Position numbers and translations under genes: made by a program. Below the pieces are notes generated by a model, which saw only the letters and a program-made list of their open reading frames with translations, had not been told where the DNA came from and ran no database searches. A stretch of 61,508 nt of DNA from Acidimicrobiia bacterium (lineage in GTDB: Bacteria; Acidobacteriota; Terriglobia; Bryobacterales; Bryobacteraceae): NCBI GenBank assembly GCA_016871315.1, contig VFZE01000034.1, positions 1 through 61,508 of the forward strand. Direction: 5' to 3'. Within the stretch, counting starts at the first letter, position 1, and every line of letters begins with the position of its first letter. Positions 1 to 61,508 of the stretch are shown here, piece by piece.

Positions 1-1
1 G

Positions 2-487
2 CAGGATGTGCTCAATCGCACCGTGGCCGTGGTCCGGCACAAGTTCGAAATGCAAAATGCGAGGATCGAATTGGAGGATTCCGGTCCGGTACGGCTGGTT
101 GCCGACGCGGGGCAACTCCAGCAGGTTTTCCTTGCAATTCTGGTCAACGCGCTGGAGGCCATTGCGCAGGATCCTACGCTGCGCAGCGGAGGAGGCTATG
201 CGCGGATCCGGGTGAGCCAACCGGCGCCCGGGCTTGTCGAGGTGGCGATTTCCAACAACGGCCCATCGATTCCCGATGAGGCCATGCCGAGGCTTTTTGA
301 GCCGTTCTTCAGCACCAAGGGCGCCATGTCGGGCGTCGGCCTCGGACTTTCAGTGGCTTATGGCGTGGTGCAGCGTCATCACGGGGAGATCCATGTCTCA
401 ACAGGCGCCGAGACCACCTTTACCGTGCAGCTGCCACTCAGCCAGGAGGAATGCGCGGCCGAACTCAGCATGGAGGTGAAATCATGA
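2..487 (+). CDS. Sensor histidine kinase, C-terminal ATPase part (5' end outside window)
   Basis: Only the catalytic HATPase_c domain is in the window; the frame is open to the left edge, so the sensor and phospho-acceptor histidine are missing. Visible motifs are an N-box-like LVNALEAI, a G1-like segment ISNNGPSIP, an F-box LFEPFFSTK and a G2 box GVGLGLSVAYG. It is most like the NtrB/ZraS type of kinase that partners NtrC regulators. The stop overlaps the start of the sigma-54 regulator (ATGA), so the two are translationally coupled and very likely form one two-component system. Oddity: the G1 box, normally DxGxG, reads N-N-G-P-S, so the adenine-contacting Asp appears replaced by Asn. The family call is firm; the signal it senses cannot be seen. 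Confidence 0.9.
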   Translation, partial: QDVLNRTVAVVRHKFEMQNARIELEDSGPVRLVADAGQLQQVFLAILVNALEAIAQDPTLRSGGGYARIRVSQPAPGLVEVAISNNGPSIPDEAMPRLFEPFFSTKGAMSGVGLGLSVAYGVVQRHHGEIHVSTGAETTFTVQLPLSQEECAAELSMEVKS

Positions 488-1893
488 GCGAACCATCGGG
501 CCCGCTGGACAGATTTTCGATCCTGGTGGTGGACGACGAGGCGGTGGTGCGCGACTCGCTCCAGGAGTGGTTCTCGCAGGAAGGCTATCAGGTGGAAGCA
601 GCGGCCAGCGCCCCGGAAGCACTCACAGCGCTCGCGAAGAGTGAGTTTGACCTGGTGATCGCCGACATCCGCATGCCTGGCATGGACGGCGTGGAGCTGC
701 TGGAGAAAATTCAGGCGGAGAAACTGGAAGCGGCCGTGATTCTGATCACCGGCTACGCCTCCGTGGAATCCGCCGTGCGCGCGTTGAAACTTGGCGCTTT
801 CGACTATTTGACCAAGCCGTTCGATCCCGACGATCTTTCCGCTGTGGTGCGCAACGCGCTGGAACGGCAGCTGCTGCGGCGCGAAAACAGGCAACTGCGG
901 GATCAACTGGCCTCCGGCGGAGTGTTGAGCGAGATTATCGGTGTCAGTGAAGCGATGAGGAAGGTGAAGGAGCAGATCGAAATGGTGGCCGCCGTCGATT
1001 CCACGGTACTGGTGGAAGGGCGGAGCGGCACGGGAAAGGAGCTCGTGGCTCGCGCGATTCACCGGCTGAGCCCGCGGCGGTTTCATCCGCTGGTCGTGGT
1101 CCATTGCGGCGCGCTGACGGAAACGCTGATCGAAAGCGAACTGTTCGGACACGAGAAAGGTGCCTTCACCGGCGCGCAACACCGCCGCAAGGGAAAGTTC
1201 GAGGCGGCGATGGGGGGCACGGTATTCCTGGATGAGATCGCCGATATTTCGCTCAAGACGCAGACAGACCTGCTGCGCGTGCTGCAGGAGCGGGAAGTGG
1301 TTCGAGTGGGTGGTACGCAGGCCATTCCCGTTGACTTCCGCGTGATCGCGGCCACCAATCGGAATCTGGAGCAGATGGTGAAGGAGGGTCTGTTTCGCGC
1401 CGATCTCTATTACCGCTTGCACGTATTCCGGATCTATCTTCCGGCGCTGCGGGAGCGCCCCAGCGACGTGCCGGTGCTGGCCACTCATTTCCTGGAAAAG
1501 TATTCGCGCAAAATGGGGCGCCACTTCCATGGATTTCAGCGGGCGGCTTTAGACAAACTGTCCAGCCATGCATGGCCGGGCAACGTCCGTGAACTGGAGA
1601 ACTGCATCGAGCGGGCGCTGGTGGTCAGCTCCGAACCGGTTATCAGGGCCGAAGATCTTGTGCTGGGCGAAGGGCGCGCCCTTGCCCCCCTGTCCGGCTA
1701 TTCGCTGGAGTGCGTCGAGAAGAACCATATACTGCGCGTTCTGGAAGAGTTCTCATGGAACCAAACACAGGCGGCGAAGGCTCTGGGCATCGACCGTGTG
1801 ACGCTTTACCACAAAATCAAACGGTACGAACTGAAGCAATCCGCCAAGGCACTGTCCTCTCCCGAGGCGGCCGTGAAGGGCACCAGGGGGTGA
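484..1893 (+). CDS. NtrC-family sigma-54-dependent response regulator
   Basis: A 469-residue cytoplasmic transcription activator with the full three-domain layout. The receiver domain has the acidic pair VVDDE, phospho-acceptor Asp in IADIRMPGMDG and Lys in TKPFD. The AAA+ domain has Walker A GRSGTGKE, the sigma-54 contact loop GAFTGA, Walker B GGTVFLDE and WPGNVREL near its end. A Fis-type helix-turn-helix (NQTQAAKALGIDRVTLYHKI) closes the protein. The chosen ATG overlaps the kinase stop (ATGA); an upstream in-frame ATG at 451 would lie deep inside the kinase gene and adds no domain. It should activate RNA polymerase-sigma54 in response to the upstream kinase; targets are not visible here. 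The archaemetzincin gene begins inside its stop codon. Confidence 0.97.
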   Translation: MSEPSGPLDRFSILVVDDEAVVRDSLQEWFSQEGYQVEAAASAPEALTALAKSEFDLVIADIRMPGMDGVELLEKIQAEKLEAAVILITGYASVESAVRALKLGAFDYLTKPFDPDDLSAVVRNALERQLLRRENRQLRDQLASGGVLSEIIGVSEAMRKVKEQIEMVAAVDSTVLVEGRSGTGKELVARAIHRLSPRRFHPLVVVHCGALTETLIESELFGHEKGAFTGAQHRRKGKFEAAMGGTVFLDEIADISLKTQTDLLRVLQEREVVRVGGTQAIPVDFRVIAATNRNLEQMVKEGLFRADLYYRLHVFRIYLPALRERPSDVPVLATHFLEKYSRKMGRHFHGFQRAALDKLSSHAWPGNVRELENCIERALVVSSEPVIRAEDLVLGEGRALAPLSGYSLECVEKNHILRVLEEFSWNQTQAAKALGIDRVTLYHKIKRYELKQSAKALSSPEAAVKGTRG

Positions 1894-2408
1894 TCCTGGT
1901 ACCCGTCGGCGAGTTCCCCGCGCAGCTTCTCGCGGAGTTGAGCCGCCGGTCCGGGCTGGCCTCCGGCCCGGGAATCGATGCCCCGCAGTCCGCCTATCAC
2001 GCGAGGCGGAATCAATATGATTCCACGCAGTTGCTGTGCAGGTTGAAACAGTTCCAGCCTGGCGCCGTAATGGGAGTCACGCAACTGGATCTGTTCATTC
2101 CGGTGTTGCGTTACGTGTTCGGAGAGGCTGAGATGGGAGGCCGGGCGGCGATCTTCTCCGTCTGCCGGTTGAGGGAGGAGTTCTACGGGCTCCCACCGAA
2201 CCCCGCTCTGCTTATAGAACGCGCCATGCGGGAGCTATGGCATGAAACGGGCCATTTACTGGGCTTGGCGCATTGCCGCGATCCTCTCTGTGTCATGAGT
2301 TCCTCTCATGCGGTGGAACAGGTGGACACGAAAAACGGTTCGCTGTGCAGGGATTGCCAATGCCGCGCCAACGTGCTGAGCGAAGAGCGCGGCATTGCCC
2401 TGCCCTGA
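1890..2408 (+). CDS. Archaemetzincin-family zinc metalloprotease
   Basis: A 172-residue protein with the long zinc motif of archaemetzincins: HETGHLLGLAHC followed by PLCVM, then a CRDC pair further on. This gives a catalytic zinc (three His with the Glu base) and a Cys-rich structural zinc site. The N-terminus VILVPVG fits the family's first strand. The start is a GTG sharing bases with the TGA of the NtrC gene (GTGA), which gives the expected family length; any upstream start would read through the regulator's Fis domain. No signal peptide, so probably cytoplasmic. Coupling to a sigma-54 regulator gene suggests co-expression rather than a proven shared pathway. Substrates of bacterial members are, to my knowledge, unknown. 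Confidence 0.88.
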   Translation: MILVPVGEFPAQLLAELSRRSGLASGPGIDAPQSAYHARRNQYDSTQLLCRLKQFQPGAVMGVTQLDLFIPVLRYVFGEAEMGGRAAIFSVCRLREEFYGLPPNPALLIERAMRELWHETGHLLGLAHCRDPLCVMSSSHAVEQVDTKNGSLCRDCQCRANVLSEERGIALP

Positions 2409-2428
2409 ATCGGATCACTGTTCTTCCG

Positions 2429-2635
2429 CTACACACCGGAGTCCTCATCGAGCAGGAAAATCTGCTCCACGGGAATCCGGAAAAGGCGGCCGACCTTGAA
2501 TGCCAATGGAAGACTCGGGTCGTACTTGCCGGTTTCGATGGCGTTGATCGCCTGCCGCGACACGCCAATCTGTTTCGCCAGATCTTCCTGCGTCCAGTCG
2601 CGTTCGGCGCGCAGTACTTTAAGACGGTTCCTCAT
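2429..2635 (-). CDS. Small XRE-type helix-turn-helix regulator
   Basis: A 68-residue protein that is almost entirely one Cro/CI-type HTH: RLKVLRAERDWTQEDLA, then GVSRQAINAIETGKYDPS and a hydrophobic tail ending EQIFLL. It matches the short YozG/Cro-like repressors that usually control a neighbouring membrane-protein gene. It lies 8 nt downstream of the membrane protein gene on the same strand, so the two are one operon. The palindrome at the operon promoter (3074-3090) is the obvious operator candidate for autoregulation. Function beyond DNA binding is unknown. Confidence 0.92.
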   Translation of the reverse strand: MRNRLKVLRAERDWTQEDLAKQIGVSRQAINAIETGKYDPSLPLAFKVGRLFRIPVEQIFLLDEDSGV

Positions 2636-2643
2636 GGACCAAC

Positions 2644-3033
2644 TCACTGGTATCTCCGGTGCGCTAGGCCAAGACCAACGGCGTAGCAAAGCAGCATCAC
2701 CGCGGGCAGGTCGCGCGGATCGGCGTTGACGAACATCCCTTCGGCACGCAAGAAGCCGAGCGCGAAACAAGCCACCATCGAAGCCGGAAAGGCGATGGCC
2801 AGCGCCATCAGCTGCACCTGCCGCTGGAACTCGTCCAGGCCACGTATGAGCCGGACCAGCGCGGCGATCATTCCGCCGAATGTGGCGATCAAGGCCGCTG
2901 TGGCTGCCAGCCTCAACGCGTGTCCCGGCTCGTAGAACTGGCGAAGCGCGACGTGGCCGGACCATGCGGCGATGACGGCGGCGGCGGTGAGAATTACGGA
3001 TCGGGAAAACCGATCCGGTTGCGTGATTGTCAT
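2644..3033 (-). CDS. Small four-helix membrane protein, partner of XRE regulator
   Basis: A 129-residue protein with about four hydrophobic segments (roughly residues 12-28, 41-62, 74-96 and 108-124) and short polar loops, one of them charged (LIRGLDEFQRQ). No enzyme motif is seen. The pairing with a tiny XRE regulator is a recurring arrangement in which the membrane protein is of unknown function. It is the first gene of the operon and starts about 50 nt downstream of a strong candidate promoter. Confidence 0.8.
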   Translation of the reverse strand: MTITQPDRFSRSVILTAAAVIAAWSGHVALRQFYEPGHALRLAATAALIATFGGMIAALVRLIRGLDEFQRQVQLMALAIAFPASMVACFALGFLRAEGMFVNADPRDLPAVMLLCYAVGLGLAHRRYQ

Positions 3034-3073
3034 AGCTGTTGAACCTCTCAGCGCTGATTTTGAGCAAGTCTTG

Positions 3074-3110
3074 CTTTACATAAAGTAAAGTATACTTGTC
3101 TTTTTGTCAA
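3074..3110 (-). promoter_or_regulatory. Promoter and palindromic operator of the XRE/membrane-protein operon
   Basis: On the minus strand a perfect -35 TTGACA (3105-3110) is followed after 17 nt by TACTTT (3082-3087). A perfect inverted repeat CTTTAC-5 nt-GTAAAG (3074-3090) covers the -10 region. A bound dimer would block polymerase, so autorepression by the XRE protein is the simplest reading. The elements are seen; the binding is inferred. Confidence 0.62.
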
Positions 3111-3158
3111 GCACTTTATTCCTGGAAGATTCAACGGCTTGCAAGATTTCGGCGCCGG

Positions 3159-4550
3159 TTACTCTTCGACGCCGCGCTCGCGCACGGAATCTTCGGCGTT
3201 CACCCGAGGCAACCATCGCGCGAGGTTGCCTTTCACGGTCGCAAACTCGGGCTTCGATGCCAGGTTGGTCCACTCCTGCGGATCGTTCTGGTGATCGTAG
3301 AGTTCCTCGCCGCCATCGGCGTAGCGTGTGTAGCGCCACCGCTCGCTGCGCAGGGAGTGGTTGTTGCGGAAATAGGTGGTGAGCGCTGGGCGGTCCCATG
3401 AGGCTTGCGGGTTCTTGAGAAGCGGCATCAGCGAGGCGCCTTCCAGTTCCTTGCGCGGGGAAAGCGAGCAGAGTTCGTTGAGCGTGGGGTAAACCTCCAT
3501 CATCGTCACCGGGCGGGAGCAGCGCTGCGCCGGCTTGGTGACGCCGGGCGCGATGACGGCGAAGACGTTGCGGGTGGCTTCCTCCCACAGGCTGAATTTG
3601 CGCCAGTGTAGTTTTTCGCCGAGATGCCAGCCGTGATCGCTCCAAAGCACGATATTTGTGTTTTTTGCGAGCGGGCTGGCATCGAAGCCATCGATGAGCC
3701 GGCCCAGCGTTTCATCCATGAAGGCGATCGAGGCCAGATAGCCCTGCACGGCCTGCCGCCATTGTTTATTCTCGATCACTTTTTTGTGATCGCCGTCGGG
3801 CCGGGCAAACTTCTTGCCGATCGGAGGCACGTCATCGAGATCGTCATCCTTGACGCGCGGCAGCGTGATCTTTTCCAGCGGAAACATGTCGAAGTACTTC
3901 GGGGGAACGTACCAGGGAAGGTGCGGGCGGAAGAGTCCGCAGGCGAGAAACAGCGGTTTCGATTGCGGCTTATGCAACTCCTTGACGGCCCAATCCACCA
4001 CTTTGTAGTCGCCCATCTCCGAGGCAGGAACGCGCACCGGGCCCCAATCAAAATGGGCTGTCTTGGGAATGCCGTTGAGTGGCCGGTTCTCCGGCATCGG
4101 GTCGGGAGGTTTGTTCCGCACTTGATCCGGGAAGTAATCGTGCCAACTGGCGGCGTCGGGGAATCCGCCGTGATAGATCTTGCCGCCACCCACGACACGG
4201 TAGCCATGCGCCATGAAGTGCTGGGAAAGCGAGACTGCCTTAGCCAGGACGGGCGATTTGCGCATCGGCTGGCTATTGTCGTAGATGCCGGAGGTGGAGG
4301 GGCGGATGCCGGTCATCAGCGCGGCGCGCGAGGGGTTGCACAGCGGCGCGGCGCAATGTGCGTTGGTGAAGAGCACGCCGCGGTTGACGAGCCGGTCCAG
4401 GTTGGGCGTGCGTGCCTGGGAGTGGCCGCCGAGGCAGGACACCCAGTCGTTCAGATCGTCGATGGCGATGAACAGCAGGTTCGGCCTGGAGGATTGCGCG
4501 TGTGCGAGCGGCGCCGCGCCAAGCGCGGAGAGAAACTGTCTGCGATGCAT
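3159..4550 (-). CDS. Secreted sulfatase (iduronate-2-sulfatase-like)
   Basis: A 463-residue type I sulfatase. The N-terminus MHRRQFLSALGAAPLAHA looks like a Tat or Sec signal peptide. LFIAIDDLNDW supplies the metal-binding Asp pair; CNPSR is the C-x-P-S-R signature whose Cys would become formylglycine; WSDHGWHLGEK holds further metal and substrate ligands. The motif order and length match the iduronate-2-sulfatase/choline-sulfatase-like subgroup common in polysaccharide-degrading bacteria. It should remove sulfate esters from an extracellular sugar polymer, but the substrate cannot be read from sequence. It follows the PQQ dehydrogenase gene by about 40 nt on the same strand and may be the last gene of that operon. 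A formylglycine-generating enzyme is not in the window. Confidence 0.93.
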   Translation of the reverse strand: MHRRQFLSALGAAPLAHAQSSRPNLLFIAIDDLNDWVSCLGGHSQARTPNLDRLVNRGVLFTNAHCAAPLCNPSRAALMTGIRPSTSGIYDNSQPMRKSPVLAKAVSLSQHFMAHGYRVVGGGKIYHGGFPDAASWHDYFPDQVRNKPPDPMPENRPLNGIPKTAHFDWGPVRVPASEMGDYKVVDWAVKELHKPQSKPLFLACGLFRPHLPWYVPPKYFDMFPLEKITLPRVKDDDLDDVPPIGKKFARPDGDHKKVIENKQWRQAVQGYLASIAFMDETLGRLIDGFDASPLAKNTNIVLWSDHGWHLGEKLHWRKFSLWEEATRNVFAVIAPGVTKPAQRCSRPVTMMEVYPTLNELCSLSPRKELEGASLMPLLKNPQASWDRPALTTYFRNNHSLRSERWRYTRYADGGEELYDHQNDPQEWTNLASKPEFATVKGNLARWLPRVNAEDSVRERGVEE

Positions 4551-4589
4551 GGAGGCTACTTTAGCTCAACATGGTCGCATTTGCATCCA

Positions 4590-6128
4590 TCACAGTCCGA
4601 ACACAAACAGGGCGTTCCCTGCGGCAATCGCCACGCGCTGCCGGCCCCGCGACAGAAACGAGACAGGCGAGGCCACAACCTGTCCGCCCAGCGTGGCTTT
4701 CCAAAGCTCCTTCCCCGTCCTCGAATCCAGCGCCTTGAAATAGCCCTCTTCGGTTCCGGTGAACACAACACCGCCGGCCGTCGACATCAACCCTGCCCAA
4801 AGCGGCCTCATGAGCCGGTGCTCCCACATCATCTTCCCCGTGAGCGGATCCAGCGCGCGCACCGCTCCGTACCAATCCTCCATCACGCCTTCATTGCGGA
4901 ACCAGCCGCCCTGGAACCTCGTCCCCGGGCGGTAATCGGCTTCGCCCTCAAAATACACGCTGCTCCCTTCCCGGACCGGAACATAGAACCATCCCGTCTC
5001 GGGCGAATAGGACGGCGACATCCAGTTGGTGCCTCCTGCAACTTGCGGATAGATGCGCCGGCCCTCGGGCGTCGGGTCGGTGCCCGGCAGCACGATCGGA
5101 CGTCCGCTGGCGTCCAGCCCGTTCGCCCAGGTCTGTTTCACGAAGGGTTCGCCGAGCAAGAACTCACCGGTCGCCCGGTCCAGCACATAATAAAACCCGT
5201 TGCGGTTGGCGGTGATGAGAAGCTTCCGCATCCTTCCCTTGAAGACGCGGTCCACAAGCACCATGATCTGCGTCGCGTCCCAGTCATGCGTGTCGTGCGG
5301 GGTGAACTGAAAATGCCACTTGCGTTGCCCGGTATCGGCATCCAGCGCGACAACCGCATCGGAAAACAGGTTGTCTCCCTCGCGCACCTTCCCGTTCCAA
5401 TCCGGACCTGGGTTCCCGGTGCCCCAGTAGGTAATGTTCAACGCCGGATCATAGCTTCCGGTGAGCCAAATCGACGCTCCGCCCGTCTTCCAGGAATCTC
5501 CCGCCCACGTCTCGCGCCCGAACTCGCCCGGACCGGGCACGGTGTAGAATCTCCACTTCCGGCTTCCGTCCTCGACGCTATAGGCGTCGAGGAATCCGCG
5601 GATGCCATACTCGCCTCCGGCAACTCCGGTGATCACCTTGTCCTTCACCACCAGCGGCGCCACGGTTCCTGCGTAGCCCAGCTTGTAGTCGATCATCTCC
5701 CGATCCCAGAGCAGGCGGCCCGTCTTGCGATCCAGCGCGATAACGTGGGCATCGAGCGTGGTCATGAACAGCCGGTCCCCGGTGAGCCCGAATCCGCGAT
5801 TGACCTGCCCGCAGCAGTTGTTGATCTTCGGCGGGAGGTTCCTGCGGTACTCCCACAGCTTCATGCCTGTCTCCGCCTCCAGCGCAACGGCGTCGTTGGG
5901 CGGCAGCGTCACGTACATGACGCCATCCACCACCAGCGGCGTCGCCTCAAACTTTTCCCTGCCCTTGATCTGGAAGACCCACTTCAGCCGCAGATCGGCC
6001 ACATTGCCGCGGTGGACTTGATCGAGCTTGCTGTACCTGTGTCCATCGTCGGTGCCGGAATAGGTCAGCCAGTTCCCCGCATCCTGGGCCAGCGCCACGA
6101 AGGCTGCCAGTATCAGCGCCGCTCTCAA
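4590..6128 (-). CDS. Secreted PQQ-dependent alcohol dehydrogenase-like quinoprotein
   Basis: A 512-residue eight-bladed propeller with repeated tryptophan-docking motifs such as TGRLLWDREM, DTGQRKWHFQ and TGKELWKATL. A vicinal Cys pair (NNCCGQ) corresponds to the disulfide that lies over PQQ in methanol/ethanol dehydrogenases, and THDWDA is the family motif. The start chosen is TTG at 6128: it overlaps the stop of the cytochrome gene (TTGA), is preceded by AAAGGGGG at good spacing, and gives a clean signal peptide (MRAALILAAFVALA). An ATG 24 nt upstream would put charged residues before that signal. No haem-binding CxxCH is present, so electrons probably pass to the cytochrome c encoded just upstream. 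Confidence 0.93.
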   Translation of the reverse strand: MRAALILAAFVALAQDAGNWLTYSGTDDGHRYSKLDQVHRGNVADLRLKWVFQIKGREKFEATPLVVDGVMYVTLPPNDAVALEAETGMKLWEYRRNLPPKINNCCGQVNRGFGLTGDRLFMTTLDAHVIALDRKTGRLLWDREMIDYKLGYAGTVAPLVVKDKVITGVAGGEYGIRGFLDAYSVEDGSRKWRFYTVPGPGEFGRETWAGDSWKTGGASIWLTGSYDPALNITYWGTGNPGPDWNGKVREGDNLFSDAVVALDADTGQRKWHFQFTPHDTHDWDATQIMVLVDRVFKGRMRKLLITANRNGFYYVLDRATGEFLLGEPFVKQTWANGLDASGRPIVLPGTDPTPEGRRIYPQVAGGTNWMSPSYSPETGWFYVPVREGSSVYFEGEADYRPGTRFQGGWFRNEGVMEDWYGAVRALDPLTGKMMWEHRLMRPLWAGLMSTAGGVVFTGTEEGYFKALDSRTGKELWKATLGGQVVASPVSFLSRGRQRVAIAAGNALFVFGL

Positions 6129-6889
6129 TTCCGGCCCCCTTTCAGCGAGCATATGTAGTCCAGCAGATCCTCCAACTCCGCCCCGCTGAGAGACACGCCG
6201 TAAGCAGGCATCAGCGATTGCCTGGGATAGGCGATGCCACCGATCTCGGACTTCAGAAACGAACGCAGCGTCTCTGCACGATCCATGAGGTGCACAGAAT
6301 AGTCGTCTTCATTCAGCACGACCCCTTCCACCTTCTTTCCTTTCACCTCCACTACGACTGACCGATACCGGCCGGCCACTGCGGCACCCGGCTCCACCAG
6401 CGACTCGCGCAGATGCTCCCGGGTACGAGTGGCGCCGATGGTTGTCAGATCCGGACCCAGTCTCCCGCCGCCCATCCCGATCGTGTGGCAGGCCGCGCAT
6501 CCGCCCTTGGCCGCGTAGATCTGCTTCCCGCGCTCAGCCGCTGCCGGATCGGATCTGCACGCCGCCACCTCCTGCACCTCCAGCGTGCGCACGAACGACA
6601 GGATCTTCCAGATGGAGTCCTCATCCAGCCATGCCCCTGGCATCTCACTGCCGGGCACGCCGTTCGAAATCGTCTGGTACATCTCGCGGTCGCTCGAGCC
6701 GAACCGACGGAACTTTGACGCCAGCCGTGCCCCGCGTCCCGATGCCCCGTCCATCCCGTGGCAGTTGACGCAATAGAAACTGTACATGCGCTTGCCTTCG
6801 GCGATGGCGGTGGCCGAGGTGAAAGTATTCTGGTCGCGCGTTTGCGCGGCCAGCGTCATCGCCACCGCCAGCAGGAAGCCCGATTTCAT
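6125..6889 (-). CDS. Periplasmic dihaem cytochrome c
   Basis: A 254-residue secreted protein with signal peptide MKSGFLLAVAMTLAAQ and two haem c sites, CVNCH in the first half and CAACH in the second. MPGAW and LMPAYG supply likely distal Met ligands. The second half (CAACHTIG, GPDLTTIG, ESLVEP) resembles the haem domain found attached to Planctomycetes and Acidobacteria PQQ/NHL proteins. It sits between two PQQ dehydrogenase genes in one operon, so it is the natural electron acceptor for one or both. It overlaps the alcohol-dehydrogenase-like gene by 4 nt. Confidence 0.92.
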   Translation of the reverse strand: MKSGFLLAVAMTLAAQTRDQNTFTSATAIAEGKRMYSFYCVNCHGMDGASGRGARLASKFRRFGSSDREMYQTISNGVPGSEMPGAWLDEDSIWKILSFVRTLEVQEVAACRSDPAAAERGKQIYAAKGGCAACHTIGMGGGRLGPDLTTIGATRTREHLRESLVEPGAAVAGRYRSVVVEVKGKKVEGVVLNEDDYSVHLMDRAETLRSFLKSEIGGIAYPRQSLMPAYGVSLSGAELEDLLDYICSLKGGRN

Positions 6890-6930
6890 CCCGCCAAAAA
6901 TATCACAGCTTTGCCGCGCACGGCTTAGGG

Positions 6931-8763
6931 CTACCTCAGCGTCACGCGTGCGGCTTTGCTTGCCGCGCCGCCGAGCCGCAACACCAACTCACGCGATCCC
7001 GGCGCCAGGCCGGCGGGTACGCGGATGTTCACCTGGTAGAGGCCGACGAAGCCCGGCGCAAGGCCCGCGAACTGCACCTCGCAGTTCACGCCGTCCATGG
7101 TAACCGTGGGCCGTGTGAGTGTTTCGGCGAGAGGGTTGGATGGACCAGCCGCTCCAGTCGCGGGACGGTTGGAAACAGCCCCAAGTCCCGCCGCATAGAA
7201 GTAGACGTTCTCGCCCGCCTCCAGCGGCCGCTGCGCGGTGACTAGCGTGTTATCCCCCGCTCGAACCACAATCGCTTCGCCGCCATTGAAGGCGAAGATG
7301 CCGGGGTGAGCAGCCAGGAGCGGGACCTGAAGCGCGGGGCTCGTCTGTTCGCCGAAGCTCAAGATTATCGAGGCTGTCGGCCCGGTTGCCTCCCAGGGGA
7401 TCTGGATGTTGACCTGCTCTTGGCCGTTGGCATTGGCTACGGCGTAAATCGGCGCTTCCGAGCCATTCACCGCCGCGCGCACAGCCGCAAGCGAGCGCGG
7501 CAGGGGGATCGAAGTAGCCGCGGAGATCCCGGCGCCCGTGGTGATGGCCGTGCCGAAGACCGTGACGGGGGAACCGGCAACCACGCCCGGTTCAAAACTG
7601 GCGCCGTTCACAGCGGCGGTGGCCGCCGGGCGTTGCGCCGGCGCCTGGGTGCCTTCGATGCGGTAGACCACGCCGCCGCGATGATCGCCCACATAAATCT
7701 CTCCGGCCTCATCCTCGCCGAAAGTCGAGATGCGGATATTAGGCTGCAGCAGGAAACGGTTGCGGAACTGATTCCCTTCCCGTCTAAGCCCCCAGATTCG
7801 CCCGCTCTGGTAGTCGCCATAGATGTAGGTGCCAAGCAGCGCCGGGAACCGGCGGCCGCGGTAAACGAAGCCGCCGGTGACGGAGACGTCGTTCTGCGCG
7901 CGGCTGTCATACTCCAGCACCGGCAGCATCAGGCCGGTCATGTCGCATCCGGCCAGCAGGCATTGCAATCCCTCCATCAAGCGCCAGCCGTAGTTTTCCC
8001 CACCGCGGCTGGAGGCGGGCTGGAAATCGATCTCTTCCGCCCGGTTCTGTCCCACATCACCGATCCACAAGTCCCCGGTCTCGCGGTCGAAACTGTAGCG
8101 CCAGGGGTTGCGCAGGCCGGTGGCCCAGATCTCCGGCAGATATCTCGGATCATTCACGAAAGGGTTGTCAGAGGGGACACGATAGGTAGCGGCGCCAGAT
8201 TCCGTGTCGATGCGCAGCATCTTTCCCAGGAAAGTCCGGCGGTCCTGCCCGGCATTAAGCGGATCGCGAGCGCTGCCGCCGTCACCCAAGCCGAGATACA
8301 GATACCCATCCGGCCCAAAGACCAGCTGCCCGGCGTTGTGGTTGGTGAACGGCTGTGTCTGCGTGAAGATCACCTGTTCGCTCAGCGGGTCAGCCAGGTT
8401 CGCATCCGCGCTGAGATGGTAGCGGCTCACGAATGTGTTGCGGCACGCGGTGTCGGTGTAGTTGACGTAGAAGTAGCGCTTGGCGGTGAAGCCCGGCGGG
8501 AATGCCACACCCAGCAGGCCACACTCGCCGTTGCTGCGCGTCTTGGACTGAATATCGAGGAGCGGCGCGGGCAGTACACGACCGTTCTCATACACGAGCA
8601 ACAGGCCATTCTGCCGGGCGAAAAAGAGCCGTCCAGAGCCGTCACCTGGATGTTGAATGTCGGTGATGCTGCCGATACCGGTGGCGATCTGAACCAGCCG
8701 GATCTCGGCCTCCTGGGCCGGGGCGAGGAAGGCGCTTAACACGGCGACTATGGCAAAACGCAT
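6931..8763 (-). CDS. Secreted PQQ glucose/sorbosone dehydrogenase with Solibacter C-terminal domain
   Basis: A 610-residue protein. After a signal peptide (residues 1-16) comes a GSDH six-bladed propeller (about 20-370): DIQHPGDGSGRLFF, GLLGVAFPPGF, FGPDGYLYLGLGDGG, ATGLRNPWRYSFDRETG and GENYGWR are hallmark segments of soluble aldose sugar dehydrogenases. From about 385 to the end is a second domain starting NGASFEPGVVAGSPVTVFG and including VNIQIPWE, which matches the C-terminal domain described in Solibacter proteins (TIGR03437). That domain is a lineage marker of unknown role, perhaps cell-surface attachment. It is the first gene of the minus-strand operon and is followed after 41 nt by the cytochrome. 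Confidence 0.92.
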   Translation of the reverse strand: MRFAIVAVLSAFLAPAQEAEIRLVQIATGIGSITDIQHPGDGSGRLFFARQNGLLLVYENGRVLPAPLLDIQSKTRSNGECGLLGVAFPPGFTAKRYFYVNYTDTACRNTFVSRYHLSADANLADPLSEQVIFTQTQPFTNHNAGQLVFGPDGYLYLGLGDGGSARDPLNAGQDRRTFLGKMLRIDTESGAATYRVPSDNPFVNDPRYLPEIWATGLRNPWRYSFDRETGDLWIGDVGQNRAEEIDFQPASSRGGENYGWRLMEGLQCLLAGCDMTGLMLPVLEYDSRAQNDVSVTGGFVYRGRRFPALLGTYIYGDYQSGRIWGLRREGNQFRNRFLLQPNIRISTFGEDEAGEIYVGDHRGGVVYRIEGTQAPAQRPAATAAVNGASFEPGVVAGSPVTVFGTAITTGAGISAATSIPLPRSLAAVRAAVNGSEAPIYAVANANGQEQVNIQIPWEATGPTASIILSFGEQTSPALQVPLLAAHPGIFAFNGGEAIVVRAGDNTLVTAQRPLEAGENVYFYAAGLGAVSNRPATGAAGPSNPLAETLTRPTVTMDGVNCEVQFAGLAPGFVGLYQVNIRVPAGLAPGSRELVLRLGGAASKAARVTLR

Positions 8764-8837
8764 ACGGGCTCCCCTTTGGCTTTATGCTACTGTACCTATT
8801 TCAACACGAAGAGGCCTGATTCGTAGTGAATTCGTTT

Positions 8838-10064
8838 ATGAAAAAACTTACTTTATTACTCCCCGCCTTGGCGACGGTGTTTGCCCAGGATGCGGCATCC
8901 CTGCTGCGTGAGGCTAGCGTCAGGGCGGCGATAGAATTTGCCGCCCAAAACGAGGACAAAGTCATTGCCGAGCAGATAGAAATCTGTGAGGTGCCGGCGC
9001 CGCCGTTCCACGAAAAGCAGCGCGGGGAACTCTACAAGCGCAAGTTTGAGGAGCTTGGCCTGCGCAACGTGAGGATCGACGCAGAAGGCAACGTGATCGG
9101 CGGGCGGCCCGGTAGGAACGCGCGTCCGAATCTGGTATTCAGCGCCCATCTGGACACCGTTTTCCCGCCCGGTACGAACGTGAAGGTCACGCGGGACGGC
9201 TCGTGGCTGAAAGGCCCCGGCATCGGCGACGACTGCCGCGGCTTGGCGGTGGTGCTCGGAGTGATTCGCGCCATGAACGCCGCCAAAGTGGAGACGCCGG
9301 GCACGATCACCTTCGTGGGCACCGTGGGCGAAGAAGGCTTGGGCGATCTTCGCGGCGTGAAGCATCTTTTCGGATCCAGTCTGAAGGGGCAGATCGACAA
9401 GTTCATTTCGCTCGACGGCATCGGTTTCGGGGTCGCCAATGTGGGCGTAGGCAGTTTTCGTTACAAAGTGACGTTCAAGGGTCCCGGCGGCCACAGCTAC
9501 GGAGCGTTCGGCATGGCGAATCCGATTCATGCGCTGGGCCGCGCCATTGAGAAAATCAGCGACTTCCAGGTGCCGTCCATGCCGAAGACCACGTTCAACG
9601 TGGGCCGCATCGGCGGAGGAACTTCAGTGAACTCGATCGCCTTTGAGGCGTGGATGGAAGTGGATATGCGCTCGGCCGATCCGGCCTCGCTGCGCGAGGT
9701 GGATGAGAAGTTCAAGGCCGCTGTGCAGCAGGCGCTGGACGAAGAAAACGCGCGCTGGAATCAGAACGGCAGGATCGCGGTGCAGATCGAGACCGTCGGC
9801 GTGCGCCCCGCGGGCAAGACCAGCGAGGATAGCGCTATCGTGCGGACGGCAGTTGCGGTTTCCTCGGCGCTAGGTCTGCAGGTCACTTTGCGGGAAGGCT
9901 CCACCGATTCCAACGTCGGCATGAACCTGGGCGTCCCTTCGATCACCATGAATAGCGGGGGCGCCGGCCGGGGCGCGCACTCGCTGGGTGAGATGTTCGA
10001 CACCACCGATTCCTACAAAGGAACTCAGCGCGCCCTGCTGGCGGCGATTGCGCTGGCGCGCTGA
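8838..10064 (+). CDS. Secreted M20-family metallopeptidase
   Basis: A 408-residue M20 peptidase. The signal peptide MKKLTLLLPALATVFAQ supports the ATG at 8838 over a GTG four codons upstream. Zinc-site motifs are FSAHLDTVFP, GPGIGDDCRGLA and GTVGEEGLGDL, with the dimerisation segment GPGGHSYGAFG and the C-terminal AHSLGE histidine. The pattern is that of tripeptidase (PepT)/aminoacylase-like members, so it should hydrolyse short peptides or amide-linked compounds in the periplasm. It starts 74 nt from the divergent dehydrogenase gene and is followed by a terminator-like hairpin. Confidence 0.92.
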   Translation: MKKLTLLLPALATVFAQDAASLLREASVRAAIEFAAQNEDKVIAEQIEICEVPAPPFHEKQRGELYKRKFEELGLRNVRIDAEGNVIGGRPGRNARPNLVFSAHLDTVFPPGTNVKVTRDGSWLKGPGIGDDCRGLAVVLGVIRAMNAAKVETPGTITFVGTVGEEGLGDLRGVKHLFGSSLKGQIDKFISLDGIGFGVANVGVGSFRYKVTFKGPGGHSYGAFGMANPIHALGRAIEKISDFQVPSMPKTTFNVGRIGGGTSVNSIAFEAWMEVDMRSADPASLREVDEKFKAAVQQALDEENARWNQNGRIAVQIETVGVRPAGKTSEDSAIVRTAVAVSSALGLQVTLREGSTDSNVGMNLGVPSITMNSGGAGRGAHSLGEMFDTTDSYKGTQRALLAAIALAR

Positions 10065-10121
10065 GCCCCGATTCGGGCCGCCGTTCCCGACCCAAGGGTC
10101 GGCGACGCAATGCGAGTCACA

Positions 10122-10150
10122 GAAGTTGAAAAAAACTTCGCTTTTTCTCT
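10122..10150 (+). terminator. Terminator-like hairpin after the M20 peptidase gene
   Basis: A 6-bp stem (GAAGTT/AACTTC, 10122-10127 and 10134-10139) with an A-rich 6-nt loop is followed by GCTTTTTCTCT. The stem is short, so efficiency is uncertain. A second perfect inverted repeat CCGACCC/GGGTCGG lies at 10087-10102 without a T tract. Confidence 0.5.
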
Positions 10151-10296
10151 AACCTTAGCAGGTCCATACACTTAGACCTCCCGGAACTCGCGCAGTTTCC
10201 CGCCAGCAGCGACTTGCGCACCTCTACACTGGGGCCGGTTGAGCCGAGCGCGCCTTCCAGGCGGGACATTGGCCAATGCAAGAGAGGATTTTTCAT

Positions 10297-11586
10297 ATGA
10301 GTCGATGGAAACCGAAGGCGGCGCTGGCCTGCCTGTTGGGGATCAGCCTGGCCGGCTTGGAGAGCTTGAGCGCGGCGCCCCCGCTAACCACTGTGCAAGA
10401 TATTCTTTACCGGGCCGACGGGAGTCGGTTCTCCGGAACGGTGATGATCAATTGGCGAAGCTTCGACGCCGAGGACACGTCCAACATCGCAACCAGCAAT
10501 CTGCAGCTGCGCATCGTGAACGGCCTGCTCCGCGTTCGGCTGGTACCCACCACCACTGGCAGTTCCGGCGCACACTACTCGGTGCGGTACGTCTACAACG
10601 GAAAAGTGCAGTTCACCGAAAGCTGGGCCGTGCCGCCCAGCGTGTCACCGGTCCGCGTCCGCGATGTGCGGATTGCCGGGGCCGGTTCCACCATAGGTCA
10701 AAGCACGCAGATCGAGATATCCAACGTGAACGGACTCCAGGAGGAGTTGAACCTGCGTCCGCTGGTGGGCCTGAACTTTGTTCCGTCGCGCGCGGCGATT
10801 ATTAACATCGATGGGGCTTTGGAGGGCGCTGTCGGGGATCCTGGCGAATGCGTGCGCGTGGATGGCAGCGCCGGGCCTTGCGGCAGCGGAGCCCTCGGCA
10901 TCGCGGCGGCAACGTTCGTCGATGGAGAAACCCCCAACGGGGCAGTGAACGGCTCCAACCTCAGCTACACGCTGGCCAACACGCCGAATCCGGCTTCGAG
11001 CCTGCTCCTCTACCGCAATGGAATGCTCCAGAAACTGAATCTCGACTACACCATGTCGGGGGCCTCGATTAACTTCGTTTCGGCGGCGGTGCCACAGTCG
11101 GGCGACGTGCTGCTGGCTTCCTACCGCACGCTTGGCTCCGGCACCACTCTTCCTCAGGTTCTTTGCACCAATTCCGGCTCGGCCACCAACCAGACATCTT
11201 CCACTGCCTTGGGAACCTGCGTCATCGCGAACAACGTGCTGAAGCCCGGCGACCGCGTCGAAATCTCTTTTGATTATTCGCACGAAGGAACCGCAACCGG
11301 ATTCCAACTGACTGTTCTTTGGGGCTCCACTACGCTGGCATCCCGCACTGCGGCGGCCAATGTCGCCGTAGCCACGGGCCGCGCCAGCCTGAGCGTGATC
11401 CCCACTGGCGGCATTTGGAGCGCGCAAAGCTGGGGCAATAACCTGACTCTTGCCCAGGATGCCAACTCGACTTCGGAGGGGGGCACGGCGGGCATCACCG
11501 TCAGCCTGAATGGCAACATGTCCAGTTCGACCAGCGAGACCGTGACACTGCGTAACTTCACCGTCACGCGTTTCGCCGCTCCCTAG
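10297..11586 (+). CDS. Secreted protein of unknown function
   Basis: A 429-residue exported protein. ATG 10297 is chosen because AGAGAGG lies 9 nt upstream and the N-terminus is then a signal peptide (ACLLGISLAGLESLSA, cleavage near the AAPP). Residues about 20-150 form a beta-rich domain (LYRADGSRFSGTVMINWRSF) of a type I have seen in Acidobacterial secreted proteins. The middle holds a segment (TPNGAVNGSN through LLLYRNGMLQ) like the beta-sandwich repeats of phage tail or adhesin stalks. The Ser/Thr/Asn-rich C-terminal third would suit a surface structure. No catalytic motif is visible. A role in the cell surface or as a fibre is a guess. Confidence 0.75.
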   Translation: MSRWKPKAALACLLGISLAGLESLSAAPPLTTVQDILYRADGSRFSGTVMINWRSFDAEDTSNIATSNLQLRIVNGLLRVRLVPTTTGSSGAHYSVRYVYNGKVQFTESWAVPPSVSPVRVRDVRIAGAGSTIGQSTQIEISNVNGLQEELNLRPLVGLNFVPSRAAIINIDGALEGAVGDPGECVRVDGSAGPCGSGALGIAAATFVDGETPNGAVNGSNLSYTLANTPNPASSLLLYRNGMLQKLNLDYTMSGASINFVSAAVPQSGDVLLASYRTLGSGTTLPQVLCTNSGSATNQTSSTALGTCVIANNVLKPGDRVEISFDYSHEGTATGFQLTVLWGSTTLASRTAAANVAVATGRASLSVIPTGGIWSAQSWGNNLTLAQDANSTSEGGTAGITVSLNGNMSSSTSETVTLRNFTVTRFAAP

Positions 11587-11743
11587 TACGGCCGTCCTCA
11601 CAGTCCTGGAAACAGCGGCGTCGGTTTACCATGGCGCCAGCCTTCCTTTAGGTGGAAAATCCGCATCTCCTAGAGTTATTACCGGGTTTTCAAGCTGTTT
11701 CCAGGGCCACATAATGATGAGGAAGCTACGGGAGGAGAACTGT

Positions 11744-11956
11744 ATGCTACAACGAGCGTGGTTCCATTTCGTCATCCGACCCGCTCTCCTGTTGAGGGAC
11801 AGGAGAGGTCAGGATCTCCTGGAATACGCCTTGCTGGGGGGGTTTATTGCCGTGGCCGTCGCCGCCTTTTTCCCGACCAGTATCGCGCCGAATATCAGTC
11901 AGATCCTGTCAAGGGTGTCCAGCATGTTGAATTCTGCGCCAGGCACCGGTTCCTGA
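11744..11956 (+). CDS. Flp/Fap-type pilin, orphan
   Basis: A 70-residue prepilin. ATG 11744 has GGAGGAG (11731-11737) at ideal spacing; an in-frame ATG at 11714 lacks this. The segment RRGQDLLEYALLGGFIAVAV carries the Flp features: Gly before the cleavage point, Glu at mature position 5 followed by Tyr, then a hydrophobic helix. The leader is unusually long (about 30 residues) for this family. No prepilin peptidase or Tad secretion genes are in the window, so assembly genes must be elsewhere. Confidence 0.85.
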   Translation: MLQRAWFHFVIRPALLLRDRRGQDLLEYALLGGFIAVAVAAFFPTSIAPNISQILSRVSSMLNSAPGTGS

Positions 11957-11971
11957 AGTCCGCAAACGCGT

Positions 11972-12931
11972 CTACTCGAGATACTTCTTCAAGTCCGGGT
12001 GGAGTTGTGCCTTCACATCGGGCTCCTCCAGCAGCTCGCGCAAAATCAGCCTCGGCGCCAGATTGTTGATCTTCTCCACCTTCCCGCCTTTCAAATGAGT
12101 GACAGCGGCCACTACGCTCTCCTGGCCCATTTTGAAAGGATGCTGCACCACCAAGGAATCGATTACCCCGCCCTTCAGGTCTTCCAGCAGGGTCGGGCTC
12201 CAATCAAACCCAACCAGTTTCAGCTTCGCCTGACGCGCCTTCACTGCCTGCGCGGCGCCGACCGTGGAGGATTCGTTGGAAGCAAACATGCCGTCCAGAT
12301 TGGGAAAAGCCGTCAGCATGTTCTCTGCCACCGCGAGTGACTTGGCATAGTCGGCCATGCCAAACCGCTTGTCGGCTATCGCGATTTGCGGGAACTTTTC
12401 CTTTAGCGCATCCTCGAAGCCCTGCTCCCGCGCCATGGTGGAGGCAGCGCCCGGCTGCACCGCGACGATCACCACACGGCCCTTGCCGCCCAACACCTCT
12501 CCCATGCGCTGGGCCGCGATGCGTCCTGCCTCGTAGTTGTCCGTCGCCACTTGGGAAACGAACTGTTCGGTGTCGATGCCGGAATCGAAAATCACGACCG
12601 GGATCTTCTCGCGAGCCGCCCTCTCCACCACGCCGACCATCGCCTTCTTATCAATCGGCGCCAGCGCGATCGCATCCACGCGGCGGTTGATCATCGCTTC
12701 CACAATCTGAATCTGGCCTGCGTAGTCGGTCTCCGAGGTCGGTCCGTTCCAAATGATTTCGACTCCGCTTTCGCGCGAAGCCGCCACCGCGCCCGCTTGC
12801 ACGGACTGCCAGAACAGATGCGCGCGGCCCTTGGGTATCACCGCGATGGTGATCTTCTTCTCCCGGTTGCAGCCGGGCATGGCGAGTCCCAGCAAAGCCG
12901 CGGCCGCGGCTCTGCGCGTCAATGGTGTCAT
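11972..12931 (-). CDS. Sugar ABC transporter substrate-binding lipoprotein (RbsB-like)
   Basis: A 319-residue periplasmic binding protein of the ribose/galactose class: KITIAVIPKGRAHLFWQSV at the start of the first lobe, INRRVDAIALAPID, IPVVIFDSGID, then GFDWSP in the second lobe. The N-terminus ends in a lipobox (LAMPGC, Cys21), so it should be a lipoprotein. No permease or ATPase gene adjoins it. It is the third gene of a minus-strand run behind the peroxidase gene (18-nt gap), so the sugar may be a substrate or product of that unit, but this is inference. Confidence 0.9.
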   Translation of the reverse strand: MTPLTRRAAAAALLGLAMPGCNREKKITIAVIPKGRAHLFWQSVQAGAVAASRESGVEIIWNGPTSETDYAGQIQIVEAMINRRVDAIALAPIDKKAMVGVVERAAREKIPVVIFDSGIDTEQFVSQVATDNYEAGRIAAQRMGEVLGGKGRVVIVAVQPGAASTMAREQGFEDALKEKFPQIAIADKRFGMADYAKSLAVAENMLTAFPNLDGMFASNESSTVGAAQAVKARQAKLKLVGFDWSPTLLEDLKGGVIDSLVVQHPFKMGQESVVAAVTHLKGGKVEKINNLAPRLILRELLEEPDVKAQLHPDLKKYLE

Positions 12932-12949
12932 TCGACCTCCGCGAGTCCG

Positions 12950-13957
12950 TCAGGGCAGTTTCGGCTCGGTGATGCTGTAGTTCACGTTCAGCGAACGGAG
13001 GAAGGCAAGCAGGTCAGCCTTTTCAGCCGCAGTCAGCTTTACCTCCTTCAAGTTCGTCGTGTCCAGATACTTGTTCGGCTTGCCGCCGCCGAGCATCGTG
13101 TCCACGGCCTCCTCCAGCGTCTTGGCGCTGCCGTTGTGAAAGTAGGGAGCCGACTTGGCGATATCGAGTAGCGTTGGTGTTTTGAACGCACCCGTGTCCT
13201 TTTCTTCCTTGCTGATCGCGCCACGGCCTGCGTCAGGCTTCTCGGCGTCCATCCCGATACCCACGTTGTGGAACTGCTGATCCGTCAGCAGACGGCCGTC
13301 GTGGCAGTTGGTGCACTTGGCCTTCTCATCGAAGATCTTCCAGCCGCGCTGTGCCGCCGGCGAGAACGCCTTGTTGTCGCCATTGCGGAACTTGATCCAG
13401 GCCGAATCGTTGCTGACGATGGTGCGCATGAACGCCGCCACCGCCTTGGCCACATTCTCCTTGGTGATCGGCCCCGCGCCGAACACTTTATCGAATTGCG
13501 ACTGGTAACCGGGAATCTGGTTCAGCTTCGCCACGACGTCATCGACGCTCGGACGCCCGTTCTGGCCTGTCGCGCCCATGTTGCCGCCGCTCCATGCTCC
13601 CAGCACCTGCCGCTCCAGCGACGGCGCGCGGCCGTCCCAATACAGCGCCGCGTAGTAGCCGACATTCCACATCGTCGGTGAACTGCGTGTCAGCTTGGCC
13701 TCATATGCTCCCATCGCCGTTGGCAGGCCGTCGGTGAGACCCTTTTCCTTCACGTGGCAGTAATAGCAGGAGCGCGAGCCGTCCCCGCTCAGCCGCTTGT
13801 CATAGTAAAGCTGTTTGCCCAGCTCCACCTTCTCCTTGGTCATCGCGTTGTCAGCCGGGATCTTCATGTCCTCGTAATTGGGAATCGAGGGAAACTGCGC
13901 CAGAAGCGGTGCAACGAGAAACGCCGACAGGCCAACCACCAGCAACTGCTTGCTCAT
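12950..13957 (-). CDS. Periplasmic dihaem cytochrome c peroxidase (CcpA/MauG family)
   Basis: A 335-residue protein with signal peptide MSKQLLVVGLSAFLVAPLLAQ and two haem c motifs, CYYCH and CTNCH. The stretch LGKQLYYDKRLSGDGS at the N-domain and FKTPTLLDIAKSAPYFHNGSAKTLEEAV at the C-domain are diagnostic. The ATG at 13957 is preceded by GGAGGG, unlike the in-frame start 30 nt upstream. Members reduce peroxide with electrons from small cytochromes, or act as MauG-like oxidases; which one cannot be told here. Organised between an oxidoreductase and a sugar-binding protein gene. Confidence 0.94.
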   Translation of the reverse strand: MSKQLLVVGLSAFLVAPLLAQFPSIPNYEDMKIPADNAMTKEKVELGKQLYYDKRLSGDGSRSCYYCHVKEKGLTDGLPTAMGAYEAKLTRSSPTMWNVGYYAALYWDGRAPSLERQVLGAWSGGNMGATGQNGRPSVDDVVAKLNQIPGYQSQFDKVFGAGPITKENVAKAVAAFMRTIVSNDSAWIKFRNGDNKAFSPAAQRGWKIFDEKAKCTNCHDGRLLTDQQFHNVGIGMDAEKPDAGRGAISKEEKDTGAFKTPTLLDIAKSAPYFHNGSAKTLEEAVDTMLGGGKPNKYLDTTNLKEVKLTAAEKADLLAFLRSLNVNYSITEPKLP

Positions 13958-13993
13958 TTTCACTTGCCCTCCTCGCACAATAGCCACTGTTTT

Positions 13994-14869
13994 TCAGCCG
14001 CGAACGCTGGCGGCGGGGATCTTGCGCACCAGATCCTCCATCTCCGCCCGGTTCTCGCTGCCGATCGTGAAACAATCCACGCAATCCAGCGACAAGGCAA
14101 ACTGCAGGCATTCGTCCGCCCGGTTGCGCAGTTTGCCCGCGCCGAGAATCTTCATCCCGATAATCCCCTTGCCCGCCGCCTTCATCTGGTTCAGCACGCT
14201 GATCACGGTCTCCACATCGGCGTCCATGGCGATCTTGGCCGGGTTGATCCGCGCCAGGTCCACTTGAACCCACGGTGTCCGCGCAGCGGTCTTCAGCGCC
14301 TCCAGCGTGTGGCAACTGACCCCGTGTGTCCGGATAATGCCTTTCTCGCGCGCCTCGGAGATCACCGCCATCGCGCCCTTCTTGCGATCCGGCCAATCGG
14401 CGTCCACCATGGTGTGCAGCAGCATGATGTCGATGTAGTCGGTTCCCAACTCGCGCCGGAAGCGGTCCAAGTCCGCCCGCATCTCTTTCTCCGTGTTGGC
14501 ATGCGTTTTTGAAAGGATCACCACTTTCTCGCGCGGTATCCCCGCATTCAACGCTGCCTTCAAATGCGGGTGCGAACCATACTGATCCGCTGAATCCCAG
14601 AAATTCACGCCCTGGTCATACGCTGCTTTGAAGAGATCCGCCATTCCACCGAGGCCGAGCTGCTTGGTCTGGTTCGAGCTGCCACCGCTGCCGTTGGTGC
14701 CCGTGCCCATCGCCAGCCGGCTCAGCTCGACCTTCATCGGGCCCAGCTTGATCCGGTCCGATGCCAGCTTCTTCGTGCCGGCAAACAGATGATGAGGGAA
14801 AGCGGCCATCCCGGTAACACCGGCGGATGCGCTCAAGAAACGGCGGCGGTTCATTTGGGGGCAGTTCAT
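13994..14869 (-). CDS. Exported aldo/keto reductase family protein
   Basis: A 291-residue TIM-barrel oxidoreductase with a Tat signal (NRRRFLSASAGVTGMAAF). The start at 14869 has GGAG 6 nt upstream. Catalytic features are INFWDSADQYG-type (here VNFWDSADQYG: Asp and Tyr), the Lys in VVILSKTH and His in MLLHTM, matching the Asp-Tyr-Lys-His tetrad. GVSCHTLEAL continues the family pattern. Tat export fits a protein that folds around NADP(H) before export, as seen in other Acidobacteria and Planctomycetes paralogs. It leads the three-gene minus operon and is divergent from the DUF1549/DUF1553 gene with only about 70 nt between starts. Confidence 0.92.
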   Translation of the reverse strand: MNCPQMNRRRFLSASAGVTGMAAFPHHLFAGTKKLASDRIKLGPMKVELSRLAMGTGTNGSGGSSNQTKQLGLGGMADLFKAAYDQGVNFWDSADQYGSHPHLKAALNAGIPREKVVILSKTHANTEKEMRADLDRFRRELGTDYIDIMLLHTMVDADWPDRKKGAMAVISEAREKGIIRTHGVSCHTLEALKTAARTPWVQVDLARINPAKIAMDADVETVISVLNQMKAAGKGIIGMKILGAGKLRNRADECLQFALSLDCVDCFTIGSENRAEMEDLVRKIPAASVRG

Positions 14870-14938
14870 ATTTGTCTCCAGCTTATTGGTCACCTTATCA
14901 CATTGAGCTTGTAGATTTCATACTATAAGGTACAGGAA

Positions 14939-17900
14939 ATGTCTCCCAACCTCTTCATCCGGGCCCTGTTGACCGGCGCGTTTCTCGTCTCCGCCGCTCC
15001 TGCGCAAACCGCGAAACCCATCGACTTCAACCGGGACATCCGCCCCATCCTCTCCGACCACTGCTTTGCCTGCCACGGACCGGATGAGAAGGCGCGCATG
15101 GTGAATCTGCGGCTGGATATCCGCGAAGGTGCCTTCGCCGCCAAAGGCGAGGCACGCTACATCGTTCCCGGCAATGCCGCCGCCAGTCTTCTCTACCAGC
15201 GCGTCAGTCACGCCAAGCCCGTGCTGCGCATGCCGCCCGCATCTACCGGCCGGACGTTGACCGAGCAGCAAGTCTCCCTCATCCGGCGCTGGATCAACGA
15301 AGGCGCCGCTTGGGAGACGCACTGGTCCTACCTGCCGCCGTCGCGCCCCGCGCTACCGGCGGTGTCTAACCGCGCATGGCCCCGCAACCCGATCGATCAC
15401 TTTGTGCTCGCGCGCCTGGAAAAAGAGGGCCTGAAGCCTTCTCCGGAAACCGACAAGACGACCCTTCTGCGCCGTGTCACGCTGGATCTCACAGGATTGC
15501 CGCCGGCGCCCGCCGATCTGGCCGCCTTCCTCACCGACCGCTCTCCCAACGCTTACGAGAGAGTGGTCGATCGACTTCTCAATTCGCCTCACTACGGTGA
15601 GCGCATGGCCATGCAGTGGCTCGATCTGGCGCGCTACGCCGACACGCATGGCTATCACATCGATTCCCACCGCGACATGTGGCCCTGGCGCGACTGGGTC
15701 ATCCGCGCCTACAACGACAACAAGCCGTTTGACCAGTTCACGCTGGAGCAGTTGGCCGGTGACCTGCTGCCGGCGCCCACTCGCGAGCAGCGCGTCGCCA
15801 CCGGCTTCAACCGCAACCACATGATCAATTTCGAGGGCGGCGCCATTCCGGAAGAGTACCTGGCCGAGTATGTCGTCGATCGTGTCGAAGCCACCTCCAC
15901 CATATGGATGGGGATGACCATGGGCTGCGCACGCTGCCACGATCACAAGTACGATCCGATCTCCCAGCGCGACTTCTACCGCCTGTTCGCTTTCTTCAAC
16001 ACGGTCGCCGAAAAGGGCCTCGATGGCCGACGCGGCAATGCGGAGCCGCTGATTCCCGTCGCGCCGCAGGGCCAGATCATGGAGCTCGACGCGCTGGAGT
16101 GCGCCATTCGGGAGAAACGCGACGCGATGGATGAAAAACAAATCGACGCCGCGCTGGCCGCCTGGGAGAAAACCCTGCGCCGGCCGTTTGCCGCTCCTGT
16201 CACCGATGGTATTGCCGCCCACTTCCCCTTCGACGGCAACTTGCACGACGTCTCGGGAAGCTATCTGCACGGCCGCCCGATAGACGGTGAACCCGGCTTC
16301 CCCGGCGGCATCATCGACAAGGCTCTCTCGCTCACCGCCGACGATCATGTCCGCCTTGCACCGCGCCTTCCGGTTGACACATCGAAGCCCTTCACCGTCG
16401 CACTGTGGATCAGGCCCAGCTCGGATAAGGCCGAGGTGATCGAAATCTTCCAAGGAGCGCTGGAACTCTCCACCGAACCCTCCTATTACATGCCAGAGCT
16501 GAAGCGCGTCGCGCGGCTGCGATTCCAGGGCTTTCAGACGCAGGAGCCCATCGTCATCGGCCAGTGGACCCACGTTGCGTTCACCCGTGAGAGCGGCGCC
16601 TACGGCCTCTTCCTCCACGGCGAACCGGCTAAACTCGAACTATTCGAAAAACCGATTGAGCCATCGGTAGAAACCGCGCTCGAAATCAAAGGCTACCGCG
16701 GCTCCCTCGATGACGTGCGCATCTACTCGCGCGCCATTACCGCCGCGGAAGCGCGCACGATTGCGCTCCACCACCCCGCCGCTGCGTTGCTCGAAATCCC
16801 CGCCGCCAAGCGCGACAAGGATCAGAAGCCACGCCTGCGCGAATACTTCCTGACCCACGCCGCGCCAGAGCCGCTCCGCACGCAGCACGCCGAGCTGAAG
16901 GCGCTGGAAAAGCGCAAGGAGCAGATGGAGCGCGCCGTCCCCACCGTCATGGTGATGCAGGAAATGGGCAAACCGCGCGAGACGCACATGCTGGGCCGTG
17001 GTGACTATCGCAACAAGGGTGAAAAGGTCACTGCCGGCGTGCCTTCCACGCTGCCGCCGCTGCCGCCCGGCGCGCCCTCGAACCGCCTCGGCCTGGCGCA
17101 GTGGCTGCTCGACCCCGCCAACCCGCTCACCGCTCGCGTCACCGTGAACCGCTACTGGCAGATGTACTTCGGCCATGGCTTGGTGAAAACCTCCGAAGAC
17201 CTTGGCTCGCAAGGCGAGGCCCCCTCGCACCCCGAATTGCTTGACTGGCTCGCCACCGAGTTCGTGCGCCTTAAGTGGGACGTGAAAGCGATGCAGCGCC
17301 TGATCGTGACCTCAGCGACCTACCGCCAATCGTCCAAGGTGACGCCAGCGCTGCTGGAACGCGACCCAGAGAACCGCCTGCTGGCCCGCATGTCGCGTTT
17401 CCGCCTTTCCGCCGAATTCATCCGCGACAACGCGCTTGCCGCAAGCGGCCTGCTGAAGCCGGCAATCGGCGGACCGAGCGTCTTCCCCTACCAGCCGCCC
17501 GGACTGTGGGAAGAAATGGCCTTCCACGGTATCTACTCGGCGCAGACCTACACGCCTGGCAAAGGCGAAGACCTCTACCGCCGCGGCATGTACACCTTCT
17601 GGAAGCGCACCGTCCCGCCCGCGTCGCTCGCCACCTTCGACGCCCCCGACCGCGAGAAATGCACCGCACGACGCGCCATCACCAACACCCCGCTGCAAGC
17701 CCTTATCTTGATGAACGACCCGACTTATGTGGAAGCGGCCCGCCACCTGGCACAACGTGCGCTTCGCGAAGCCGGCCGTGATGCTTCCAGGCGCATCGAG
17801 CACATCTTCCGCCAGGTGACCCTGCGCAAACCAACGACGCGCGAGGTCGCGATCCTGCGTGACCTGGAACGCCTTCAACTCGCCGCCCACACCGCCAACA

Positions 17901-18034
17901 CCGAAAATTCCCGAGCACTGCTGGCCAATGGCGAATCCGCCGCCGACAAATCTTTGCTCCCATCGGAATTGGCTGCCTGGACTAACATCGCCGCGGTCGT
18001 GCTGAGTCTGGACGAGGCGATCACCAAGGAATAG
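14939..18034 (+). CDS. PSCyt1-DUF1549-LamG-DUF1553 secreted cytochrome-like protein
   Basis: A 1031-residue exported protein of a class abundant in Planctomycetes and Acidobacteria. After a signal peptide, residues about 25-120 form the planctomycete cytochrome domain with one haem motif CFACHGPDEK (Cys42). DUF1549 (about 135-345) contains DHFVLARLEKEGL, RRVTLDLTGLPP, and WLDLARYADTHG. A LamG/concanavalin-like domain (about 415-590) begins HFPFDGNLHDVSGS. DUF1553 (about 695-970) has LAQWLLDPANPLTARVTVNR and a C-terminal NTPLQALILMNDPT. Function is not established; the pairing with a DUF1501 protein, usually directly downstream, suggests a joint surface role in polymer breakdown. Here the pair is separated by 373 nt holding a toxin relic. 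Confidence 0.93.
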   Translation: MSPNLFIRALLTGAFLVSAAPAQTAKPIDFNRDIRPILSDHCFACHGPDEKARMVNLRLDIREGAFAAKGEARYIVPGNAAASLLYQRVSHAKPVLRMPPASTGRTLTEQQVSLIRRWINEGAAWETHWSYLPPSRPALPAVSNRAWPRNPIDHFVLARLEKEGLKPSPETDKTTLLRRVTLDLTGLPPAPADLAAFLTDRSPNAYERVVDRLLNSPHYGERMAMQWLDLARYADTHGYHIDSHRDMWPWRDWVIRAYNDNKPFDQFTLEQLAGDLLPAPTREQRVATGFNRNHMINFEGGAIPEEYLAEYVVDRVEATSTIWMGMTMGCARCHDHKYDPISQRDFYRLFAFFNTVAEKGLDGRRGNAEPLIPVAPQGQIMELDALECAIREKRDAMDEKQIDAALAAWEKTLRRPFAAPVTDGIAAHFPFDGNLHDVSGSYLHGRPIDGEPGFPGGIIDKALSLTADDHVRLAPRLPVDTSKPFTVALWIRPSSDKAEVIEIFQGALELSTEPSYYMPELKRVARLRFQGFQTQEPIVIGQWTHVAFTRESGAYGLFLHGEPAKLELFEKPIEPSVETALEIKGYRGSLDDVRIYSRAITAAEARTIALHHPAAALLEIPAAKRDKDQKPRLREYFLTHAAPEPLRTQHAELKALEKRKEQMERAVPTVMVMQEMGKPRETHMLGRGDYRNKGEKVTAGVPSTLPPLPPGAPSNRLGLAQWLLDPANPLTARVTVNRYWQMYFGHGLVKTSEDLGSQGEAPSHPELLDWLATEFVRLKWDVKAMQRLIVTSATYRQSSKVTPALLERDPENRLLARMSRFRLSAEFIRDNALAASGLLKPAIGGPSVFPYQPPGLWEEMAFHGIYSAQTYTPGKGEDLYRRGMYTFWKRTVPPASLATFDAPDREKCTARRAITNTPLQALILMNDPTYVEAARHLAQRALREAGRDASRRIEHIFRQVTLRKPTTREVAILRDLERLQLAAHTANTENSRALLANGESAADKSLLPSELAAWTNIAAVVLSLDEAITKE

Positions 18035-18118
18035 CCGCCAGAAACTGGCAGCTCCTAAGGGTCTTTCCCAGCACAAGCGTATGAACCACTTGCCCGAATG
18101 TGGCCGCAGCCGGCTGCC

Positions 18119-18352
18119 ATGGATCTAAAGGAGGCGCTCAAGCAGATTTTTTCCGAGGGCTTCCGGGGGCGGATTCTGTCCTTCGACAGCAATTCTGCTG
18201 CCGCGTTCGCAAAGATTGCAGTTGGCCGGCGGGCTTTAGGGCGACCGATCGCCGCCATCGCGAGATTACATGCAGCCGTTGTTGCCACGCGCAACACAGC
18301 CGATTTCGAGGGTTGCGGTGTGCGGGTGGAAGATCCCTGGACAGAGTCTTGA
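18119..18352 (+). pseudogene. Remnant of a VapC/FitB-like PIN-domain toxin
   Basis: The 77 codons read like the second half of a FitB-type PIN toxin: [52 protein letters not shown] and a closing DPW. The first ~55 residues (with the first catalytic Asp) are absent, and between GRPI and AAIAR the usual S-x-x-D-A-Q-I step, which holds another catalytic Asp, is missing as an in-frame gap of about seven codons. No antitoxin gene is adjacent. The piece therefore cannot be an active nuclease. It explains most of the 373-nt gap between the DUF1553 and DUF1501 genes. The family reading rests on recalled consensus. Confidence 0.75.
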
Positions 18353-18407
18353 ACAACTGAAGCCGGGCTTGCCTGTAACTCGCCGCTCCGATAGTCTGGC
18401 AGTAGGC

Positions 18408-19832
18408 ATGACTGGGCTCACTCTAACCCGCCGGCACTTCTTTTCTCTCTCCAGTACGGGCATCGGCTCGGCCGCGCTCGGCTCACTGCTGCATCCCAGT
18501 CTGCTTTCCGGGGCCGGGCTCGAAGGGTTGCCGCACTTTGCCCCAAAAGCCAAGCGCGTCATCTTCCTCCATCAGTCCGGCGCACCCTCACAGCTTGACC
18601 TGTTCGACTACAAACCCGCTTTGCAAAAGCTGTTCGGAACGGAACTGCCCGACTCGATCCGCAAGGGCCAGCGCATCACAGGTATGACGTCGGGGCAAAG
18701 CTCGCTCCCGGTCACCCCGTCGATATTTAAGTTCGCCAAGCACGGCAAGTCCGGCGCCCTGCTCAGCGAGCTTCTCCCTCACACCGCCAAGATCGCCGAC
18801 GACATCGCCATCATCAAGACCATCCATACCGACGCCATCAACCACGACCCGGCCATCACCTTTATACACTCCGGCAGCCAGCAGCCCGGCCGCCCGAGCC
18901 TCGGCTCCTGGGTCAGTTACGGGCTCGGCTCGGAGAATCAAAACCTGCCCGCCTTCGTCGTCCTTCTCTCGCTCTCCAACACGCCCATCAACGACCAGCC
19001 GCTTTTCTCGCGCCTGTGGGGCAGCGGTTTTCTGCCGTCCAGCTATCAGGGGGTACGGTTCCGTTCCGGCGCCGATCCGGTGCTGCATCTCAAGAACCCC
19101 GACGGCATCGACGCGAAGACGCGGCGCCAGATGCTGGACGCACTCGAGAAACTGAACCGCATGCGCCACCAGGCATACGGGGATCCGGAAATCGAAACGC
19201 GCATCGCGCAATTCGAGATGGCCTACCGCATGCAAGCCTCGGTTCCCGATCTGATGGATCTGTCGAAAGAACCCGAGTCTACCTTCGAACTCTACGGGCC
19301 CGACGCGCGCAAGCCCGGTTCCTACGCCGCCAACTGCCTGCTCGCCCGCAGGCTTGCCGAGCGCAACGTGCGCTTCATCCAGCTCTACCATCGCGGCTGG
19401 GATCAGCATAACGACCTGCCCAGCCACATCCGTATGCAGTGTCAAGGAACGGATCAGCCTTCCGCGGCGCTCGTCACCGACCTTAAGCAGCGCGGCCTGC
19501 TCGACGATACGCTGGTCATCTGGGCCGGCGAATTCGGCCGTACGGTGTACTGCCAGGGGCGGCTGACGGAGACCAACTACGGACGCGACCACCATCCGCG
19601 CAACTTCGCCATCTGGATGGCAGGAGGAGGCATCAAACCCGGCCTCTCGATCGGCGAAACCGACGACTTCAGCTACAACATTGTTTCCGAACCCGTGCAT
19701 GTTCACGACTTGCAGGCCACCATCCTGCACTGCCTAGGTATTGACCACACGCGGCTCACCTACAAGTTCCAGGGGCGCTGGTTCCGCCTCACCGACGTGC
19801 ACGGAAATGTCTTCAAGAGAATACTCGCCTAG
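18408..19832 (+). CDS. Tat-exported DUF1501 protein
   Basis: A 474-residue member of the sulfatase-like DUF1501 family. It begins with a Tat-type signal ([22 protein letters not shown]), then [23 protein letters not shown]. Later landmarks are [60 protein letters not shown], and [21 protein letters not shown]. The fold is related to alkaline phosphatases/sulfatases but the activity is unknown. It usually pairs with DUF1549/DUF1553 proteins, as here. The ATG at 18408 starts directly before the Tat motif; upstream in-frame codons overlap the toxin relic and are not conserved in type. Confidence 0.93.
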
Positions 19833-19849
19833 AAAAGAGGATGTTCCAC

Positions 19850-21757
19850 ATGAGGGGATTGGGAATTTTCGTTGGGTTCTTGGCATTGTCCGCCATGCAG
19901 GCCGCAACGCCCGAGGAGTTCTACAAAGCCATCCGCGCCAATGACCTGGCAACGCTTTCGCGGCTTGCCACATCCGGCGACGTCAATGCCAAGGACGCAC
20001 GCGGCTCCACGCCGCTGATGCACGCCTCGCTGATCGGTAGCGTCGAGGCGATGCGGACGCTCATCAAGTCGGGAGCCGACGTCAACGCCGTAAACAACAT
20101 GGGAGTCACCGCTCTCATTGGGGGCGCCACGGATCCCGAGCGCGTCAGGCTGCTGCTGGATGCCGGCGCGAAAGTGGATCCTGTCAGCCGTCAGGGACGC
20201 ACCGCGCTGCTTGCCGCCGCCTCCTCGCCGCAGGCCACCGCGAGCGTCCGCATGCTGCTGGATCGAGGCACTAAGCTCACCGATGCGGACTCCACGGGCA
20301 TGACTCCGCTTCATGCCGCCACCGCCTGGCCGTGTGCTCCCTCCACCGTGAGGCTATTGCTCTCCAAGGGCGCCGATGTGAAGGCACTCGACAAAGGCGG
20401 TTTTTCTCCACTCATCGCCGCGGCTGGCGCCTGCCCCGCCGACATCGTTAAGGACATGCTCTCCCGCGGGGCCGACGTCCACGTTGCCAACAGCTCCAGT
20501 AGCGAAGTGAAGTTCGGCAAGATCGCTCTGACCGGTTTGAATGCGCTCATGTTCGCCGCTCCGCACCAAGGCGTTGACATCATCCGGCTGTTGCTCGACG
20601 CCGGCGCGAAGGTGAACGCCGTGGATGGGCGTGGCATGACGGCGCTCATGTTCGCGGTCTCCAGCGAACGCCAGGATCCCGCCGTGGTGAAGCTGCTACT
20701 CGATCGCGGCGCCGACCCATCCATCAAGAGCAAGGCGGGTGAAACCGCCCTCGACTGGGCCCGCAAATTCAACACACCGTCCATTCTGAAACTACTCGGC
20801 GCGTTGCCCGCCAAATCCGCCCCGAACCTCGGCAAGGTGGCCTCCGGGTCGGACCGGGCCTCTGCCGCCCGCGCACTCGACCTGGTCCTCAAATCGAGTT
20901 CCGAGTTTTTCCGCCAGAGCGGCTGCGTCGCTTGCCACCATCAGAATCTCGCCGGACTAGCGGCCGCCGAGGCTCGAAAGGCCAGGATGCCCGTCGATGA
21001 GAAGCTCGCTGGGGAGCAACTCGGACAGAACAAGGGAATGTGGACGTTCTTCCAAACCGGTCTCCAGCAAATGATGGATCCTCCGGGCGCCTACGATATG
21101 GCCGTCTACGCGCTGCTCCAGTTTGAAGCCGCCGGCTATCCCGCCGATCCGGTCACTGACGCTTTGCTCCACTACTCCGCCGGTAAACAGACCGAAGAAG
21201 GCGCATGGTCGGCCAAAGGGATAGCGCGCTCTCCACTGGAGGAAGGCGACATACATCGCGCCGCGCTCGGCATCCGTGCACTGCTCGCCTATGCTCCGGC
21301 CGGCAGGAAGCAGGAGATGGAGAAGCGAGTCGCACGGGCGAAGAAGTATCTGCTGACCGCGAAGGCCAGCACCACAGACGACCATGCCATGCGGTTGCTG
21401 GGCCTTCTCTGGGCGGGCGAGCCGGCTGCCAGTATCCGTTCCTTCGCCACGAACCTGCTCAACTCCCAGCGCTCCGACGGCGGATTCGGCGGCAATCCGC
21501 ACCTGCCGAGCGACGCGTACTCCACCGCACAGGCGCTCTACGCGCTGAAGGCAATCGGCTCATTAAAACCCGCCGATCCTCCAGCCGCCAGAGCCACGGC
21601 ATTCCTGTTGCGGACGCAGAATGAAGATGGCTCCTGGCTTGTCCGCAGCCGCGCACCCAAGTTCCAACCCTACTTTGAAAGCGGCTTCCCGCACGGGCAC
21701 GACCAGTGGATCTCGGCCTCCGCCACCGCGTGGGCCGTCATGGCCCTTGCCAAGTGA
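19850..21757 (+). CDS. Secreted ankyrin-repeat protein fused to a CxxCH motif and a terpene-cyclase-like toroid
   Basis: A 635-residue protein. ATG 19850 is preferred over the ATG at 19841 because AAGAGG lies 9 nt before it and abuts the other. A signal peptide (GIFVGFLALSAMQA) precedes about nine ankyrin repeats (residues 20-320; for example GSTPLMHASLIGS, GRTALLAAASSP, GMTALMFAVSS). At residue 359 there is a haem-type motif CVACHHQN. The rest (about 365-635) is an alpha/alpha toroid like prenyltransferase/squalene cyclase repeats (SDGGFGGNPHLPSDAYSTAQALYAL, NEDGSWLVRSRAP). The cyclase DxDD acid motif is not seen, so it is probably a binding scaffold. It starts 17 nt after the DUF1501 gene and looks co-transcribed with it. 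Confidence 0.88.
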   Translation: MRGLGIFVGFLALSAMQAATPEEFYKAIRANDLATLSRLATSGDVNAKDARGSTPLMHASLIGSVEAMRTLIKSGADVNAVNNMGVTALIGGATDPERVRLLLDAGAKVDPVSRQGRTALLAAASSPQATASVRMLLDRGTKLTDADSTGMTPLHAATAWPCAPSTVRLLLSKGADVKALDKGGFSPLIAAAGACPADIVKDMLSRGADVHVANSSSSEVKFGKIALTGLNALMFAAPHQGVDIIRLLLDAGAKVNAVDGRGMTALMFAVSSERQDPAVVKLLLDRGADPSIKSKAGETALDWARKFNTPSILKLLGALPAKSAPNLGKVASGSDRASAARALDLVLKSSSEFFRQSGCVACHHQNLAGLAAAEARKARMPVDEKLAGEQLGQNKGMWTFFQTGLQQMMDPPGAYDMAVYALLQFEAAGYPADPVTDALLHYSAGKQTEEGAWSAKGIARSPLEEGDIHRAALGIRALLAYAPAGRKQEMEKRVARAKKYLLTAKASTTDDHAMRLLGLLWAGEPAASIRSFATNLLNSQRSDGGFGGNPHLPSDAYSTAQALYALKAIGSLKPADPPAARATAFLLRTQNEDGSWLVRSRAPKFQPYFESGFPHGHDQWISASATAWAVMALAK

Positions 21758-21859
21758 TCGATCAGCCCTGCAACTGCCCCCCGGCGAGCCGTGTCATTCA
21801 AGCTCTCGACGGCGTTTAGCAGAACTTCCTTGTTCGATTTCACCATGATGACGATACGA

Positions 21860-23221
21860 TCAACGCTCTTCCAGCGGTTTCACCGGATCGATCAAAGGCC
21901 AGCACAGAGTTCCCAGAAGGTAGACGCCCGCCATCAAATAGAGAAAAACATTCCAGTTGCTGCCCGCCGCGCTCAGCGCCTGCTCGCCCCACTGGACGCC
22001 CATCCAACCGAAAGCGGCGTTCACCGTTCCCACAGGATCCTCTAGTATGTAGCCGCCCAGCCAAGGGGCCACAAAGCCCGCCATGTTCCCCATCATGTTC
22101 ATCGATCCCGACAGCGTACCGGCATACTTGCCGCCGACGTCCATGCACGCGCCCCAGGAGCCCGGCATCACCAGGTCGTTGCAGAAGCTCGCCATGCCCA
22201 TGAAGATCATCGCCATCAGCGCATTCTCGGTGTTCACGGAAACAATCAGCAGGCTGCCGGCGCCGAAAAACCCCGCGCTTCCCAGCAGCCGCCGCGCCAG
22301 CTTCACGCTTCCCGTCACGCGGGCCAGCGGCGCGGAAATCAATCCGCAAAAAAGAGAACCCAGTCCGCCCAGTAACAGGGGAAGAATCGCGTAGGTGGCC
22401 ACATCCGCTTCTTGCAGCCCTCGAACCTCCTTCAGATACGTGGGAAGCCACGTGATGTAGAAGTACCAGGGAAAGGCCAGCAGAAAATACTGCAACCACA
22501 GCAACCACACGGAGCGCGAGGCGATCAGCTTGCCCCACGGAACATTCCCGTGGCCGCTGGCTGTCTCCTCGGAACCGGCCAAAAGCGCCAGCTCCGCCTC
22601 GTTCACACTCTTGTGATCCCGCGGATTGTCGCGGTACCAGCGGTAGAAGAAGAATGCCCAAACCAGCCCGATGGCGCCGAACAGCACAAACGCCCACCGC
22701 CAGTTCATGATCTTGAACACCCAGAAAACCAGCGGCGGCGTGAAAGCTCCGCCCCATCGCGCAAAGGTCCACATGATCCCTTGCGCCCGCACCCGCTCCT
22801 GCTGCGGCAACCATGTGGTGAACGATTTCGTCAGATTCGGAAAGCAGCCTGCCTCCCCCGCGCCGAACAGGAACCGCGTGATCCATAGCGACGAGAGGTT
22901 CCATACGGCGCCGGTGAATGCGGTGAACGCGCTCCACCACAAAACAATCCGCATCAACACGCGCCGCGGCCCCATCCAGTCCCCAAGCCACCCGCCCGGA
23001 ATCTCAAACAGCGCGTAGGCCAGCGCGAACGCAGAGAAGATCGAGCCCATCTGCTTCTTGTCGAGCCCCAGGTCCTCGGACATGTGAGGCGCCGCCATCG
23101 AGATGCAGACACGGTCGATATAGGCCAGAATGGCCAACGTGACTGCGAGTACGATCACCCAGTAGCGCGCTCGGCTAGGCGCTAGTGCGGTGGGTTTTGG
23201 CGGGGTTCCAGTAGTTTGCAT
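21860..23221 (-). CDS. MFS transporter of the anion:cation symporter (hexuronate) type
   Basis: A 453-residue, 12-helix permease. The first helix segment with YIDRVCISMAAPHMSEDLGL and the loop GWLGDWMGPRRVLM are typical of ExuT/GudP-like ACS transporters, as is FGAGEAGCFPNLTKSFTTWLPQQER. It should import an organic anion such as a sugar acid with protons. Nearby carbohydrate genes (GH2, CBM9-like, esterase) fit that, but the substrate is inferred. It is monocistronic, with 45 nt to the next minus-strand gene. Confidence 0.9.
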   Translation of the reverse strand: MQTTGTPPKPTALAPSRARYWVIVLAVTLAILAYIDRVCISMAAPHMSEDLGLDKKQMGSIFSAFALAYALFEIPGGWLGDWMGPRRVLMRIVLWWSAFTAFTGAVWNLSSLWITRFLFGAGEAGCFPNLTKSFTTWLPQQERVRAQGIMWTFARWGGAFTPPLVFWVFKIMNWRWAFVLFGAIGLVWAFFFYRWYRDNPRDHKSVNEAELALLAGSEETASGHGNVPWGKLIASRSVWLLWLQYFLLAFPWYFYITWLPTYLKEVRGLQEADVATYAILPLLLGGLGSLFCGLISAPLARVTGSVKLARRLLGSAGFFGAGSLLIVSVNTENALMAMIFMGMASFCNDLVMPGSWGACMDVGGKYAGTLSGSMNMMGNMAGFVAPWLGGYILEDPVGTVNAAFGWMGVQWGEQALSAAGSNWNVFLYLMAGVYLLGTLCWPLIDPVKPLEER

Positions 23222-23266
23222 GTGGGAAGGTGAACTGGCTATCAGATCACGTCCGGCCCGCCGAGG

Positions 23267-23491
23267 TCAACTTTCCAGCCAGCTGCGAACCGCCTCGTAA
23301 ACATCCGTCAGTGCCACTCGCTCGCCGCCGGGCGGTGGCTTCAATGGAAAATCGAGCGGCGCGATCAGGTGCAGCTCATCCAGGCCCGCGGCCACAAAGA
23401 CTTCCAGACCGGCAACCGCGATTTGGGTGAAAAGCACTTGAACCGGTTCCGCGCTCTGCGAACGTCCGCTCCAGAACCGCGCCAGCCCCAA
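23267..23491 (-). CDS. Small hypothetical protein downstream of cutA
   Basis: A 74-residue frame beginning at a TTG 6 nt after the cutA stop and ending in a plausible helix (VYEAVRSWLES). Composition is ordinary (VQVLFTQIAVAGLEVFVAAGLDELHLIAPLDFPL), with no motif I recognise. Its placement in the cutA transcript and sensible codon use suggest a real gene; weak start signals and short length keep it tentative. Confidence 0.45.
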   Translation of the reverse strand: MGLARFWSGRSQSAEPVQVLFTQIAVAGLEVFVAAGLDELHLIAPLDFPLKPPPGGERVALTDVYEAVRSWLES

Positions 23492-23497
23492 CCCGCC

Positions 23498-23830
23498 TCA
23501 GTCCTTTTCCTGCTGCTCCAGCTCGCGGTCCAGCCACTCCAGGTACCGGCGCGAACCGTCTACAACCGTCAACGCAATTACTTCCGGCACTTGATAGGAG
23601 TGCACTTTCGCCAGTTCCGCGCTCAGCCGCTGCAGCAGGTCCCGCCTGGACTTGATCACCAGAAGGAACTCTGCCGCCTCCTCGACCTGGTCCTTCCACC
23701 AATACACGCTTCGCGCGCCGGGCACCACGTTGACGCATGCGGCCAGCCGCTTCTCCACCAAGTGACGAGCGAGCTTTCGCGCCTCTTCTTCGGACTCGCA
23801 AGTGGATAAAACAACGATTTTGTCTGTCAT
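23498..23830 (-). CDS. cutA: Divalent cation tolerance protein CutA
   Basis: A 110-residue cytoplasmic CutA1. The signatures are all present: STCESEEEARKLARHLVEKRLAACVN, the SVYWWKDQVEEAAEFLLVIKS strand pair, and HSYQVPEVIAL near the end. CutA forms a very stable trimer and has been linked to copper tolerance, but its molecular role is unsettled. It is divergent from the FtsB-like gene; a TATAAT box for cutA lies at 23857-23862 (minus strand) though no good -35 was found. Confidence 0.96.
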   Translation of the reverse strand: MTDKIVVLSTCESEEEARKLARHLVEKRLAACVNVVPGARSVYWWKDQVEEAAEFLLVIKSRRDLLQRLSAELAKVHSYQVPEVIALTVVDGSRRYLEWLDRELEQQEKD

Positions 23831-23924
23831 GGCACTGGATATTTCGCGGAAAGAGGATTATAAGAAATATAGAGGTTCTGCGCGACCTCGGCTCTCGGCT
23901 TCAGCTTTCTGCCAATCAACATCG

Positions 23925-24233
23925 ATGACTTCGTCCTTGAAGAAGGTCGTTAGTGGGCTTGCGCTCGCCGGCCTCGCGGTGTTTGCCTATGTCCACTTGC
24001 GAGGCCCCCAGGGAATTCCGGCGCTTTGGGAGAAACGCCGGGCCATCCAGGCTATGGAGGAAAAAAACCGCCTCCTCGCCATCGAGAATGCCAAGATCCG
24101 GGCGCGGAATGCGGAGTTGCGCAACCCGCAGGTTCTCGAGTTGGAGATTCGGAATCGCCTTAACAAGCTTCGCCGCGGCGAGATCGATTTCAAGCTGCCC
24201 GAGGAACCCGCGGCCAAGCAGGAATCCCACTAG
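23925..24233 (+). CDS. FtsB/DivIC-like septum formation protein
   Basis: A 102-residue bitopic membrane protein: a short cytoplasmic end, one transmembrane helix (VVSGLALAGLAVFAYVHL), then a coiled coil (EKRRAIQAMEEKNRLLAIENAKIRARNAELRNP). A family-like turn follows (LELEIRNRLNKLRRGEIDFKLP), matching the 'R-x-x-L-x-x-x-x-x-G-E' ending of DivIC/FtsB. It would take part in the FtsQLB division complex. ATG 23925 sits just before the helix; an upstream in-frame start inside cutA adds an unlikely 41-residue tail. A second paralog cannot be excluded elsewhere. Confidence 0.8.
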   Translation: MTSSLKKVVSGLALAGLAVFAYVHLRGPQGIPALWEKRRAIQAMEEKNRLLAIENAKIRARNAELRNPQVLELEIRNRLNKLRRGEIDFKLPEEPAAKQESH

Positions 24234-24239
24234 CTCCCA

Positions 24240-25604
24240 CTAGCTCAGCCTCCGCACGCGCTCCATTAACGTTTCGAAAAGCTCCCGCGGCGCCTCATCG
24301 CGCTGCTCGCAAATGACGCGCACCACCGGCTCGGTCTGGCTCACACGCACATGAAACCACTTGCCAGGCCAGTCCACACGCAAGCCATCCACCGTGTTCG
24401 CCTCCCCGCCGGAGTACTCGCTCCGCAACTCCCGCAGCAAGGCAGGGACTTTGGGACTGGAAAGCGCTACCTCGCCCTTGCACATCCGGTAACGCGGATA
24501 GGAACCCGCGATTTCGCTCAACGGCTTCCCGCGTTCGGCCATCATCGAGAGAATGCTCAGCATCGACGCGATCCCGTCGTAGATGAACCGGAAGCGCGCC
24601 AGCATCACCGCGCCGGTTCCCTCCCCCGCCAACGCGATTTCTCTCTCCGGATAGGTTGCCAGCGCGTCCATTGCCGCCTGCCGTCCCACCGGGACGCGAA
24701 CCACCCGCCCTCCATGCTTTGCCGCCACCTCCTGCACCAGCGCCGTGGTCGACAAGTTCGTGATCACAAGCTTGCCCGGGCTCGTTGGCAGGTGATGATC
24801 GGCCATCATCGGCAGAACCATCTCCTCCGATAGTGCCTCGCCCGCTCCGGTTGCCACCGCCACGCGGTCTGAATCCACGTCGAACAGGAACCCCGCGTCG
24901 GCCTCCAGCGGCTTCATCAGTGGCGCTAGTTGCAAACCCACCGTGCGCGCCGTCGTCGCCGGCTCGTGCGCGAATCGCGATCCTTCTATCCGCCCATTAA
25001 TTAGCGTCATGGAGAATCCGTAATCCTGATTCAGCCGCCGCAGCAGCAACGCAGACGTGCCGTTGCAGCAATCCACCACCACACGGTAACGCCTGAGCCG
25101 CTCGAAATCATAAGCCGCCGCCAGCTCCTTCAGGTACTCTCCGATGGCCCCCACTTCCTCCCGCAATCCGCCCAGCTTGTCCGATGGCTCATAGCGGAAC
25201 CGCTTGAGGTGATAAATGTCCAGCAACTCGCCCGCTTCCGCTGTGTTCAGATACCGGCCATGCGCACCGAAGAACTTCAACGCATTCCACTCCGCATCGT
25301 TGTGGCTGGCTCCGATCGAAATCCCACCCGCAGCATTCAGCCGCCGGATCGCGTGCTGAATCACCGGCGTTGACACCATCCCCAGGTCGAGCGCATCCCG
25401 GCCGCAGGCCATCAGCGCCGAGACAACGCCCTCCCGCAACATCACGCCGCTGGCGCGCGGGTCGCGCCCCACGATCACTGGGCCCGGTGCGCTTAAAAAC
25501 GTCGCAAACGCCGAGGCGAAATCCAGAACATGCGCCGCTGTCAACCCGCCGCCTACAACTCCCCGTAGCCCCGCATACGAGATCCGGAGGGGGCGCCGAA
25601 CCAT
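24240..25604 (-). CDS. Phosphohexomutase (PGM/PMM/GlmM superfamily), divergent active site
   Basis: A 454-residue alpha-D-phosphohexomutase with the four-domain plan. The catalytic serine loop reads GASHND (usually TASHNP), the metal loop DVDSDRVA (usually DGDxDR), the sugar loop GEGTGA (usually GExSGH) and the phosphate loop RVSQTEPVVRV (usually RxSGTEP). The Ser, the metal Asps and Arg and the TEP are kept, so activity is plausible, but substrate preference cannot be named. The start MVRRPLRISYAG follows the CBM9-like gene by 2 nt; a longer N-terminus would overlap it. Confidence 0.87.
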   Translation of the reverse strand: MVRRPLRISYAGLRGVVGGGLTAAHVLDFASAFATFLSAPGPVIVGRDPRASGVMLREGVVSALMACGRDALDLGMVSTPVIQHAIRRLNAAGGISIGASHNDAEWNALKFFGAHGRYLNTAEAGELLDIYHLKRFRYEPSDKLGGLREEVGAIGEYLKELAAAYDFERLRRYRVVVDCCNGTSALLLRRLNQDYGFSMTLINGRIEGSRFAHEPATTARTVGLQLAPLMKPLEADAGFLFDVDSDRVAVATGAGEALSEEMVLPMMADHHLPTSPGKLVITNLSTTALVQEVAAKHGGRVVRVPVGRQAAMDALATYPEREIALAGEGTGAVMLARFRFIYDGIASMLSILSMMAERGKPLSEIAGSYPRYRMCKGEVALSSPKVPALLRELRSEYSGGEANTVDGLRVDWPGKWFHVRVSQTEPVVRVICEQRDEAPRELFETLMERVRRLS

Positions 25605-25606
25605 GC

Positions 25607-26293
25607 TCACTTGGCCAGCACCAGCCGCCCGAATTTCTCCGGCGTGTGATGGCTGCGGTCCATCACGGGCGTCCACATGGTCGACTGCCGGTTCGGCGCC
25701 TTGCCCGTCAGCCGGTACAGGTTCATCCGGTATTGTTTGCCAACCTCGGCTGGACGCGTGTCCATGCTCGCCATCGGGATCTTCATCTCCCCGTACCAGA
25801 TCTTTCGCGTTTTATCGATCCGCGCCTTCACCTGAAACCCGGAGTTCCACTGCCACGCCTTCTCCGCGTTCATGCTCTTGCGGTCAATGTCCAAATCCAC
25901 CCACTCGCCTTGCGGAGAAACCTGGTATTCGCGGTAGCGGTGGATCTGCTCCAGATCCGCGCCGATGAACAGCTCCGTCACGTCCCAGCTCCATAATTGG
26001 TAGGTCTCCTCGGCCGTTTTCGGATCCGCCTTCAGGTTCAGGTCGTCGTAGGGCGAGATGAACAGCATGTAGAGGTACCGCGGCGTCCACTGCATCCGCA
26101 CCTCGAACTTGCCCGGCGAGGGCTTGCCGAACGGGTCCACGTCCGCCTTCACGCCCGGCGCCTTCCGCCAATGAGGAGCATCGGCATTGGCCGTCAATTC
26201 AAAATCCGCCTGCGCGCGAGGACATTCCACCACTGCCGGATCGGCCGCGTACGCAAGAAAAACACCCGCAAGCACTGCTGTGATCGGTTTCAT
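25607..26293 (-). CDS. Secreted CBM9-like carbohydrate-binding protein
   Basis: A 228-residue exported protein (signal MKPITAVLAGVFLAYA). The rest is one beta-sandwich of the carbohydrate-binding family 9-like group: ADAPHWRKAP near the start, RYLYMLFISPYDDLN, WSWDVTELFIGADL, HRYREYQVSPQGEWVDLDID and WYGEMKIPMASM. Such domains bind sugar ends or sit in outer-membrane/xylanase-associated proteins. It is the first gene of a two-gene operon with the phosphohexomutase, an odd pairing. It diverges from the esterase gene with a 29-nt gap. Confidence 0.88.
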   Translation of the reverse strand: MKPITAVLAGVFLAYAADPAVVECPRAQADFELTANADAPHWRKAPGVKADVDPFGKPSPGKFEVRMQWTPRYLYMLFISPYDDLNLKADPKTAEETYQLWSWDVTELFIGADLEQIHRYREYQVSPQGEWVDLDIDRKSMNAEKAWQWNSGFQVKARIDKTRKIWYGEMKIPMASMDTRPAEVGKQYRMNLYRLTGKAPNRQSTMWTPVMDRSHHTPEKFGRLVLAK

Positions 26294-26322
26294 TCCTTCT
26301 CAATATACGCTCTAATGGAGAC

Positions 26323-27180
26323 ATGAAAAAAGTGGGATGCTCGCTCGCCCTGCTTCTGGCGTTGGCGCCTTTGTTCGGCCAGGCTCCGCCGTTCCAACTG
26401 CCCGACGCGTACCAGATGGAAGCCAACATCTCCTACGCCCAGTTTCCGGAGACCAAACTCGACATCATGGCTCCGAAAGCGCCGGCCTCCGTCAAGCGTC
26501 CCGGCGTCATCGTCATTCATGGCGGCGGCTGGGTGGGCGGCACAAAGGAACAGGTGGCCTCCGGCTACTGCCTGCCTTATTTGGAAAAGGGCTTCGTCGT
26601 CGCCAACGTCGAATACCGCCTCGCCAAGGCCGCGCCGGCGCCCGCCGCGGTGCAGGACGTGCTGTTGGCCGCGCAATGGTTCCACAAGAACGCCGACAAG
26701 TACAACGTCGACAAGAACCGCATCATCGTCACCGGCAACAGCGCCGGCGGCCACCTCTCCTTGATGGTTGGGATGACGCCCAAATCGGCCAGGCTCGGCC
26801 CCACGACGAAGATCGCCGCGGTGGTCAATTTTTACGGCATCACCGATGTCGGCGATCAGCTCGCCGGACCGAATATGCGCCAGTACGCCGTCACCTGGGT
26901 CCCGGAGCAACAGGGCCGCTTCGAACTCGCCCGCCGCCTCAGTCCCATCACCTACGTTCGCCAGGACGTGCCTCCGGTCAAGACCATTCACGGCGATGCG
27001 GACAAGACCGTCCCCTATGAGCACGGCGTCAACCTCACCAAGGCCCTGCGTGACGCCGGAGCCGACGCCGAACTGTTGCCCGTTCCTGGCGCCGGCCATG
27101 GCTTCCCTCAGGCGAAAATGAACGAGATTTACCAGGACATCTTCGCGTTCCTCGCCAAGCGCGGCATCCTGAAAAACTGA
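26323..27180 (+). CDS. Secreted alpha/beta hydrolase (carboxylesterase-like)
   Basis: A 285-residue hydrolase with signal peptide (MKKVGCSLALLLALAPLFGQA). The oxyanion motif is HGGGW, the nucleophile elbow GNSAGG, the acid in HGDADKTVP and the catalytic His in GAGHGF. It belongs with BD-FAE/acetyl-xylan-esterase-like enzymes, so removal of ester groups from polysaccharide is plausible. Its stop is immediately followed by the next gene's ATG, so they are translationally coupled. Confidence 0.93.
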   Translation: MKKVGCSLALLLALAPLFGQAPPFQLPDAYQMEANISYAQFPETKLDIMAPKAPASVKRPGVIVIHGGGWVGGTKEQVASGYCLPYLEKGFVVANVEYRLAKAAPAPAAVQDVLLAAQWFHKNADKYNVDKNRIIVTGNSAGGHLSLMVGMTPKSARLGPTTKIAAVVNFYGITDVGDQLAGPNMRQYAVTWVPEQQGRFELARRLSPITYVRQDVPPVKTIHGDADKTVPYEHGVNLTKALRDAGADAELLPVPGAGHGFPQAKMNEIYQDIFAFLAKRGILKN

Positions 27181-27453
27181 ATGAGCCCCAACAACGAACC
27201 CGTCTACACTCAGTACAAGGACGAGTTGGAGCGCTACCAGTTCCAGATGGGTATGGAACGCGGCCGCCTCGCTCTCACGCTTGACCTGCTTACTGACGCT
27301 CTCGTTCTGGTCGGTCAGCACGGCGTATATTGCCAGTCCGCGCGTCAGCCCGGCAAGCCCGCCATGGACGTGCAAATCATCAGCCGCCAGATCACCGATG
27401 CCAAGGATCTGATTCTCGGCGTCATGAAGGAATTGAAGAGACCAACTTCCTGA
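27181..27453 (+). CDS. Small hypothetical protein
   Basis: A 90-residue soluble protein, predicted mostly helical, with no motif I recognise. ATG follows the esterase TGA without a gap, and the stop lies 2 nt before the yjbQ-like gene. The tight placement supports a real gene. Residues such as ERYQFQMGMERGRLAL and ISRQITDAKDLILGVMKEL suggest a helical pair, perhaps a small dimer. Confidence 0.72.
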   Translation: MSPNNEPVYTQYKDELERYQFQMGMERGRLALTLDLLTDALVLVGQHGVYCQSARQPGKPAMDVQIISRQITDAKDLILGVMKELKRPTS

Positions 27454-27455
27454 TC

Positions 27456-27878
27456 ATGCCTGTTTTTCAGAAGAGTATCCGCCTTTCCACGCGCGGCGGC
27501 ACCGATGTCGTCGACCTCACCGCGCAAGTGGAACAAATCGTCACCGCCAGCGAGATCCGGCAGGGAATGGTCAACATCAGCGGCGTCGGCTCCACGCTCG
27601 CCATCACCACCATCGAATTCGAGCCCGGCGCCGTGTCCGACCTCAAGCGCGCACTGGAGCAGATCGCCCCTGCCAACGACAACTACGCGCACAACGCCCG
27701 GTGGGGCGATCACAACGGCTACGCCCATCTTCGCAGCGCTCTAATGGGCACCTCGAAAACTTTCCCTGTCCGCGACGGTTCCGTCCACGTGGGCACCTGG
27801 CAGCAGATCATTCTCTGCGACTTTGACGACCGGCCTCGGCAACGGGAGGTGGTCGTCACGGTATACGGAGAAGAGTAG
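27456..27878 (+). CDS. YjbQ/UPF0047 family protein
   Basis: A 140-residue member of the YjbQ family, cytoplasmic. FQKSIRLSTRGGTDVVDLT opens the family; NISGVGSTLAITTIEFEPG, the conserved YAHNARWGDHNGYAHLRSALMG (several His that bind metal) and VGTWQQIILCDFDDRPRQREV complete it. Some members have weak thiamin phosphate synthase activity and the true role is unclear. It lies in a plus-strand run that ends in a beta-galactosidase gene 9 nt on. Confidence 0.94.
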   Translation: MPVFQKSIRLSTRGGTDVVDLTAQVEQIVTASEIRQGMVNISGVGSTLAITTIEFEPGAVSDLKRALEQIAPANDNYAHNARWGDHNGYAHLRSALMGTSKTFPVRDGSVHVGTWQQIILCDFDDRPRQREVVVTVYGEE

Positions 27879-27887
27879 AATGTCGGC

Positions 27888-29687
27888 ATGCGTGCAATCG
27901 CTTACGCCATACTGCTCATTCTTCACTCCTCTTCCTTCGCCCAGCCACTTCCTAGGCCCGAATACCCTCAGCCCCAGTTCCAGCGCTCCCGCTGGCTGAG
28001 TCTCAACGGTCCCTGGGAATTCGAATTCGACGACAACAACCATGGCCTCTCACAAAACTGGGCCGCATCCATCCGTAAATTCTCCAAAACCATTACCGTC
28101 CCCTTCTGTTTTGAAAGCCCTAACTCCGGCATCCACGACACCTCCTTCCATCCCTGGGTTTGGTATCGCCGTTCGCTAAACATTCCCGCCGACTGGAAGG
28201 GTCAGCGCATCCTGCTCCACTTCGGCGCTGTCGACTACCGCGCCACCGTTTGGATCAACGGCAAACTGGCCGGCTCGCATGAAGGCGGTGGAACGCCGTT
28301 CAAATTCGACATCACCGATCTACTCTCCACTGGGCCCAACAACGTCACTCTACGCGCCGAAGATCCGCCCACCGACCGCACCATCCCGCGCGGCAAGCAG
28401 TACTGGCAGCCGAAATCCCGCGGCATTTTCTACACCCGCACCAGCGGCATCTGGCAGCCTGTCTGGTTGGAAGCAACAGGCAGCAGCTATCTGGACCGCG
28501 TCCGCATTACGCCCTCCCTCACGGGCCAGGTGCGTTTCGAGGCTCGCCTCGGCCGCGAGGAGCCTGCCCTTGATCTCCACGCCACCATCAGCCACAACGG
28601 CGTGGAAGTTGCCGCCGGAAGCGCGCGTATTCTCCACGGCGCCGCGCACATGGAGCTTCGCGTTCCTAACCCCGTTCAGTGGACTCTTACCGCTCCTACC
28701 CTCTACGACATCACTTTCCAACTCCGCCGCCAGAACCAGACTGTCGACACCGTGGAAAGCTACTTCGGCTTCCGCACCGTCGCCGTCGAAAACGGCCGCT
28801 TCCTTTTAAACGGACGCCCCACCTACGTCAAGATGGTGCTCGACCAGGGCTACTGGCCTGAATCGCTGCTCACCCCTCCATCGGATGAGGCGATGAAGTT
28901 CGATATCGAAGCCTCCAAGAAGATGGGCTTCAACGGCGCCCGCAAGCACCAGAAGATCGAAGATCCGCGCTTCCTCTACTGGGCCGACAAGCTCGGCTTC
29001 CTCGTTTCCGGCGAAATGGCCAACGCTTACGAGTTCGACGCACCCTACGTCGACCGCTTCACACGCGAATGGATCGAAGCCGTCGAGCGCGACTACAACC
29101 ACCCGTCCATCGTCATGTGGGTCCCTATCAATGAAAGCTGGGGCACGCCCAACCTGCGCGACCCGCAGCAGCAGAACCACCTCCGCGCCAACTACTGGCT
29201 CACCAAATCGCTCGACCCCACCCGCCCCGTCATTGAAAACGACGGCTGGGAGCACGTCGACGTGATGGACCTGTTCACCATTCACGATTATGCCGCCACT
29301 GGCGCGCGCCTCTATGAAAAATACAAGGACCTCGGCAAGCCCGGAGCACGCATCCCCGACAACGGCCGCGCCATCTTCGCGCCCGGCTTCACCTACAACG
29401 GCTCGCCGTTCTTCCTCTCCGAGTTCGGTGGCATCGCCTACATTCCACCCGGAACCAACGTCCCGCCGGAAAGCTGGGGCTACTCAGGGGTTGAGAAAAC
29501 TCCGGAAGCCGCGCTCGCCCGGCTCACCGGCCTCTACGACGCCATCGCCCGCATCCCCGCCTTCATCGGTCTCTGCTACACGCAGATTACCGACGTCGAG
29601 CAGGAGGTTAACGGCCTGCTCACCTACGACCGCAAGTACAAGTTCGACCCCGCCGCCATCAAGGCGCTCAATGACCGGCTCCAGTAG
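27888..29687 (+). CDS. Secreted glycoside hydrolase family 2 enzyme
   Basis: A 599-residue GH2 enzyme. After a signal peptide (MRAIAYAILLILHSSSFAQ) comes a jelly-roll sugar-binding domain (about 35-190; SLNGPWEFEFDDN, HPWVWYRRSL), an Ig-like domain (about 195-295) and the TIM barrel. The acid/base Glu is in VPINESWG and the nucleophile Glu in FLSEFGG. Beta-galactosidase, glucuronidase and mannosidase activities all occur in this family, so the sugar is not assigned. The C-terminus overlaps the oppositely oriented efp gene by 20 nt. Confidence 0.94.
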   Translation: MRAIAYAILLILHSSSFAQPLPRPEYPQPQFQRSRWLSLNGPWEFEFDDNNHGLSQNWAASIRKFSKTITVPFCFESPNSGIHDTSFHPWVWYRRSLNIPADWKGQRILLHFGAVDYRATVWINGKLAGSHEGGGTPFKFDITDLLSTGPNNVTLRAEDPPTDRTIPRGKQYWQPKSRGIFYTRTSGIWQPVWLEATGSSYLDRVRITPSLTGQVRFEARLGREEPALDLHATISHNGVEVAAGSARILHGAAHMELRVPNPVQWTLTAPTLYDITFQLRRQNQTVDTVESYFGFRTVAVENGRFLLNGRPTYVKMVLDQGYWPESLLTPPSDEAMKFDIEASKKMGFNGARKHQKIEDPRFLYWADKLGFLVSGEMANAYEFDAPYVDRFTREWIEAVERDYNHPSIVMWVPINESWGTPNLRDPQQQNHLRANYWLTKSLDPTRPVIENDGWEHVDVMDLFTIHDYAATGARLYEKYKDLGKPGARIPDNGRAIFAPGFTYNGSPFFLSEFGGIAYIPPGTNVPPESWGYSGVEKTPEAALARLTGLYDAIARIPAFIGLCYTQITDVEQEVNGLLTYDRKYKFDPAAIKALNDRLQ

Positions 29688-30249
29688 ATGACTTGGCCCG
29701 CTCGGCGTACTTCAGCGTGTCCATGTGCAGGCGGATCACGTCGTCCGTCTTGATGAACTGCGGCACCATCACCTCCACGCCGTTGGCCAGCGTCGCGGTC
29801 TTCCATGTGCTGTCCTGATGGGCGTGCACCGGCGGCGCGGTGTCGGCAACCCTCACCTCCATGCTGTCGGGAAACTGAACGCCCACCGGCGCTCCATCGA
29901 CAAAATCCACCGGCAGCCGCATCTGCGGCTCCAGAAACTTCCGCAGATCGCCTACTGTCTCCACCGCGATCCCCACCTGCTCAAATGTTTCGGGGTCCAT
30001 GAAAAAGCAGTTGTCCTCGTCGCCGTACAGAAAATCCATCGCCCGTTTTTCCACCGGCAGCTCTTCCAGCTTCAACTCCGCGCGGAAACTGTGCTCCCAT
30101 TGCGTGCCGGTGTCGAGGTTCTTCAGCCGCGCATGCGTTACTCCGCCCATCTTGCCCTGACCCGGATGGTAATCGGCGGCAAGGACGCGGAAACTCTGGT
30201 TCTCGTAGCGAACCGCCATGCCGGCGCGCAACTGCGATGCAGGAATCAT
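29668..30249 (-). CDS. efp: Elongation factor P with an altered modification loop
   Basis: A 193-residue translation factor with three OB/KOW domains, the usual length. MIPASQLRAGMAVRYENQSFRVL, the central MDFLYGDEDNCFFMDPETFEQ and the C-terminal TATLANGVEVMVPQFIKTDDVIRLHMDT are clear. EF-P enters the ribosome to rescue proline-stalled chains; the tip residue of domain I (Lys34 in E. coli, PGKGQ) is usually modified. Here the tip reads PGQGKMGG: Gln31 at the Lys position, Lys33 two places on, and a loop two residues longer. Whether Lys33 is modified is unknown. Divergent from the copper monooxygenase gene. Confidence 0.95.
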   Translation of the reverse strand: MIPASQLRAGMAVRYENQSFRVLAADYHPGQGKMGGVTHARLKNLDTGTQWEHSFRAELKLEELPVEKRAMDFLYGDEDNCFFMDPETFEQVGIAVETVGDLRKFLEPQMRLPVDFVDGAPVGVQFPDSMEVRVADTAPPVHAHQDSTWKTATLANGVEVMVPQFIKTDDVIRLHMDTLKYAERAKSSTGAGH

Positions 30250-30296
30250 GACTCACCTCCTGCTTTTTCTCGTTTCCAGTGTACTCTGAAACTGAA

Positions 30297-32087
30297 ATGA
30301 GACGGCTCGCCGTTGCGGCATTCTGCTCCATGCTGCTGGCCGCGCCCAACTGGCACTGGCAGCTTCGCGACACCGAAGGCCGCCTCCGCTCGCAGGCGGA
30401 AATGTCCGGCCGCTTCACCTTGCTCCTCTTCCTGAACACCGATTGCCCGCTCTCCAATCAGTCCGCGCCTGCGCTCGCCGATCTTCACGCCGCCTATGGC
30501 GATCGAGCCGTCTTCTTCGCCGTCTACTCCGATCCGTTGCTTTCCGAAAGCGAGGCCGCCGCTCACACTCGCGCTTACCTGATTCCCTTCCCTTCCCTGC
30601 TCGATCCCGCCCAGTCGCTGACGCGGCAAGCAGGCGCGCGAGTCACCCCGGAAGCAATCTTGCTCGATGCCTCGGGAACCGTCCGCTACCGCGGCCGCAT
30701 CGACAACCGCTCTGAATCGCTCGGCAGGAAACGTCCCCAAGCCACGCGGCATGACCTGCGGCTCGCCCTCGATGCCGTTCTCGCCAATCGCGCCGTGAAG
30801 ATTCCGGAAACACGCGCCGCCGGCTGCGCCATTCCCGAACCGCCGAAACAGCGTGGTCCCGTCACCTTCGCGCGCGATATCGCACCCATACTTCACCGCC
30901 ATTGCGCACCTTGCCACCGCCCGGGCCAAAGCGGCCCCTTCCCGCTTCTTACTTACAGGGACGCCGCCTCTCGTGCCTCCACCATCGCGCAAGCCGCGCG
31001 ATCGCGCATCATGCCGCCGTGGCTTCCCGAACCAGGCCCGCCACATTTCTTGGATGAGCGACGCCTTGCCCACCATGAAATCGAAACGCTCTCCCGGTGG
31101 GCTGCCGCGGGAGCGCCGCCAGGGGACACAGAACCTGTGCCGCCCTCATTCCCCGCCGGCCCTCCGCTGGGCAAGCCCGACTTCATCGCCGCCATGCCGC
31201 GTCCTTATTCCATCGCCGCCGGCTCAGCCGATGAATACCGCTGCTTTGTCATTCCCACAAACCTCGCTGATGACCGTTGGGTCCGCGCCATCGACTTCCG
31301 TCCCGGTAACCCCGCCGTCGTACATCACGCGCTCATCTTCTCCGATGCCGGCTCGGCCGCGCGGCGCCACGATGCCGAGCAGGACGGCGAAGGCTATCGC
31401 TGCTTTGGCGTTCCCGGCTTCATCCCCTCGGCCAGCTTCGGTGGCTGGAGCCCCGGCATGCAGCCACGCGCTTATCCCGAAGGCGTGACTTTCCGCCTTC
31501 ACCGCGGCGCCAACGTCGTCGTACAAATCCACTATCACTCCACCGGCAAGCCGGAAACCGACCAGTCCAGCGTCGCTTTCCACTTCACCGATCAGCCTCC
31601 TACACGCCGCCTCATGGATGTCGCACTCGGTTCACGCCGCATCGACATTCCGCCGGGCGAGGCGGACTACCGCGTGCGCGACTACTTCACTCTGCCTGTG
31701 GATGTCACCGTCATCGGCATCATCCCGCACGCTCACTTCCTCGCCCGCCGCATGCACGGACAAGCCATCTTGCCCGGCGGCCGCAAGATCACTCTCATCG
31801 ACATCCGCGAATGGGACTTCAACTGGCAGCATAACTACCGTTATCGCGATCCCTTCCTGCTGCCCGCCGGCACCGAACTCGAGATGGAATTCAGCTATGA
31901 CAACTCCGCCGCCAATCCGCGCAACCCGAGCAGTCCGCCGCAACGCGTCGCGTGGGGTCCCGGTTCCACCGACGAGATGGCCGGCCTCCACCTGCAAGTG
32001 ATCCCCGGGCGCAACGAGGACGCCGCCGAACTCGGCCAGGCCCTTTGGGGCAAACTGATGCGCGAATTCGGCGGCCGCATCCGCTAG
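30297..32087 (+). CDS. Thioredoxin-like / cytochrome c / copper monooxygenase fusion
   Basis: A 596-residue secreted protein (signal MRRLAVAAFCSMLLAAP). Residues about 20-165 are a peroxiredoxin/thioredoxin fold with a single-Cys site (NTDCPLSN, Cys50). Residues about 190-280 hold one haem c motif CAPCH (203-207). Residues about 295-575 resemble the copper type II ascorbate-dependent monooxygenase fold: VVHHALIF (His343-344) for one copper, QIHYH (412, 414), PHAH (478, 480) and Met561 (DEM) as further ligands. The enzyme could pass electrons from the haem to the copper pair and hydroxylate a substrate in the periplasm. The activity is inferred from ligand conservation. ATG 30297 gives the cleaner signal peptide. 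Confidence 0.85.
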   Translation: MRRLAVAAFCSMLLAAPNWHWQLRDTEGRLRSQAEMSGRFTLLLFLNTDCPLSNQSAPALADLHAAYGDRAVFFAVYSDPLLSESEAAAHTRAYLIPFPSLLDPAQSLTRQAGARVTPEAILLDASGTVRYRGRIDNRSESLGRKRPQATRHDLRLALDAVLANRAVKIPETRAAGCAIPEPPKQRGPVTFARDIAPILHRHCAPCHRPGQSGPFPLLTYRDAASRASTIAQAARSRIMPPWLPEPGPPHFLDERRLAHHEIETLSRWAAAGAPPGDTEPVPPSFPAGPPLGKPDFIAAMPRPYSIAAGSADEYRCFVIPTNLADDRWVRAIDFRPGNPAVVHHALIFSDAGSAARRHDAEQDGEGYRCFGVPGFIPSASFGGWSPGMQPRAYPEGVTFRLHRGANVVVQIHYHSTGKPETDQSSVAFHFTDQPPTRRLMDVALGSRRIDIPPGEADYRVRDYFTLPVDVTVIGIIPHAHFLARRMHGQAILPGGRKITLIDIREWDFNWQHNYRYRDPFLLPAGTELEMEFSYDNSAANPRNPSSPPQRVAWGPGSTDEMAGLHLQVIPGRNEDAAELGQALWGKLMREFGGRIR

Positions 32088-32103
32088 GAGTAGAATAGGT
32101 CCC

Positions 32104-33357
32104 ATGAAACTCTTCACACGGGTACTGGGTTTTTGCCTTGCAGTTTCCCTCGTCGCACTGGGCAATGGCTTGCCAACGGCGCCGGCCGAATCACTGGGGT
32201 TGTCGAAGGAGCGCTTGGCCCGCATCACACGAACCATGGAGGCGGATGTGGCCGCGGCCCGCATCCCCGGCGCGCTGGCAATGGTGATCCGCAACGGCAA
32301 GGTGGCTTACGTTGAGGCCCGTGGCTTCGCCGACCGCGAAAAGTCCCAGCCCATGAAGCTGGACACTATTTTCCGGATCTATTCGATGTCGAAGCCCATC
32401 ACCAGCGTAGCCGTGATGATGCTGTACGAAGAAGGCAAGCTGCGGCTCCAGGATCCTGTTTCGAAATTCATTCCCGAATTCGCCGACGCCCAGGTGCTGG
32501 TGGAAAACGGCGATGGAACCGGGAAGCTGGAAAAACCGCGGCGGGCGATGACCGTCCAGGATCTGCTGCGGCACACTTCGGGCCTGACCTACGGCTTCTT
32601 TGCTCGCTCCAAAGTCGATGAGCAGTATCTCAAGGTCGGAATCCTGCGGCTGGACAAGGATCTTGCGGAGATGACCACCAAGTTGGCCAAGATTCCGTTG
32701 AAGCATCAACCGGGCACGCGCTGGGAGTACAGCGTCAGCACAGACGTTTTGGGCCGCATCGTGGAGGTGGCCGGCGGCATGCGGCTGGATGAGTTCTTTC
32801 AAAAGCGCATTTTCGATCCGTTAAAAATGACCGATACCGGCTTCTTCGTTCCCGACTCGAAGCGCGCCCGGTTCGCTCAGCTTTACGCGCCGGAAACAGG
32901 CGGCAAGATCAAGCCGGCTGATCCCGCGCAATCGGCTCGCTTTCTCGACCCCAAGGCCACCTTCTTCTCAGGGGGCGGCGGACTCATGTCCACCGCCGGC
33001 GATTACGCCCGCTTCTGCCAGATGCTGCTCAACGGCGGCCAGCTCGACGGCGTCCGTCTGCTGGGGCGCAAGACCGTGGACTACATGGCGTCCAATCATC
33101 TCGCCGGCACTTCTCAAGCTCAGCTGCCCGGCGGCCGCGGCTTTGGCCTGGGCTTTGCCGTCATTGAAGAGCCATCGCTCACCGGCGTGGCAAGCTCCAA
33201 GGGCGAGTACAGCTGGGGTGGAATGGCCGGGACGCGCTTCTGGATCGATCCCGCCGAGAAGCTGATCGGGATTTACATGATCCAGATTTCCCCGCACACG
33301 GGCCTGAATTACGGCGAGACGTTCAAAGTGCTGACCTACCAGGCACTGGTGGAATAG
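32104..33357 (+). CDS. Secreted serine hydrolase, beta-lactamase class C family
   Basis: A 417-residue penicillin-binding-protein-like hydrolase (signal ends near GNGLPTAPA). The active-site motifs are SMSK (SxxK) after IFRIY, the Tyr motif YSVS, and HTG at SPHTGLNYG. Such proteins include esterases, D-aminopeptidases and carboxypeptidases, so true beta-lactamase activity should not be assumed. It is 16 nt after the copper monooxygenase gene and on the same strand, so it may share its transcript. Confidence 0.93.
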   Translation: MKLFTRVLGFCLAVSLVALGNGLPTAPAESLGLSKERLARITRTMEADVAAARIPGALAMVIRNGKVAYVEARGFADREKSQPMKLDTIFRIYSMSKPITSVAVMMLYEEGKLRLQDPVSKFIPEFADAQVLVENGDGTGKLEKPRRAMTVQDLLRHTSGLTYGFFARSKVDEQYLKVGILRLDKDLAEMTTKLAKIPLKHQPGTRWEYSVSTDVLGRIVEVAGGMRLDEFFQKRIFDPLKMTDTGFFVPDSKRARFAQLYAPETGGKIKPADPAQSARFLDPKATFFSGGGGLMSTAGDYARFCQMLLNGGQLDGVRLLGRKTVDYMASNHLAGTSQAQLPGGRGFGLGFAVIEEPSLTGVASSKGEYSWGGMAGTRFWIDPAEKLIGIYMIQISPHTGLNYGETFKVLTYQALVE

Positions 33358-33444
33358 CCCGGGCACCGGGCAACCTTTCTCATTTTTGAAGCATCTATCC
33401 CTAGTGGTGGGTAAATCAGGTATAGTGTGGGACGAGGAAGGGCC

Positions 33445-34566
33445 ATGAAACTCTGGACCGGATTAGCGATACTGCTGGCAGTGCTACTGCCCCTGCCGGC
33501 TCAACAAGGGCCGACGAGGGAAGTGGAGACCATCGCGAAGCCGCGACGGCCAGGCGCGGAGGCTCCGAAGGAACCCGAACAGCAGCAGATCCCGTCGAAG
33601 TTCGGCAAGAAGGAAGGCTCGGAAATCCCTGTCGGATTACCTACCTTCCGCAGCGACGTAACCACCGTTACCGTGGACGTCGCCGTGCTGGACAACAAGG
33701 GCCGCTTCATCCCCAACATCCCCCGCGGCAACTTCCGCGTGCTCGAAGAGGGCGTCCCCCAGCAGATCACCAGCTTCTCCATGGGCGAGGCGCCAATGAC
33801 CGTGGCCATGGTGATCGAGTTCAGCAACTTGTACCAGCACTATTGGGGCGAGACCTGGTATCAAACGCTCACCGCCGCCTACGGCTTCCTGGAAACCCTC
33901 AAGCCTGAGGATTACGTCGCCGTAGTCGCCTACGATCTGCGCCCGGAGATCCTCTCCGACTTTTCCACCGATAAACGCGCCGCCTATGAGGCCATGCAGC
34001 GTCTGCGCATCGCCGCCTATTCCGAGTCCAACATGTTCGACGCGCTGGTCGATACGGCGGACCGCATGTCGGAAATCGAAGGGCGCAAGGCCATCGTGCT
34101 TATCGCTAGCGGCATCGACACCTTCTCCAAGCTCACCTTCGACAAGACCCGCCGTGCGCTGCAAACGGCCGGCGTGCCGATCTATGCCATCGGCCTCATG
34201 CAAGCCCTGCGCGAATGGTACGACGCCCGCGGTATGATGGGGCCCATCCAGCGGCTGGATTTCCTCCAGGCCGACAATCAGCTCCGCACTTTCACCAAGG
34301 AGACTGGTGGCCAGGCGTTTCTGCCCAGGTTCTACGGGGAATTCCCGGCCATCTTCGGCGCGATCTCCCAGGCCTTGCGCAATCAGTACTCCATCGCCTA
34401 CCAGCCTTCCAATCAGGAGAAGGATGGCAAGTTCAGAAAGCTTAAGGTGGAACTGGTGAATCCGGCGACGGGCGAACCACTGAGAATCGTGGACGAGAAG
34501 GGCAAGTCAATCAAGTACACGATCCAGGCGAAGGCCGGCTACACGGCGCCGCGCCCGGTCGAATAG
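33445..34566 (+). CDS. VWFA-related Acidobacterial domain protein
   Basis: A 373-residue exported protein (signal MKLWTGLAILLAVLLPLPAQ; start 33445 has GAGGAAGG before it). A Pro/Glu/Lys-rich linker (residues 20-65) leads to a domain that begins TTVTVDVAVLDNKGRFIPNI and FRVLEEGVPQQITSFS, the hallmark of the Acidobacterial VWFA-related family (TIGR03436). The rest is a von Willebrand A fold, but its MIDAS sequence is degenerate (VAMVIEFSNLYQHYWGE instead of DxSxS). Function is unknown; it is lineage-specific. A TATAGT at 33421-33426 could be its -10. Confidence 0.88.
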   Translation: MKLWTGLAILLAVLLPLPAQQGPTREVETIAKPRRPGAEAPKEPEQQQIPSKFGKKEGSEIPVGLPTFRSDVTTVTVDVAVLDNKGRFIPNIPRGNFRVLEEGVPQQITSFSMGEAPMTVAMVIEFSNLYQHYWGETWYQTLTAAYGFLETLKPEDYVAVVAYDLRPEILSDFSTDKRAAYEAMQRLRIAAYSESNMFDALVDTADRMSEIEGRKAIVLIASGIDTFSKLTFDKTRRALQTAGVPIYAIGLMQALREWYDARGMMGPIQRLDFLQADNQLRTFTKETGGQAFLPRFYGEFPAIFGAISQALRNQYSIAYQPSNQEKDGKFRKLKVELVNPATGEPLRIVDEKGKSIKYTIQAKAGYTAPRPVE

Positions 34567-34690
34567 AGGGCGCAAGCAGCACCACAATCGAGTGGCCTCC
34601 TTTGCAGCGCCACGATCGCGAACCTGGAACAACAGCTGCCAAAGAAGTCAAGCACTCGATCTGACCTGTTTACAGTTCGATAGAAAAGTG

Positions 34691-34719
34691 TTGACACGTA
34701 GGCGAGCGCTTTGTTACCT
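34691..34719 (+). promoter_or_regulatory. Promoter of the stand-alone response regulator gene
   Basis: A perfect -35 TTGACA (34691-34696), a 17-nt spacer and TTACCT (34714-34719) place transcription start only a few bases before the ATG at 34732. The -10 is a weak match. Confidence 0.45.
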
Positions 34720-34731
34720 TCACCCTGTTTC

Positions 34732-35184
34732 ATGAAGTTCTCATCGGAAAAAAAGGCTCCTGATCATCTGTTGATGGTGGACGACAACAAGATGGGATTA
34801 AATGCCCGCAAGGCAGTGATGGAGGAGCTGGGATATCGGGTCACGACGGTTGCTACACCGGCCGAAGCCCTGGAGCGTCTCGCCGAAGAACGCTACGATC
34901 TGGTCATCACCGACTATAAAATGCCAGGTATGAATGGTGCGGAACTGATCCGGAAGATGCGCAAAACCGAGTGCGCGGCCCCGGTGATTCTTATTTCCGG
35001 ATTCGTCGATGCGTTAGGGCTGGACGAGGCCACCACAGGCGCAGATATCGTCATTCAGAAAAGCTCGCATGAGGTTTCGCACATGGTGCGGGGCGTGAAA
35101 AGCCTGCTGCGGAAGGCTTCGGTCAAGAAGAAGCCGGCGGGGTCCCAAGGCAGCGCGGCGAAGGCGAAAAAGAAGCACGCATAG
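34732..35184 (+). CDS. Single-domain response regulator with Lys-rich tail
   Basis: A 150-residue protein made of one receiver domain (residues 12-125) with MVDDNKMG, phospho-Asp in ITDYKMPGMNG, a Ser in LISGF and Lys in IQKSSHE. The tail is rich in Lys (KKKPAGSQGSAAKAKKKHA). There is no output domain, so it likely acts by protein contact in a phosphorelay. No kinase gene adjoins; the hybrid kinase at 41.7 kb is the nearest. Confidence 0.93.
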   Translation: MKFSSEKKAPDHLLMVDDNKMGLNARKAVMEELGYRVTTVATPAEALERLAEERYDLVITDYKMPGMNGAELIRKMRKTECAAPVILISGFVDALGLDEATTGADIVIQKSSHEVSHMVRGVKSLLRKASVKKKPAGSQGSAAKAKKKHA

Positions 35185-35232
35185 CGAAAAGCCCGGGCGG
35201 TATCATGGGGGAAGAAAGGAGGAGCTTCTCTC

Positions 35233-35931
35233 ATGATCGAAATCACCTGGCTTGGCCACTCGTCGTTTCAGTTCAAACTCGCTTCGGGCGAGGTGTACAT
35301 GCTCGACCCTTGGACGGAGGGCAACCCGAAGTACCCGGCCGGGCACGTCATTTCGCGCGCCGACTACATCCTCGTTTCGCACGGCCATTTTGACCACATC
35401 GCCAGCACCGTCGATCTCGCGAAAAAGCACGGGTCCAAGGTCGTCTCGAATTATGAGATTTGCATGTGGCTTCAGTCGAAGGGAGTCGAAGCGATCCTGC
35501 CCATGAACAAGGGAGGCGCGCAACAGTTGGGTCCCCTCAAGGCCACGATGACCCACGCCATGCACAGCTCCGGCATCCAGGACGGCAACAGCATGATCTA
35601 TGGCGGCGAAGCCGCCGGCTGGATCCTCGAGTTTGCCGGCGGACGTTGCGCCTATTTTGCCGGCGACACAGACGTCTTTGGCGACATGAAACTGATCGGC
35701 GAGCTCTACAAGCCGGAGCTGGCAATCCTGCCCATCGGCGACCTCTTTACCATGGGACCCCGTCAGGCAGCGCTGGCTTGCAGGATGATCGGCGCAAAGA
35801 AAGTCATTCCCATGCATTGGGGAACCTTCCCGCTCCTCACCGGAACGCCAGAGGAACTTGGCGAGCGGATCAAAGACCTGCCGGGCACCCAGGTCTGGAC
35901 CTTGGAGCCTGGCAGAGCGGTCAGCTGGTAG
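35233..35931 (+). CDS. Metal-dependent hydrolase, UPF0173 metallo-beta-lactamase fold
   Basis: A 232-residue cytoplasmic MBL-fold protein: TWLGHSSFQF at the start, DPW, the metal motif HGHFDH, FAGDTDVFGDM and a C-terminal MHWGTFP. These match the YtkL-like UPF0173 group, whose substrates are unknown; some relate to L-ascorbate lactonase (UlaG) fold. AAAGGAGGAG stands before ATG 35233. Confidence 0.94.
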   Translation: MIEITWLGHSSFQFKLASGEVYMLDPWTEGNPKYPAGHVISRADYILVSHGHFDHIASTVDLAKKHGSKVVSNYEICMWLQSKGVEAILPMNKGGAQQLGPLKATMTHAMHSSGIQDGNSMIYGGEAAGWILEFAGGRCAYFAGDTDVFGDMKLIGELYKPELAILPIGDLFTMGPRQAALACRMIGAKKVIPMHWGTFPLLTGTPEELGERIKDLPGTQVWTLEPGRAVSW

Positions 35932-36070
35932 ACCCTGATCGAGACGGGTTCGCGCCCCGACGGCCATCACCGGACCGCCCCTGGAATACGAACCGTCGCG
36001 TGGGCAGAGGGATTCGCGGTTTTGAGCGGACAGCCGAAATGAAGGATACTAAGGATAGTAGGCTCGCAGA

Positions 36071-37891
36071 ATGAGCAATGTTACCTTCCCTACACTGGGC
36101 GTTATCCTCCTGACCGCCACTGCATTTGCGCAGCAGGCGCCGCCGCCGGCCGGAACCCCGCCGATCCTGAGAGCTTCCGAGGTGAAAGCGGGCATGCAGG
36201 GCACCGCATGGACCGTCTTTGCGGGCTCGGAACCGGAGCCCGTCCCGATAGAAATCATCGGGCTGATGAAGAATGCCTGGGGCCCCAAGCAGGACATTAT
36301 CCTGGCAAAGATGGGCGGCAAGGCGCAGCGCACCAACGTTGCCGGAGGCATGAGCGGAAGCCCCGTCTACATCGACGGCAAACTGATCGGCGCCATCGCC
36401 GTGCGGCTCAGCATCTTCAGCCCCGATGCAATCTGCGGCATCACGCCGATCGAGTTGATGCTCGAGATCAATGACTTCGACACCTCCCGCCCTGCCGAGG
36501 CGCGCTCACCCGGCGAGCCTGCCAGGAAAGCAAGCATCCCCGCGCAGGAAGGATTGTCCCCTGCCCTCAACAGCGGCGTCACGCTGACGCCCATTGAATC
36601 GCCGGTCGTGTTTTCCGGCTTCCACCCTGCCGCCTTCGAAACGCTCGCCCCGATGCTGCAGCAGGCCGGAATGATGCCCGTGCAGGGCGGCGCCGCCGCC
36701 ACCCATCTGTCCTCCAAACCCGTCCCCGGATGGGAAAAGGCGCTTCGTCCGGGCGAAGCCGTCAGCGGGATTCTCGTTTCCGGCGACATGAGCATGACCG
36801 TAATGGGTACGGTCACGCACAACGACGGTAAGCGCGTGCTGGCCTTTGGCCATCCCTTCTTGAACCTCGGTCCGGTGGCGATGCCGATGGCCCGCAGCGA
36901 AGTGCTGATGACGCTCGCCTCCAGTTTCCAGCCCAACAAGATCGGCAACGCCGCCGAAATCGTCGGCGCTCTCAAGCAGGACCGTCACAGCGGAGTCATG
37001 GGAGTCCTCGGTGAGCAGGCCGGGATGATCCCCTGCCGCCTGCGCGTGCGCACCTTCGGCGACGGCGATTCCATTCAGAAGGAAAAGGAACTCCGCTTCC
37101 AGGTCTTCGTCCAGCAAAAGTGGACCCCTTTTCTGATGATGGCCACCCTGTTCAACGCCATCTCCGGTCTTAACGATTTCGCCGAAGAATCCACCTATCG
37201 CATCAGCGGCCAGGTCGAGATGGAAGGCAACCAGACGATCTCCCTCGCCACCATGTTTGCTCCGGCCGAGACGCCGATTCCGGTTCCCATTCAAATGGCC
37301 GGATGGTGGGGCGAAAAGTTCAACCGCCTCTTCCACAACCCGGTCCAGCAACCACGCTTGAAAAGCGTCGATGTGAGCCTCGACCTGCTTCCCCAGCGGC
37401 GCATCGCGACCATTCAGAACGCCTGGGTGGCATCCAATGAAATGGAACCAGGCGAAGAGGTGACGGTGAAGGTCTTCCTCCGCCCCTACCGCGGCGGTCG
37501 CGTGGAAGAGGATGTCCGCATCAAGATTCCCGCCGGCTTCCCGAAAGGCGATCACCGCATCCTGGTTAGCGACGCCGAGACGCTGAACCGCATGCAAAAC
37601 GTTGCCGGTCAAGTCAGCCGCTTCATGGATCTGCCGGAAACCGTGTCTCTCATCAACCAGGAGCGCACCAATAACAAGCTCTACGTTTCGCTCGTGCAGG
37701 CCCGCCCCACCGTCTATCACGAAGACAAGACCCTGCCGAGCCTGCCCGGCTCCGTGGCCAACGTGATGCAGAACGGCCGGACCGGCAACCGGCCCTTCCT
37801 CATCGCGCCGGAAACCGCCGTGGAGCAGATGGCCGTACCTTTCGACCGGCAAGTGAGCGGTAGCTATTCGCTCCGGATCAAGGTGAACTGA
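36071..37891 (+). CDS. SpoIVB-like S55 serine peptidase domain protein
   Basis: A 606-residue exported protein (signal peptide about residues 1-21). Residues 34-150 carry the S55 catalytic serine motif GGMSGSPVYIDGK, and downstream there is a GHPFLNLGP segment (about residues 259-267) like the histidine GHG box of SpoIVB. The C-terminal half (from about 370) is beta-rich, possibly Ig-like (VTVKVFLRPYRGGRVEEDVRIKIPAG). Acidobacteria do not sporulate, so the role is not that of sporulation SpoIVB; it may be a periplasmic protease. It is followed 57 nt later by a propeller protein gene. Confidence 0.82.
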   Translation: MSNVTFPTLGVILLTATAFAQQAPPPAGTPPILRASEVKAGMQGTAWTVFAGSEPEPVPIEIIGLMKNAWGPKQDIILAKMGGKAQRTNVAGGMSGSPVYIDGKLIGAIAVRLSIFSPDAICGITPIELMLEINDFDTSRPAEARSPGEPARKASIPAQEGLSPALNSGVTLTPIESPVVFSGFHPAAFETLAPMLQQAGMMPVQGGAAATHLSSKPVPGWEKALRPGEAVSGILVSGDMSMTVMGTVTHNDGKRVLAFGHPFLNLGPVAMPMARSEVLMTLASSFQPNKIGNAAEIVGALKQDRHSGVMGVLGEQAGMIPCRLRVRTFGDGDSIQKEKELRFQVFVQQKWTPFLMMATLFNAISGLNDFAEESTYRISGQVEMEGNQTISLATMFAPAETPIPVPIQMAGWWGEKFNRLFHNPVQQPRLKSVDVSLDLLPQRRIATIQNAWVASNEMEPGEEVTVKVFLRPYRGGRVEEDVRIKIPAGFPKGDHRILVSDAETLNRMQNVAGQVSRFMDLPETVSLINQERTNNKLYVSLVQARPTVYHEDKTLPSLPGSVANVMQNGRTGNRPFLIAPETAVEQMAVPFDRQVSGSYSLRIKVN

Positions 37892-37947
37892 AACGTCGGG
37901 CGGCGCGCCACTGGCGCTGGATTTGCGAGACTGAGATCGGATCAAAC

Positions 37948-40134
37948 ATGCAAAAGTGGAAACTGATTCTTTGCGCCGCCGCGGTGGCGCTCGGCTCCTT
38001 TGCCGCGGCAACGCGCAACTGGGAACACTCAACACAAGCCGACTTTGAAAAAGGCAAGCGGACCAGGCTCTCCCTGCGTAGTGACGGACGCCTCTCCCTG
38101 GCCCCCGTTTTCCGCGAGCTCTTCGATGCTTCCACCTCCTACCTTTGGGCCGTGGCCGAGGACAGCAAGGGCCGCATCTATCTCGGCGGTGGCGGCATGG
38201 ATGCCTCCACTTCCAAGCTGTTCGTCGTCCAAAACGGCAACGGCAGGCTCCTCGGTGAGTTGCCGGGCCTCGGCATCCACGCCATCGCCATCGACAACCG
38301 CGACCGTGTCTATGCAGCCACCTCACCGGACGGCAAAGTCTACCGCCTCGCCGCCGATGGCAAGCCCGAGACCTTCTACGACCCGAAGGTCAAGTACATC
38401 TGGTCGCTCGCGGTGGACTCTGCCGGCAACCTCTTCGTCGGTACGGGGGAGAAAGGCGAAATTCACAAAGTGACTCCGGCCGGCGCGGGATCGGTCTTTT
38501 TCAAAACGGAAGAAAGCCATGTGCGCACACTGGCCGCTGGCCCGGCCGGCAACCTCTTTGCCGGCACGGAGCCGGGCGGGCTGATCCTGCGCATCGGCGC
38601 CGGCGGGGATGGTTTCGTCCTCCATCAATCTTCCAAGCGGGAAGTGACTTCTCTCACCGTGGACAGCAAGGGCCAAGTCTATGCCGTGGCGGTGGGCAAC
38701 AAGACCGCGCCGGCGGCCCCTCCGCCCGCCCCGGTGATTCCCGTGCCTCAACCTTCTCCCACGCCTGGCGCCGCCTCGGCGCAAGCGGCGCAGCCTGCTC
38801 AGGCGCAGCGTCCGCCCGCGCCCCCGTCGAGCGTCGGCGCGGCCATCACCGGAGGCTCTGAGGTCGTGCGGATCGAAGCCGACGGCTACGCGCGGAGGCT
38901 TTGGACGCACGCCTCTGAAATCGCCTACGCCATTGTGCTCGATTCCCATGGCAGGCCGGTGATCGGAACCGGCAACCGCGGCACAATCTATCGCCTCGAT
39001 TCCGACCTGCTTCATTCGGTCCTGGTCAGCGCCGCGCCGACACAAGTAACCGGCCTTGCCGCTGGTTCCGGCGGAAGGATCCACGCCGTCACCGGCAACA
39101 TCGGCAAGCTCTATCAGCTTGGACCGGAACTGGAAAAAACAGGAGAGTATGAAGGCGATGTTCTCGACGCCGGCTTCTTCTCCCATTGGGGCCGCCTCCG
39201 TTGGATGGGCTCAGACAGCAGCGGCAAGGTGACACTGGCTGCCCGCAGCGGCAACCTCGATCTCCCGCAACAGAATTGGAGTCCTTGGACCGATGCCGCC
39301 GACGGCCGCATCGCCTCCCCGGCGGCGCGATTCCTCCAGTACAAGGTGACGCTCACCGCCTCCTCCGCCGGCCAATCGCCGGAAGTCTCCCTCATCGAGG
39401 CGGCCTACCTGCCTAAGAATGTCGCTCCCGTTTTGGAGTTGGTTTCCGTTACCCCTCCCAACTTCAGGTTCCCCCCGCAGCCGCTTACTTTGACCCCCAA
39501 CACGAACCTCACCCTCCCACCCTTGGCACGCGCTCCCAAGCAGCCCTCGCCTTCCATTTCCACCGATGTTTCCACCAACACCATGATCTCGGCCAAGGGC
39601 CACATCGGCGCCCGCTGGCTGGCCAAGGACGAAAACAACGATTTCCTCCTCTCGAAAGTGGAAATCCGTGGTGTCAAGGAGACCGAGTGGAAACTTCTCA
39701 AGGACAAGCTGCGGGAGAAATACATCAGCTGGGATTCCACCGCCTTTCCCGACGGTGAGTACCGCCTGCGGATCACCGTGAACGATTCGCCAGACAATCC
39801 TGCCGGCTCCAGCCTCGAGTCCAGCCTCGAAAGCGACGTTTTCGTTATCGACAACACGCCGCCGCAGATCACCGCGCTGACCGCATCCCGTAACTCAGCA
39901 TCGGTCGAAGCCCGCTGGCGCGCCGCCGATTCCCTCAACCGCATCAGCAAGGCCGAGTATTCCCTCGACGGCGGCGACTGGATGGTCGTGCTTCCCACCA
40001 CGCGCCTCTCCGACAGCCGCGCCCATGACTACGTCCTGAAGCTCGACGGCCTCGCCCCCGGAGAGCACACCATCGCCGTCCGCGTTACAGACGAATACGA
40101 TAATCAGGCTGTCGACAAGGCACTGGTCCGCTAG
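37948..40134 (+). CDS. Secreted beta-propeller protein with proline-rich insert
   Basis: A 728-residue exported protein (signal MQKWKLILCAAAVALGSFAA). Repeats of the form 'VDSKGRIYLG / VDSAGNLFVGTG / PAGNLFAGT / SHGRPVIGTGNRGTIYRL' make a six- or seven-bladed propeller, probably of the NHL/SMP-30 or two-component-regulator-propeller type. A Pro/Ala/Gln-rich stretch (residues 250-300) splits two blades. The C-terminus (about 500-728) is an Ig-like/fibronectin-type region (DNTPPQITALT). No enzyme motif is seen. It may be expressed with the S55 peptidase; a shared job is inferred only from position. Confidence 0.8.
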   Translation: MQKWKLILCAAAVALGSFAAATRNWEHSTQADFEKGKRTRLSLRSDGRLSLAPVFRELFDASTSYLWAVAEDSKGRIYLGGGGMDASTSKLFVVQNGNGRLLGELPGLGIHAIAIDNRDRVYAATSPDGKVYRLAADGKPETFYDPKVKYIWSLAVDSAGNLFVGTGEKGEIHKVTPAGAGSVFFKTEESHVRTLAAGPAGNLFAGTEPGGLILRIGAGGDGFVLHQSSKREVTSLTVDSKGQVYAVAVGNKTAPAAPPPAPVIPVPQPSPTPGAASAQAAQPAQAQRPPAPPSSVGAAITGGSEVVRIEADGYARRLWTHASEIAYAIVLDSHGRPVIGTGNRGTIYRLDSDLLHSVLVSAAPTQVTGLAAGSGGRIHAVTGNIGKLYQLGPELEKTGEYEGDVLDAGFFSHWGRLRWMGSDSSGKVTLAARSGNLDLPQQNWSPWTDAADGRIASPAARFLQYKVTLTASSAGQSPEVSLIEAAYLPKNVAPVLELVSVTPPNFRFPPQPLTLTPNTNLTLPPLARAPKQPSPSISTDVSTNTMISAKGHIGARWLAKDENNDFLLSKVEIRGVKETEWKLLKDKLREKYISWDSTAFPDGEYRLRITVNDSPDNPAGSSLESSLESDVFVIDNTPPQITALTASRNSASVEARWRAADSLNRISKAEYSLDGGDWMVVLPTTRLSDSRAHDYVLKLDGLAPGEHTIAVRVTDEYDNQAVDKALVR

Positions 40135-40192
40135 CCGGCTGGCATCCATTAGCTAGCCTGTAACCGAGCCGTGACAGTTGTGGCCGCGGATA

Positions 40193-40837
40193 CTAGGGTT
40201 CGGTGACGGTGGCCTTCTTGATGTAGTCGAGGTTGGGGAATTGGGCGGTCAGATAGGCGTTGCCGCGGGCTTCGATCAAGTGTTGTTCGGGGCGTTCGCC
40301 GTAGCCGGAGTAGAGCTTCTCGACCACTTCCATGCCTTCGGTGACTTTTCCGAACGGGGCGAAGCCCTGATCGTCGAGGTTCCAGTTGGAGCGGAGGTTG
40401 ATGAAGACCTGCGAGGTGCGCGTGTTGGGTCCTGCGGTGGCAAAGGTGACCATCCCGGTAGTGTTGCTCTTGTTGACGGGGTCGTCGTCGAGCATGACGT
40501 TCCACTTTTTGGATTTGGCGGCGTCGGCGGCGAGACCGAACTGAACGACAAAGTTGGGGACGACGCGGAAGAAACAGGCGTTGTCGAAGAACTTGTCGGC
40601 GACCAGGTCGAGGAAGCGGCGGGCGCCGATGGGGGCCCATTTTTCGTGGACCTCAATCGTGAAGTTGCCCTTGGAGGTTTCAAAGCGGACGGGTATGCCT
40701 TTGTCGACGGGTTCGGCGGGGGCTTTCGTTTCAGCTTCCTTTTTCTCTTCGACGGGCTTGGGCTTGTCGGAGGCGCAGGAGGTGAGGAGAACCGCAAGAG
40801 CAGCGAGTGAGAGAAGGGCAAGGCGGATTCGCATCAT
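40193..40837 (-). CDS. Cyclophilin-type peptidyl-prolyl isomerase lipoprotein
   Basis: A 214-residue lipoprotein (lipobox LLTSC, Cys21), then a Lys/Glu linker and a cyclophilin domain (about 48-214): FETSKGNFTIEVHEKWAP, NACFFRVVPNFVVQFG, GMVTFATAGPNTRTSQVFINL and GFAPFGKVTEGMEVVEKL. The catalytic Arg and the QVFIN strand are kept. It should assist folding at the outer face of the inner membrane or in the periplasm. Start at the first of two adjacent ATGs. Confidence 0.93.
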   Translation of the reverse strand: MMRIRLALLSLAALAVLLTSCASDKPKPVEEKKEAETKAPAEPVDKGIPVRFETSKGNFTIEVHEKWAPIGARRFLDLVADKFFDNACFFRVVPNFVVQFGLAADAAKSKKWNVMLDDDPVNKSNTTGMVTFATAGPNTRTSQVFINLRSNWNLDDQGFAPFGKVTEGMEVVEKLYSGYGERPEQHLIEARGNAYLTAQFPNLDYIKKATVTEP

Positions 40838-40893
40838 GGTATTTAAGAGGATACTATACAGGCCGCGGGGAAAACTGCCGATGGGGAAGGGGT

Positions 40894-41619
40894 ATGAGTG
40901 CGCCTCTGGCCGGGAAGTTTCAGGATCATTACCAGGTGCTTGGGATTGAGCCGGATGCGGACGCAGAGGCGATTGGGCAGGCTTATGAAACGCTGTCAGC
41001 GATGTATCACCCCCGGAACCCGGCGACGGCGGATAAGACGAAGTTCGAGGCGGTGGTGCTGGCTCATGAGGTGCTGTCGGACCCGGGGACGCGGAAGGTG
41101 TTCGATTCGGTGCGCTCGGGACCGGAGAAAGAGGCGCCACCAGTATTCAGCGGGACCAGTTTTTTTGAACAACTGGCACGGGAGCGGGAGCGGCGGCAGT
41201 TCATCCTTTGTCTGTTGTATGACCGCCGGAGGGTGAAGCCGCGGACGCCCGGCTTCTCGGCAAGGCAGTTGGAAAGCCTGACGACGATGAGCTTTGCGGA
41301 GTTGGAGTTCGCGATCTGGTATCTGAAGCAGACCGGAATGGTGGCGAGCGACGATAAGAGTAATCTAACGATTACAGTTCGGGGGATGGATTATCTGGAG
41401 GACCAGATGCCGGAGGCCGAATCGATGATGAAGCTGATGAAGGTAGTGGGCGTCAGTGAGCCCGCGCCAAGAGCGGCGATGGTTGCCCCAGTACCCCAGG
41501 CAAAGCCTGCCGCGCCCGCGCCAGAGTCCGTTCCAGCGCCCGCGTCAAAACCAGTTGCGCCGGAAGCAGCGGGCAGGCGGAGTATCGTAATCCCCCCGAA
41601 GCAGAAATCCCACGTGTAG
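40894..41619 (+). CDS. J-domain-like protein with HPD changed to HPR
   Basis: A 241-residue protein. Residues 10-72 match a J-domain (HYQVLGIEPDADAEAIGQAYETLSAMYHPRNP and then FEAVVLAHEVLSDPGTRKVFDS), but the Hsp70-activating tripeptide is HPR (residues 39-41) instead of HPD. A middle domain (about 100-190) is winged-helix-like (LTTMSFAELEFAIWYLKQTGMV); the tail is Pro/Ala-rich and ends with basic residues. An adapter that no longer stimulates DnaK is likely. The gene precedes a sensor kinase whose start is about 75 nt on. Confidence 0.83.
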   Translation: MSAPLAGKFQDHYQVLGIEPDADAEAIGQAYETLSAMYHPRNPATADKTKFEAVVLAHEVLSDPGTRKVFDSVRSGPEKEAPPVFSGTSFFEQLARERERRQFILCLLYDRRRVKPRTPGFSARQLESLTTMSFAELEFAIWYLKQTGMVASDDKSNLTITVRGMDYLEDQMPEAESMMKLMKVVGVSEPAPRAAMVAPVPQAKPAAPAPESVPAPASKPVAPEAAGRRSIVIPPKQKSHV

Positions 41620-41693
41620 GTTTCTCAACAAAAGAAAACAAAAAAGTAGAGACTGCGGCGGTCCATAGGCTACTTGTTGGTAAAGGAGTAATC

Positions 41694-43652
41694 CTGCTTC
41701 CCAAGGATACTTGTCTACGCCCGCACCTGCTGATCGTTGACGATTCGGCGGAGGATCGCGCGTTGTACCAGTTCCTGCTGCAGTCATCTGACCATGTGAA
41801 GTGGAGCTTTCTCGTGGCCAGCATGGGGGTGAGCGGGCTGGAGATGGCCAGTTTGTGGGCGCCGGACGTAATTCTGTTGGACTACCGGCTGCCCGACATG
41901 CTGGGGCTGGAATTCCTGCGGCGGCTGGAAGAGCCCATTCCGGTGATCATGATGACAGGTTACGAAGACGTCGGGGTGGCCGTCGACGCGATGAAGCTGG
42001 GTGCGCTGGATTACCTGACCAAGGACCGGGTAAACAAGGAGGAGTTGGAGGCCTCCGTGCTGGCGGGTTTGCTGCGCGCGGAAACCATCAAGCAGGAAGC
42101 TGGATACCGGCTTCACTCCAAGCTGATGAAGGTGATGGCCAGCGAGCAGCTGCTCTGCAAGGCGATGCCGCAAATCCTTGCCGCGATGTGCGAGACATTC
42201 CGGTGGGACCTAGCGTGTTGGTGGCGGTCGAACGGGGAAGGGGAGTTCGAATGCGCGGCGATGCAGGCGCATACGGACACTTGGCGCCGGTACGGAGATT
42301 TGCTTGCTAGAACAAGACCGCGCACCGGAGAAGGCATGCTCGGCGGCGCGTTGCAGCGCGGCCGCCCGGTGTGGGTGAGCGTCGACACCGCCGATGGCAA
42401 GTGCCAGGCGGTGGCATGCGCGGTGCCTTCCGGGGACGGGCAGGCGGACGTGATCGCGGGCTATGGCCGGTGGCTGGATCTGACCAACGAGAATACGACC
42501 GGCACGCTAGCCGACGCCGCCGCACAGATCGGCCAGTATGTGCGGCGAGTCGAGTCGGTCCAGGCGCTGCAGACTCGCGAGCATGACCTGAGCAACTCCT
42601 TTGATAACGCGCCGACGGGCATCTGTTGGATCTCCTCGAAAGGAGAGATCCTGCGCACGAACCGGGGGCTGGCCGAGATGCTGGGCTACGAGATGGAGTT
42701 GCTGCCGGGGCGCAACATCGGCGAGTTCGTGACCGGCTGCGATGAGTTCCTGGCACGATTGCAGAAGGGCGAAACCCTGTTCAACGGGCAGACGGCGGTG
42801 CGCACCAACAGCGGCAAGGTGCGCCACGTTTTAATAAACGCGAACGGGCACTTTCAGCACGGGCGGTTCGTCCACAGCCGGGCCTTTATTCGCGACGTGA
42901 CGGATCTGAAGGAAGCCGAAGACAAGCTGCGGCGGACGGCGGAGGATCTGGAGCGCTCCAATGAGGACCTCCAACAGTTCGCTTATGTTGCCTCTCACGA
43001 CCTGAAGGAGCCGTTGCGGATGATTGCCAGCTTCGCCGGTCTTCTGGAGAGGCATCTGGAAGGCAAGCTGGACGAGACGGGGCGGGAGTTCCTCGATCAC
43101 GTACTGGGCGGGGTGAACCGGATGCAGCTGCTCATCGACGGACTGCTACACTATTGCCGGATCCGGAACAGTCCCGCCGAACTCGTCCCGGTGGATACGG
43201 AAAAGGTGTTCCGGCAGTCGATCACCAATCTGCACGTGGCGATCACCGAGAGCGGCGCGCAGGTGACGCACGACGCGCTGCCGACGGTGACAGGCGACGC
43301 AAATCAACTGACGCAACTGCTGCAGAACCTGATCGCCAACGCGGTGAAGTTCCGGGGCGAGCGGAACCCGGAGGTGCATGTGGGGGTGAAGCGGGTGGGG
43401 GATGAGTGGGTCTGGTCGGTATCGGATAACGGGATCGGGATTCCGGGAAAGGAGTTCGAGCGGGTGTTCAAGATGTTCCAGCGGTTGCACGTGCGGAGCC
43501 GGTATCCGGGAACGGGCATCGGGCTGGCGATTTGCCGGCAAGTGGTGGAGCGGCACGGAGGCAGGATCTGGGTGGAGTCAGAGGAGGGCAAGGGTACGAC
43601 AATCTATTTCACACTGCCATTGGCGCCAGAGACACAGGTCTCCACACACTGA
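41694..43652 (+). CDS. Hybrid sensor kinase: receiver-GAF-PAS-HisKA-ATPase, with non-standard start
   Basis: About 652 residues. An N-terminal receiver domain (HLLIVDDSAED, phospho-Asp63 in LLDYRLPDM, Lys in LTKDR) is followed by a GAF-like region (150-285), a PAS domain (300-410), HisKA (His435 in ASHDLKEPL) and HATPase_c (NLIANAVKF, SDNGIGIP, GTGIGLAICRQVVERHGG). The type resembles phytochrome-like kinases. The receiver's acidic pair lies upstream of the first ATG/GTG/TTG in frame (TTG 41763). An AAAGGAG at 41682-41688 precedes ATC (41691) and CTG (41694), so CTG is taken provisionally. It could relay to the stand-alone regulators. Confidence 0.85.
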   Translation: MLPKDTCLRPHLLIVDDSAEDRALYQFLLQSSDHVKWSFLVASMGVSGLEMASLWAPDVILLDYRLPDMLGLEFLRRLEEPIPVIMMTGYEDVGVAVDAMKLGALDYLTKDRVNKEELEASVLAGLLRAETIKQEAGYRLHSKLMKVMASEQLLCKAMPQILAAMCETFRWDLACWWRSNGEGEFECAAMQAHTDTWRRYGDLLARTRPRTGEGMLGGALQRGRPVWVSVDTADGKCQAVACAVPSGDGQADVIAGYGRWLDLTNENTTGTLADAAAQIGQYVRRVESVQALQTREHDLSNSFDNAPTGICWISSKGEILRTNRGLAEMLGYEMELLPGRNIGEFVTGCDEFLARLQKGETLFNGQTAVRTNSGKVRHVLINANGHFQHGRFVHSRAFIRDVTDLKEAEDKLRRTAEDLERSNEDLQQFAYVASHDLKEPLRMIASFAGLLERHLEGKLDETGREFLDHVLGGVNRMQLLIDGLLHYCRIRNSPAELVPVDTEKVFRQSITNLHVAITESGAQVTHDALPTVTGDANQLTQLLQNLIANAVKFRGERNPEVHVGVKRVGDEWVWSVSDNGIGIPGKEFERVFKMFQRLHVRSRYPGTGIGLAICRQVVERHGGRIWVESEEGKGTTIYFTLPLAPETQVSTH

Positions 43653-43755
43653 TTCCCTGGATTTAACACTTGTGTACAGGCCCTATTGCTCTTATTCTGT
43701 GGAACAGTGCGCAAGCTGCAAAGTTCGGCGAAGCGGGGGAAGGGGACTGGGCACG

Positions 43756-45246
43756 ATGCTTAGCCCGGGCGGACGCTGGTTGCTTGCCGGGCTGATTGCC
43801 TGCGCGAGCCTGTCGGGCAGTCAGATGGAGTTGCGGATCCGGTTGACGGAGCCGCTGCGTAGCGATCAGGCGGCGCCGGGACGCCGGTTTCGGGCGGCGG
43901 TGGTTACGGCGCTGGCGCCGAAGACCGGGATGAGGATCGCGCCCGGCGCGCTCATACATGGGGTGGTGGAGAATCTCAAGCCGGTAGGAATAGGGCTGCG
44001 GCGGGACCGGGCGTGGATGAGGCTGAAGATAGACGGGTATGAGTTGGGCGACGGGCGGATCGTGCCGCTGGAAGCGCAGTTGCTGGAGGTGGAGAACGCC
44101 AGGGAAGAGGTGACCGCGGAAGGCCGGGTGCGGGGAATCGCGGCGGCCACTCACGCCTACAGCTTTTTGCAGGGGATGTGGTATCAACCGCGGGCCGGAC
44201 TTGTGGCCCGGTCGGCGGGCGGACTCACCGGGGCGACCGGCAGGATCACCTCACGTTATGCGCTTGGACCACTGGGGGCAGCGTCGCTGGGTGTAGTTCG
44301 GCTGGTGCTGCTACGATTTCCCGAGTCCGAAATCGTGCTCCCGGCGGGAACTGAACTGCGGATTGCGGTGAAGGGTCTGCCGGAGGATGTGCCGCTGGCG
44401 TCGGCGGAGGAGGCCGATCCGGAAGCGGCCGGCATGGGGGAAGCATTGAGGGGACTCGACTTCCGTGTGGCCAAGCCGGGAGGCAAACTTGCCGACGACA
44501 TCGTTCATCTGGCGTTTCTGGGAACCCGGGAACAAGTGGAGAAGGCATTTCAACGTGCGGGCTGGGTGGCGGCTGATCCCTTGACGCCGCGGTCATTCGC
44601 GCGAGCGTATCAGGCGTACACGTCGATGCGGGGCTACCCGGCGGCGCCGGTTTCGCTGCTGCTCTACGGCGGCATGCCGCCGTCCATGGTTTTCCAGAAA
44701 TCGCTGAACACGCTGGCAAAGCGGCATCATGTCCGCATCTGGCCGGCCCGGGACAGCGCGGACAACACGTTGTGGCTTGGGGCGGGAACACACGATGTGA
44801 GCGTGGCGTTCGACCGGCGGCGGATGAGCATTACCCACCGGATTGATCCGCGGGTGGATTGGGAGCGGGAGGTGGTCATTTCAGAGCTACAATTCGCCGG
44901 ATGCGCCGCGACGGCGGCCTATGTCGAACGTCCTGAGGCAAAGAACCGGGACGGGACAGGGATCGAGACCGATGGACGGCTGGCGATAGTCCGCTTGTTG
45001 CCGTGCACGGGGGAGGAGCAACAGATGGCGCCGCCGGCGGAGGATTTCAGGAGGGGTTTGCCGTTCCGGCTGGCGCAACGCGTGATCCTGGAGACAAGGC
45101 ATTATCTGGTAAGAGGCAATCCATACTACTGGGTGGTTCGAGGAGTGCGCCGGTCAAGGGGCCGGGCGGCCCCCACCAGCTACGGGAAGAGTCTGGAGTT
45201 AGCCGGCCCGCTAACAGGCTCATGGGAAGCAGGCACGGCACCGTAG
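43756..45246 (+). CDS. Exported LssY C-terminal domain protein
   Basis: A 496-residue protein with signal peptide (GGRWLLAGLIACASLSGSQ). Residues 30-260 form a beta-rich domain (VTALAPKTGMRIAPGALIHGVVENLKPVG) of unknown type; residues about 270-400 match the LssY_C domain: LAFLGTREQVEKAFQRAGWVAADPLTPRSFARAYQAY, SLLLYGGMPPSMVFQKSLNTLAKRHHVRIW and THDVSVAFDRRRMSITHRIDPRVDWERE. The domain has been found with phosphatase-like partners; its role is unclear. It lies 103 nt after the kinase. Confidence 0.85.
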   Translation: MLSPGGRWLLAGLIACASLSGSQMELRIRLTEPLRSDQAAPGRRFRAAVVTALAPKTGMRIAPGALIHGVVENLKPVGIGLRRDRAWMRLKIDGYELGDGRIVPLEAQLLEVENAREEVTAEGRVRGIAAATHAYSFLQGMWYQPRAGLVARSAGGLTGATGRITSRYALGPLGAASLGVVRLVLLRFPESEIVLPAGTELRIAVKGLPEDVPLASAEEADPEAAGMGEALRGLDFRVAKPGGKLADDIVHLAFLGTREQVEKAFQRAGWVAADPLTPRSFARAYQAYTSMRGYPAAPVSLLLYGGMPPSMVFQKSLNTLAKRHHVRIWPARDSADNTLWLGAGTHDVSVAFDRRRMSITHRIDPRVDWEREVVISELQFAGCAATAAYVERPEAKNRDGTGIETDGRLAIVRLLPCTGEEQQMAPPAEDFRRGLPFRLAQRVILETRHYLVRGNPYYWVVRGVRRSRGRAAPTSYGKSLELAGPLTGSWEAGTAP

Positions 45247-45266
45247 GATTGACGAAGTCCAGCCGG

Positions 45267-46580
45267 TCAAGCCGACATGGCGAGGCCGGGTTCGGCTTCC
45301 GGAGTGGCGAGAACGAGTTCCTCGGCCTTGCCGGGTTTGAGGGCCAGCACCATCGGAGCCGTGAAGGCGACAATCAACCCGAGAATGAGAAAGGCTTGCG
45401 GGCCGGTCAGCGTTTCGACCTTGAACAGCAGCCCGGCGGCGACTGCTCCTGCGTTTCCGCCTGCCCCAACGATTCCCGCCACCGCGCCGACGGCGCGGCG
45501 GTTGATGAAGGGCGTGATGGCGTAAGTCGCGCCGCAGGCCATGCAGACCAGTAGCCCGAACAGGAGGAAGCTGGCCACCGCGGGCAGGATGTTCTTGAAG
45601 AGGGCAAAGGCGGCCAGCGCGACGCCTTCAGTCAGCACCAGCGTACCCAGCAGCCAGGCGCGGCCGCGGAAGCCCCAGCGGGCGCCGGCGCGGTCGCCCA
45701 GGTACCCGCCGAGGGCGCGGGCGAAGATGTTCATCATCCCGATGGAGCCGGCCAGCAGACCGGCCATCTTCAGGCTCAAGTGGTAGTGGTCGATGAAGTA
45801 GAGAGCGGCGATATTGTCGACAGTGATCTCCACCCCGAAGCAGGCTCCATAGAGCAGGAAGAGGATCCAGACGCGGTAGTCGGCGGCGGCTTCAAGAAAC
45901 GCGCCGGAGGCCTTCGTGGAGGCTTCGCGCGGGCGGCCGTCGGGCGTATCCACGGTGAGCACGTAGTAAGCAATTCCGGTCAGGATCATCGCGGCCCCGG
46001 GGACCACCATGGCAAGGCGCCAGGCGAGGAAGTTGTCGGCGCCGAAGCCGATGAAGGCGCCCAGGATCAGCGGCATGATGAGCTGCGCGACGCCCCCGCC
46101 CAGATTGCCCCATCCGGCGGTCATCGCGTTGGCGGTGCCGACGACGTTGGCGGCGAACATCGTCGAGGTATGGTACTGAGTGATGACGAACGAGGCGCCG
46201 ACGGCTCCGATCGCGAGGCGGAACAGAAGGAAAGATTCGTAGCTGTTAGCGAGGCCGATGCCCATGACAGGCAGCGCTCCGAGAATGAGCAGCGCGGAGT
46301 AGGTGCGGCGCGGTCCCACGCGGTCGCAGAGCCAGCCGGTGAACAAGCGCGCGATGACCGTGATGGCAACCGAGGCGATGACCGTGTTGGCGATCTGGGC
46401 CTTGGTGAGTTGCAGGTCCTCGCGGACGATAGCCATCAGCGGCGCGATGCCGAACCAGGCGATGAAGCAGAGAAAGAAGGCCCACCAGGTCATGTGGAAG
46501 GCGCGCATCGGCGGCGTCGAGAAGTTGAACAACTGGATTCTGGTGGCTTTCGAACAAGGGGGCTGGCTCAAGCGGTACAC
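45267..46580 (-). CDS. narK: Nitrate/nitrite transporter NarK/NasA type
   Basis: A 437-residue MFS permease. RIQLFNFSTPPMRAFHMTWWAFFLCFIAWFGIAPLMA matches the NarK N-terminus, and WGNLGGGVAQL plus GACFGVEITVDNIAA and INRRAVGAVAGIVGAGGNAGAV are the two nitrate-signature regions. It imports nitrate, possibly exchanging nitrite. The GTG start at 46580 overlaps the end of nirD by 13 nt. It is the last gene of the nitrate operon. Confidence 0.94.
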   Translation of the reverse strand: MYRLSQPPCSKATRIQLFNFSTPPMRAFHMTWWAFFLCFIAWFGIAPLMAIVREDLQLTKAQIANTVIASVAITVIARLFTGWLCDRVGPRRTYSALLILGALPVMGIGLANSYESFLLFRLAIGAVGASFVITQYHTSTMFAANVVGTANAMTAGWGNLGGGVAQLIMPLILGAFIGFGADNFLAWRLAMVVPGAAMILTGIAYYVLTVDTPDGRPREASTKASGAFLEAAADYRVWILFLLYGACFGVEITVDNIAALYFIDHYHLSLKMAGLLAGSIGMMNIFARALGGYLGDRAGARWGFRGRAWLLGTLVLTEGVALAAFALFKNILPAVASFLLFGLLVCMACGATYAITPFINRRAVGAVAGIVGAGGNAGAVAAGLLFKVETLTGPQAFLILGLIVAFTAPMVLALKPGKAEELVLATPEAEPGLAMSA

Positions 46581-46924
46581 ATCCTTTCCTGGGTTTCTCT
46601 ACCTTTCGCGGTGGCTTCGATTTGCACAAGCACGACGCCTTCCTCGACTTTCACGGGATAACGGCGTACGCAGGACTGAAGGTCTTTGGGACGCTGCACC
46701 TCTCCTGATTCCAGGCACGTTTTCCAGCCATGCAAGGGGCAGACGACCGAGTTGCCGCTGACGATGCCATCGGCAAGCGGGCCACCGCCGTGAGGGCAGC
46801 TGTTTTGAATAGCCAGGAAACGGTCGCCGAGATTGAAGATGGCGATTTCATGGGAGCCCACCTTGACGCTGCGGCCTTCGCGCTTGGGGATATTCGATGT
46901 TTCCGTGATCTTGATCCACTTCAT
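46568..46924 (-). CDS. nirD: Nitrite reductase small subunit NirD (Rieske)
   Basis: A 118-residue cytoplasmic Rieske protein. The [2Fe-2S] ligands are C43-P-H45 and C62-x-x-H65 in SCPHGGGPL and CPLHGWK. Together with NirB it forms NADH-dependent nitrite reductase. Its ATG overlaps the nirB stop (ATGA). Confidence 0.95.
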   Translation of the reverse strand: MKWIKITETSNIPKREGRSVKVGSHEIAIFNLGDRFLAIQNSCPHGGGPLADGIVSGNSVVCPLHGWKTCLESGEVQRPKDLQSCVRRYPVKVEEGVVLVQIEATAKGRETQERMCTA

Positions 46925-49329
46925 AGGGCGATGGTCTCCATGGGCTGGATTTGCACGAACTGCGTCGGGTTGACGGGCGCTTCGCGCTCTAGCCAGGCGT
47001 CTCTGCTGAGCGCCTTGGCCTTGGCGAGACGGTCGAGCAGCGCCTCGCGCACGGCGGGCGGCGCGTAGACGGTCTCCTTGCGGACCTTTTCCATGCCGAG
47101 CCGCTCGACGAAATCGTAGGTGCGCTCAAGGTAGTTGGCATGCTCGCGGTAGTACTGAAAGAAGAGCTGTGCGGCGGTCAGAGCCTCCTCCGTGCTTTCA
47201 ACCGTAATCAGCAGGTCGGCTTTGCGGACGCTTTTGCCTGCGGCGCCGCCGACAACCACCTGCCAGCTGCCTTCCTGGCCCACCATGCCGATGTCCTTGA
47301 CAGTGGCTTCGGCGCAATTGCGTGGGCATCCGACGACGCCCATCTTGGTCTTGTGCGGGGTGAAGAGGTTTTCCAGGCGCCGCTCGAGCTCGATACCGGC
47401 GGAGATGGAGTCCTGCGTGCCGAAGCGGCAGAAGGTGGTGCCGACGCAGGTCTTCACCATGCGCACGCCCTTGGTGTAAGCCTGGCCCGAGGGCATGCCG
47501 AGCTCGGCCCAGATGGCGGGCAGGTCTTCCTTTCTGACGCCGAGAAGGTCCAGCCGCTGGCTGCCGGTGACCTTGACCATCGGCACGTTGTATTTTTCGG
47601 ACACGTCGGCAATGCGGCGCAGCTCGGCGGGCGAGGTGACGCCGCCGCGCATCCGCGGGACCACGGAGAAGGTTCCGTCGCGCTGGATGTTGGCGTGGAC
47701 GCGGTCATTGATGAAGCGCGCGGAGCGGTCCTCTTCGTGATCACCGCACCAGGTCATGTCGACCATGTAGCTCAGCGCGGGCTTGCAGATTTCGCAGCCG
47801 TGTCCGTTGCCGTAGATGTCGAGGACCTCCTGGACGCTCTTGAGATGCTGCGTGCGGACCATTTCCCGGAGGTTCTCTTGCGTGAAGGGAACGCAGGCGC
47901 AGAGAACCTTCTTTTGGTCCTCTTCGAATTCGGGAACGACGGCCTTGAGCAGCCCCTTGCAAAGTTCGGTGCAGGAGCCGCAGCCGCTGGAGGCGCGCGT
48001 GGCCTCCTTTACTTGGGCGAGTGTTTGCAGACCTTTCTCGTGGATGGCGGAGATGATGTCGCCCTTGGTAACGCCCATGCAGCCGCAGACGGTTTCGCTG
48101 TCGGGGATGGAGGCGACGTCGCAGCCGGTGTCGGGCGCCGAGCCGGGGAACAGCAGGTTACGGCGCTGGGCGCTAAGGTCCGTGCCGTCCTTGAGCCATT
48201 CGGTGTAGCGGTGGCTGTCGGCCACATCGCCGACCAGGATGACGCCGGCCAGGCAGCCGTCCTTTAGAGTGAGCTTCTTGTAGACGCCTAGCGAGGGATC
48301 TTCGTAACGAACGGCCTCGACACCGGCGACGGTGTCGTCGGTAAAGCCGGCGGAGAAGACATCGACGCCCATGATCTTGAGCTTGGCGGCGGAGATCGAG
48401 CCCTTGTAGACGGGGCCGCGGTTGCCGGTGATGGTGGCGGCCAGCACCTTGCCCTGCTCGTAGAGCGGTGCGACCAAGCCGTAACAGACGCAGTTGTGCT
48501 CGACGCATTCGCCGACGGCGAAGATGTCCGGGTCGGAGGTTTCCATGTAGTTGTTGACGACGATGCCGCGGTTGACGGTGAGCGAGGCTTTACGGCCAAG
48601 TTCGACATTGGGGCGGATGCCCGCGGCGATGACGACCAGGCCGGCCTCGATGGTTTCCCCATCCTCGAAGCGGAGGCCTTCGACGTGGCCGTTGCCGAGG
48701 ATCTCTGAGGTGGACTTCTCAAGCAGGACCTTGACGCCCAGCTCCTCGATTTTGCGTTTGAGGAAGAGCCCGCCGGTGTAGTCGAGCTGGCGCTCCATGA
48801 GGCGGTCCATGAGATGGACGACGGTGACATCGGCTCCCTGGACTTGGAGGCCGCGGGCGGCCTCCAGACCAAGAAGTCCTCCTCCGATAACCACGGCCTT
48901 GACGCCGGGACGCGCGCGCTCAAGAAGTGCGCGGGTGTCGTCCAGGTTGCGGAAGCAGTAGACGCCTTGCTTGGTTGTGCCCTCCATGGGCGGGATCAAG
49001 GGGGTGCTGCCGGCGGCAATGAGCAGCTTGTCGTAGTGGATCGTGCTGCCGTCGTCCCCCGTGACGGTCTTCGCCACCGGGTCGATGCCGGTGATGCGGA
49101 CGCCAAGGCGGAGGCTGATGTTGTTCGACTGATACCAGTCAAGGCCGTTGATGGTGATGTCGTCCATCTCCTTTTCGCCAGCCAGAACCGAGGAGAGCAG
49201 GATGCGGTTGTAGTTGACGTGGGTCTCCTCGCCGAAGATGGTGATGTCGAAGCGGGGCGAGTGCTTGAGAATTTGTTCGACGCAGGCGACGCCGGCCATT
49301 CCATTCCCGATGACGATGAGTTTTTCCAT
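46921..49329 (-). CDS. nirB: NADH-dependent nitrite reductase large subunit NirB
   Basis: An 802-residue enzyme reducing nitrite to ammonium. The FAD domain opens MEKLIVIGNGMAG and the NAD site is VVIGGGLLGLEAA. Two BFD-like [2Fe-2S] segments follow (VCGCMGVTKGD...SGCGSCTELC and VLCACVPFT...GHGCEICKP). The sirohaem/[4Fe-4S] half has CVGTTFC and GCPRNC, the four cluster cysteines. ATG 49329 starts the NAD/FAD fold. It needs sirohaem, made via the SUMT encoded upstream. It lies 5 nt after the nitrate reductase gene. Confidence 0.96.
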   Translation of the reverse strand: MEKLIVIGNGMAGVACVEQILKHSPRFDITIFGEETHVNYNRILLSSVLAGEKEMDDITINGLDWYQSNNISLRLGVRITGIDPVAKTVTGDDGSTIHYDKLLIAAGSTPLIPPMEGTTKQGVYCFRNLDDTRALLERARPGVKAVVIGGGLLGLEAARGLQVQGADVTVVHLMDRLMERQLDYTGGLFLKRKIEELGVKVLLEKSTSEILGNGHVEGLRFEDGETIEAGLVVIAAGIRPNVELGRKASLTVNRGIVVNNYMETSDPDIFAVGECVEHNCVCYGLVAPLYEQGKVLAATITGNRGPVYKGSISAAKLKIMGVDVFSAGFTDDTVAGVEAVRYEDPSLGVYKKLTLKDGCLAGVILVGDVADSHRYTEWLKDGTDLSAQRRNLLFPGSAPDTGCDVASIPDSETVCGCMGVTKGDIISAIHEKGLQTLAQVKEATRASSGCGSCTELCKGLLKAVVPEFEEDQKKVLCACVPFTQENLREMVRTQHLKSVQEVLDIYGNGHGCEICKPALSYMVDMTWCGDHEEDRSARFINDRVHANIQRDGTFSVVPRMRGGVTSPAELRRIADVSEKYNVPMVKVTGSQRLDLLGVRKEDLPAIWAELGMPSGQAYTKGVRMVKTCVGTTFCRFGTQDSISAGIELERRLENLFTPHKTKMGVVGCPRNCAEATVKDIGMVGQEGSWQVVVGGAAGKSVRKADLLITVESTEEALTAAQLFFQYYREHANYLERTYDFVERLGMEKVRKETVYAPPAVREALLDRLAKAKALSRDAWLEREAPVNPTQFVQIQPMETIAL

Positions 49330-49334
49330 ATTGG

Positions 49335-51512
49335 CTAGACTCCTGACTTGGCCACCCGCACGGCGCACTGCTTATAGTTGGGTTCGCGCGAGATAGGATC
49401 GAAGGCGCTTTGGGTGACCTGATTGACGTTCCATTCGACAAAGTGAAAGGCATGAAGACCTTGGCCAGGGGCAACGGTTTCGGTGATGCGCAGCTCGACT
49501 CGATGGACAGCGCCGCGCCGACTGGTGACGTCGACCTTGTCCTGAGGGCGGAGGCCGAGCCGGCGGGCGTCGCGCGGGTTCATTTCCACCCAGGCGCGGG
49601 GCGACATTTGTTCGAGAATGGGCACATTGGCGGTCTTGGTGCGCGTGTGCCAGTGTTCGACTGTGCGGCCTGTGTTGAGGATGAGCGGAAAGCCGGCGTC
49701 GGGCTGTTCGGGGAACGGCTCCCAGTCAACGCACCAGATTTTGGCCTTGCCGTCGGGGGTCTGGAAATTGCCATCGCTGTAGAGGCGCGTGGTCGAGGGA
49801 GCCGGCGAGCCTGCCGGATAGGGCCACTGCACGCCGCCGAACTCTTCGATCAGCTCATAGCTCATGCCGGAGTAGTCGCAGAGGCGTCCGGCAGAGACGC
49901 GTTTCCATTCCTCGAAGGCGTCTCGGGGGCCTGTCCAACCGGGGAAAAGCTCATCGCGGCAACCGAGCTTTTCGGCGAGGCCGAGGAAGACGTGCATGTC
50001 GGACCGGGCTTCGCAGGGTGGCTCTACTGCCTTGTTGGCCTTGTTGACTCGGCGCTCGGAGTTAGTGTAGGTCCCTTCCTTTTCGCCCCAGATGGCGGCG
50101 GGCAGAACAAGGTCGGCGAGCTCGGAAGTGGGAGTGGGATGGAAGCCGTCCTGGACGACAAAGAATTCGAGGTCGTAGAGGGCTTGGCGCAGCACATCGA
50201 TGTTGGGATAGCTGACGATGGGGTTGGTGCCGAGCACCCACAGCGCGCGGATCTTGTGCGCCACCGCCGCTTCAATGATGTCGGGATAAGCGAGGCCGCG
50301 CGTGGCGGGGATGCGGGCGGCGTCGATGTTCCACAGTGCGGCCAGCTCGTTGCGATCGGCTTCACTTTCGAACTTGCGGTAGCCGGGCAGGCTGGAGGTG
50401 AAGCCGGATTCGCGCGTCCCCATCGCGTTGCACTGGCCGGTGATGGAGAACGGCGCTGCTCCCGCGCGGCCGATGTTGCCAGTGAGCAGGCTCAGGTTGA
50501 TGATGGCGTTGACGGTCTCTGTGCCCTTGGAACTGTGGTTGACGCCCATGGTCCACCCCAGGAAGGCGGCCTTGGCGTGGCCGATGGCGAGCGCGGTCTT
50601 GTAGATCTGCTCGAGATCGAGGCCGGTGATCTGGCTGGCATACTCGGGTGTGTATTTTTCGATGAAGGTCTCAAACTCCGCGAAGCCGGTGGTGTGGTGG
50701 CCGATGTAGTCGCGGTCGATGAGGCCTATCTTGACGAGGATGTGGGCGATGCCGTTGACGAGGGCGAGATCGGAGCGTGGCTTCAAGGGCAGGAAGAGAT
50801 CGGCGCGCATCGCGGTCTTGGTGACGCGCGGGTCGGCGACGATCAGCATCTTGTCGGGATTGGTTTCCAGGCGCTGGAACAGAATGGGGTGGTTTTCGGC
50901 AATGTTGGCGCCGATCAGGAAAATGACGTCGGCCGTTTCGAGATCTTCATAGGAGCCGGGAGGGCCGTCGCTTCCGAAGGAGCGCTTGTATCCGGCAACG
51001 GCGGTGGCCATGCAGAGCGTCGTGTTGCCGCAGTAGTTGCGGGTCCCGAAGCCGAGCTGCACCAGCTTGCCGAGTGTGTAGAATTCCTCGGTGACCAGCT
51101 GGCCGGTGCTGATCACGCCGAGCGATTCCGGACCGTACTGGTCCTGCACCTGGCGGAACTTGCGGACCATGATTTCGAGAGCGTCGTCCCAGCCGATGCG
51201 CTCGAAGCCGTGCTTGCGGCGGAGCAGCGGGTAGCGGGCGCGGTTTTCCGCCTCCAGCGTGTAGTGTTCGGCCAGGCCCTTGGGGCAGAGCTTCCCGAAG
51301 TTCGTCTTGTGATCGTCGTGGCCGCGGACGCTGACCGCGCGGCCGTCCTTGACGCCGATGAACATGCCGCAGCCGACCGAGCAATAGCCGCAGGTGGTGG
51401 AGACCCACTTGTCGGGAATCTTGGCGGCCGAGGTGTAGCCGGTGATCGAGTCGGAAGTGTAGGCGTACTGTTCGGCGAGGATGTCGAGGCCGAGGAAGCG
51501 GGCGATGCTCAT
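49335..51512 (-). CDS. nasA: Assimilatory nitrate reductase, molybdenum catalytic subunit
   Basis: A 725-residue molybdopterin oxidoreductase. The [4Fe-4S] site is C41-x2-C44-x3-C48-x27-C76. The gene lacks a Tat signal, so it is cytoplasmic, and the C-terminal domain (ILNTGRTVEHWHTRTKTANVP, HFVEWNVNQVTQSAFDP) is of the NasA/NarB type, without the extra C-terminal [2Fe-2S] domain some NasA have. ATG 51512 overlaps the stop of the fused iron-sulfur gene (ATGA). Electrons probably come from that membrane partner. Confidence 0.93.
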   Translation of the reverse strand: MSIARFLGLDILAEQYAYTSDSITGYTSAAKIPDKWVSTTCGYCSVGCGMFIGVKDGRAVSVRGHDDHKTNFGKLCPKGLAEHYTLEAENRARYPLLRRKHGFERIGWDDALEIMVRKFRQVQDQYGPESLGVISTGQLVTEEFYTLGKLVQLGFGTRNYCGNTTLCMATAVAGYKRSFGSDGPPGSYEDLETADVIFLIGANIAENHPILFQRLETNPDKMLIVADPRVTKTAMRADLFLPLKPRSDLALVNGIAHILVKIGLIDRDYIGHHTTGFAEFETFIEKYTPEYASQITGLDLEQIYKTALAIGHAKAAFLGWTMGVNHSSKGTETVNAIINLSLLTGNIGRAGAAPFSITGQCNAMGTRESGFTSSLPGYRKFESEADRNELAALWNIDAARIPATRGLAYPDIIEAAVAHKIRALWVLGTNPIVSYPNIDVLRQALYDLEFFVVQDGFHPTPTSELADLVLPAAIWGEKEGTYTNSERRVNKANKAVEPPCEARSDMHVFLGLAEKLGCRDELFPGWTGPRDAFEEWKRVSAGRLCDYSGMSYELIEEFGGVQWPYPAGSPAPSTTRLYSDGNFQTPDGKAKIWCVDWEPFPEQPDAGFPLILNTGRTVEHWHTRTKTANVPILEQMSPRAWVEMNPRDARRLGLRPQDKVDVTSRRGAVHRVELRITETVAPGQGLHAFHFVEWNVNQVTQSAFDPISREPNYKQCAVRVAKSGV

Positions 51513-53035
51513 GCGGCCTCCGCGACATGATAGGTGGCGGCCATGTTTTTGGGCACGACGCTGACGAAGAAGAGATAGCGGCTGAGGACCTCCGCGGCGA
51601 GCGCGAGCAGGAGCCCCGCCGTCGCGGCCGGCGGCACGGGCGTCAGCAACGGGATGATCACTCCGGCCATGAGAAGAACGGCACGAACCAGCACGTGGTT
51701 CTTGAACGTGGACGAGAGCAGCCGCGCGGAGGCGTTCATCTCCTGCCGGGAAGAGCGGATCATCTTGAAGAACTTGAAGGCCTGGTTGACGAGTTGGCAG
51801 GCGGCGGCGACGGCGGCGGCACGGGCGAGCCAGGTGGTTCCGCTGACGCCAACCGCGGCGGCGAACAGTGGGCCGAGGATGGCGGCGGTGAGATGAAAGT
51901 CGACGATGGTGCGGTGCGTGTTCCAGGCCGGGCGCGCGGGAACGAGGTAGATTTTCGCGGAGCAGGTGATCCCGGCGAGGCCGAGAACGGTGGTGAGCAG
52001 GCCGAAGAGGCCGCCGGCGGTGGCGGCATAAAGCGTGGCGACGCCGGAGAAAAGGGCGAAGATGAGCACTTCGCGGGAGAGCCAGCTGCGGCGCCACATC
52101 TTGAGCGCGCGCCAGGCGAAGGCGGGCCGGCCCAGGTGCAGAGTGGAGGCGGTGAGCGCCAACCCGCCCACCATCAGAGAAGCGATCGCACCGAGGCTGG
52201 AGGCGGCACTGGCGGCGAAGGTCTGCAGCATCCAGATGGCGGCGATGGCGCCGACGGAGAGCTGGGTGAGGACCAGCATGAAGACGAGCGGCCAGTGCGG
52301 ATGTTCCGGGCGGGCGCGCCAGGAGTCCACCTTAGCGGTGTCCGGCGGGAGCTTGGTTGGCAACGTGAGGCGTGTGGTGGAGATGCTGTCGTCGGCCGAT
52401 GGCAGGCCGGGCGCGTTGGCGGAGAGGTCGTATTCGAGCTTCCAGGTGGCGATGTCGACGGTCTCGATGGTGATGGCTCCCTCCGGGCAGGCGTTGACGC
52501 ATGCCGGAGCCCGGCCCTCAGCGAGGCGCCCGTGGCACATGTCGCATTTGCCGACGACGCCGCGCTCCGGGTTGTACTGCGGCACGCCGTAGGAGCAGTT
52601 CCAGGTGCAGTACTGGCAGCCGATGCATGCTTGGGCGCTGTGCAGGACGATCCCTGTCGCCGGATCTTTCGTGTATGCCTCCGTCGGGCAGCCGAGCAGG
52701 CAACTTGGCTCCAAACAATGATTGCAGCCCATGGAAAGATAGAGCCGGTGAGTGAAGGGATACCAGCCGCCTTCGATCTCACCGACGCGCCGCCACTGAA
52801 TGGCGGCCGGGTTGCCGTTTTGCTCATTGCATGCCACCACGCAGCACTTGCAGCCGATGCACTTGGTCATGTCGAAGTGGAAGCGGTACTGCTGGCCGGG
52901 CGATGGCGGAGCCGATGGTATGCGCGGGGCGTGGGCGGCCGGGGAGATCTGATGCAGTCCGGCCGCCTTGGCCCGCGGGGTCAACACAAACGTAACGCCG
53001 TCTTCGGCGGCGCGCTGGATCAGAGGGAGGACCAA
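51509..53035 (-). CDS. Fused DmsB-DmsC-like electron-transfer protein
   Basis: About 508 residues. The first part is a four-cluster ferredoxin: CIGCKCCVVAC, CNHCLEPSCLLGCP, CIGCQYCTWNC and CDMC...ACVNACP. The second (about 225-508) is a DmsC-like membrane anchor with around eight helices. It should take electrons from the quinol pool and feed the nitrate reductase next to it. The start is a TTG at 53035 overlapping cobA by 16 nt; further upstream the frame reads cobA and has arginine-rich nonsense. There is a fused arrangement of the same kind in other bacteria with nitrate operons, as I recall. Confidence 0.9.
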   Translation of the reverse strand: MVLPLIQRAAEDGVTFVLTPRAKAAGLHQISPAAHAPRIPSAPPSPGQQYRFHFDMTKCIGCKCCVVACNEQNGNPAAIQWRRVGEIEGGWYPFTHRLYLSMGCNHCLEPSCLLGCPTEAYTKDPATGIVLHSAQACIGCQYCTWNCSYGVPQYNPERGVVGKCDMCHGRLAEGRAPACVNACPEGAITIETVDIATWKLEYDLSANAPGLPSADDSISTTRLTLPTKLPPDTAKVDSWRARPEHPHWPLVFMLVLTQLSVGAIAAIWMLQTFAASAASSLGAIASLMVGGLALTASTLHLGRPAFAWRALKMWRRSWLSREVLIFALFSGVATLYAATAGGLFGLLTTVLGLAGITCSAKIYLVPARPAWNTHRTIVDFHLTAAILGPLFAAAVGVSGTTWLARAAAVAAACQLVNQAFKFFKMIRSSRQEMNASARLLSSTFKNHVLVRAVLLMAGVIIPLLTPVPPAATAGLLLALAAEVLSRYLFFVSVVPKNMAATYHVAEAA

Positions 53036-53784
53036 GGAAGGGCCTCCTGGACGGCGGGAATCAGATGGTTTCGCAATGTGACGGTTTGTCCGATGACGAG
53101 CACGGCGGGGCTGGAGACTTCGACAAGCCCGGCGGCGATTTGCGCAAGCGTGGTTTCGATGACGCGCTGCGAGGGGGTTGCACCGTTCTCGATGAAAGCA
53201 GCGGGCTCTTCGGGATCGCGCCCGGCGGCGATGAGCGATTCGGCGATGTGCACGCGAGTGCGTGAGCCCATCAGGACGACGAGTGTGTCGACTTTCGCAT
53301 AGCGCGTCCAATCCTGGATGAGACCCTCCAGGCAGGCGGCGGTGACGACGGCAAATCCGTGCGAGATGCCGCGGTAGGTGACCGGGATGCCTGCGAGGGC
53401 GGGTACGGCGGTCGCCGAGGAGACGCCGGGGACCAGTTCCACTTCAATCCCCAGCTGGCTCAAATGCGACCATTCTTCGGCGCCTCGCCCAAAAACAAGC
53501 GGGTCTCCGCCCTTGAGGCGGACAACATTCTTGCCGGACAGAGACTGGAGGGCCAACATGTCGAAGATCTTCTCCTGCACTTTGTGCTGTTCGCCTTCGC
53601 GCTTGCCTACGTAGATGAGCTCGGCGCTCGGGGAGGCGAGGGAAAGGACGGTCTCGCTGACGAGCCGGTCGTAGAGCACGACGTCGGCTTCGGCAAGCAC
53701 GCGGGCGGCCTTGCGAGTCAGCAGGTCAGGATCGCCGGGCCCGGCGCCCACCAGATACACCTTTCCTTTATTGGTTGCGGTCAT
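53020..53784 (-). CDS. cobA: Uroporphyrinogen-III C-methyltransferase (SUMT)
   Basis: A 254-residue methylase: VYLVGAGPGDPDLLTRKAARVLAEADVVLYDRLVS, RLKGGDPLVFGRGAEE, VPGVSSATAVPALAGIPVTYRGIS and MGSRT. It makes precorrin-2, the branch point to sirohaem (needed by NirB) and cobalamin. As first gene of the nitrate operon, sirohaem supply is its evident job. No CysG-like dehydrogenase/chelatase domain is attached, so that step is elsewhere. Confidence 0.95.
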   Translation of the reverse strand: MTATNKGKVYLVGAGPGDPDLLTRKAARVLAEADVVLYDRLVSETVLSLASPSAELIYVGKREGEQHKVQEKIFDMLALQSLSGKNVVRLKGGDPLVFGRGAEEWSHLSQLGIEVELVPGVSSATAVPALAGIPVTYRGISHGFAVVTAACLEGLIQDWTRYAKVDTLVVLMGSRTRVHIAESLIAAGRDPEEPAAFIENGATPSQRVIETTLAQIAAGLVEVSSPAVLVIGQTVTLRNHLIPAVQEALPWSSL

Positions 53785-54071
53785 GAAATCCCCAAGAAGA
53801 GTTTCGGCGCGCGTGGCCTGTACGGGGAGGGACTGTCTCCGAGAACGCCGTCGTGGCGTGGAAGAAGGAGGGAAGTGGACCTACGAGGTCCGGCTGCTAA
53901 CGTGCCCTTCTGAAATCAAGAGTACCAGGGCACCACCGGGAAGTGAAATCAAAATCTTGAATGGGAGCCATAAATGGAGGCGTCGGCCTCTATGTCTTTA
54001 GATATATTGACCATCGGATGCGCCCGAAGAGCCTCAAGCGGCGCTCACGATTCGGTCCACCCCCGGATTGA
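53785..54071. other. Intergenic leader between the nitrate operon and the B12 riboswitch
   Basis: About 290 nt without a convincing gene, where divergent promoters for the nitrate operon and btu operon must lie. A small hairpin GAGGC/GCCTC is at 53977-53990, near a run GATATATTGACC. I could not define -35/-10 pairs for either direction nor a sigma-54 (-24/-12) site. Confidence 0.5.
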
Positions 54072-54275
54072 CGGTGGGAGAACTGGGATAGTAGTCTTGA
54101 AACTGCGACTTGGCCGCCTATGGCGTGAAAAGGGAATCCGGTGAGAATCCGGAGCTGCCCCGCAGCGGTAAGCAGGAACGAACGCCGTCAATGAAGCACT
54201 GGCCGCCTCCCCGGCGGCTGGGAAGCGGCGGCAACTAGGAGATGCCTGCAAGCCCGAAGACCTGCCAGTCCACCG
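54072..54275 (+). ncRNA. Cobalamin (B12) riboswitch
   Basis: The conserved core is present: GAAAAGGGAATCCGGTGAG..., GGAGCTGCCCCGCAGCGG, TAAGC and later AGCCCGAAGACCTGCC (B12 box). The closing stem P1 pairs CGGTGG (54072-54077) and ACTGG (54082-54086) with CCAGT (54265-54269) and CCACCG (54270-54275). It sits upstream of btuF on the same strand, so B12 should shut off importer synthesis. Confidence 0.95.
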
Positions 54276-54279
54276 ACGA

Positions 54280-54303
54280 GACCTCCTTCGCGGGAAGAGA
54301 GTC
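54280..54303 (+). promoter_or_regulatory. Hairpin sequestering the btuF ribosome-binding site
   Basis: After the riboswitch the RBS-like GGGAAGAG (54292-54299) lies in an imperfect hairpin (CTTC/GAAG core, GAC/GTC outer pairs) just before ATG 54307. No T tract follows, so translational rather than transcriptional control is likely. Confidence 0.5.
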
Positions 54304-54306
54304 ATC

Positions 54307-55167
54307 ATGAAAGTTCTGCAAATCGCCGCCGTTATCGCCGCCCTGTTTCAGACGGCAGCGGCAGCGCAGCCGAAGCGGATCATCTCTACGGCGCCGAGCA
54401 TCACCGAAACGCTGTTCGTGCTTGGTGCGGGGGATCGGGTGATTGGTGTTTCCACGTTCTGTCACTACCCGGCAGAGGCAGCCAAGCGGACGAAGGTGGG
54501 GACGTTCATGCATCCGAACGCGGAGACAATCCTGTCTTTGAAGCCGGACCTTGTGCTAATGCAGCGGGTGCCGGGCGAGACTTCAGAGAGGCTGCGGCGG
54601 CTGGGGTTGAACGTTGTGGAGATCGGGCACGGGGATTTGGAGCATACGCTGGCGTCGATCGTGGAGATTGGGAAGGCAGCGGGGGCGGAGCAGAAGGCTC
54701 ATGAGCTGGTGCGTGAGATCCGGGGGCGGTTTGAGCGAGTGAAGAAGGCGACGGAAGGGAAGCCTCGGCGGAGCGTGGTGTTCGTGGTGGGGAGGATGCC
54801 GGGGCAACTGGCGGGGATGGTGGTTGTGGGCAAGGGCAGCTACTTGAATGATCTGCTGGCGGTGGCGGGAGGGAGGAACCTGTTCGCGGAAGCATCGATG
54901 CAGTATTGGAAGATTTCGCTGGAGCAGGTGCTGGGGGGAAATCCTGGAGTGATTATCGATATGGGTGACATGGCCGATACGGTGAGGGTGACGGAGGAGA
55001 AAAAGGCGTCGGTGGTTGGGCTGTGGAGCAAGTATCCGATGATCGAGGCGGTGAAGGCGGCGCGTGTGCACGCGGTGGCGTCGGACATCTTTGTGGTGCC
55101 TGGGCCGCGGGTGGTGGAGGCGGCGGAGGCGTTCGCGCGGATGATCCATCCCGAGGTCCGGTGGTGA
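54307..55167 (+). CDS. btuF: Cobalamin ABC transporter substrate-binding protein
   Basis: A 286-residue periplasmic protein with signal MKVLQIAAVIAALFQTAAAAQ. PKRIISTAPSITETLFVLGAGDRVIGVSTFCHYP is the classic BtuF/FhuD first-lobe pattern; ETILSLKPDLVLM and VVGKGSYLNDLLAVAGGRNLF follow. The riboswitch in front fixes cobalamin as the ligand class. GTGA overlap couples it to the ATPase gene. Confidence 0.94.
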   Translation: MKVLQIAAVIAALFQTAAAAQPKRIISTAPSITETLFVLGAGDRVIGVSTFCHYPAEAAKRTKVGTFMHPNAETILSLKPDLVLMQRVPGETSERLRRLGLNVVEIGHGDLEHTLASIVEIGKAAGAEQKAHELVREIRGRFERVKKATEGKPRRSVVFVVGRMPGQLAGMVVVGKGSYLNDLLAVAGGRNLFAEASMQYWKISLEQVLGGNPGVIIDMGDMADTVRVTEEKKASVVGLWSKYPMIEAVKAARVHAVASDIFVVPGPRVVEAAEAFARMIHPEVRW

Positions 55168-55934
55168 GCGCAACGTTGGAGGTGAGCGAGGTTGGGCTCC
55201 AATTGGGCGGAGCGCGGATTCTGGAGCCGATTTCGTTTGCGCTGAGGAGTCCGCAGCATGTTGCGCTGCTGGGACCGAACGGGGCGGGCAAATCGACACT
55301 GATGAGCATACTCGCGGGTGTGCGGGGAGGGTATGAGGGGAGCTGCCGGTTCCAGGGCAAGGAGGTGCGCGAGTGGGGGCGCAGGGAGTTCACGCGGCGG
55401 GTGTCGTTTGTGCCGCAGGCGGTGCGGATCGAGTTTCCATTCACGAGCGAGCAGGTTGTGCTGATGGGGCGCACGCCGCACTGCGCGGGGATGTTTGAAA
55501 CGGGCGAGGACTGGAAGGCGGTGGAGGAGGCGATCCGGATGACGGACGTGGCCGATTTCCGGCGGCGTGACTTCCGGACGCTGAGCGGCGGAGAGAAGCA
55601 GCGCGTGCTGTTGGCGTCGGCGCTGGCGCAGTCGCCGGAGGTGCTGTTATTGGATGAGCCGACGGCGTTCCTGGATCTGCGGCATCAGATCGAGCTGTAC
55701 CGTCTGTTGCGGCGTTTGTGCGGGGAAGGGCTGCTGGTGGTGACGGTGACGCACGATTTGAACCTGGCGGCGGCTTATTGCGACCGGGCGATTCTGCTGA
55801 GCCAGGGACGGCTGGCTTACGACGATGTGCCGGAGCGCGCGCTGCGGCGGGAGTCGATTGCGGCGGTCTACGGAGTGGAGGCAGAGGTGCGGCGAACGGA
55901 GGCAGGGAGGCCGTGGATCAGCTATGGCGGCTGA
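55164..55934 (+). CDS. btuD: Cobalamin ABC transporter ATPase
   Basis: A 256-residue ATPase: Walker A GPNGAGKST (residues 37-45), Q-loop VPQ, signature LSGGEKQR, Walker B VLLLDEPT and switch His in TVTHD. The GTG start overlaps the btuF stop. It overlaps btuC by 11 nt. Same FecE/BtuD subgroup. Confidence 0.95.
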   Translation: MSATLEVSEVGLQLGGARILEPISFALRSPQHVALLGPNGAGKSTLMSILAGVRGGYEGSCRFQGKEVREWGRREFTRRVSFVPQAVRIEFPFTSEQVVLMGRTPHCAGMFETGEDWKAVEEAIRMTDVADFRRRDFRTLSGGEKQRVLLASALAQSPEVLLLDEPTAFLDLRHQIELYRLLRRLCGEGLLVVTVTHDLNLAAAYCDRAILLSQGRLAYDDVPERALRRESIAAVYGVEAEVRRTEAGRPWISYGG

Positions 55935-56931
55935 GACGGTTACGCCGAAGCGGCTGGCGTCGGCGATCCTGGTGGCGGCCCTGGTTGCGGCTGTGGTTGC
56001 GGTGCTGACGCCGCTGATCGGCTCGACGCGGATCGATTTGGGGCGGGCGCTGTCGGGGATGAGTCCGGAGCGCGAGGTGTTGTTCGATTTGCGGGTGACG
56101 CGGGTGCTTTTGGCGATGCTGGCCGGAGGGTGCCTTGGGCTGGCGGGTGCGTTGTTTCAGGCATTGCTGCGGGACGCGCTGGCGACACCTTATACGTTGG
56201 GGGTCTCGAGCGGAGCGGCGTTGGGGGCGGTGCTGGCGATGACGGTTGGCTGGAAGGTGGCGGCGACGCTGCCGGCGGTGTGGGTGGCGGCGCTGGTGGG
56301 AGCAGCGGTAGTGCTCGGCTTGGTGATGCGGATCGCCTCCTCAGGCGGACGCATGTCGTCGTTCACTCTGCTGCTAGCGGGGGTGACGATCAACTCGATT
56401 TGCCTGGCGCTGATTTTGTTTCTGCACTCCACGGCCGGGTTCGTGCAGTCGTTCGCGATCACCCGGTGGCTGATGGGCGGCATCGATCCGGTGGAGTATT
56501 CGACGCTGGCGTGGCTGTGCGCGCTGGTGGCGCCGGGGATTGTGTTCGTGCTAATCACAGCGCGGCATTGGAACCTGCTGGCGGTGGGAGAGGAGTGGGC
56601 ACAGGCGCGCGGGGTGCCGGCTGACCGGATGCTGCGGATGGGCTATCTGGCGGGATCTTTGCTTACCGGGGCGGTGACGGCGCTGACGGGTCCGATTGGC
56701 TTTGTGGGACTGATTGTGCCGCACGCGCTGCGGCTGCGGCTGGGGGCGGACCACCGTGTGCTGCTGCCGTGCTCGTTTCTGTGGGGGGCGGCGTTTCTGG
56801 CGGTCTGCGACGCGGTGGCGCGGACCGTGCTGGCTCCGGCGGAGGTTCCGGTGGGTGTGATCACGGCGCTGTTGGGGGGACCGTTTTTTATCTGGTTGTT
56901 GCGGAGCAAGAGAAGAAGCTTGTGGCTATAG
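55924..56931 (+). CDS. btuC: Cobalamin ABC transporter permease (FecCD family)
   Basis: A 335-residue, roughly ten-helix permease. LRVTRVLLAMLAGGCLGLAGALFQALLRDALATPYTLGVSSGAALGA and GPIGFVGLIVPHALRL are the FecCD signatures. Last gene of the btu operon; no outer-membrane BtuB is adjacent. Confidence 0.94.
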   Translation: MAAETVTPKRLASAILVAALVAAVVAVLTPLIGSTRIDLGRALSGMSPEREVLFDLRVTRVLLAMLAGGCLGLAGALFQALLRDALATPYTLGVSSGAALGAVLAMTVGWKVAATLPAVWVAALVGAAVVLGLVMRIASSGGRMSSFTLLLAGVTINSICLALILFLHSTAGFVQSFAITRWLMGGIDPVEYSTLAWLCALVAPGIVFVLITARHWNLLAVGEEWAQARGVPADRMLRMGYLAGSLLTGAVTALTGPIGFVGLIVPHALRLRLGADHRVLLPCSFLWGAAFLAVCDAVARTVLAPAEVPVGVITALLGGPFFIWLLRSKRRSLWL

Positions 56932-57007
56932 GCGGCGAGGCGGCGGAAGTGACCCCTGGCGAGCGAATGCCACCGCGCAACGGAAGCACTCCCCATTGCC
57001 GGGCTTA

Positions 57008-57217
57008 TCATTCCGTGGTGCGCTTGGCAACCTGCTCGCGGCCGTTCTGAAACAGCGTCACCTGCGGGGCTTGCTCATTGCCTTCGCCGCCGAAGACGAG
57101 TTGCGCTTCCACTACTTTTAGGAAGAACTTGCGCTCGCTTTCGGCGAATACCTCAAAACGCGGCTGTCCGGTAAGCTGGGCGAATAGCCGTGCTCCTTCG
57201 CGGGTGATGGTGAGCAT
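57008..57217 (-). pseudogene. C-terminal DUF3471 fragment of a serine hydrolase
   Basis: About 69 codons ending at a stop resemble the DUF3471 tail of beta-lactamase-like hydrolases: LTITREGARLFAQLTGQPRFEVFAESERKFFLKVVEAQL and LFQNGREQVAKR. The whole catalytic part is missing, so it is a remnant. It is joined out of frame to the sigma-factor fragment upstream. Confidence 0.7.
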
Positions 57218-57323
57218 GAATTTCCTGCTCCAGATCACGGCGTTTCTCGGCGTCGAATTCGTAGCCGCGCGCCAGGCGGGACCACCTCGCGCCGTACTGC
57301 TCGGCCGCTTCGCGGTAGCGTTG
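57216..57323 (-). pseudogene. Fragment of a sigma-70-family factor (region 2 start)
   Basis: About 36 codons read RYREAAEQYGARWSRLARGYEFDAEKRRDLEQEIH, like the opening of ECF-type sigma region 2 (LARxYExDxxxRxDLxQEI). The frame then leaves homology where the DUF3471 frame begins, within a few bases of 57216-57220. There are no DNA-binding regions, so it is a relic. Confidence 0.6.
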
Positions 57324-57460
57324 TTCCTGGTTGTCGCGGCTTCCCTGCCTCGGAGCGATCATCCTTCTCTCAATGGGATAGTCCTGCACCCTCAAGGTTT
57401 CTTACAACTTTTCTGCGCGCCGCTCCCGCCGGTTGCATGAGGATGGAGCAAGCCCTCTCA

Positions 57461-57490
57461 GGCGTCCCCAGAGTGGACGCGTTTCGAACT
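57461..57490 (+). repeat. Dispersed repeat copy A
   Basis: One of four related ~30-nt copies. Shared core GTGGACRCGTTTCGAACT; copy A has GTGGACGCGTTTCGAACT preceded by a C-rich stretch (CGTCCCC). Confidence 0.65.
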
Positions 57491-57685
57491 CTGGCGCTCG
57501 CACCGGCGTCAGAGCAGAGGCCGTTGTTCGAAGGGCTGCGAGACCTCTCCCCTCTGTTCGCCGCGGGGGCGCAAGCCGTTTGGGGATCGGTTCGCTGCCG
57601 CCCCGGCCGGGTGGCTGAATGATTCCGTATCGCGTCTACCTGGAGCAGGACGTGGACGCGGTGTTGGCAGTTCCAGATCCGAAGT

Positions 57686-59455
57686 TCAGTCTGGTTTCTC
57701 GCCGGCCGCAATCGCCGGGGCGGGGCGCGCCGGAATCAGGTACTCCTCATAGCGGACAGTGCCCGTGTATCCGTCGCTGCCCATGTCGACAAGATACCCG
57801 ATCACTTTGGCCCCGCCGTTGCCCGCCGAGTGCGCAAAAACGATTCCGCGAATCAGGTCCGCTTCCACCCCGTCCTGCTCTTCGACGTCGCTGCCCCAGC
57901 CGGTTGCCGGGGTATACACGTCGCGGAAGATGTCCTCGGTCGCGGCGTCCGCGTAGTGCAGATAAACGGTGGAGCCGTCGTTTGCCAGGTTCGCCGTTGG
58001 CTGACAGCTCTGCGCCTGGTCATTGCTGACGGCGTGATCGGACGCTCTGCTCTCCTTGCCCGGTGGCCCATCATTGGTGATGATCCTGGTGTAGATCCTG
58101 CCGTCGCTCGCCTTCCTGTAGCCGATCATGATCTTTTCCTCGCCGGCTTCGTCCCAGTATACCGGCGGCATCAAGGGGAACCGCTCCGATCCCCTGACAC
58201 CTCCATCGGCCGTCAGCGATTCGCGATCGGACAAGACGCCGGCGGAAGACAGGGAGCGATGGTAGATGTTGCCGTCATCGGCGTAATAGACGACATGCAC
58301 TTTGTCGGCGGCGCCGCGCACGGCCGCCACCCCGTAGAAATCGACGCGTGGCTGGCTGTCCAGACTCTGCTCCGAGCCCCAACCGTTGTCCCGAGTCTTG
58401 TAGAAGATCCTCCCCCTTCCGCCGGCAGTGCGCGCGTAGAAACAGCGGACCCTGCCTCCGGAAAGAACTTCCAGCGCGACCGCCTGCTCGTCATACGTGA
58501 TCGGCCCGGCAATCAGTTCATCGGTAAGGCGATAGGTGTCGGGGTTGGCCGGGTGCGTCGAAACACGAAAGGCGTGATACACCACCTGCTTTCCCCCGTG
58601 GTGGACGATGTGCAGCTCATCCCCGGCCAGAACGGCGTCGACCGACTCCAGGTCGTCGGTATCGGGCCGGTTGGCTCCGTCCTGTTCCGTCCATGTGCGC
58701 CCCCCGTCCGCACTCTGGATGACCATGAAGACGTTGTCCGTCTCCGCCGGTTCGATGATCGCGTAGAGGTTGCCGTTGCCGTCCTTGAAGGGGCCGATCC
58801 TGTTGGGGCTTTCGACGTAAGTGCCGCCGATGAGCCCCGGCGGAACCGTGAGAGTAATCCTCGGGTTTGCGGCGGCGCCGCTGACAGCCGTATTGTCTCG
58901 TCGCACCAGCCTGAAATCGAACGTATCGCCGGTCTTGTTCTGCCGCGGACCGTCGTGGAACGTCGGGACGACGAGAGTGAACTCCACCTCCGTATGCTTC
59001 CCCCGCAAACCGATACGTCCCGTCACGGGAGTCTCCTTGCCCCAGCCCCGGACAAACGGCGCGGATGACCCTCTCAACAGATCTGTCGTTTGGCTGCCGT
59101 CGTCATACTGCGCCGATGTCACCACCCACACTTCGGGCGTGGAAGGGGCGTTGTCTGGATCGTCGTCGGGGTAAGCCTCCGCGTCCTTCCAACCCGTTCC
59201 ATTCTTGCTGTACTGCAGCTTGAAACCGTCACTGCGCGGTGCCACGTCTTCGATTTCAAAGCGGAGGCGAAACTTCTTCTGAGCCGTCATCGCGGCATTG
59301 GCATCCAGCGCGGCTTCCCAGCCTCCGTCCGCGTTCAGCGCCTGGCTGTCGTCAGAACGAATCCGGAAATGGACCTCCGCTTGGGACGCCAGGCTGCCAG
59401 CCGCCAGGCAGAGAGCGCACCCCAGCGTGAGCCGCCTCCACATCACTGTCATCAC
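57686..59455 (-). CDS. Secreted sialidase-like (BNR) propeller protein
   Basis: A 589-residue exported protein (signal MWRRLTLGCALCLAAGSLASQA). The N-terminal third is beta-rich (RIRSDDSQALNADGGWEAALDANAA); the rest is a six-bladed propeller with Asp-box-like SADGGRTWTEQDG, KDGNGNLYAII, and repeated 'YHRSL/YYADDGNIYH' strands. Only one clear Asp-box is seen and the sialidase Arg triad is not evident, so catalytic activity is doubtful. It stands alone in a degraded stretch. Start ATG 59455; 59443 is also possible. Confidence 0.8.
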   Translation of the reverse strand: MMTVMWRRLTLGCALCLAAGSLASQAEVHFRIRSDDSQALNADGGWEAALDANAAMTAQKKFRLRFEIEDVAPRSDGFKLQYSKNGTGWKDAEAYPDDDPDNAPSTPEVWVVTSAQYDDGSQTTDLLRGSSAPFVRGWGKETPVTGRIGLRGKHTEVEFTLVVPTFHDGPRQNKTGDTFDFRLVRRDNTAVSGAAANPRITLTVPPGLIGGTYVESPNRIGPFKDGNGNLYAIIEPAETDNVFMVIQSADGGRTWTEQDGANRPDTDDLESVDAVLAGDELHIVHHGGKQVVYHAFRVSTHPANPDTYRLTDELIAGPITYDEQAVALEVLSGGRVRCFYARTAGGRGRIFYKTRDNGWGSEQSLDSQPRVDFYGVAAVRGAADKVHVVYYADDGNIYHRSLSSAGVLSDRESLTADGGVRGSERFPLMPPVYWDEAGEEKIMIGYRKASDGRIYTRIITNDGPPGKESRASDHAVSNDQAQSCQPTANLANDGSTVYLHYADAATEDIFRDVYTPATGWGSDVEEQDGVEADLIRGIVFAHSAGNGGAKVIGYLVDMGSDGYTGTVRYEEYLIPARPAPAIAAGEKPD

Positions 59456-59926
59456 AAAATGCTACCACTACGCTGCTCAGGTACAGGGCACGCCATTTTC
59501 CCCAGAACCCGGCCCAGTGGCTGGTTGGGGAGAATGAGCGAAGGTGTTATGCCAGCCTCCGGTGGGGATGAGTCAGCCGGTTCCGAACTGATTTCGACTA
59601 CGATTCCGAAGTGGTTCGAGTCCTGGATGGGATCGCCGCTCCGCTGGGTGGCTCTCGAAAGAACATCTCAAGCGCGCGTAATGAAATCAACACGATAGCG
59701 GAGATCAAAAGCAACTACAACTGCCTCCCCGTCGTGGACGCGTTTCGAACTTCGGCGGCCTGTATGCCTGCCGGGCTGAGAGCCTTGTTCCATGAGATGG
59801 AAGGGACGTTCGTGGCTGTTTCTCCCGTCCTGCCCGGATGTGCTCCCCCGCGGCTGGATGTGCGCCGAAGCGCCCGGCAGCATCTGCGAGGCAACTGAGC
59901 GCACCGGTCACCACGAATGAGTCGAA
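59456..59926. other. Intergenic region with repeat copy B
   Basis: About 470 nt between the propeller gene and the vapC stop. No gene, RNA or promoter could be supported. Copy B of the repeat is at 59723-59752. Confidence 0.5.
59723..59752 (+). repeat. Dispersed repeat copy B
   Basis: Core GTGGACGCGTTTCGAACT with GCCTCCCC in front; same orientation as A. Confidence 0.65.
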
Positions 59927-60358
59927 CTATGGGCTCAGCGGATTCACCCAGCGCAAACCGTCGAACCGCGCAAAATCGCCGTCGGTCGAGCAGAGGTCTA
60001 GTCCGTGCTCCATCGCAAGGGCTGCCAGATGGGCGTCGGGAATCAACTTCGCCCCTCCGCCGAGCCGGATCAACAGGCGTCCCAGTATTTCCTGGTGGCG
60101 ATGGCCCGGCAGCGGTACCCATGCATTGCGGGCGCTCAGCCAATGCTCCACCTGCCCCCACGCCACGTTCATCGGCGCAGGTCTCTGGTAGATCCGTGGA
60201 TTGGCGACCACCCGCATGAAACCGAGCAGGCACTCCCATGGAAGCCCCACGCGGGCCGATTCGCTCAGCTTCCCATCCAGCCACCGGACCGCCGGCTCGT
60301 GCATAGGAGCCCCACGGTCAAAGGCATACACCAGCAGGTTGACGTCCACCAGAATCAT
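59927..60358 (-). CDS. vapC: PIN-domain ribonuclease toxin VapC
   Basis: A 143-residue PIN toxin. Catalytic acids visible are Asp5 (VDVNLLVYA), Glu42 (WECLLGF), Asp108 (IPDAHLAAL) and Asp126 (STDGDF). It would cleave RNA when free of its antitoxin. The start overlaps the antitoxin stop (ATGA), the usual arrangement. Confidence 0.94.
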   Translation of the reverse strand: MILVDVNLLVYAFDRGAPMHEPAVRWLDGKLSESARVGLPWECLLGFMRVVANPRIYQRPAPMNVAWGQVEHWLSARNAWVPLPGHRHQEILGRLLIRLGGGAKLIPDAHLAALAMEHGLDLCSTDGDFARFDGLRWVNPLSP

Positions 60359-60603
60359 CTGCCCGACCTGCTCCGTTCCACCTCATCCAGAACTTCCCAG
60401 ACATTGTCCAGATTCGGAAAATAGCAGTTCCCCAAATCAACCGGCTGGGTGCGAAATGCCGCCGTTTCAGATGGCGAATTCAATCGCGCCAGTCCCTCCC
60501 GCAGAGCGTCGTTCACGATCTGTTTGAAAGTCGTATCTCTCGCCTTCCTCATCTGCTCAAGCAATACGGCCACGTCGTCATCGAGGCTGAGAGTAGTTCT
60601 CAT
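60355..60603 (-). CDS. Ribbon-helix-helix antitoxin VapB-type
   Basis: An 82-residue protein. The N-terminus MRTTLSLDDDVAVLLEQMRKARDTTFKQIVNDALREGL is a ribbon-helix-helix DNA-binding fold; the C-terminal half (LGNCYFPNLDNVWEVLDE) would wrap the toxin. It should repress its own promoter with VapC as co-repressor. Confidence 0.92.
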   Translation of the reverse strand: MRTTLSLDDDVAVLLEQMRKARDTTFKQIVNDALREGLARLNSPSETAAFRTQPVDLGNCYFPNLDNVWEVLDEVERSRSGR

Positions 60604-60610
60604 ACATCAA

Positions 60611-60640
60611 AGCATAACCTGGGTGATGCAGTGATGTCAA
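60611..60640 (-). promoter_or_regulatory. Promoter of vapBC, probably leaderless
   Basis: On the minus strand TTGACA (60635-60640), 18-nt spacer, TATGCT (60611-60616). Transcription should start at about 60604, and the antitoxin ATG is at 60603, leaving no room for a ribosome-binding site. The repeat copy C adjoins it upstream. Confidence 0.55.
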
Positions 60641-60644
60641 ATTC

Positions 60645-60674
60645 GCCTCCCCACCGTGGACACGTTTCGAACTT
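60645..60674 (+). repeat. Dispersed repeat copy C
   Basis: Core GTGGACACGTTTCGAACT with GCCTCCCC in front. Confidence 0.65.
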
Positions 60675-60765
60675 TTGCCACCGGGTTGACCGTCTGATCG
60701 AACCCAATGATCGCCCTTTGTTCTGAGACCGATCGGTGGAAACTGCGGTTCCGCGTCCATGACAG

Positions 60766-60794
60766 GCGCCCAGCTTGGACACGTCTCGAACTCG
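60766..60794 (+). repeat. Dispersed repeat copy D (diverged)
   Basis: Core TTGGACACGTCTCGAACT, with GCGCCC in front; one base shorter and two changes from copy C in the core. Confidence 0.5.
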
Positions 60795-60946
60795 CCTCCG
60801 CAGCTAATTTAAGAAACAACTTCGGAATAGCCCGTCGCCGGCCCGCGATCGTATCTCGCGATCTCCCTCCTCAACCATCAAAATCTTCCGGCATTGCATT
60901 TCGTTCCCGGCTTCAGTAGCATTGGACCTCGGAGGCGGCGACATTC

Positions 60947-61508
60947 ATGTCCTTTGCTCCTGGCACGAAGCTGGGGCCCTATGAGATCGTTTCGGCGTTG
61001 CCCTCCGCTGACGGCGCCGAGGTATATAAGGCGACTCACGCTGAAGACGCCCGCACGGTAGCGATTCGCATCTTGCCGCAGGAGTGGGCCGGTTCGGCCG
61101 AGTTCTCCTTTCTCGCGGAGCGCTTCGACAACCAGGCCAAGGCCGTCGCCTCGCTCGCGCATCCGCATATCGGCCTGCTCTACGAGATCGGGCGCCAGGA
61201 CGAAGTCGACTTCCTCGTCACCGAGTACCTCGAGGGTGTCACCCTGGAAGCCCGCCTGCAAAAAGGACCGCTGCGCCTGGACCAGGCGATGAACGTCGCG
61301 CTCGCCATCGGCGATGCGCTGGACAAGGCTCACCGCGCTGGCCTCGTGCATCGCGCGCTCCAACCCTCCAACATTATGCTCACCAAGGAGGGCGCCAAAC
61401 TGCTGGATCTGGGACTGGCCGATCTGCGGCCGGCCGCCGCCACCGAACCGGTCCCCAAATCCGCCGCCGTCACCGTCACCGGCGCCAAACCCGCCGCCGA
61501 GACCGGCC
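60947..61508 (+). CDS. Ser/Thr protein kinase-like protein, predicted pseudokinase (3' end outside window)
   Basis: The first 187 residues align with Acidobacterial Ser/Thr kinases (APGTKLGPYEI, ASLAHPHIGLLYEIG, LVTEYLEGVTLEARL, IGDALDKAHRAGLVHR, SNIMLTKEGAKLLDLGLADL). Key residues are changed: the Gly-rich loop is ALPSADGAEVY, VAIK Lys is Arg41, the helix-C Glu is Gln63, HRD Asp is Ala137, the following Lys is Gln139 and DFG is DLG (154-156). It should not transfer phosphate by the usual mechanism. No stop is reached before the window edge, so later domains are unknown. Confidence 0.88.
   Translation, partial: MSFAPGTKLGPYEIVSALPSADGAEVYKATHAEDARTVAIRILPQEWAGSAEFSFLAERFDNQAKAVASLAHPHIGLLYEIGRQDEVDFLVTEYLEGVTLEARLQKGPLRLDQAMNVALAIGDALDKAHRAGLVHRALQPSNIMLTKEGAKLLDLGLADLRPAAATEPVPKSAAVTVTGAKPAAETG

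Follow-up and report, generated by a model that had tools for sequence, protein, structure and literature searches.

A kinase-like gene at the end of the contig

The window analysed here comprises 61,508 nucleotides and has the same length as contig C34 of this genome (G000; 61508 bp). An ATG-started frame on the + strand (60947-61507) runs for 187 codons and reaches the contig end without a stop. The features of the locus are as follows (homologues A1, A2, A4 and G196 are described below):

60894..60922, + strand: promoter-like TTGCAT-N17-TAGCAT, 53 bases before the ATG (pattern common to A1, A2 and A4)
60931..60935, + strand: ribosome-binding-like GGAGG (direct reading)
60947..61508, + strand: predicted pseudokinase domain, 187 codons, cut by the contig end (open reading frame, PF00069, alignment, model)
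61001..61018, + strand: degraded Gly-rich loop, residues 19-24, PSADGA (GAGGMG in active relatives; alignment)
61067..61069, + strand: Arg41 replacing the VAIK Lys (VAIR); Arg also in A1, A2 and G196 (alignment)
61133..61135, + strand: Gln63 replacing the helix-C Glu; A1 and A2 share this Gln, G196 retains Glu (alignment)
61355..61363, + strand: Ala137-Leu138-Gln139 replacing the HRD Asp and the catalytic-loop Lys (alignment)
61406..61414, + strand: Asp154-Leu155-Gly156 (DLG), metal-binding Asp retained (alignment)

Comparison of the 187 residues with the Pfam Pkinase family (PF00069) gave 71.1 bits against a cut-off of 31.7, placing the protein within the Hanks-type fold. An AlphaFold2 model of the fragment (mean pLDDT 86.1, pTM 0.74) shows the N-lobe strands, helix C and the first large C-lobe helices, and its top Foldseek matches were mycobacterial PknA and PknI, followed by PknB. 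As modelled, the protein retains the kinase fold and not the active site.

The window protein was aligned with 21 kinases that it had itself retrieved as a search query. Conservation reaches at least 90% of the 22 rows at each of Lys41, Glu63, Asp137 and Lys139, four positions at all of which the window protein deviates; its catalytic loop reads HRALQPSN, compared with HRDLKPSN in active relatives. The initial annotation had described a protein with all main catalytic residues replaced. This is correct for Arg41, Gln63, Ala137, Gln139 and the Gly-rich loop, but Asn142 and the DFG Asp154 (within DLG) are retained. The further statement that the sequence is very close to active kinases was too strong, as the closest intact-motif match shares 56% identity; a Candidatus Solibacter MAG is among the nearest named relatives. 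In PMC12599244 a pseudokinase is defined by loss of at least one of the β3 Lys, HRD Asp and DFG Asp, and here the Lys and the HRD Asp are gone while the DFG Asp is present. Judged from its sequence, the gene almost certainly encodes a pseudokinase. WNK kinases have a relocated ATP lysine; an equivalent relocation is not suggested in the window protein, since its Lys28 (of VYKA) also occurs in the active partners described below.

Just upstream, a VapC-family toxin gene lies on the - strand at 59927-60603 (TIGR00028, 123.5 bits; cut-off 73.6), and a small gene upstream of vapC, with a 4-base overlap and no NCBIfam match, is probably the antitoxin. In addition, a 19-base element like GTGGACACGTTTCGAACTT occurs in four + strand copies in intergenic-looking DNA (57473-57491, 59734-59752, 60656-60674 and 60775-60793; 0.01 expected by chance).

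Homologues with graded losses and an adjacent kinase

Homologues 62-66% identical to the window protein were found in the one other genome of the genus examined (G001):

L088:2195-4987: A1, 66% identical
L088:9030-11828: A2, 63% identical
L099:2-2536 (contig C537): A3, partial, 62% identical over 99 residues

A fourth copy, A4, is represented by its first 27 codons at the end of contig C537. Among the matches inspected from a search of 237 genomes of the family, one further homologue was recognised, in a genome of another genus (G196). It is 57-60% identical to A1-A3 across its length, and a full-length search with this protein at E 1e-200 matched only G001 and itself. The best match in 399 sampled genomes of the class (G280) is also a pseudokinase, the sole full-length row with such losses among the 20 best class loci.

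Both A1 and A2 have VA[IL]R, a helix-C Gln and a degraded Gly-rich loop, and A1, A2 and A3 share HRDL[HN]P, replacement of the Asn by Ser and an intact DFG. The G196 homologue carries VVIR, HRNLQPWK and DFG with the helix-C Glu retained, and the G280 protein VVVT, HRGLNPSN and DFG. Thus, the β3 Lys and the catalytic-loop Lys are gone in every A-type relative sequenced at those sites (for the latter, 4/4 among A1, A2, A3 and G196), and every A-type member with sequence at the DFG Asp has it. All five relatives with sequence covering GTxxYMAPE (A1, A2, A3, G196 and G280) have lost its P+1 Thr, which is present in 4/4 partners. The HRD Asp is retained in G001 and replaced elsewhere by Ala (window), Asn (G196) or Gly (G280); because A1-A3 keep this residue, its loss is lineage-specific, while the other losses are shared. 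The initial annotation had named orthologues with intact HRD and VAIK residues as evidence against a pseudokinase: the HRD Asp is indeed intact in A1-A3, but the VAIK position is Arg in 3/3 homologues sequenced there (A1, A2 and G196).

Assembly error as the source of the substitutions was ruled out by those common to independent assemblies. Arg41 and Gln63 recur in G001, and Arg41 and Gln139 in G196, so these are not sequencing errors; Ala137 is present in this assembly only. Motif checks of the examined DNA found 77 of 88 rows canonical and, in a further set, 57 of 68. The non-canonical rows of both checks were A-type rows, fragments, a frame-broken partner gene (B3, below), the G280 row and a kinase altered at one position. 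This last protein (L169:1204-3846, G092) has Gln in place of the catalytic-loop Lys (HRDLQPGN) and is otherwise a canonical kinase of the same group.

Full-length A members are ~930 aa long and consist of a pseudokinase, a hydrophobic helix and a PD40 β-propeller. In all four homologues with downstream sequence (A1, A2, A3 and G196), the A gene is followed by a kinase of a sister clade, designated B. The G001 partners B1 and B2 resemble A in having a Pkinase domain, a hydrophobic helix, a PD40 propeller and a length of ~930 aa, and differ from it in that none of the six canonical residues is lost and the P+1 Thr is present. PD40 repeats were found in A1, A2, A3, B1 and B2, and every full-length A and B protein has a single strongly hydrophobic segment, whose start falls at residues 289-322 (by simple hydropathy, which is not a topology prediction). 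In A1 the helix is at residue 308; the window protein is cut before that point.

Stop and start codons overlap by four bases in 3/4 A-B pairs: as ATGA in A1/B1 and likewise in A2/B2, and as TTGA in G196. The A3-B3 gap is ~130 bases. In these draft assemblies B3 is frame-broken near its start and the G196 B gene runs out of frame after 537 codons; therefore just two A-B pairs have both genes intact. The B1-A2 interval holds the remnant of a further kinase gene. In G280 the intact kinase gene leads and the pseudokinase follows, its start two bases past the kinase stop, indicating that the pseudokinase-first order is not a rule.

The promoter-like pattern TTGnnn-N17-TAGnAT is found 53 bases before the ATG in the window, A1 and A4, and 39 bases before it in A2. 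Within 120 bases of 45 kinase starts (picked by text pattern in the examined sequences) it occurred at four, and those four are the A genes; the background was 15 matches in 2.25 million positions on both strands, with overlapping loci counted more than once. The pattern is absent upstream of the G196 A gene, and in the window alone its single match is not significant (0.30 expected).

Phylogeny, selection and the missing continuation

In a kinase-domain tree that omitted matches below 90 bits, short rows and A3, the window protein, A1 and A2 formed a clade (100/100) sister to the B clade (99/96). With G196 added (88 rows cut to 75; bootstrap not settled), the A clade held the window protein, A1, A2 and the G196 homologue (100/99), with B at 100/96 and A+B at 100/98. 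A and B were also sisters in a propeller tree (86/89), in which the G196 B protein fills 35% of columns. By these trees, a tandem duplication is older than the split of the two genera, and one of the copies lost catalysis. The position of the G280 pseudokinase was discordant: it grouped with clade A in a kinase tree (99/91; 40 hand-picked rows, bootstrap not settled), in line with its missing P+1 Thr, but with its own partner kinase in the propeller tree (100/99), and full-length BLAST sided with the latter (50% vs 42-45%). This would be explained by either gene conversion or a second, parallel loss.

Pairwise Nei-Gojobori ω for the kinase domain was 0.17-0.21 within the genus-level A clade and 0.15-0.32 between A-type members and G196. 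On the window's own branch (148 shared codons) dN was 0.158 and dS 0.856, giving ω 0.184 with a central 95% of 0.087-0.338 over 300 resamplings (299 usable); the branch values are Nei-Gojobori estimates with dS near 1. The window pseudokinase is under purifying constraint. This comparison had been proposed in the initial annotation, and its suggestion of a pseudokinase kept by selection is borne out both by the low ω and by the losses, most of which are common to the homologues. For the active pair B1-B2, ω was 0.08 in one estimate and 0.07 in another, and for the G196 B gene it was 0.31 against B1 and 0.18 against B2; as these partner values are mixed, a difference in constraint between A and B is not firm.

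Searches of this genome with full-length A2 and B2 did not find the rest of gene A or a B orthologue; the best full-length matches besides the window were 43% and 48% identical, respectively. A 95-residue piece at C1:134.4k, 71% identical to B2, was rejected as the partner because it belongs to a frame-broken kinase beside another kinase. The DNA of A1 and A3 is 97-99% identical over codons 90-209, then 92%, and then 57-90% in later blocks (beyond codon 240), and contig C537 begins inside this near-identical tract. Assemblies would break at near-identical copies, which is a possible reason for such an end and, for the window, a presumed one. The window contig ends within the stretch that is near-identical among the G001 copies, where C537 begins, which places the expected continuation in an assembly gap. 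We infer that the propeller part and the active partner of this genome lie past the contig end. Separately, the A1/A3 pattern (L088:2195-4987 vs L099:2-2536) is a sign of gene conversion of the kinase part, with the propellers diverging.

A candidate regulatory partner of the adjacent kinase

The reading we favour, with a probability of roughly 0.55, is that the window gene is a selectively kept pseudokinase, the first gene of a two-gene receptor-kinase operon, and acts as regulatory partner of the adjacent kinase. Following tandem duplication, one copy would have lost catalysis and taken on the regulatory role in a membrane receptor kinase of two proteins. A and B would be made together in the membrane and pair there; the pseudokinase would transfer no phosphate, and instead act as an allosteric switch on its partner once the propellers detect an extracytoplasmic signal. 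Arg at the ATP-lysine site, together with the retained DFG Asp, may still permit nucleotide binding as a structural switch. The binding or sensing role proposed in the initial annotation is narrowed by these data, which point to a partner that regulates the active kinase of the adjacent gene, a role that we infer at the protein level.

Precedents for pairing exist. Dimerisation has been proposed to activate the bacterial receptor kinases PknB and PknD (PMC6333020, in the portion available), and an inactive histidine kinase has been reported to act through heterodimers with its active paralogue (PMC9491836, as far as the available text extends). In the latter case ChrS, like the proposed A protein, is an inactive paralogue that heterodimerises with an active one (HrrS) and alters signalling; unlike A and B, these are histidine kinases of a different fold, and the inactive form was a laboratory mutant.

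Alternatively, the pseudokinase could stand alone, serving a different protein as scaffold or as nucleotide-sensing switch, with the adjacent kinase merely the other product of duplication and no physical pairing, although this seems rather unlikely. In a survey of 62 rows, 14 of which were followed by a kinase, a kinase was directly next for 6/8 degenerate rows and for 8/47 rows with a recognisable catalytic loop (7 rows lacked the motif); the rows were hand-sorted from longer regions chosen for kinases, the paralogues are not independent and a few rows are fragments. Tandem kinases without inactivation are thus common here, and adjacency alone is no proof of a complex. Bacterial scaffold pseudokinases such as EssB/YukC are known (PMC12599244, in the part available), and the A and B propellers are only about 45% identical. 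Against a stand-alone role, the pair is retained in two genera with stop/start overlap in three of four cases, and in G280 the genes are reversed yet still adjacent.

It is improbable that the window copy is decaying, with its HRD and DFG-region changes and long branch reflecting loss of function and the contig end hiding a frameshift or stop. The window protein has lost more catalytic residues than the G001 copies, its terminal branch (0.35) exceeds those of A1 (0.17) and A2 (0.13), and broken kinase genes are present in both this genome and G001. Decay is opposed by the ω of the window branch, the conserved promoter-like element, the confidently modelled kinase fold and 187 codons without a stop. 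The initial annotation had looked to a frameshift or stop soon downstream as counter-evidence; none was found, although the available frame covers just 187 of an expected ~930 codons. Finally, a reduced or different nucleotide-dependent activity, like that of SelO or SidJ, is very improbable: the DFG Asp of the A-type members and the HRD Asp of G001 would fit it, as would the new activities known in other bacterial pseudokinases (PMC12599244, in the available part), but the Gly-rich loop, catalytic-loop Lys and P+1 Thr are all gone, and no alternative site is conserved, since the HRD position (Asp, Ala or Asn) and the Asn position (Asn, Ser or Lys) vary among members.

The window protein was compared with described kinase and pseudokinase families. 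A 2025 review recognises five all-pseudokinase families among 42 bacterial Ser/Thr kinase families (PMC12599244; this and the following comparisons refer to the part of the review available). Like the window protein, ActPs2 of Actinobacteria has Arg for the β3 Lys and lacks the HRD Asp, but it has HRN and usually a DFG deletion, whereas the window has HRA and retains DLG; membership was rejected. DLHK and CP1 are likewise bacterial Ser/Thr pseudokinases retaining some motifs; both are without transmembrane regions, CP1 carries COG3899 and DLHK loses the DFG motif, whereas the window keeps DLG and A1 has a hydrophobic helix, and both families were rejected for the window protein. Assignment to the PASTA kinases (NF033483) was also rejected, with 117.9 bits for the window and 201.6 for A1 against a cut-off of 450, and PD40 rather than PASTA in A1. 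A term search of PMC12599244 returned no occurrence of acidobacteri, propeller, tandem, WD40 or PD40. A propeller pseudokinase-kinase pair was not found described in the literature searched (including the available parts of PMC12599244, PMC6333020, PMC3174227 and PMC9491836, and mostly outside subscription journals).

Other degenerate kinases were found in this genome, two of them in pseudokinase-kinase gene pairs from other subfamilies, which speaks for the favoured reading. At C46:11543-13837 a TPR-type pseudokinase (HTELTPGN, VNFG) has a stop codon in ATGA overlap with the start of a second TPR-type gene, a kinase whose motifs are intact (pair at L138:1544-6039, G000:C46:11543-16038); no close relative of the pseudokinase was found in 236 other family genomes, the best match being 36% identical. 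At C1:309961-311118 a protein with SGF in place of DFG ends 11 bases before a kinase gene:

L132:1462-4130 (G000:C1:309961-312629), with relatives L233-L246: short pair, pseudokinase then kinase

Relatives of this protein, active kinases included, occur at E 1e-45 in 157/237 family genomes, and the short pair type is present in many genomes of the family. A member without the DFG Asp was found in 14 of the 15 best loci (its own locus included), and in 13 of these the gene directly downstream encodes a kinase that has the ATP-site Lys, HRD Asp and DFG Asp. Twelve of these 13 kinases have Ser or Thr at the catalytic-loop Lys and so are not fully canonical. A degenerate kinase of 433 codons on contig C2 (L136:1305-2606, G000:C2:119304-120605; HAELRPSN, no DFG) has no same-strand kinase beside it and is divergent from a short kinase-propeller remnant. 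A 1352-codon kinase fusion on contig C20 (L145:886-4941) has VVIS for VAIK with HRD and DFG intact, and a Lys after its Gly-rich loop (GEGGQKSV) is possibly a relocated ATP lysine.

Bacterial pseudokinases have been catalogued, and few have a known function. A pseudokinase beside its own active paralogue has an obvious candidate partner and offers a direct test. The graded losses among the members, with the HRD motif kept in one species and lost in two ways in others, provide a natural series for what a dead kinase must keep. The pairing of dead-kinase and live-kinase genes suggests a receptor composed of one dead and one live kinase. More tentatively, the window propeller pair, the C46 TPR pair and the short pair at C1:310-312k might reflect repeated construction of two-protein receptor kinases in these bacteria, through tandem duplications in which one copy was then inactivated. 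If so, catalytically dead subunits would count among the regular design elements of Ser/Thr signalling in bacteria, as a parallel to the paired receptors of animals.
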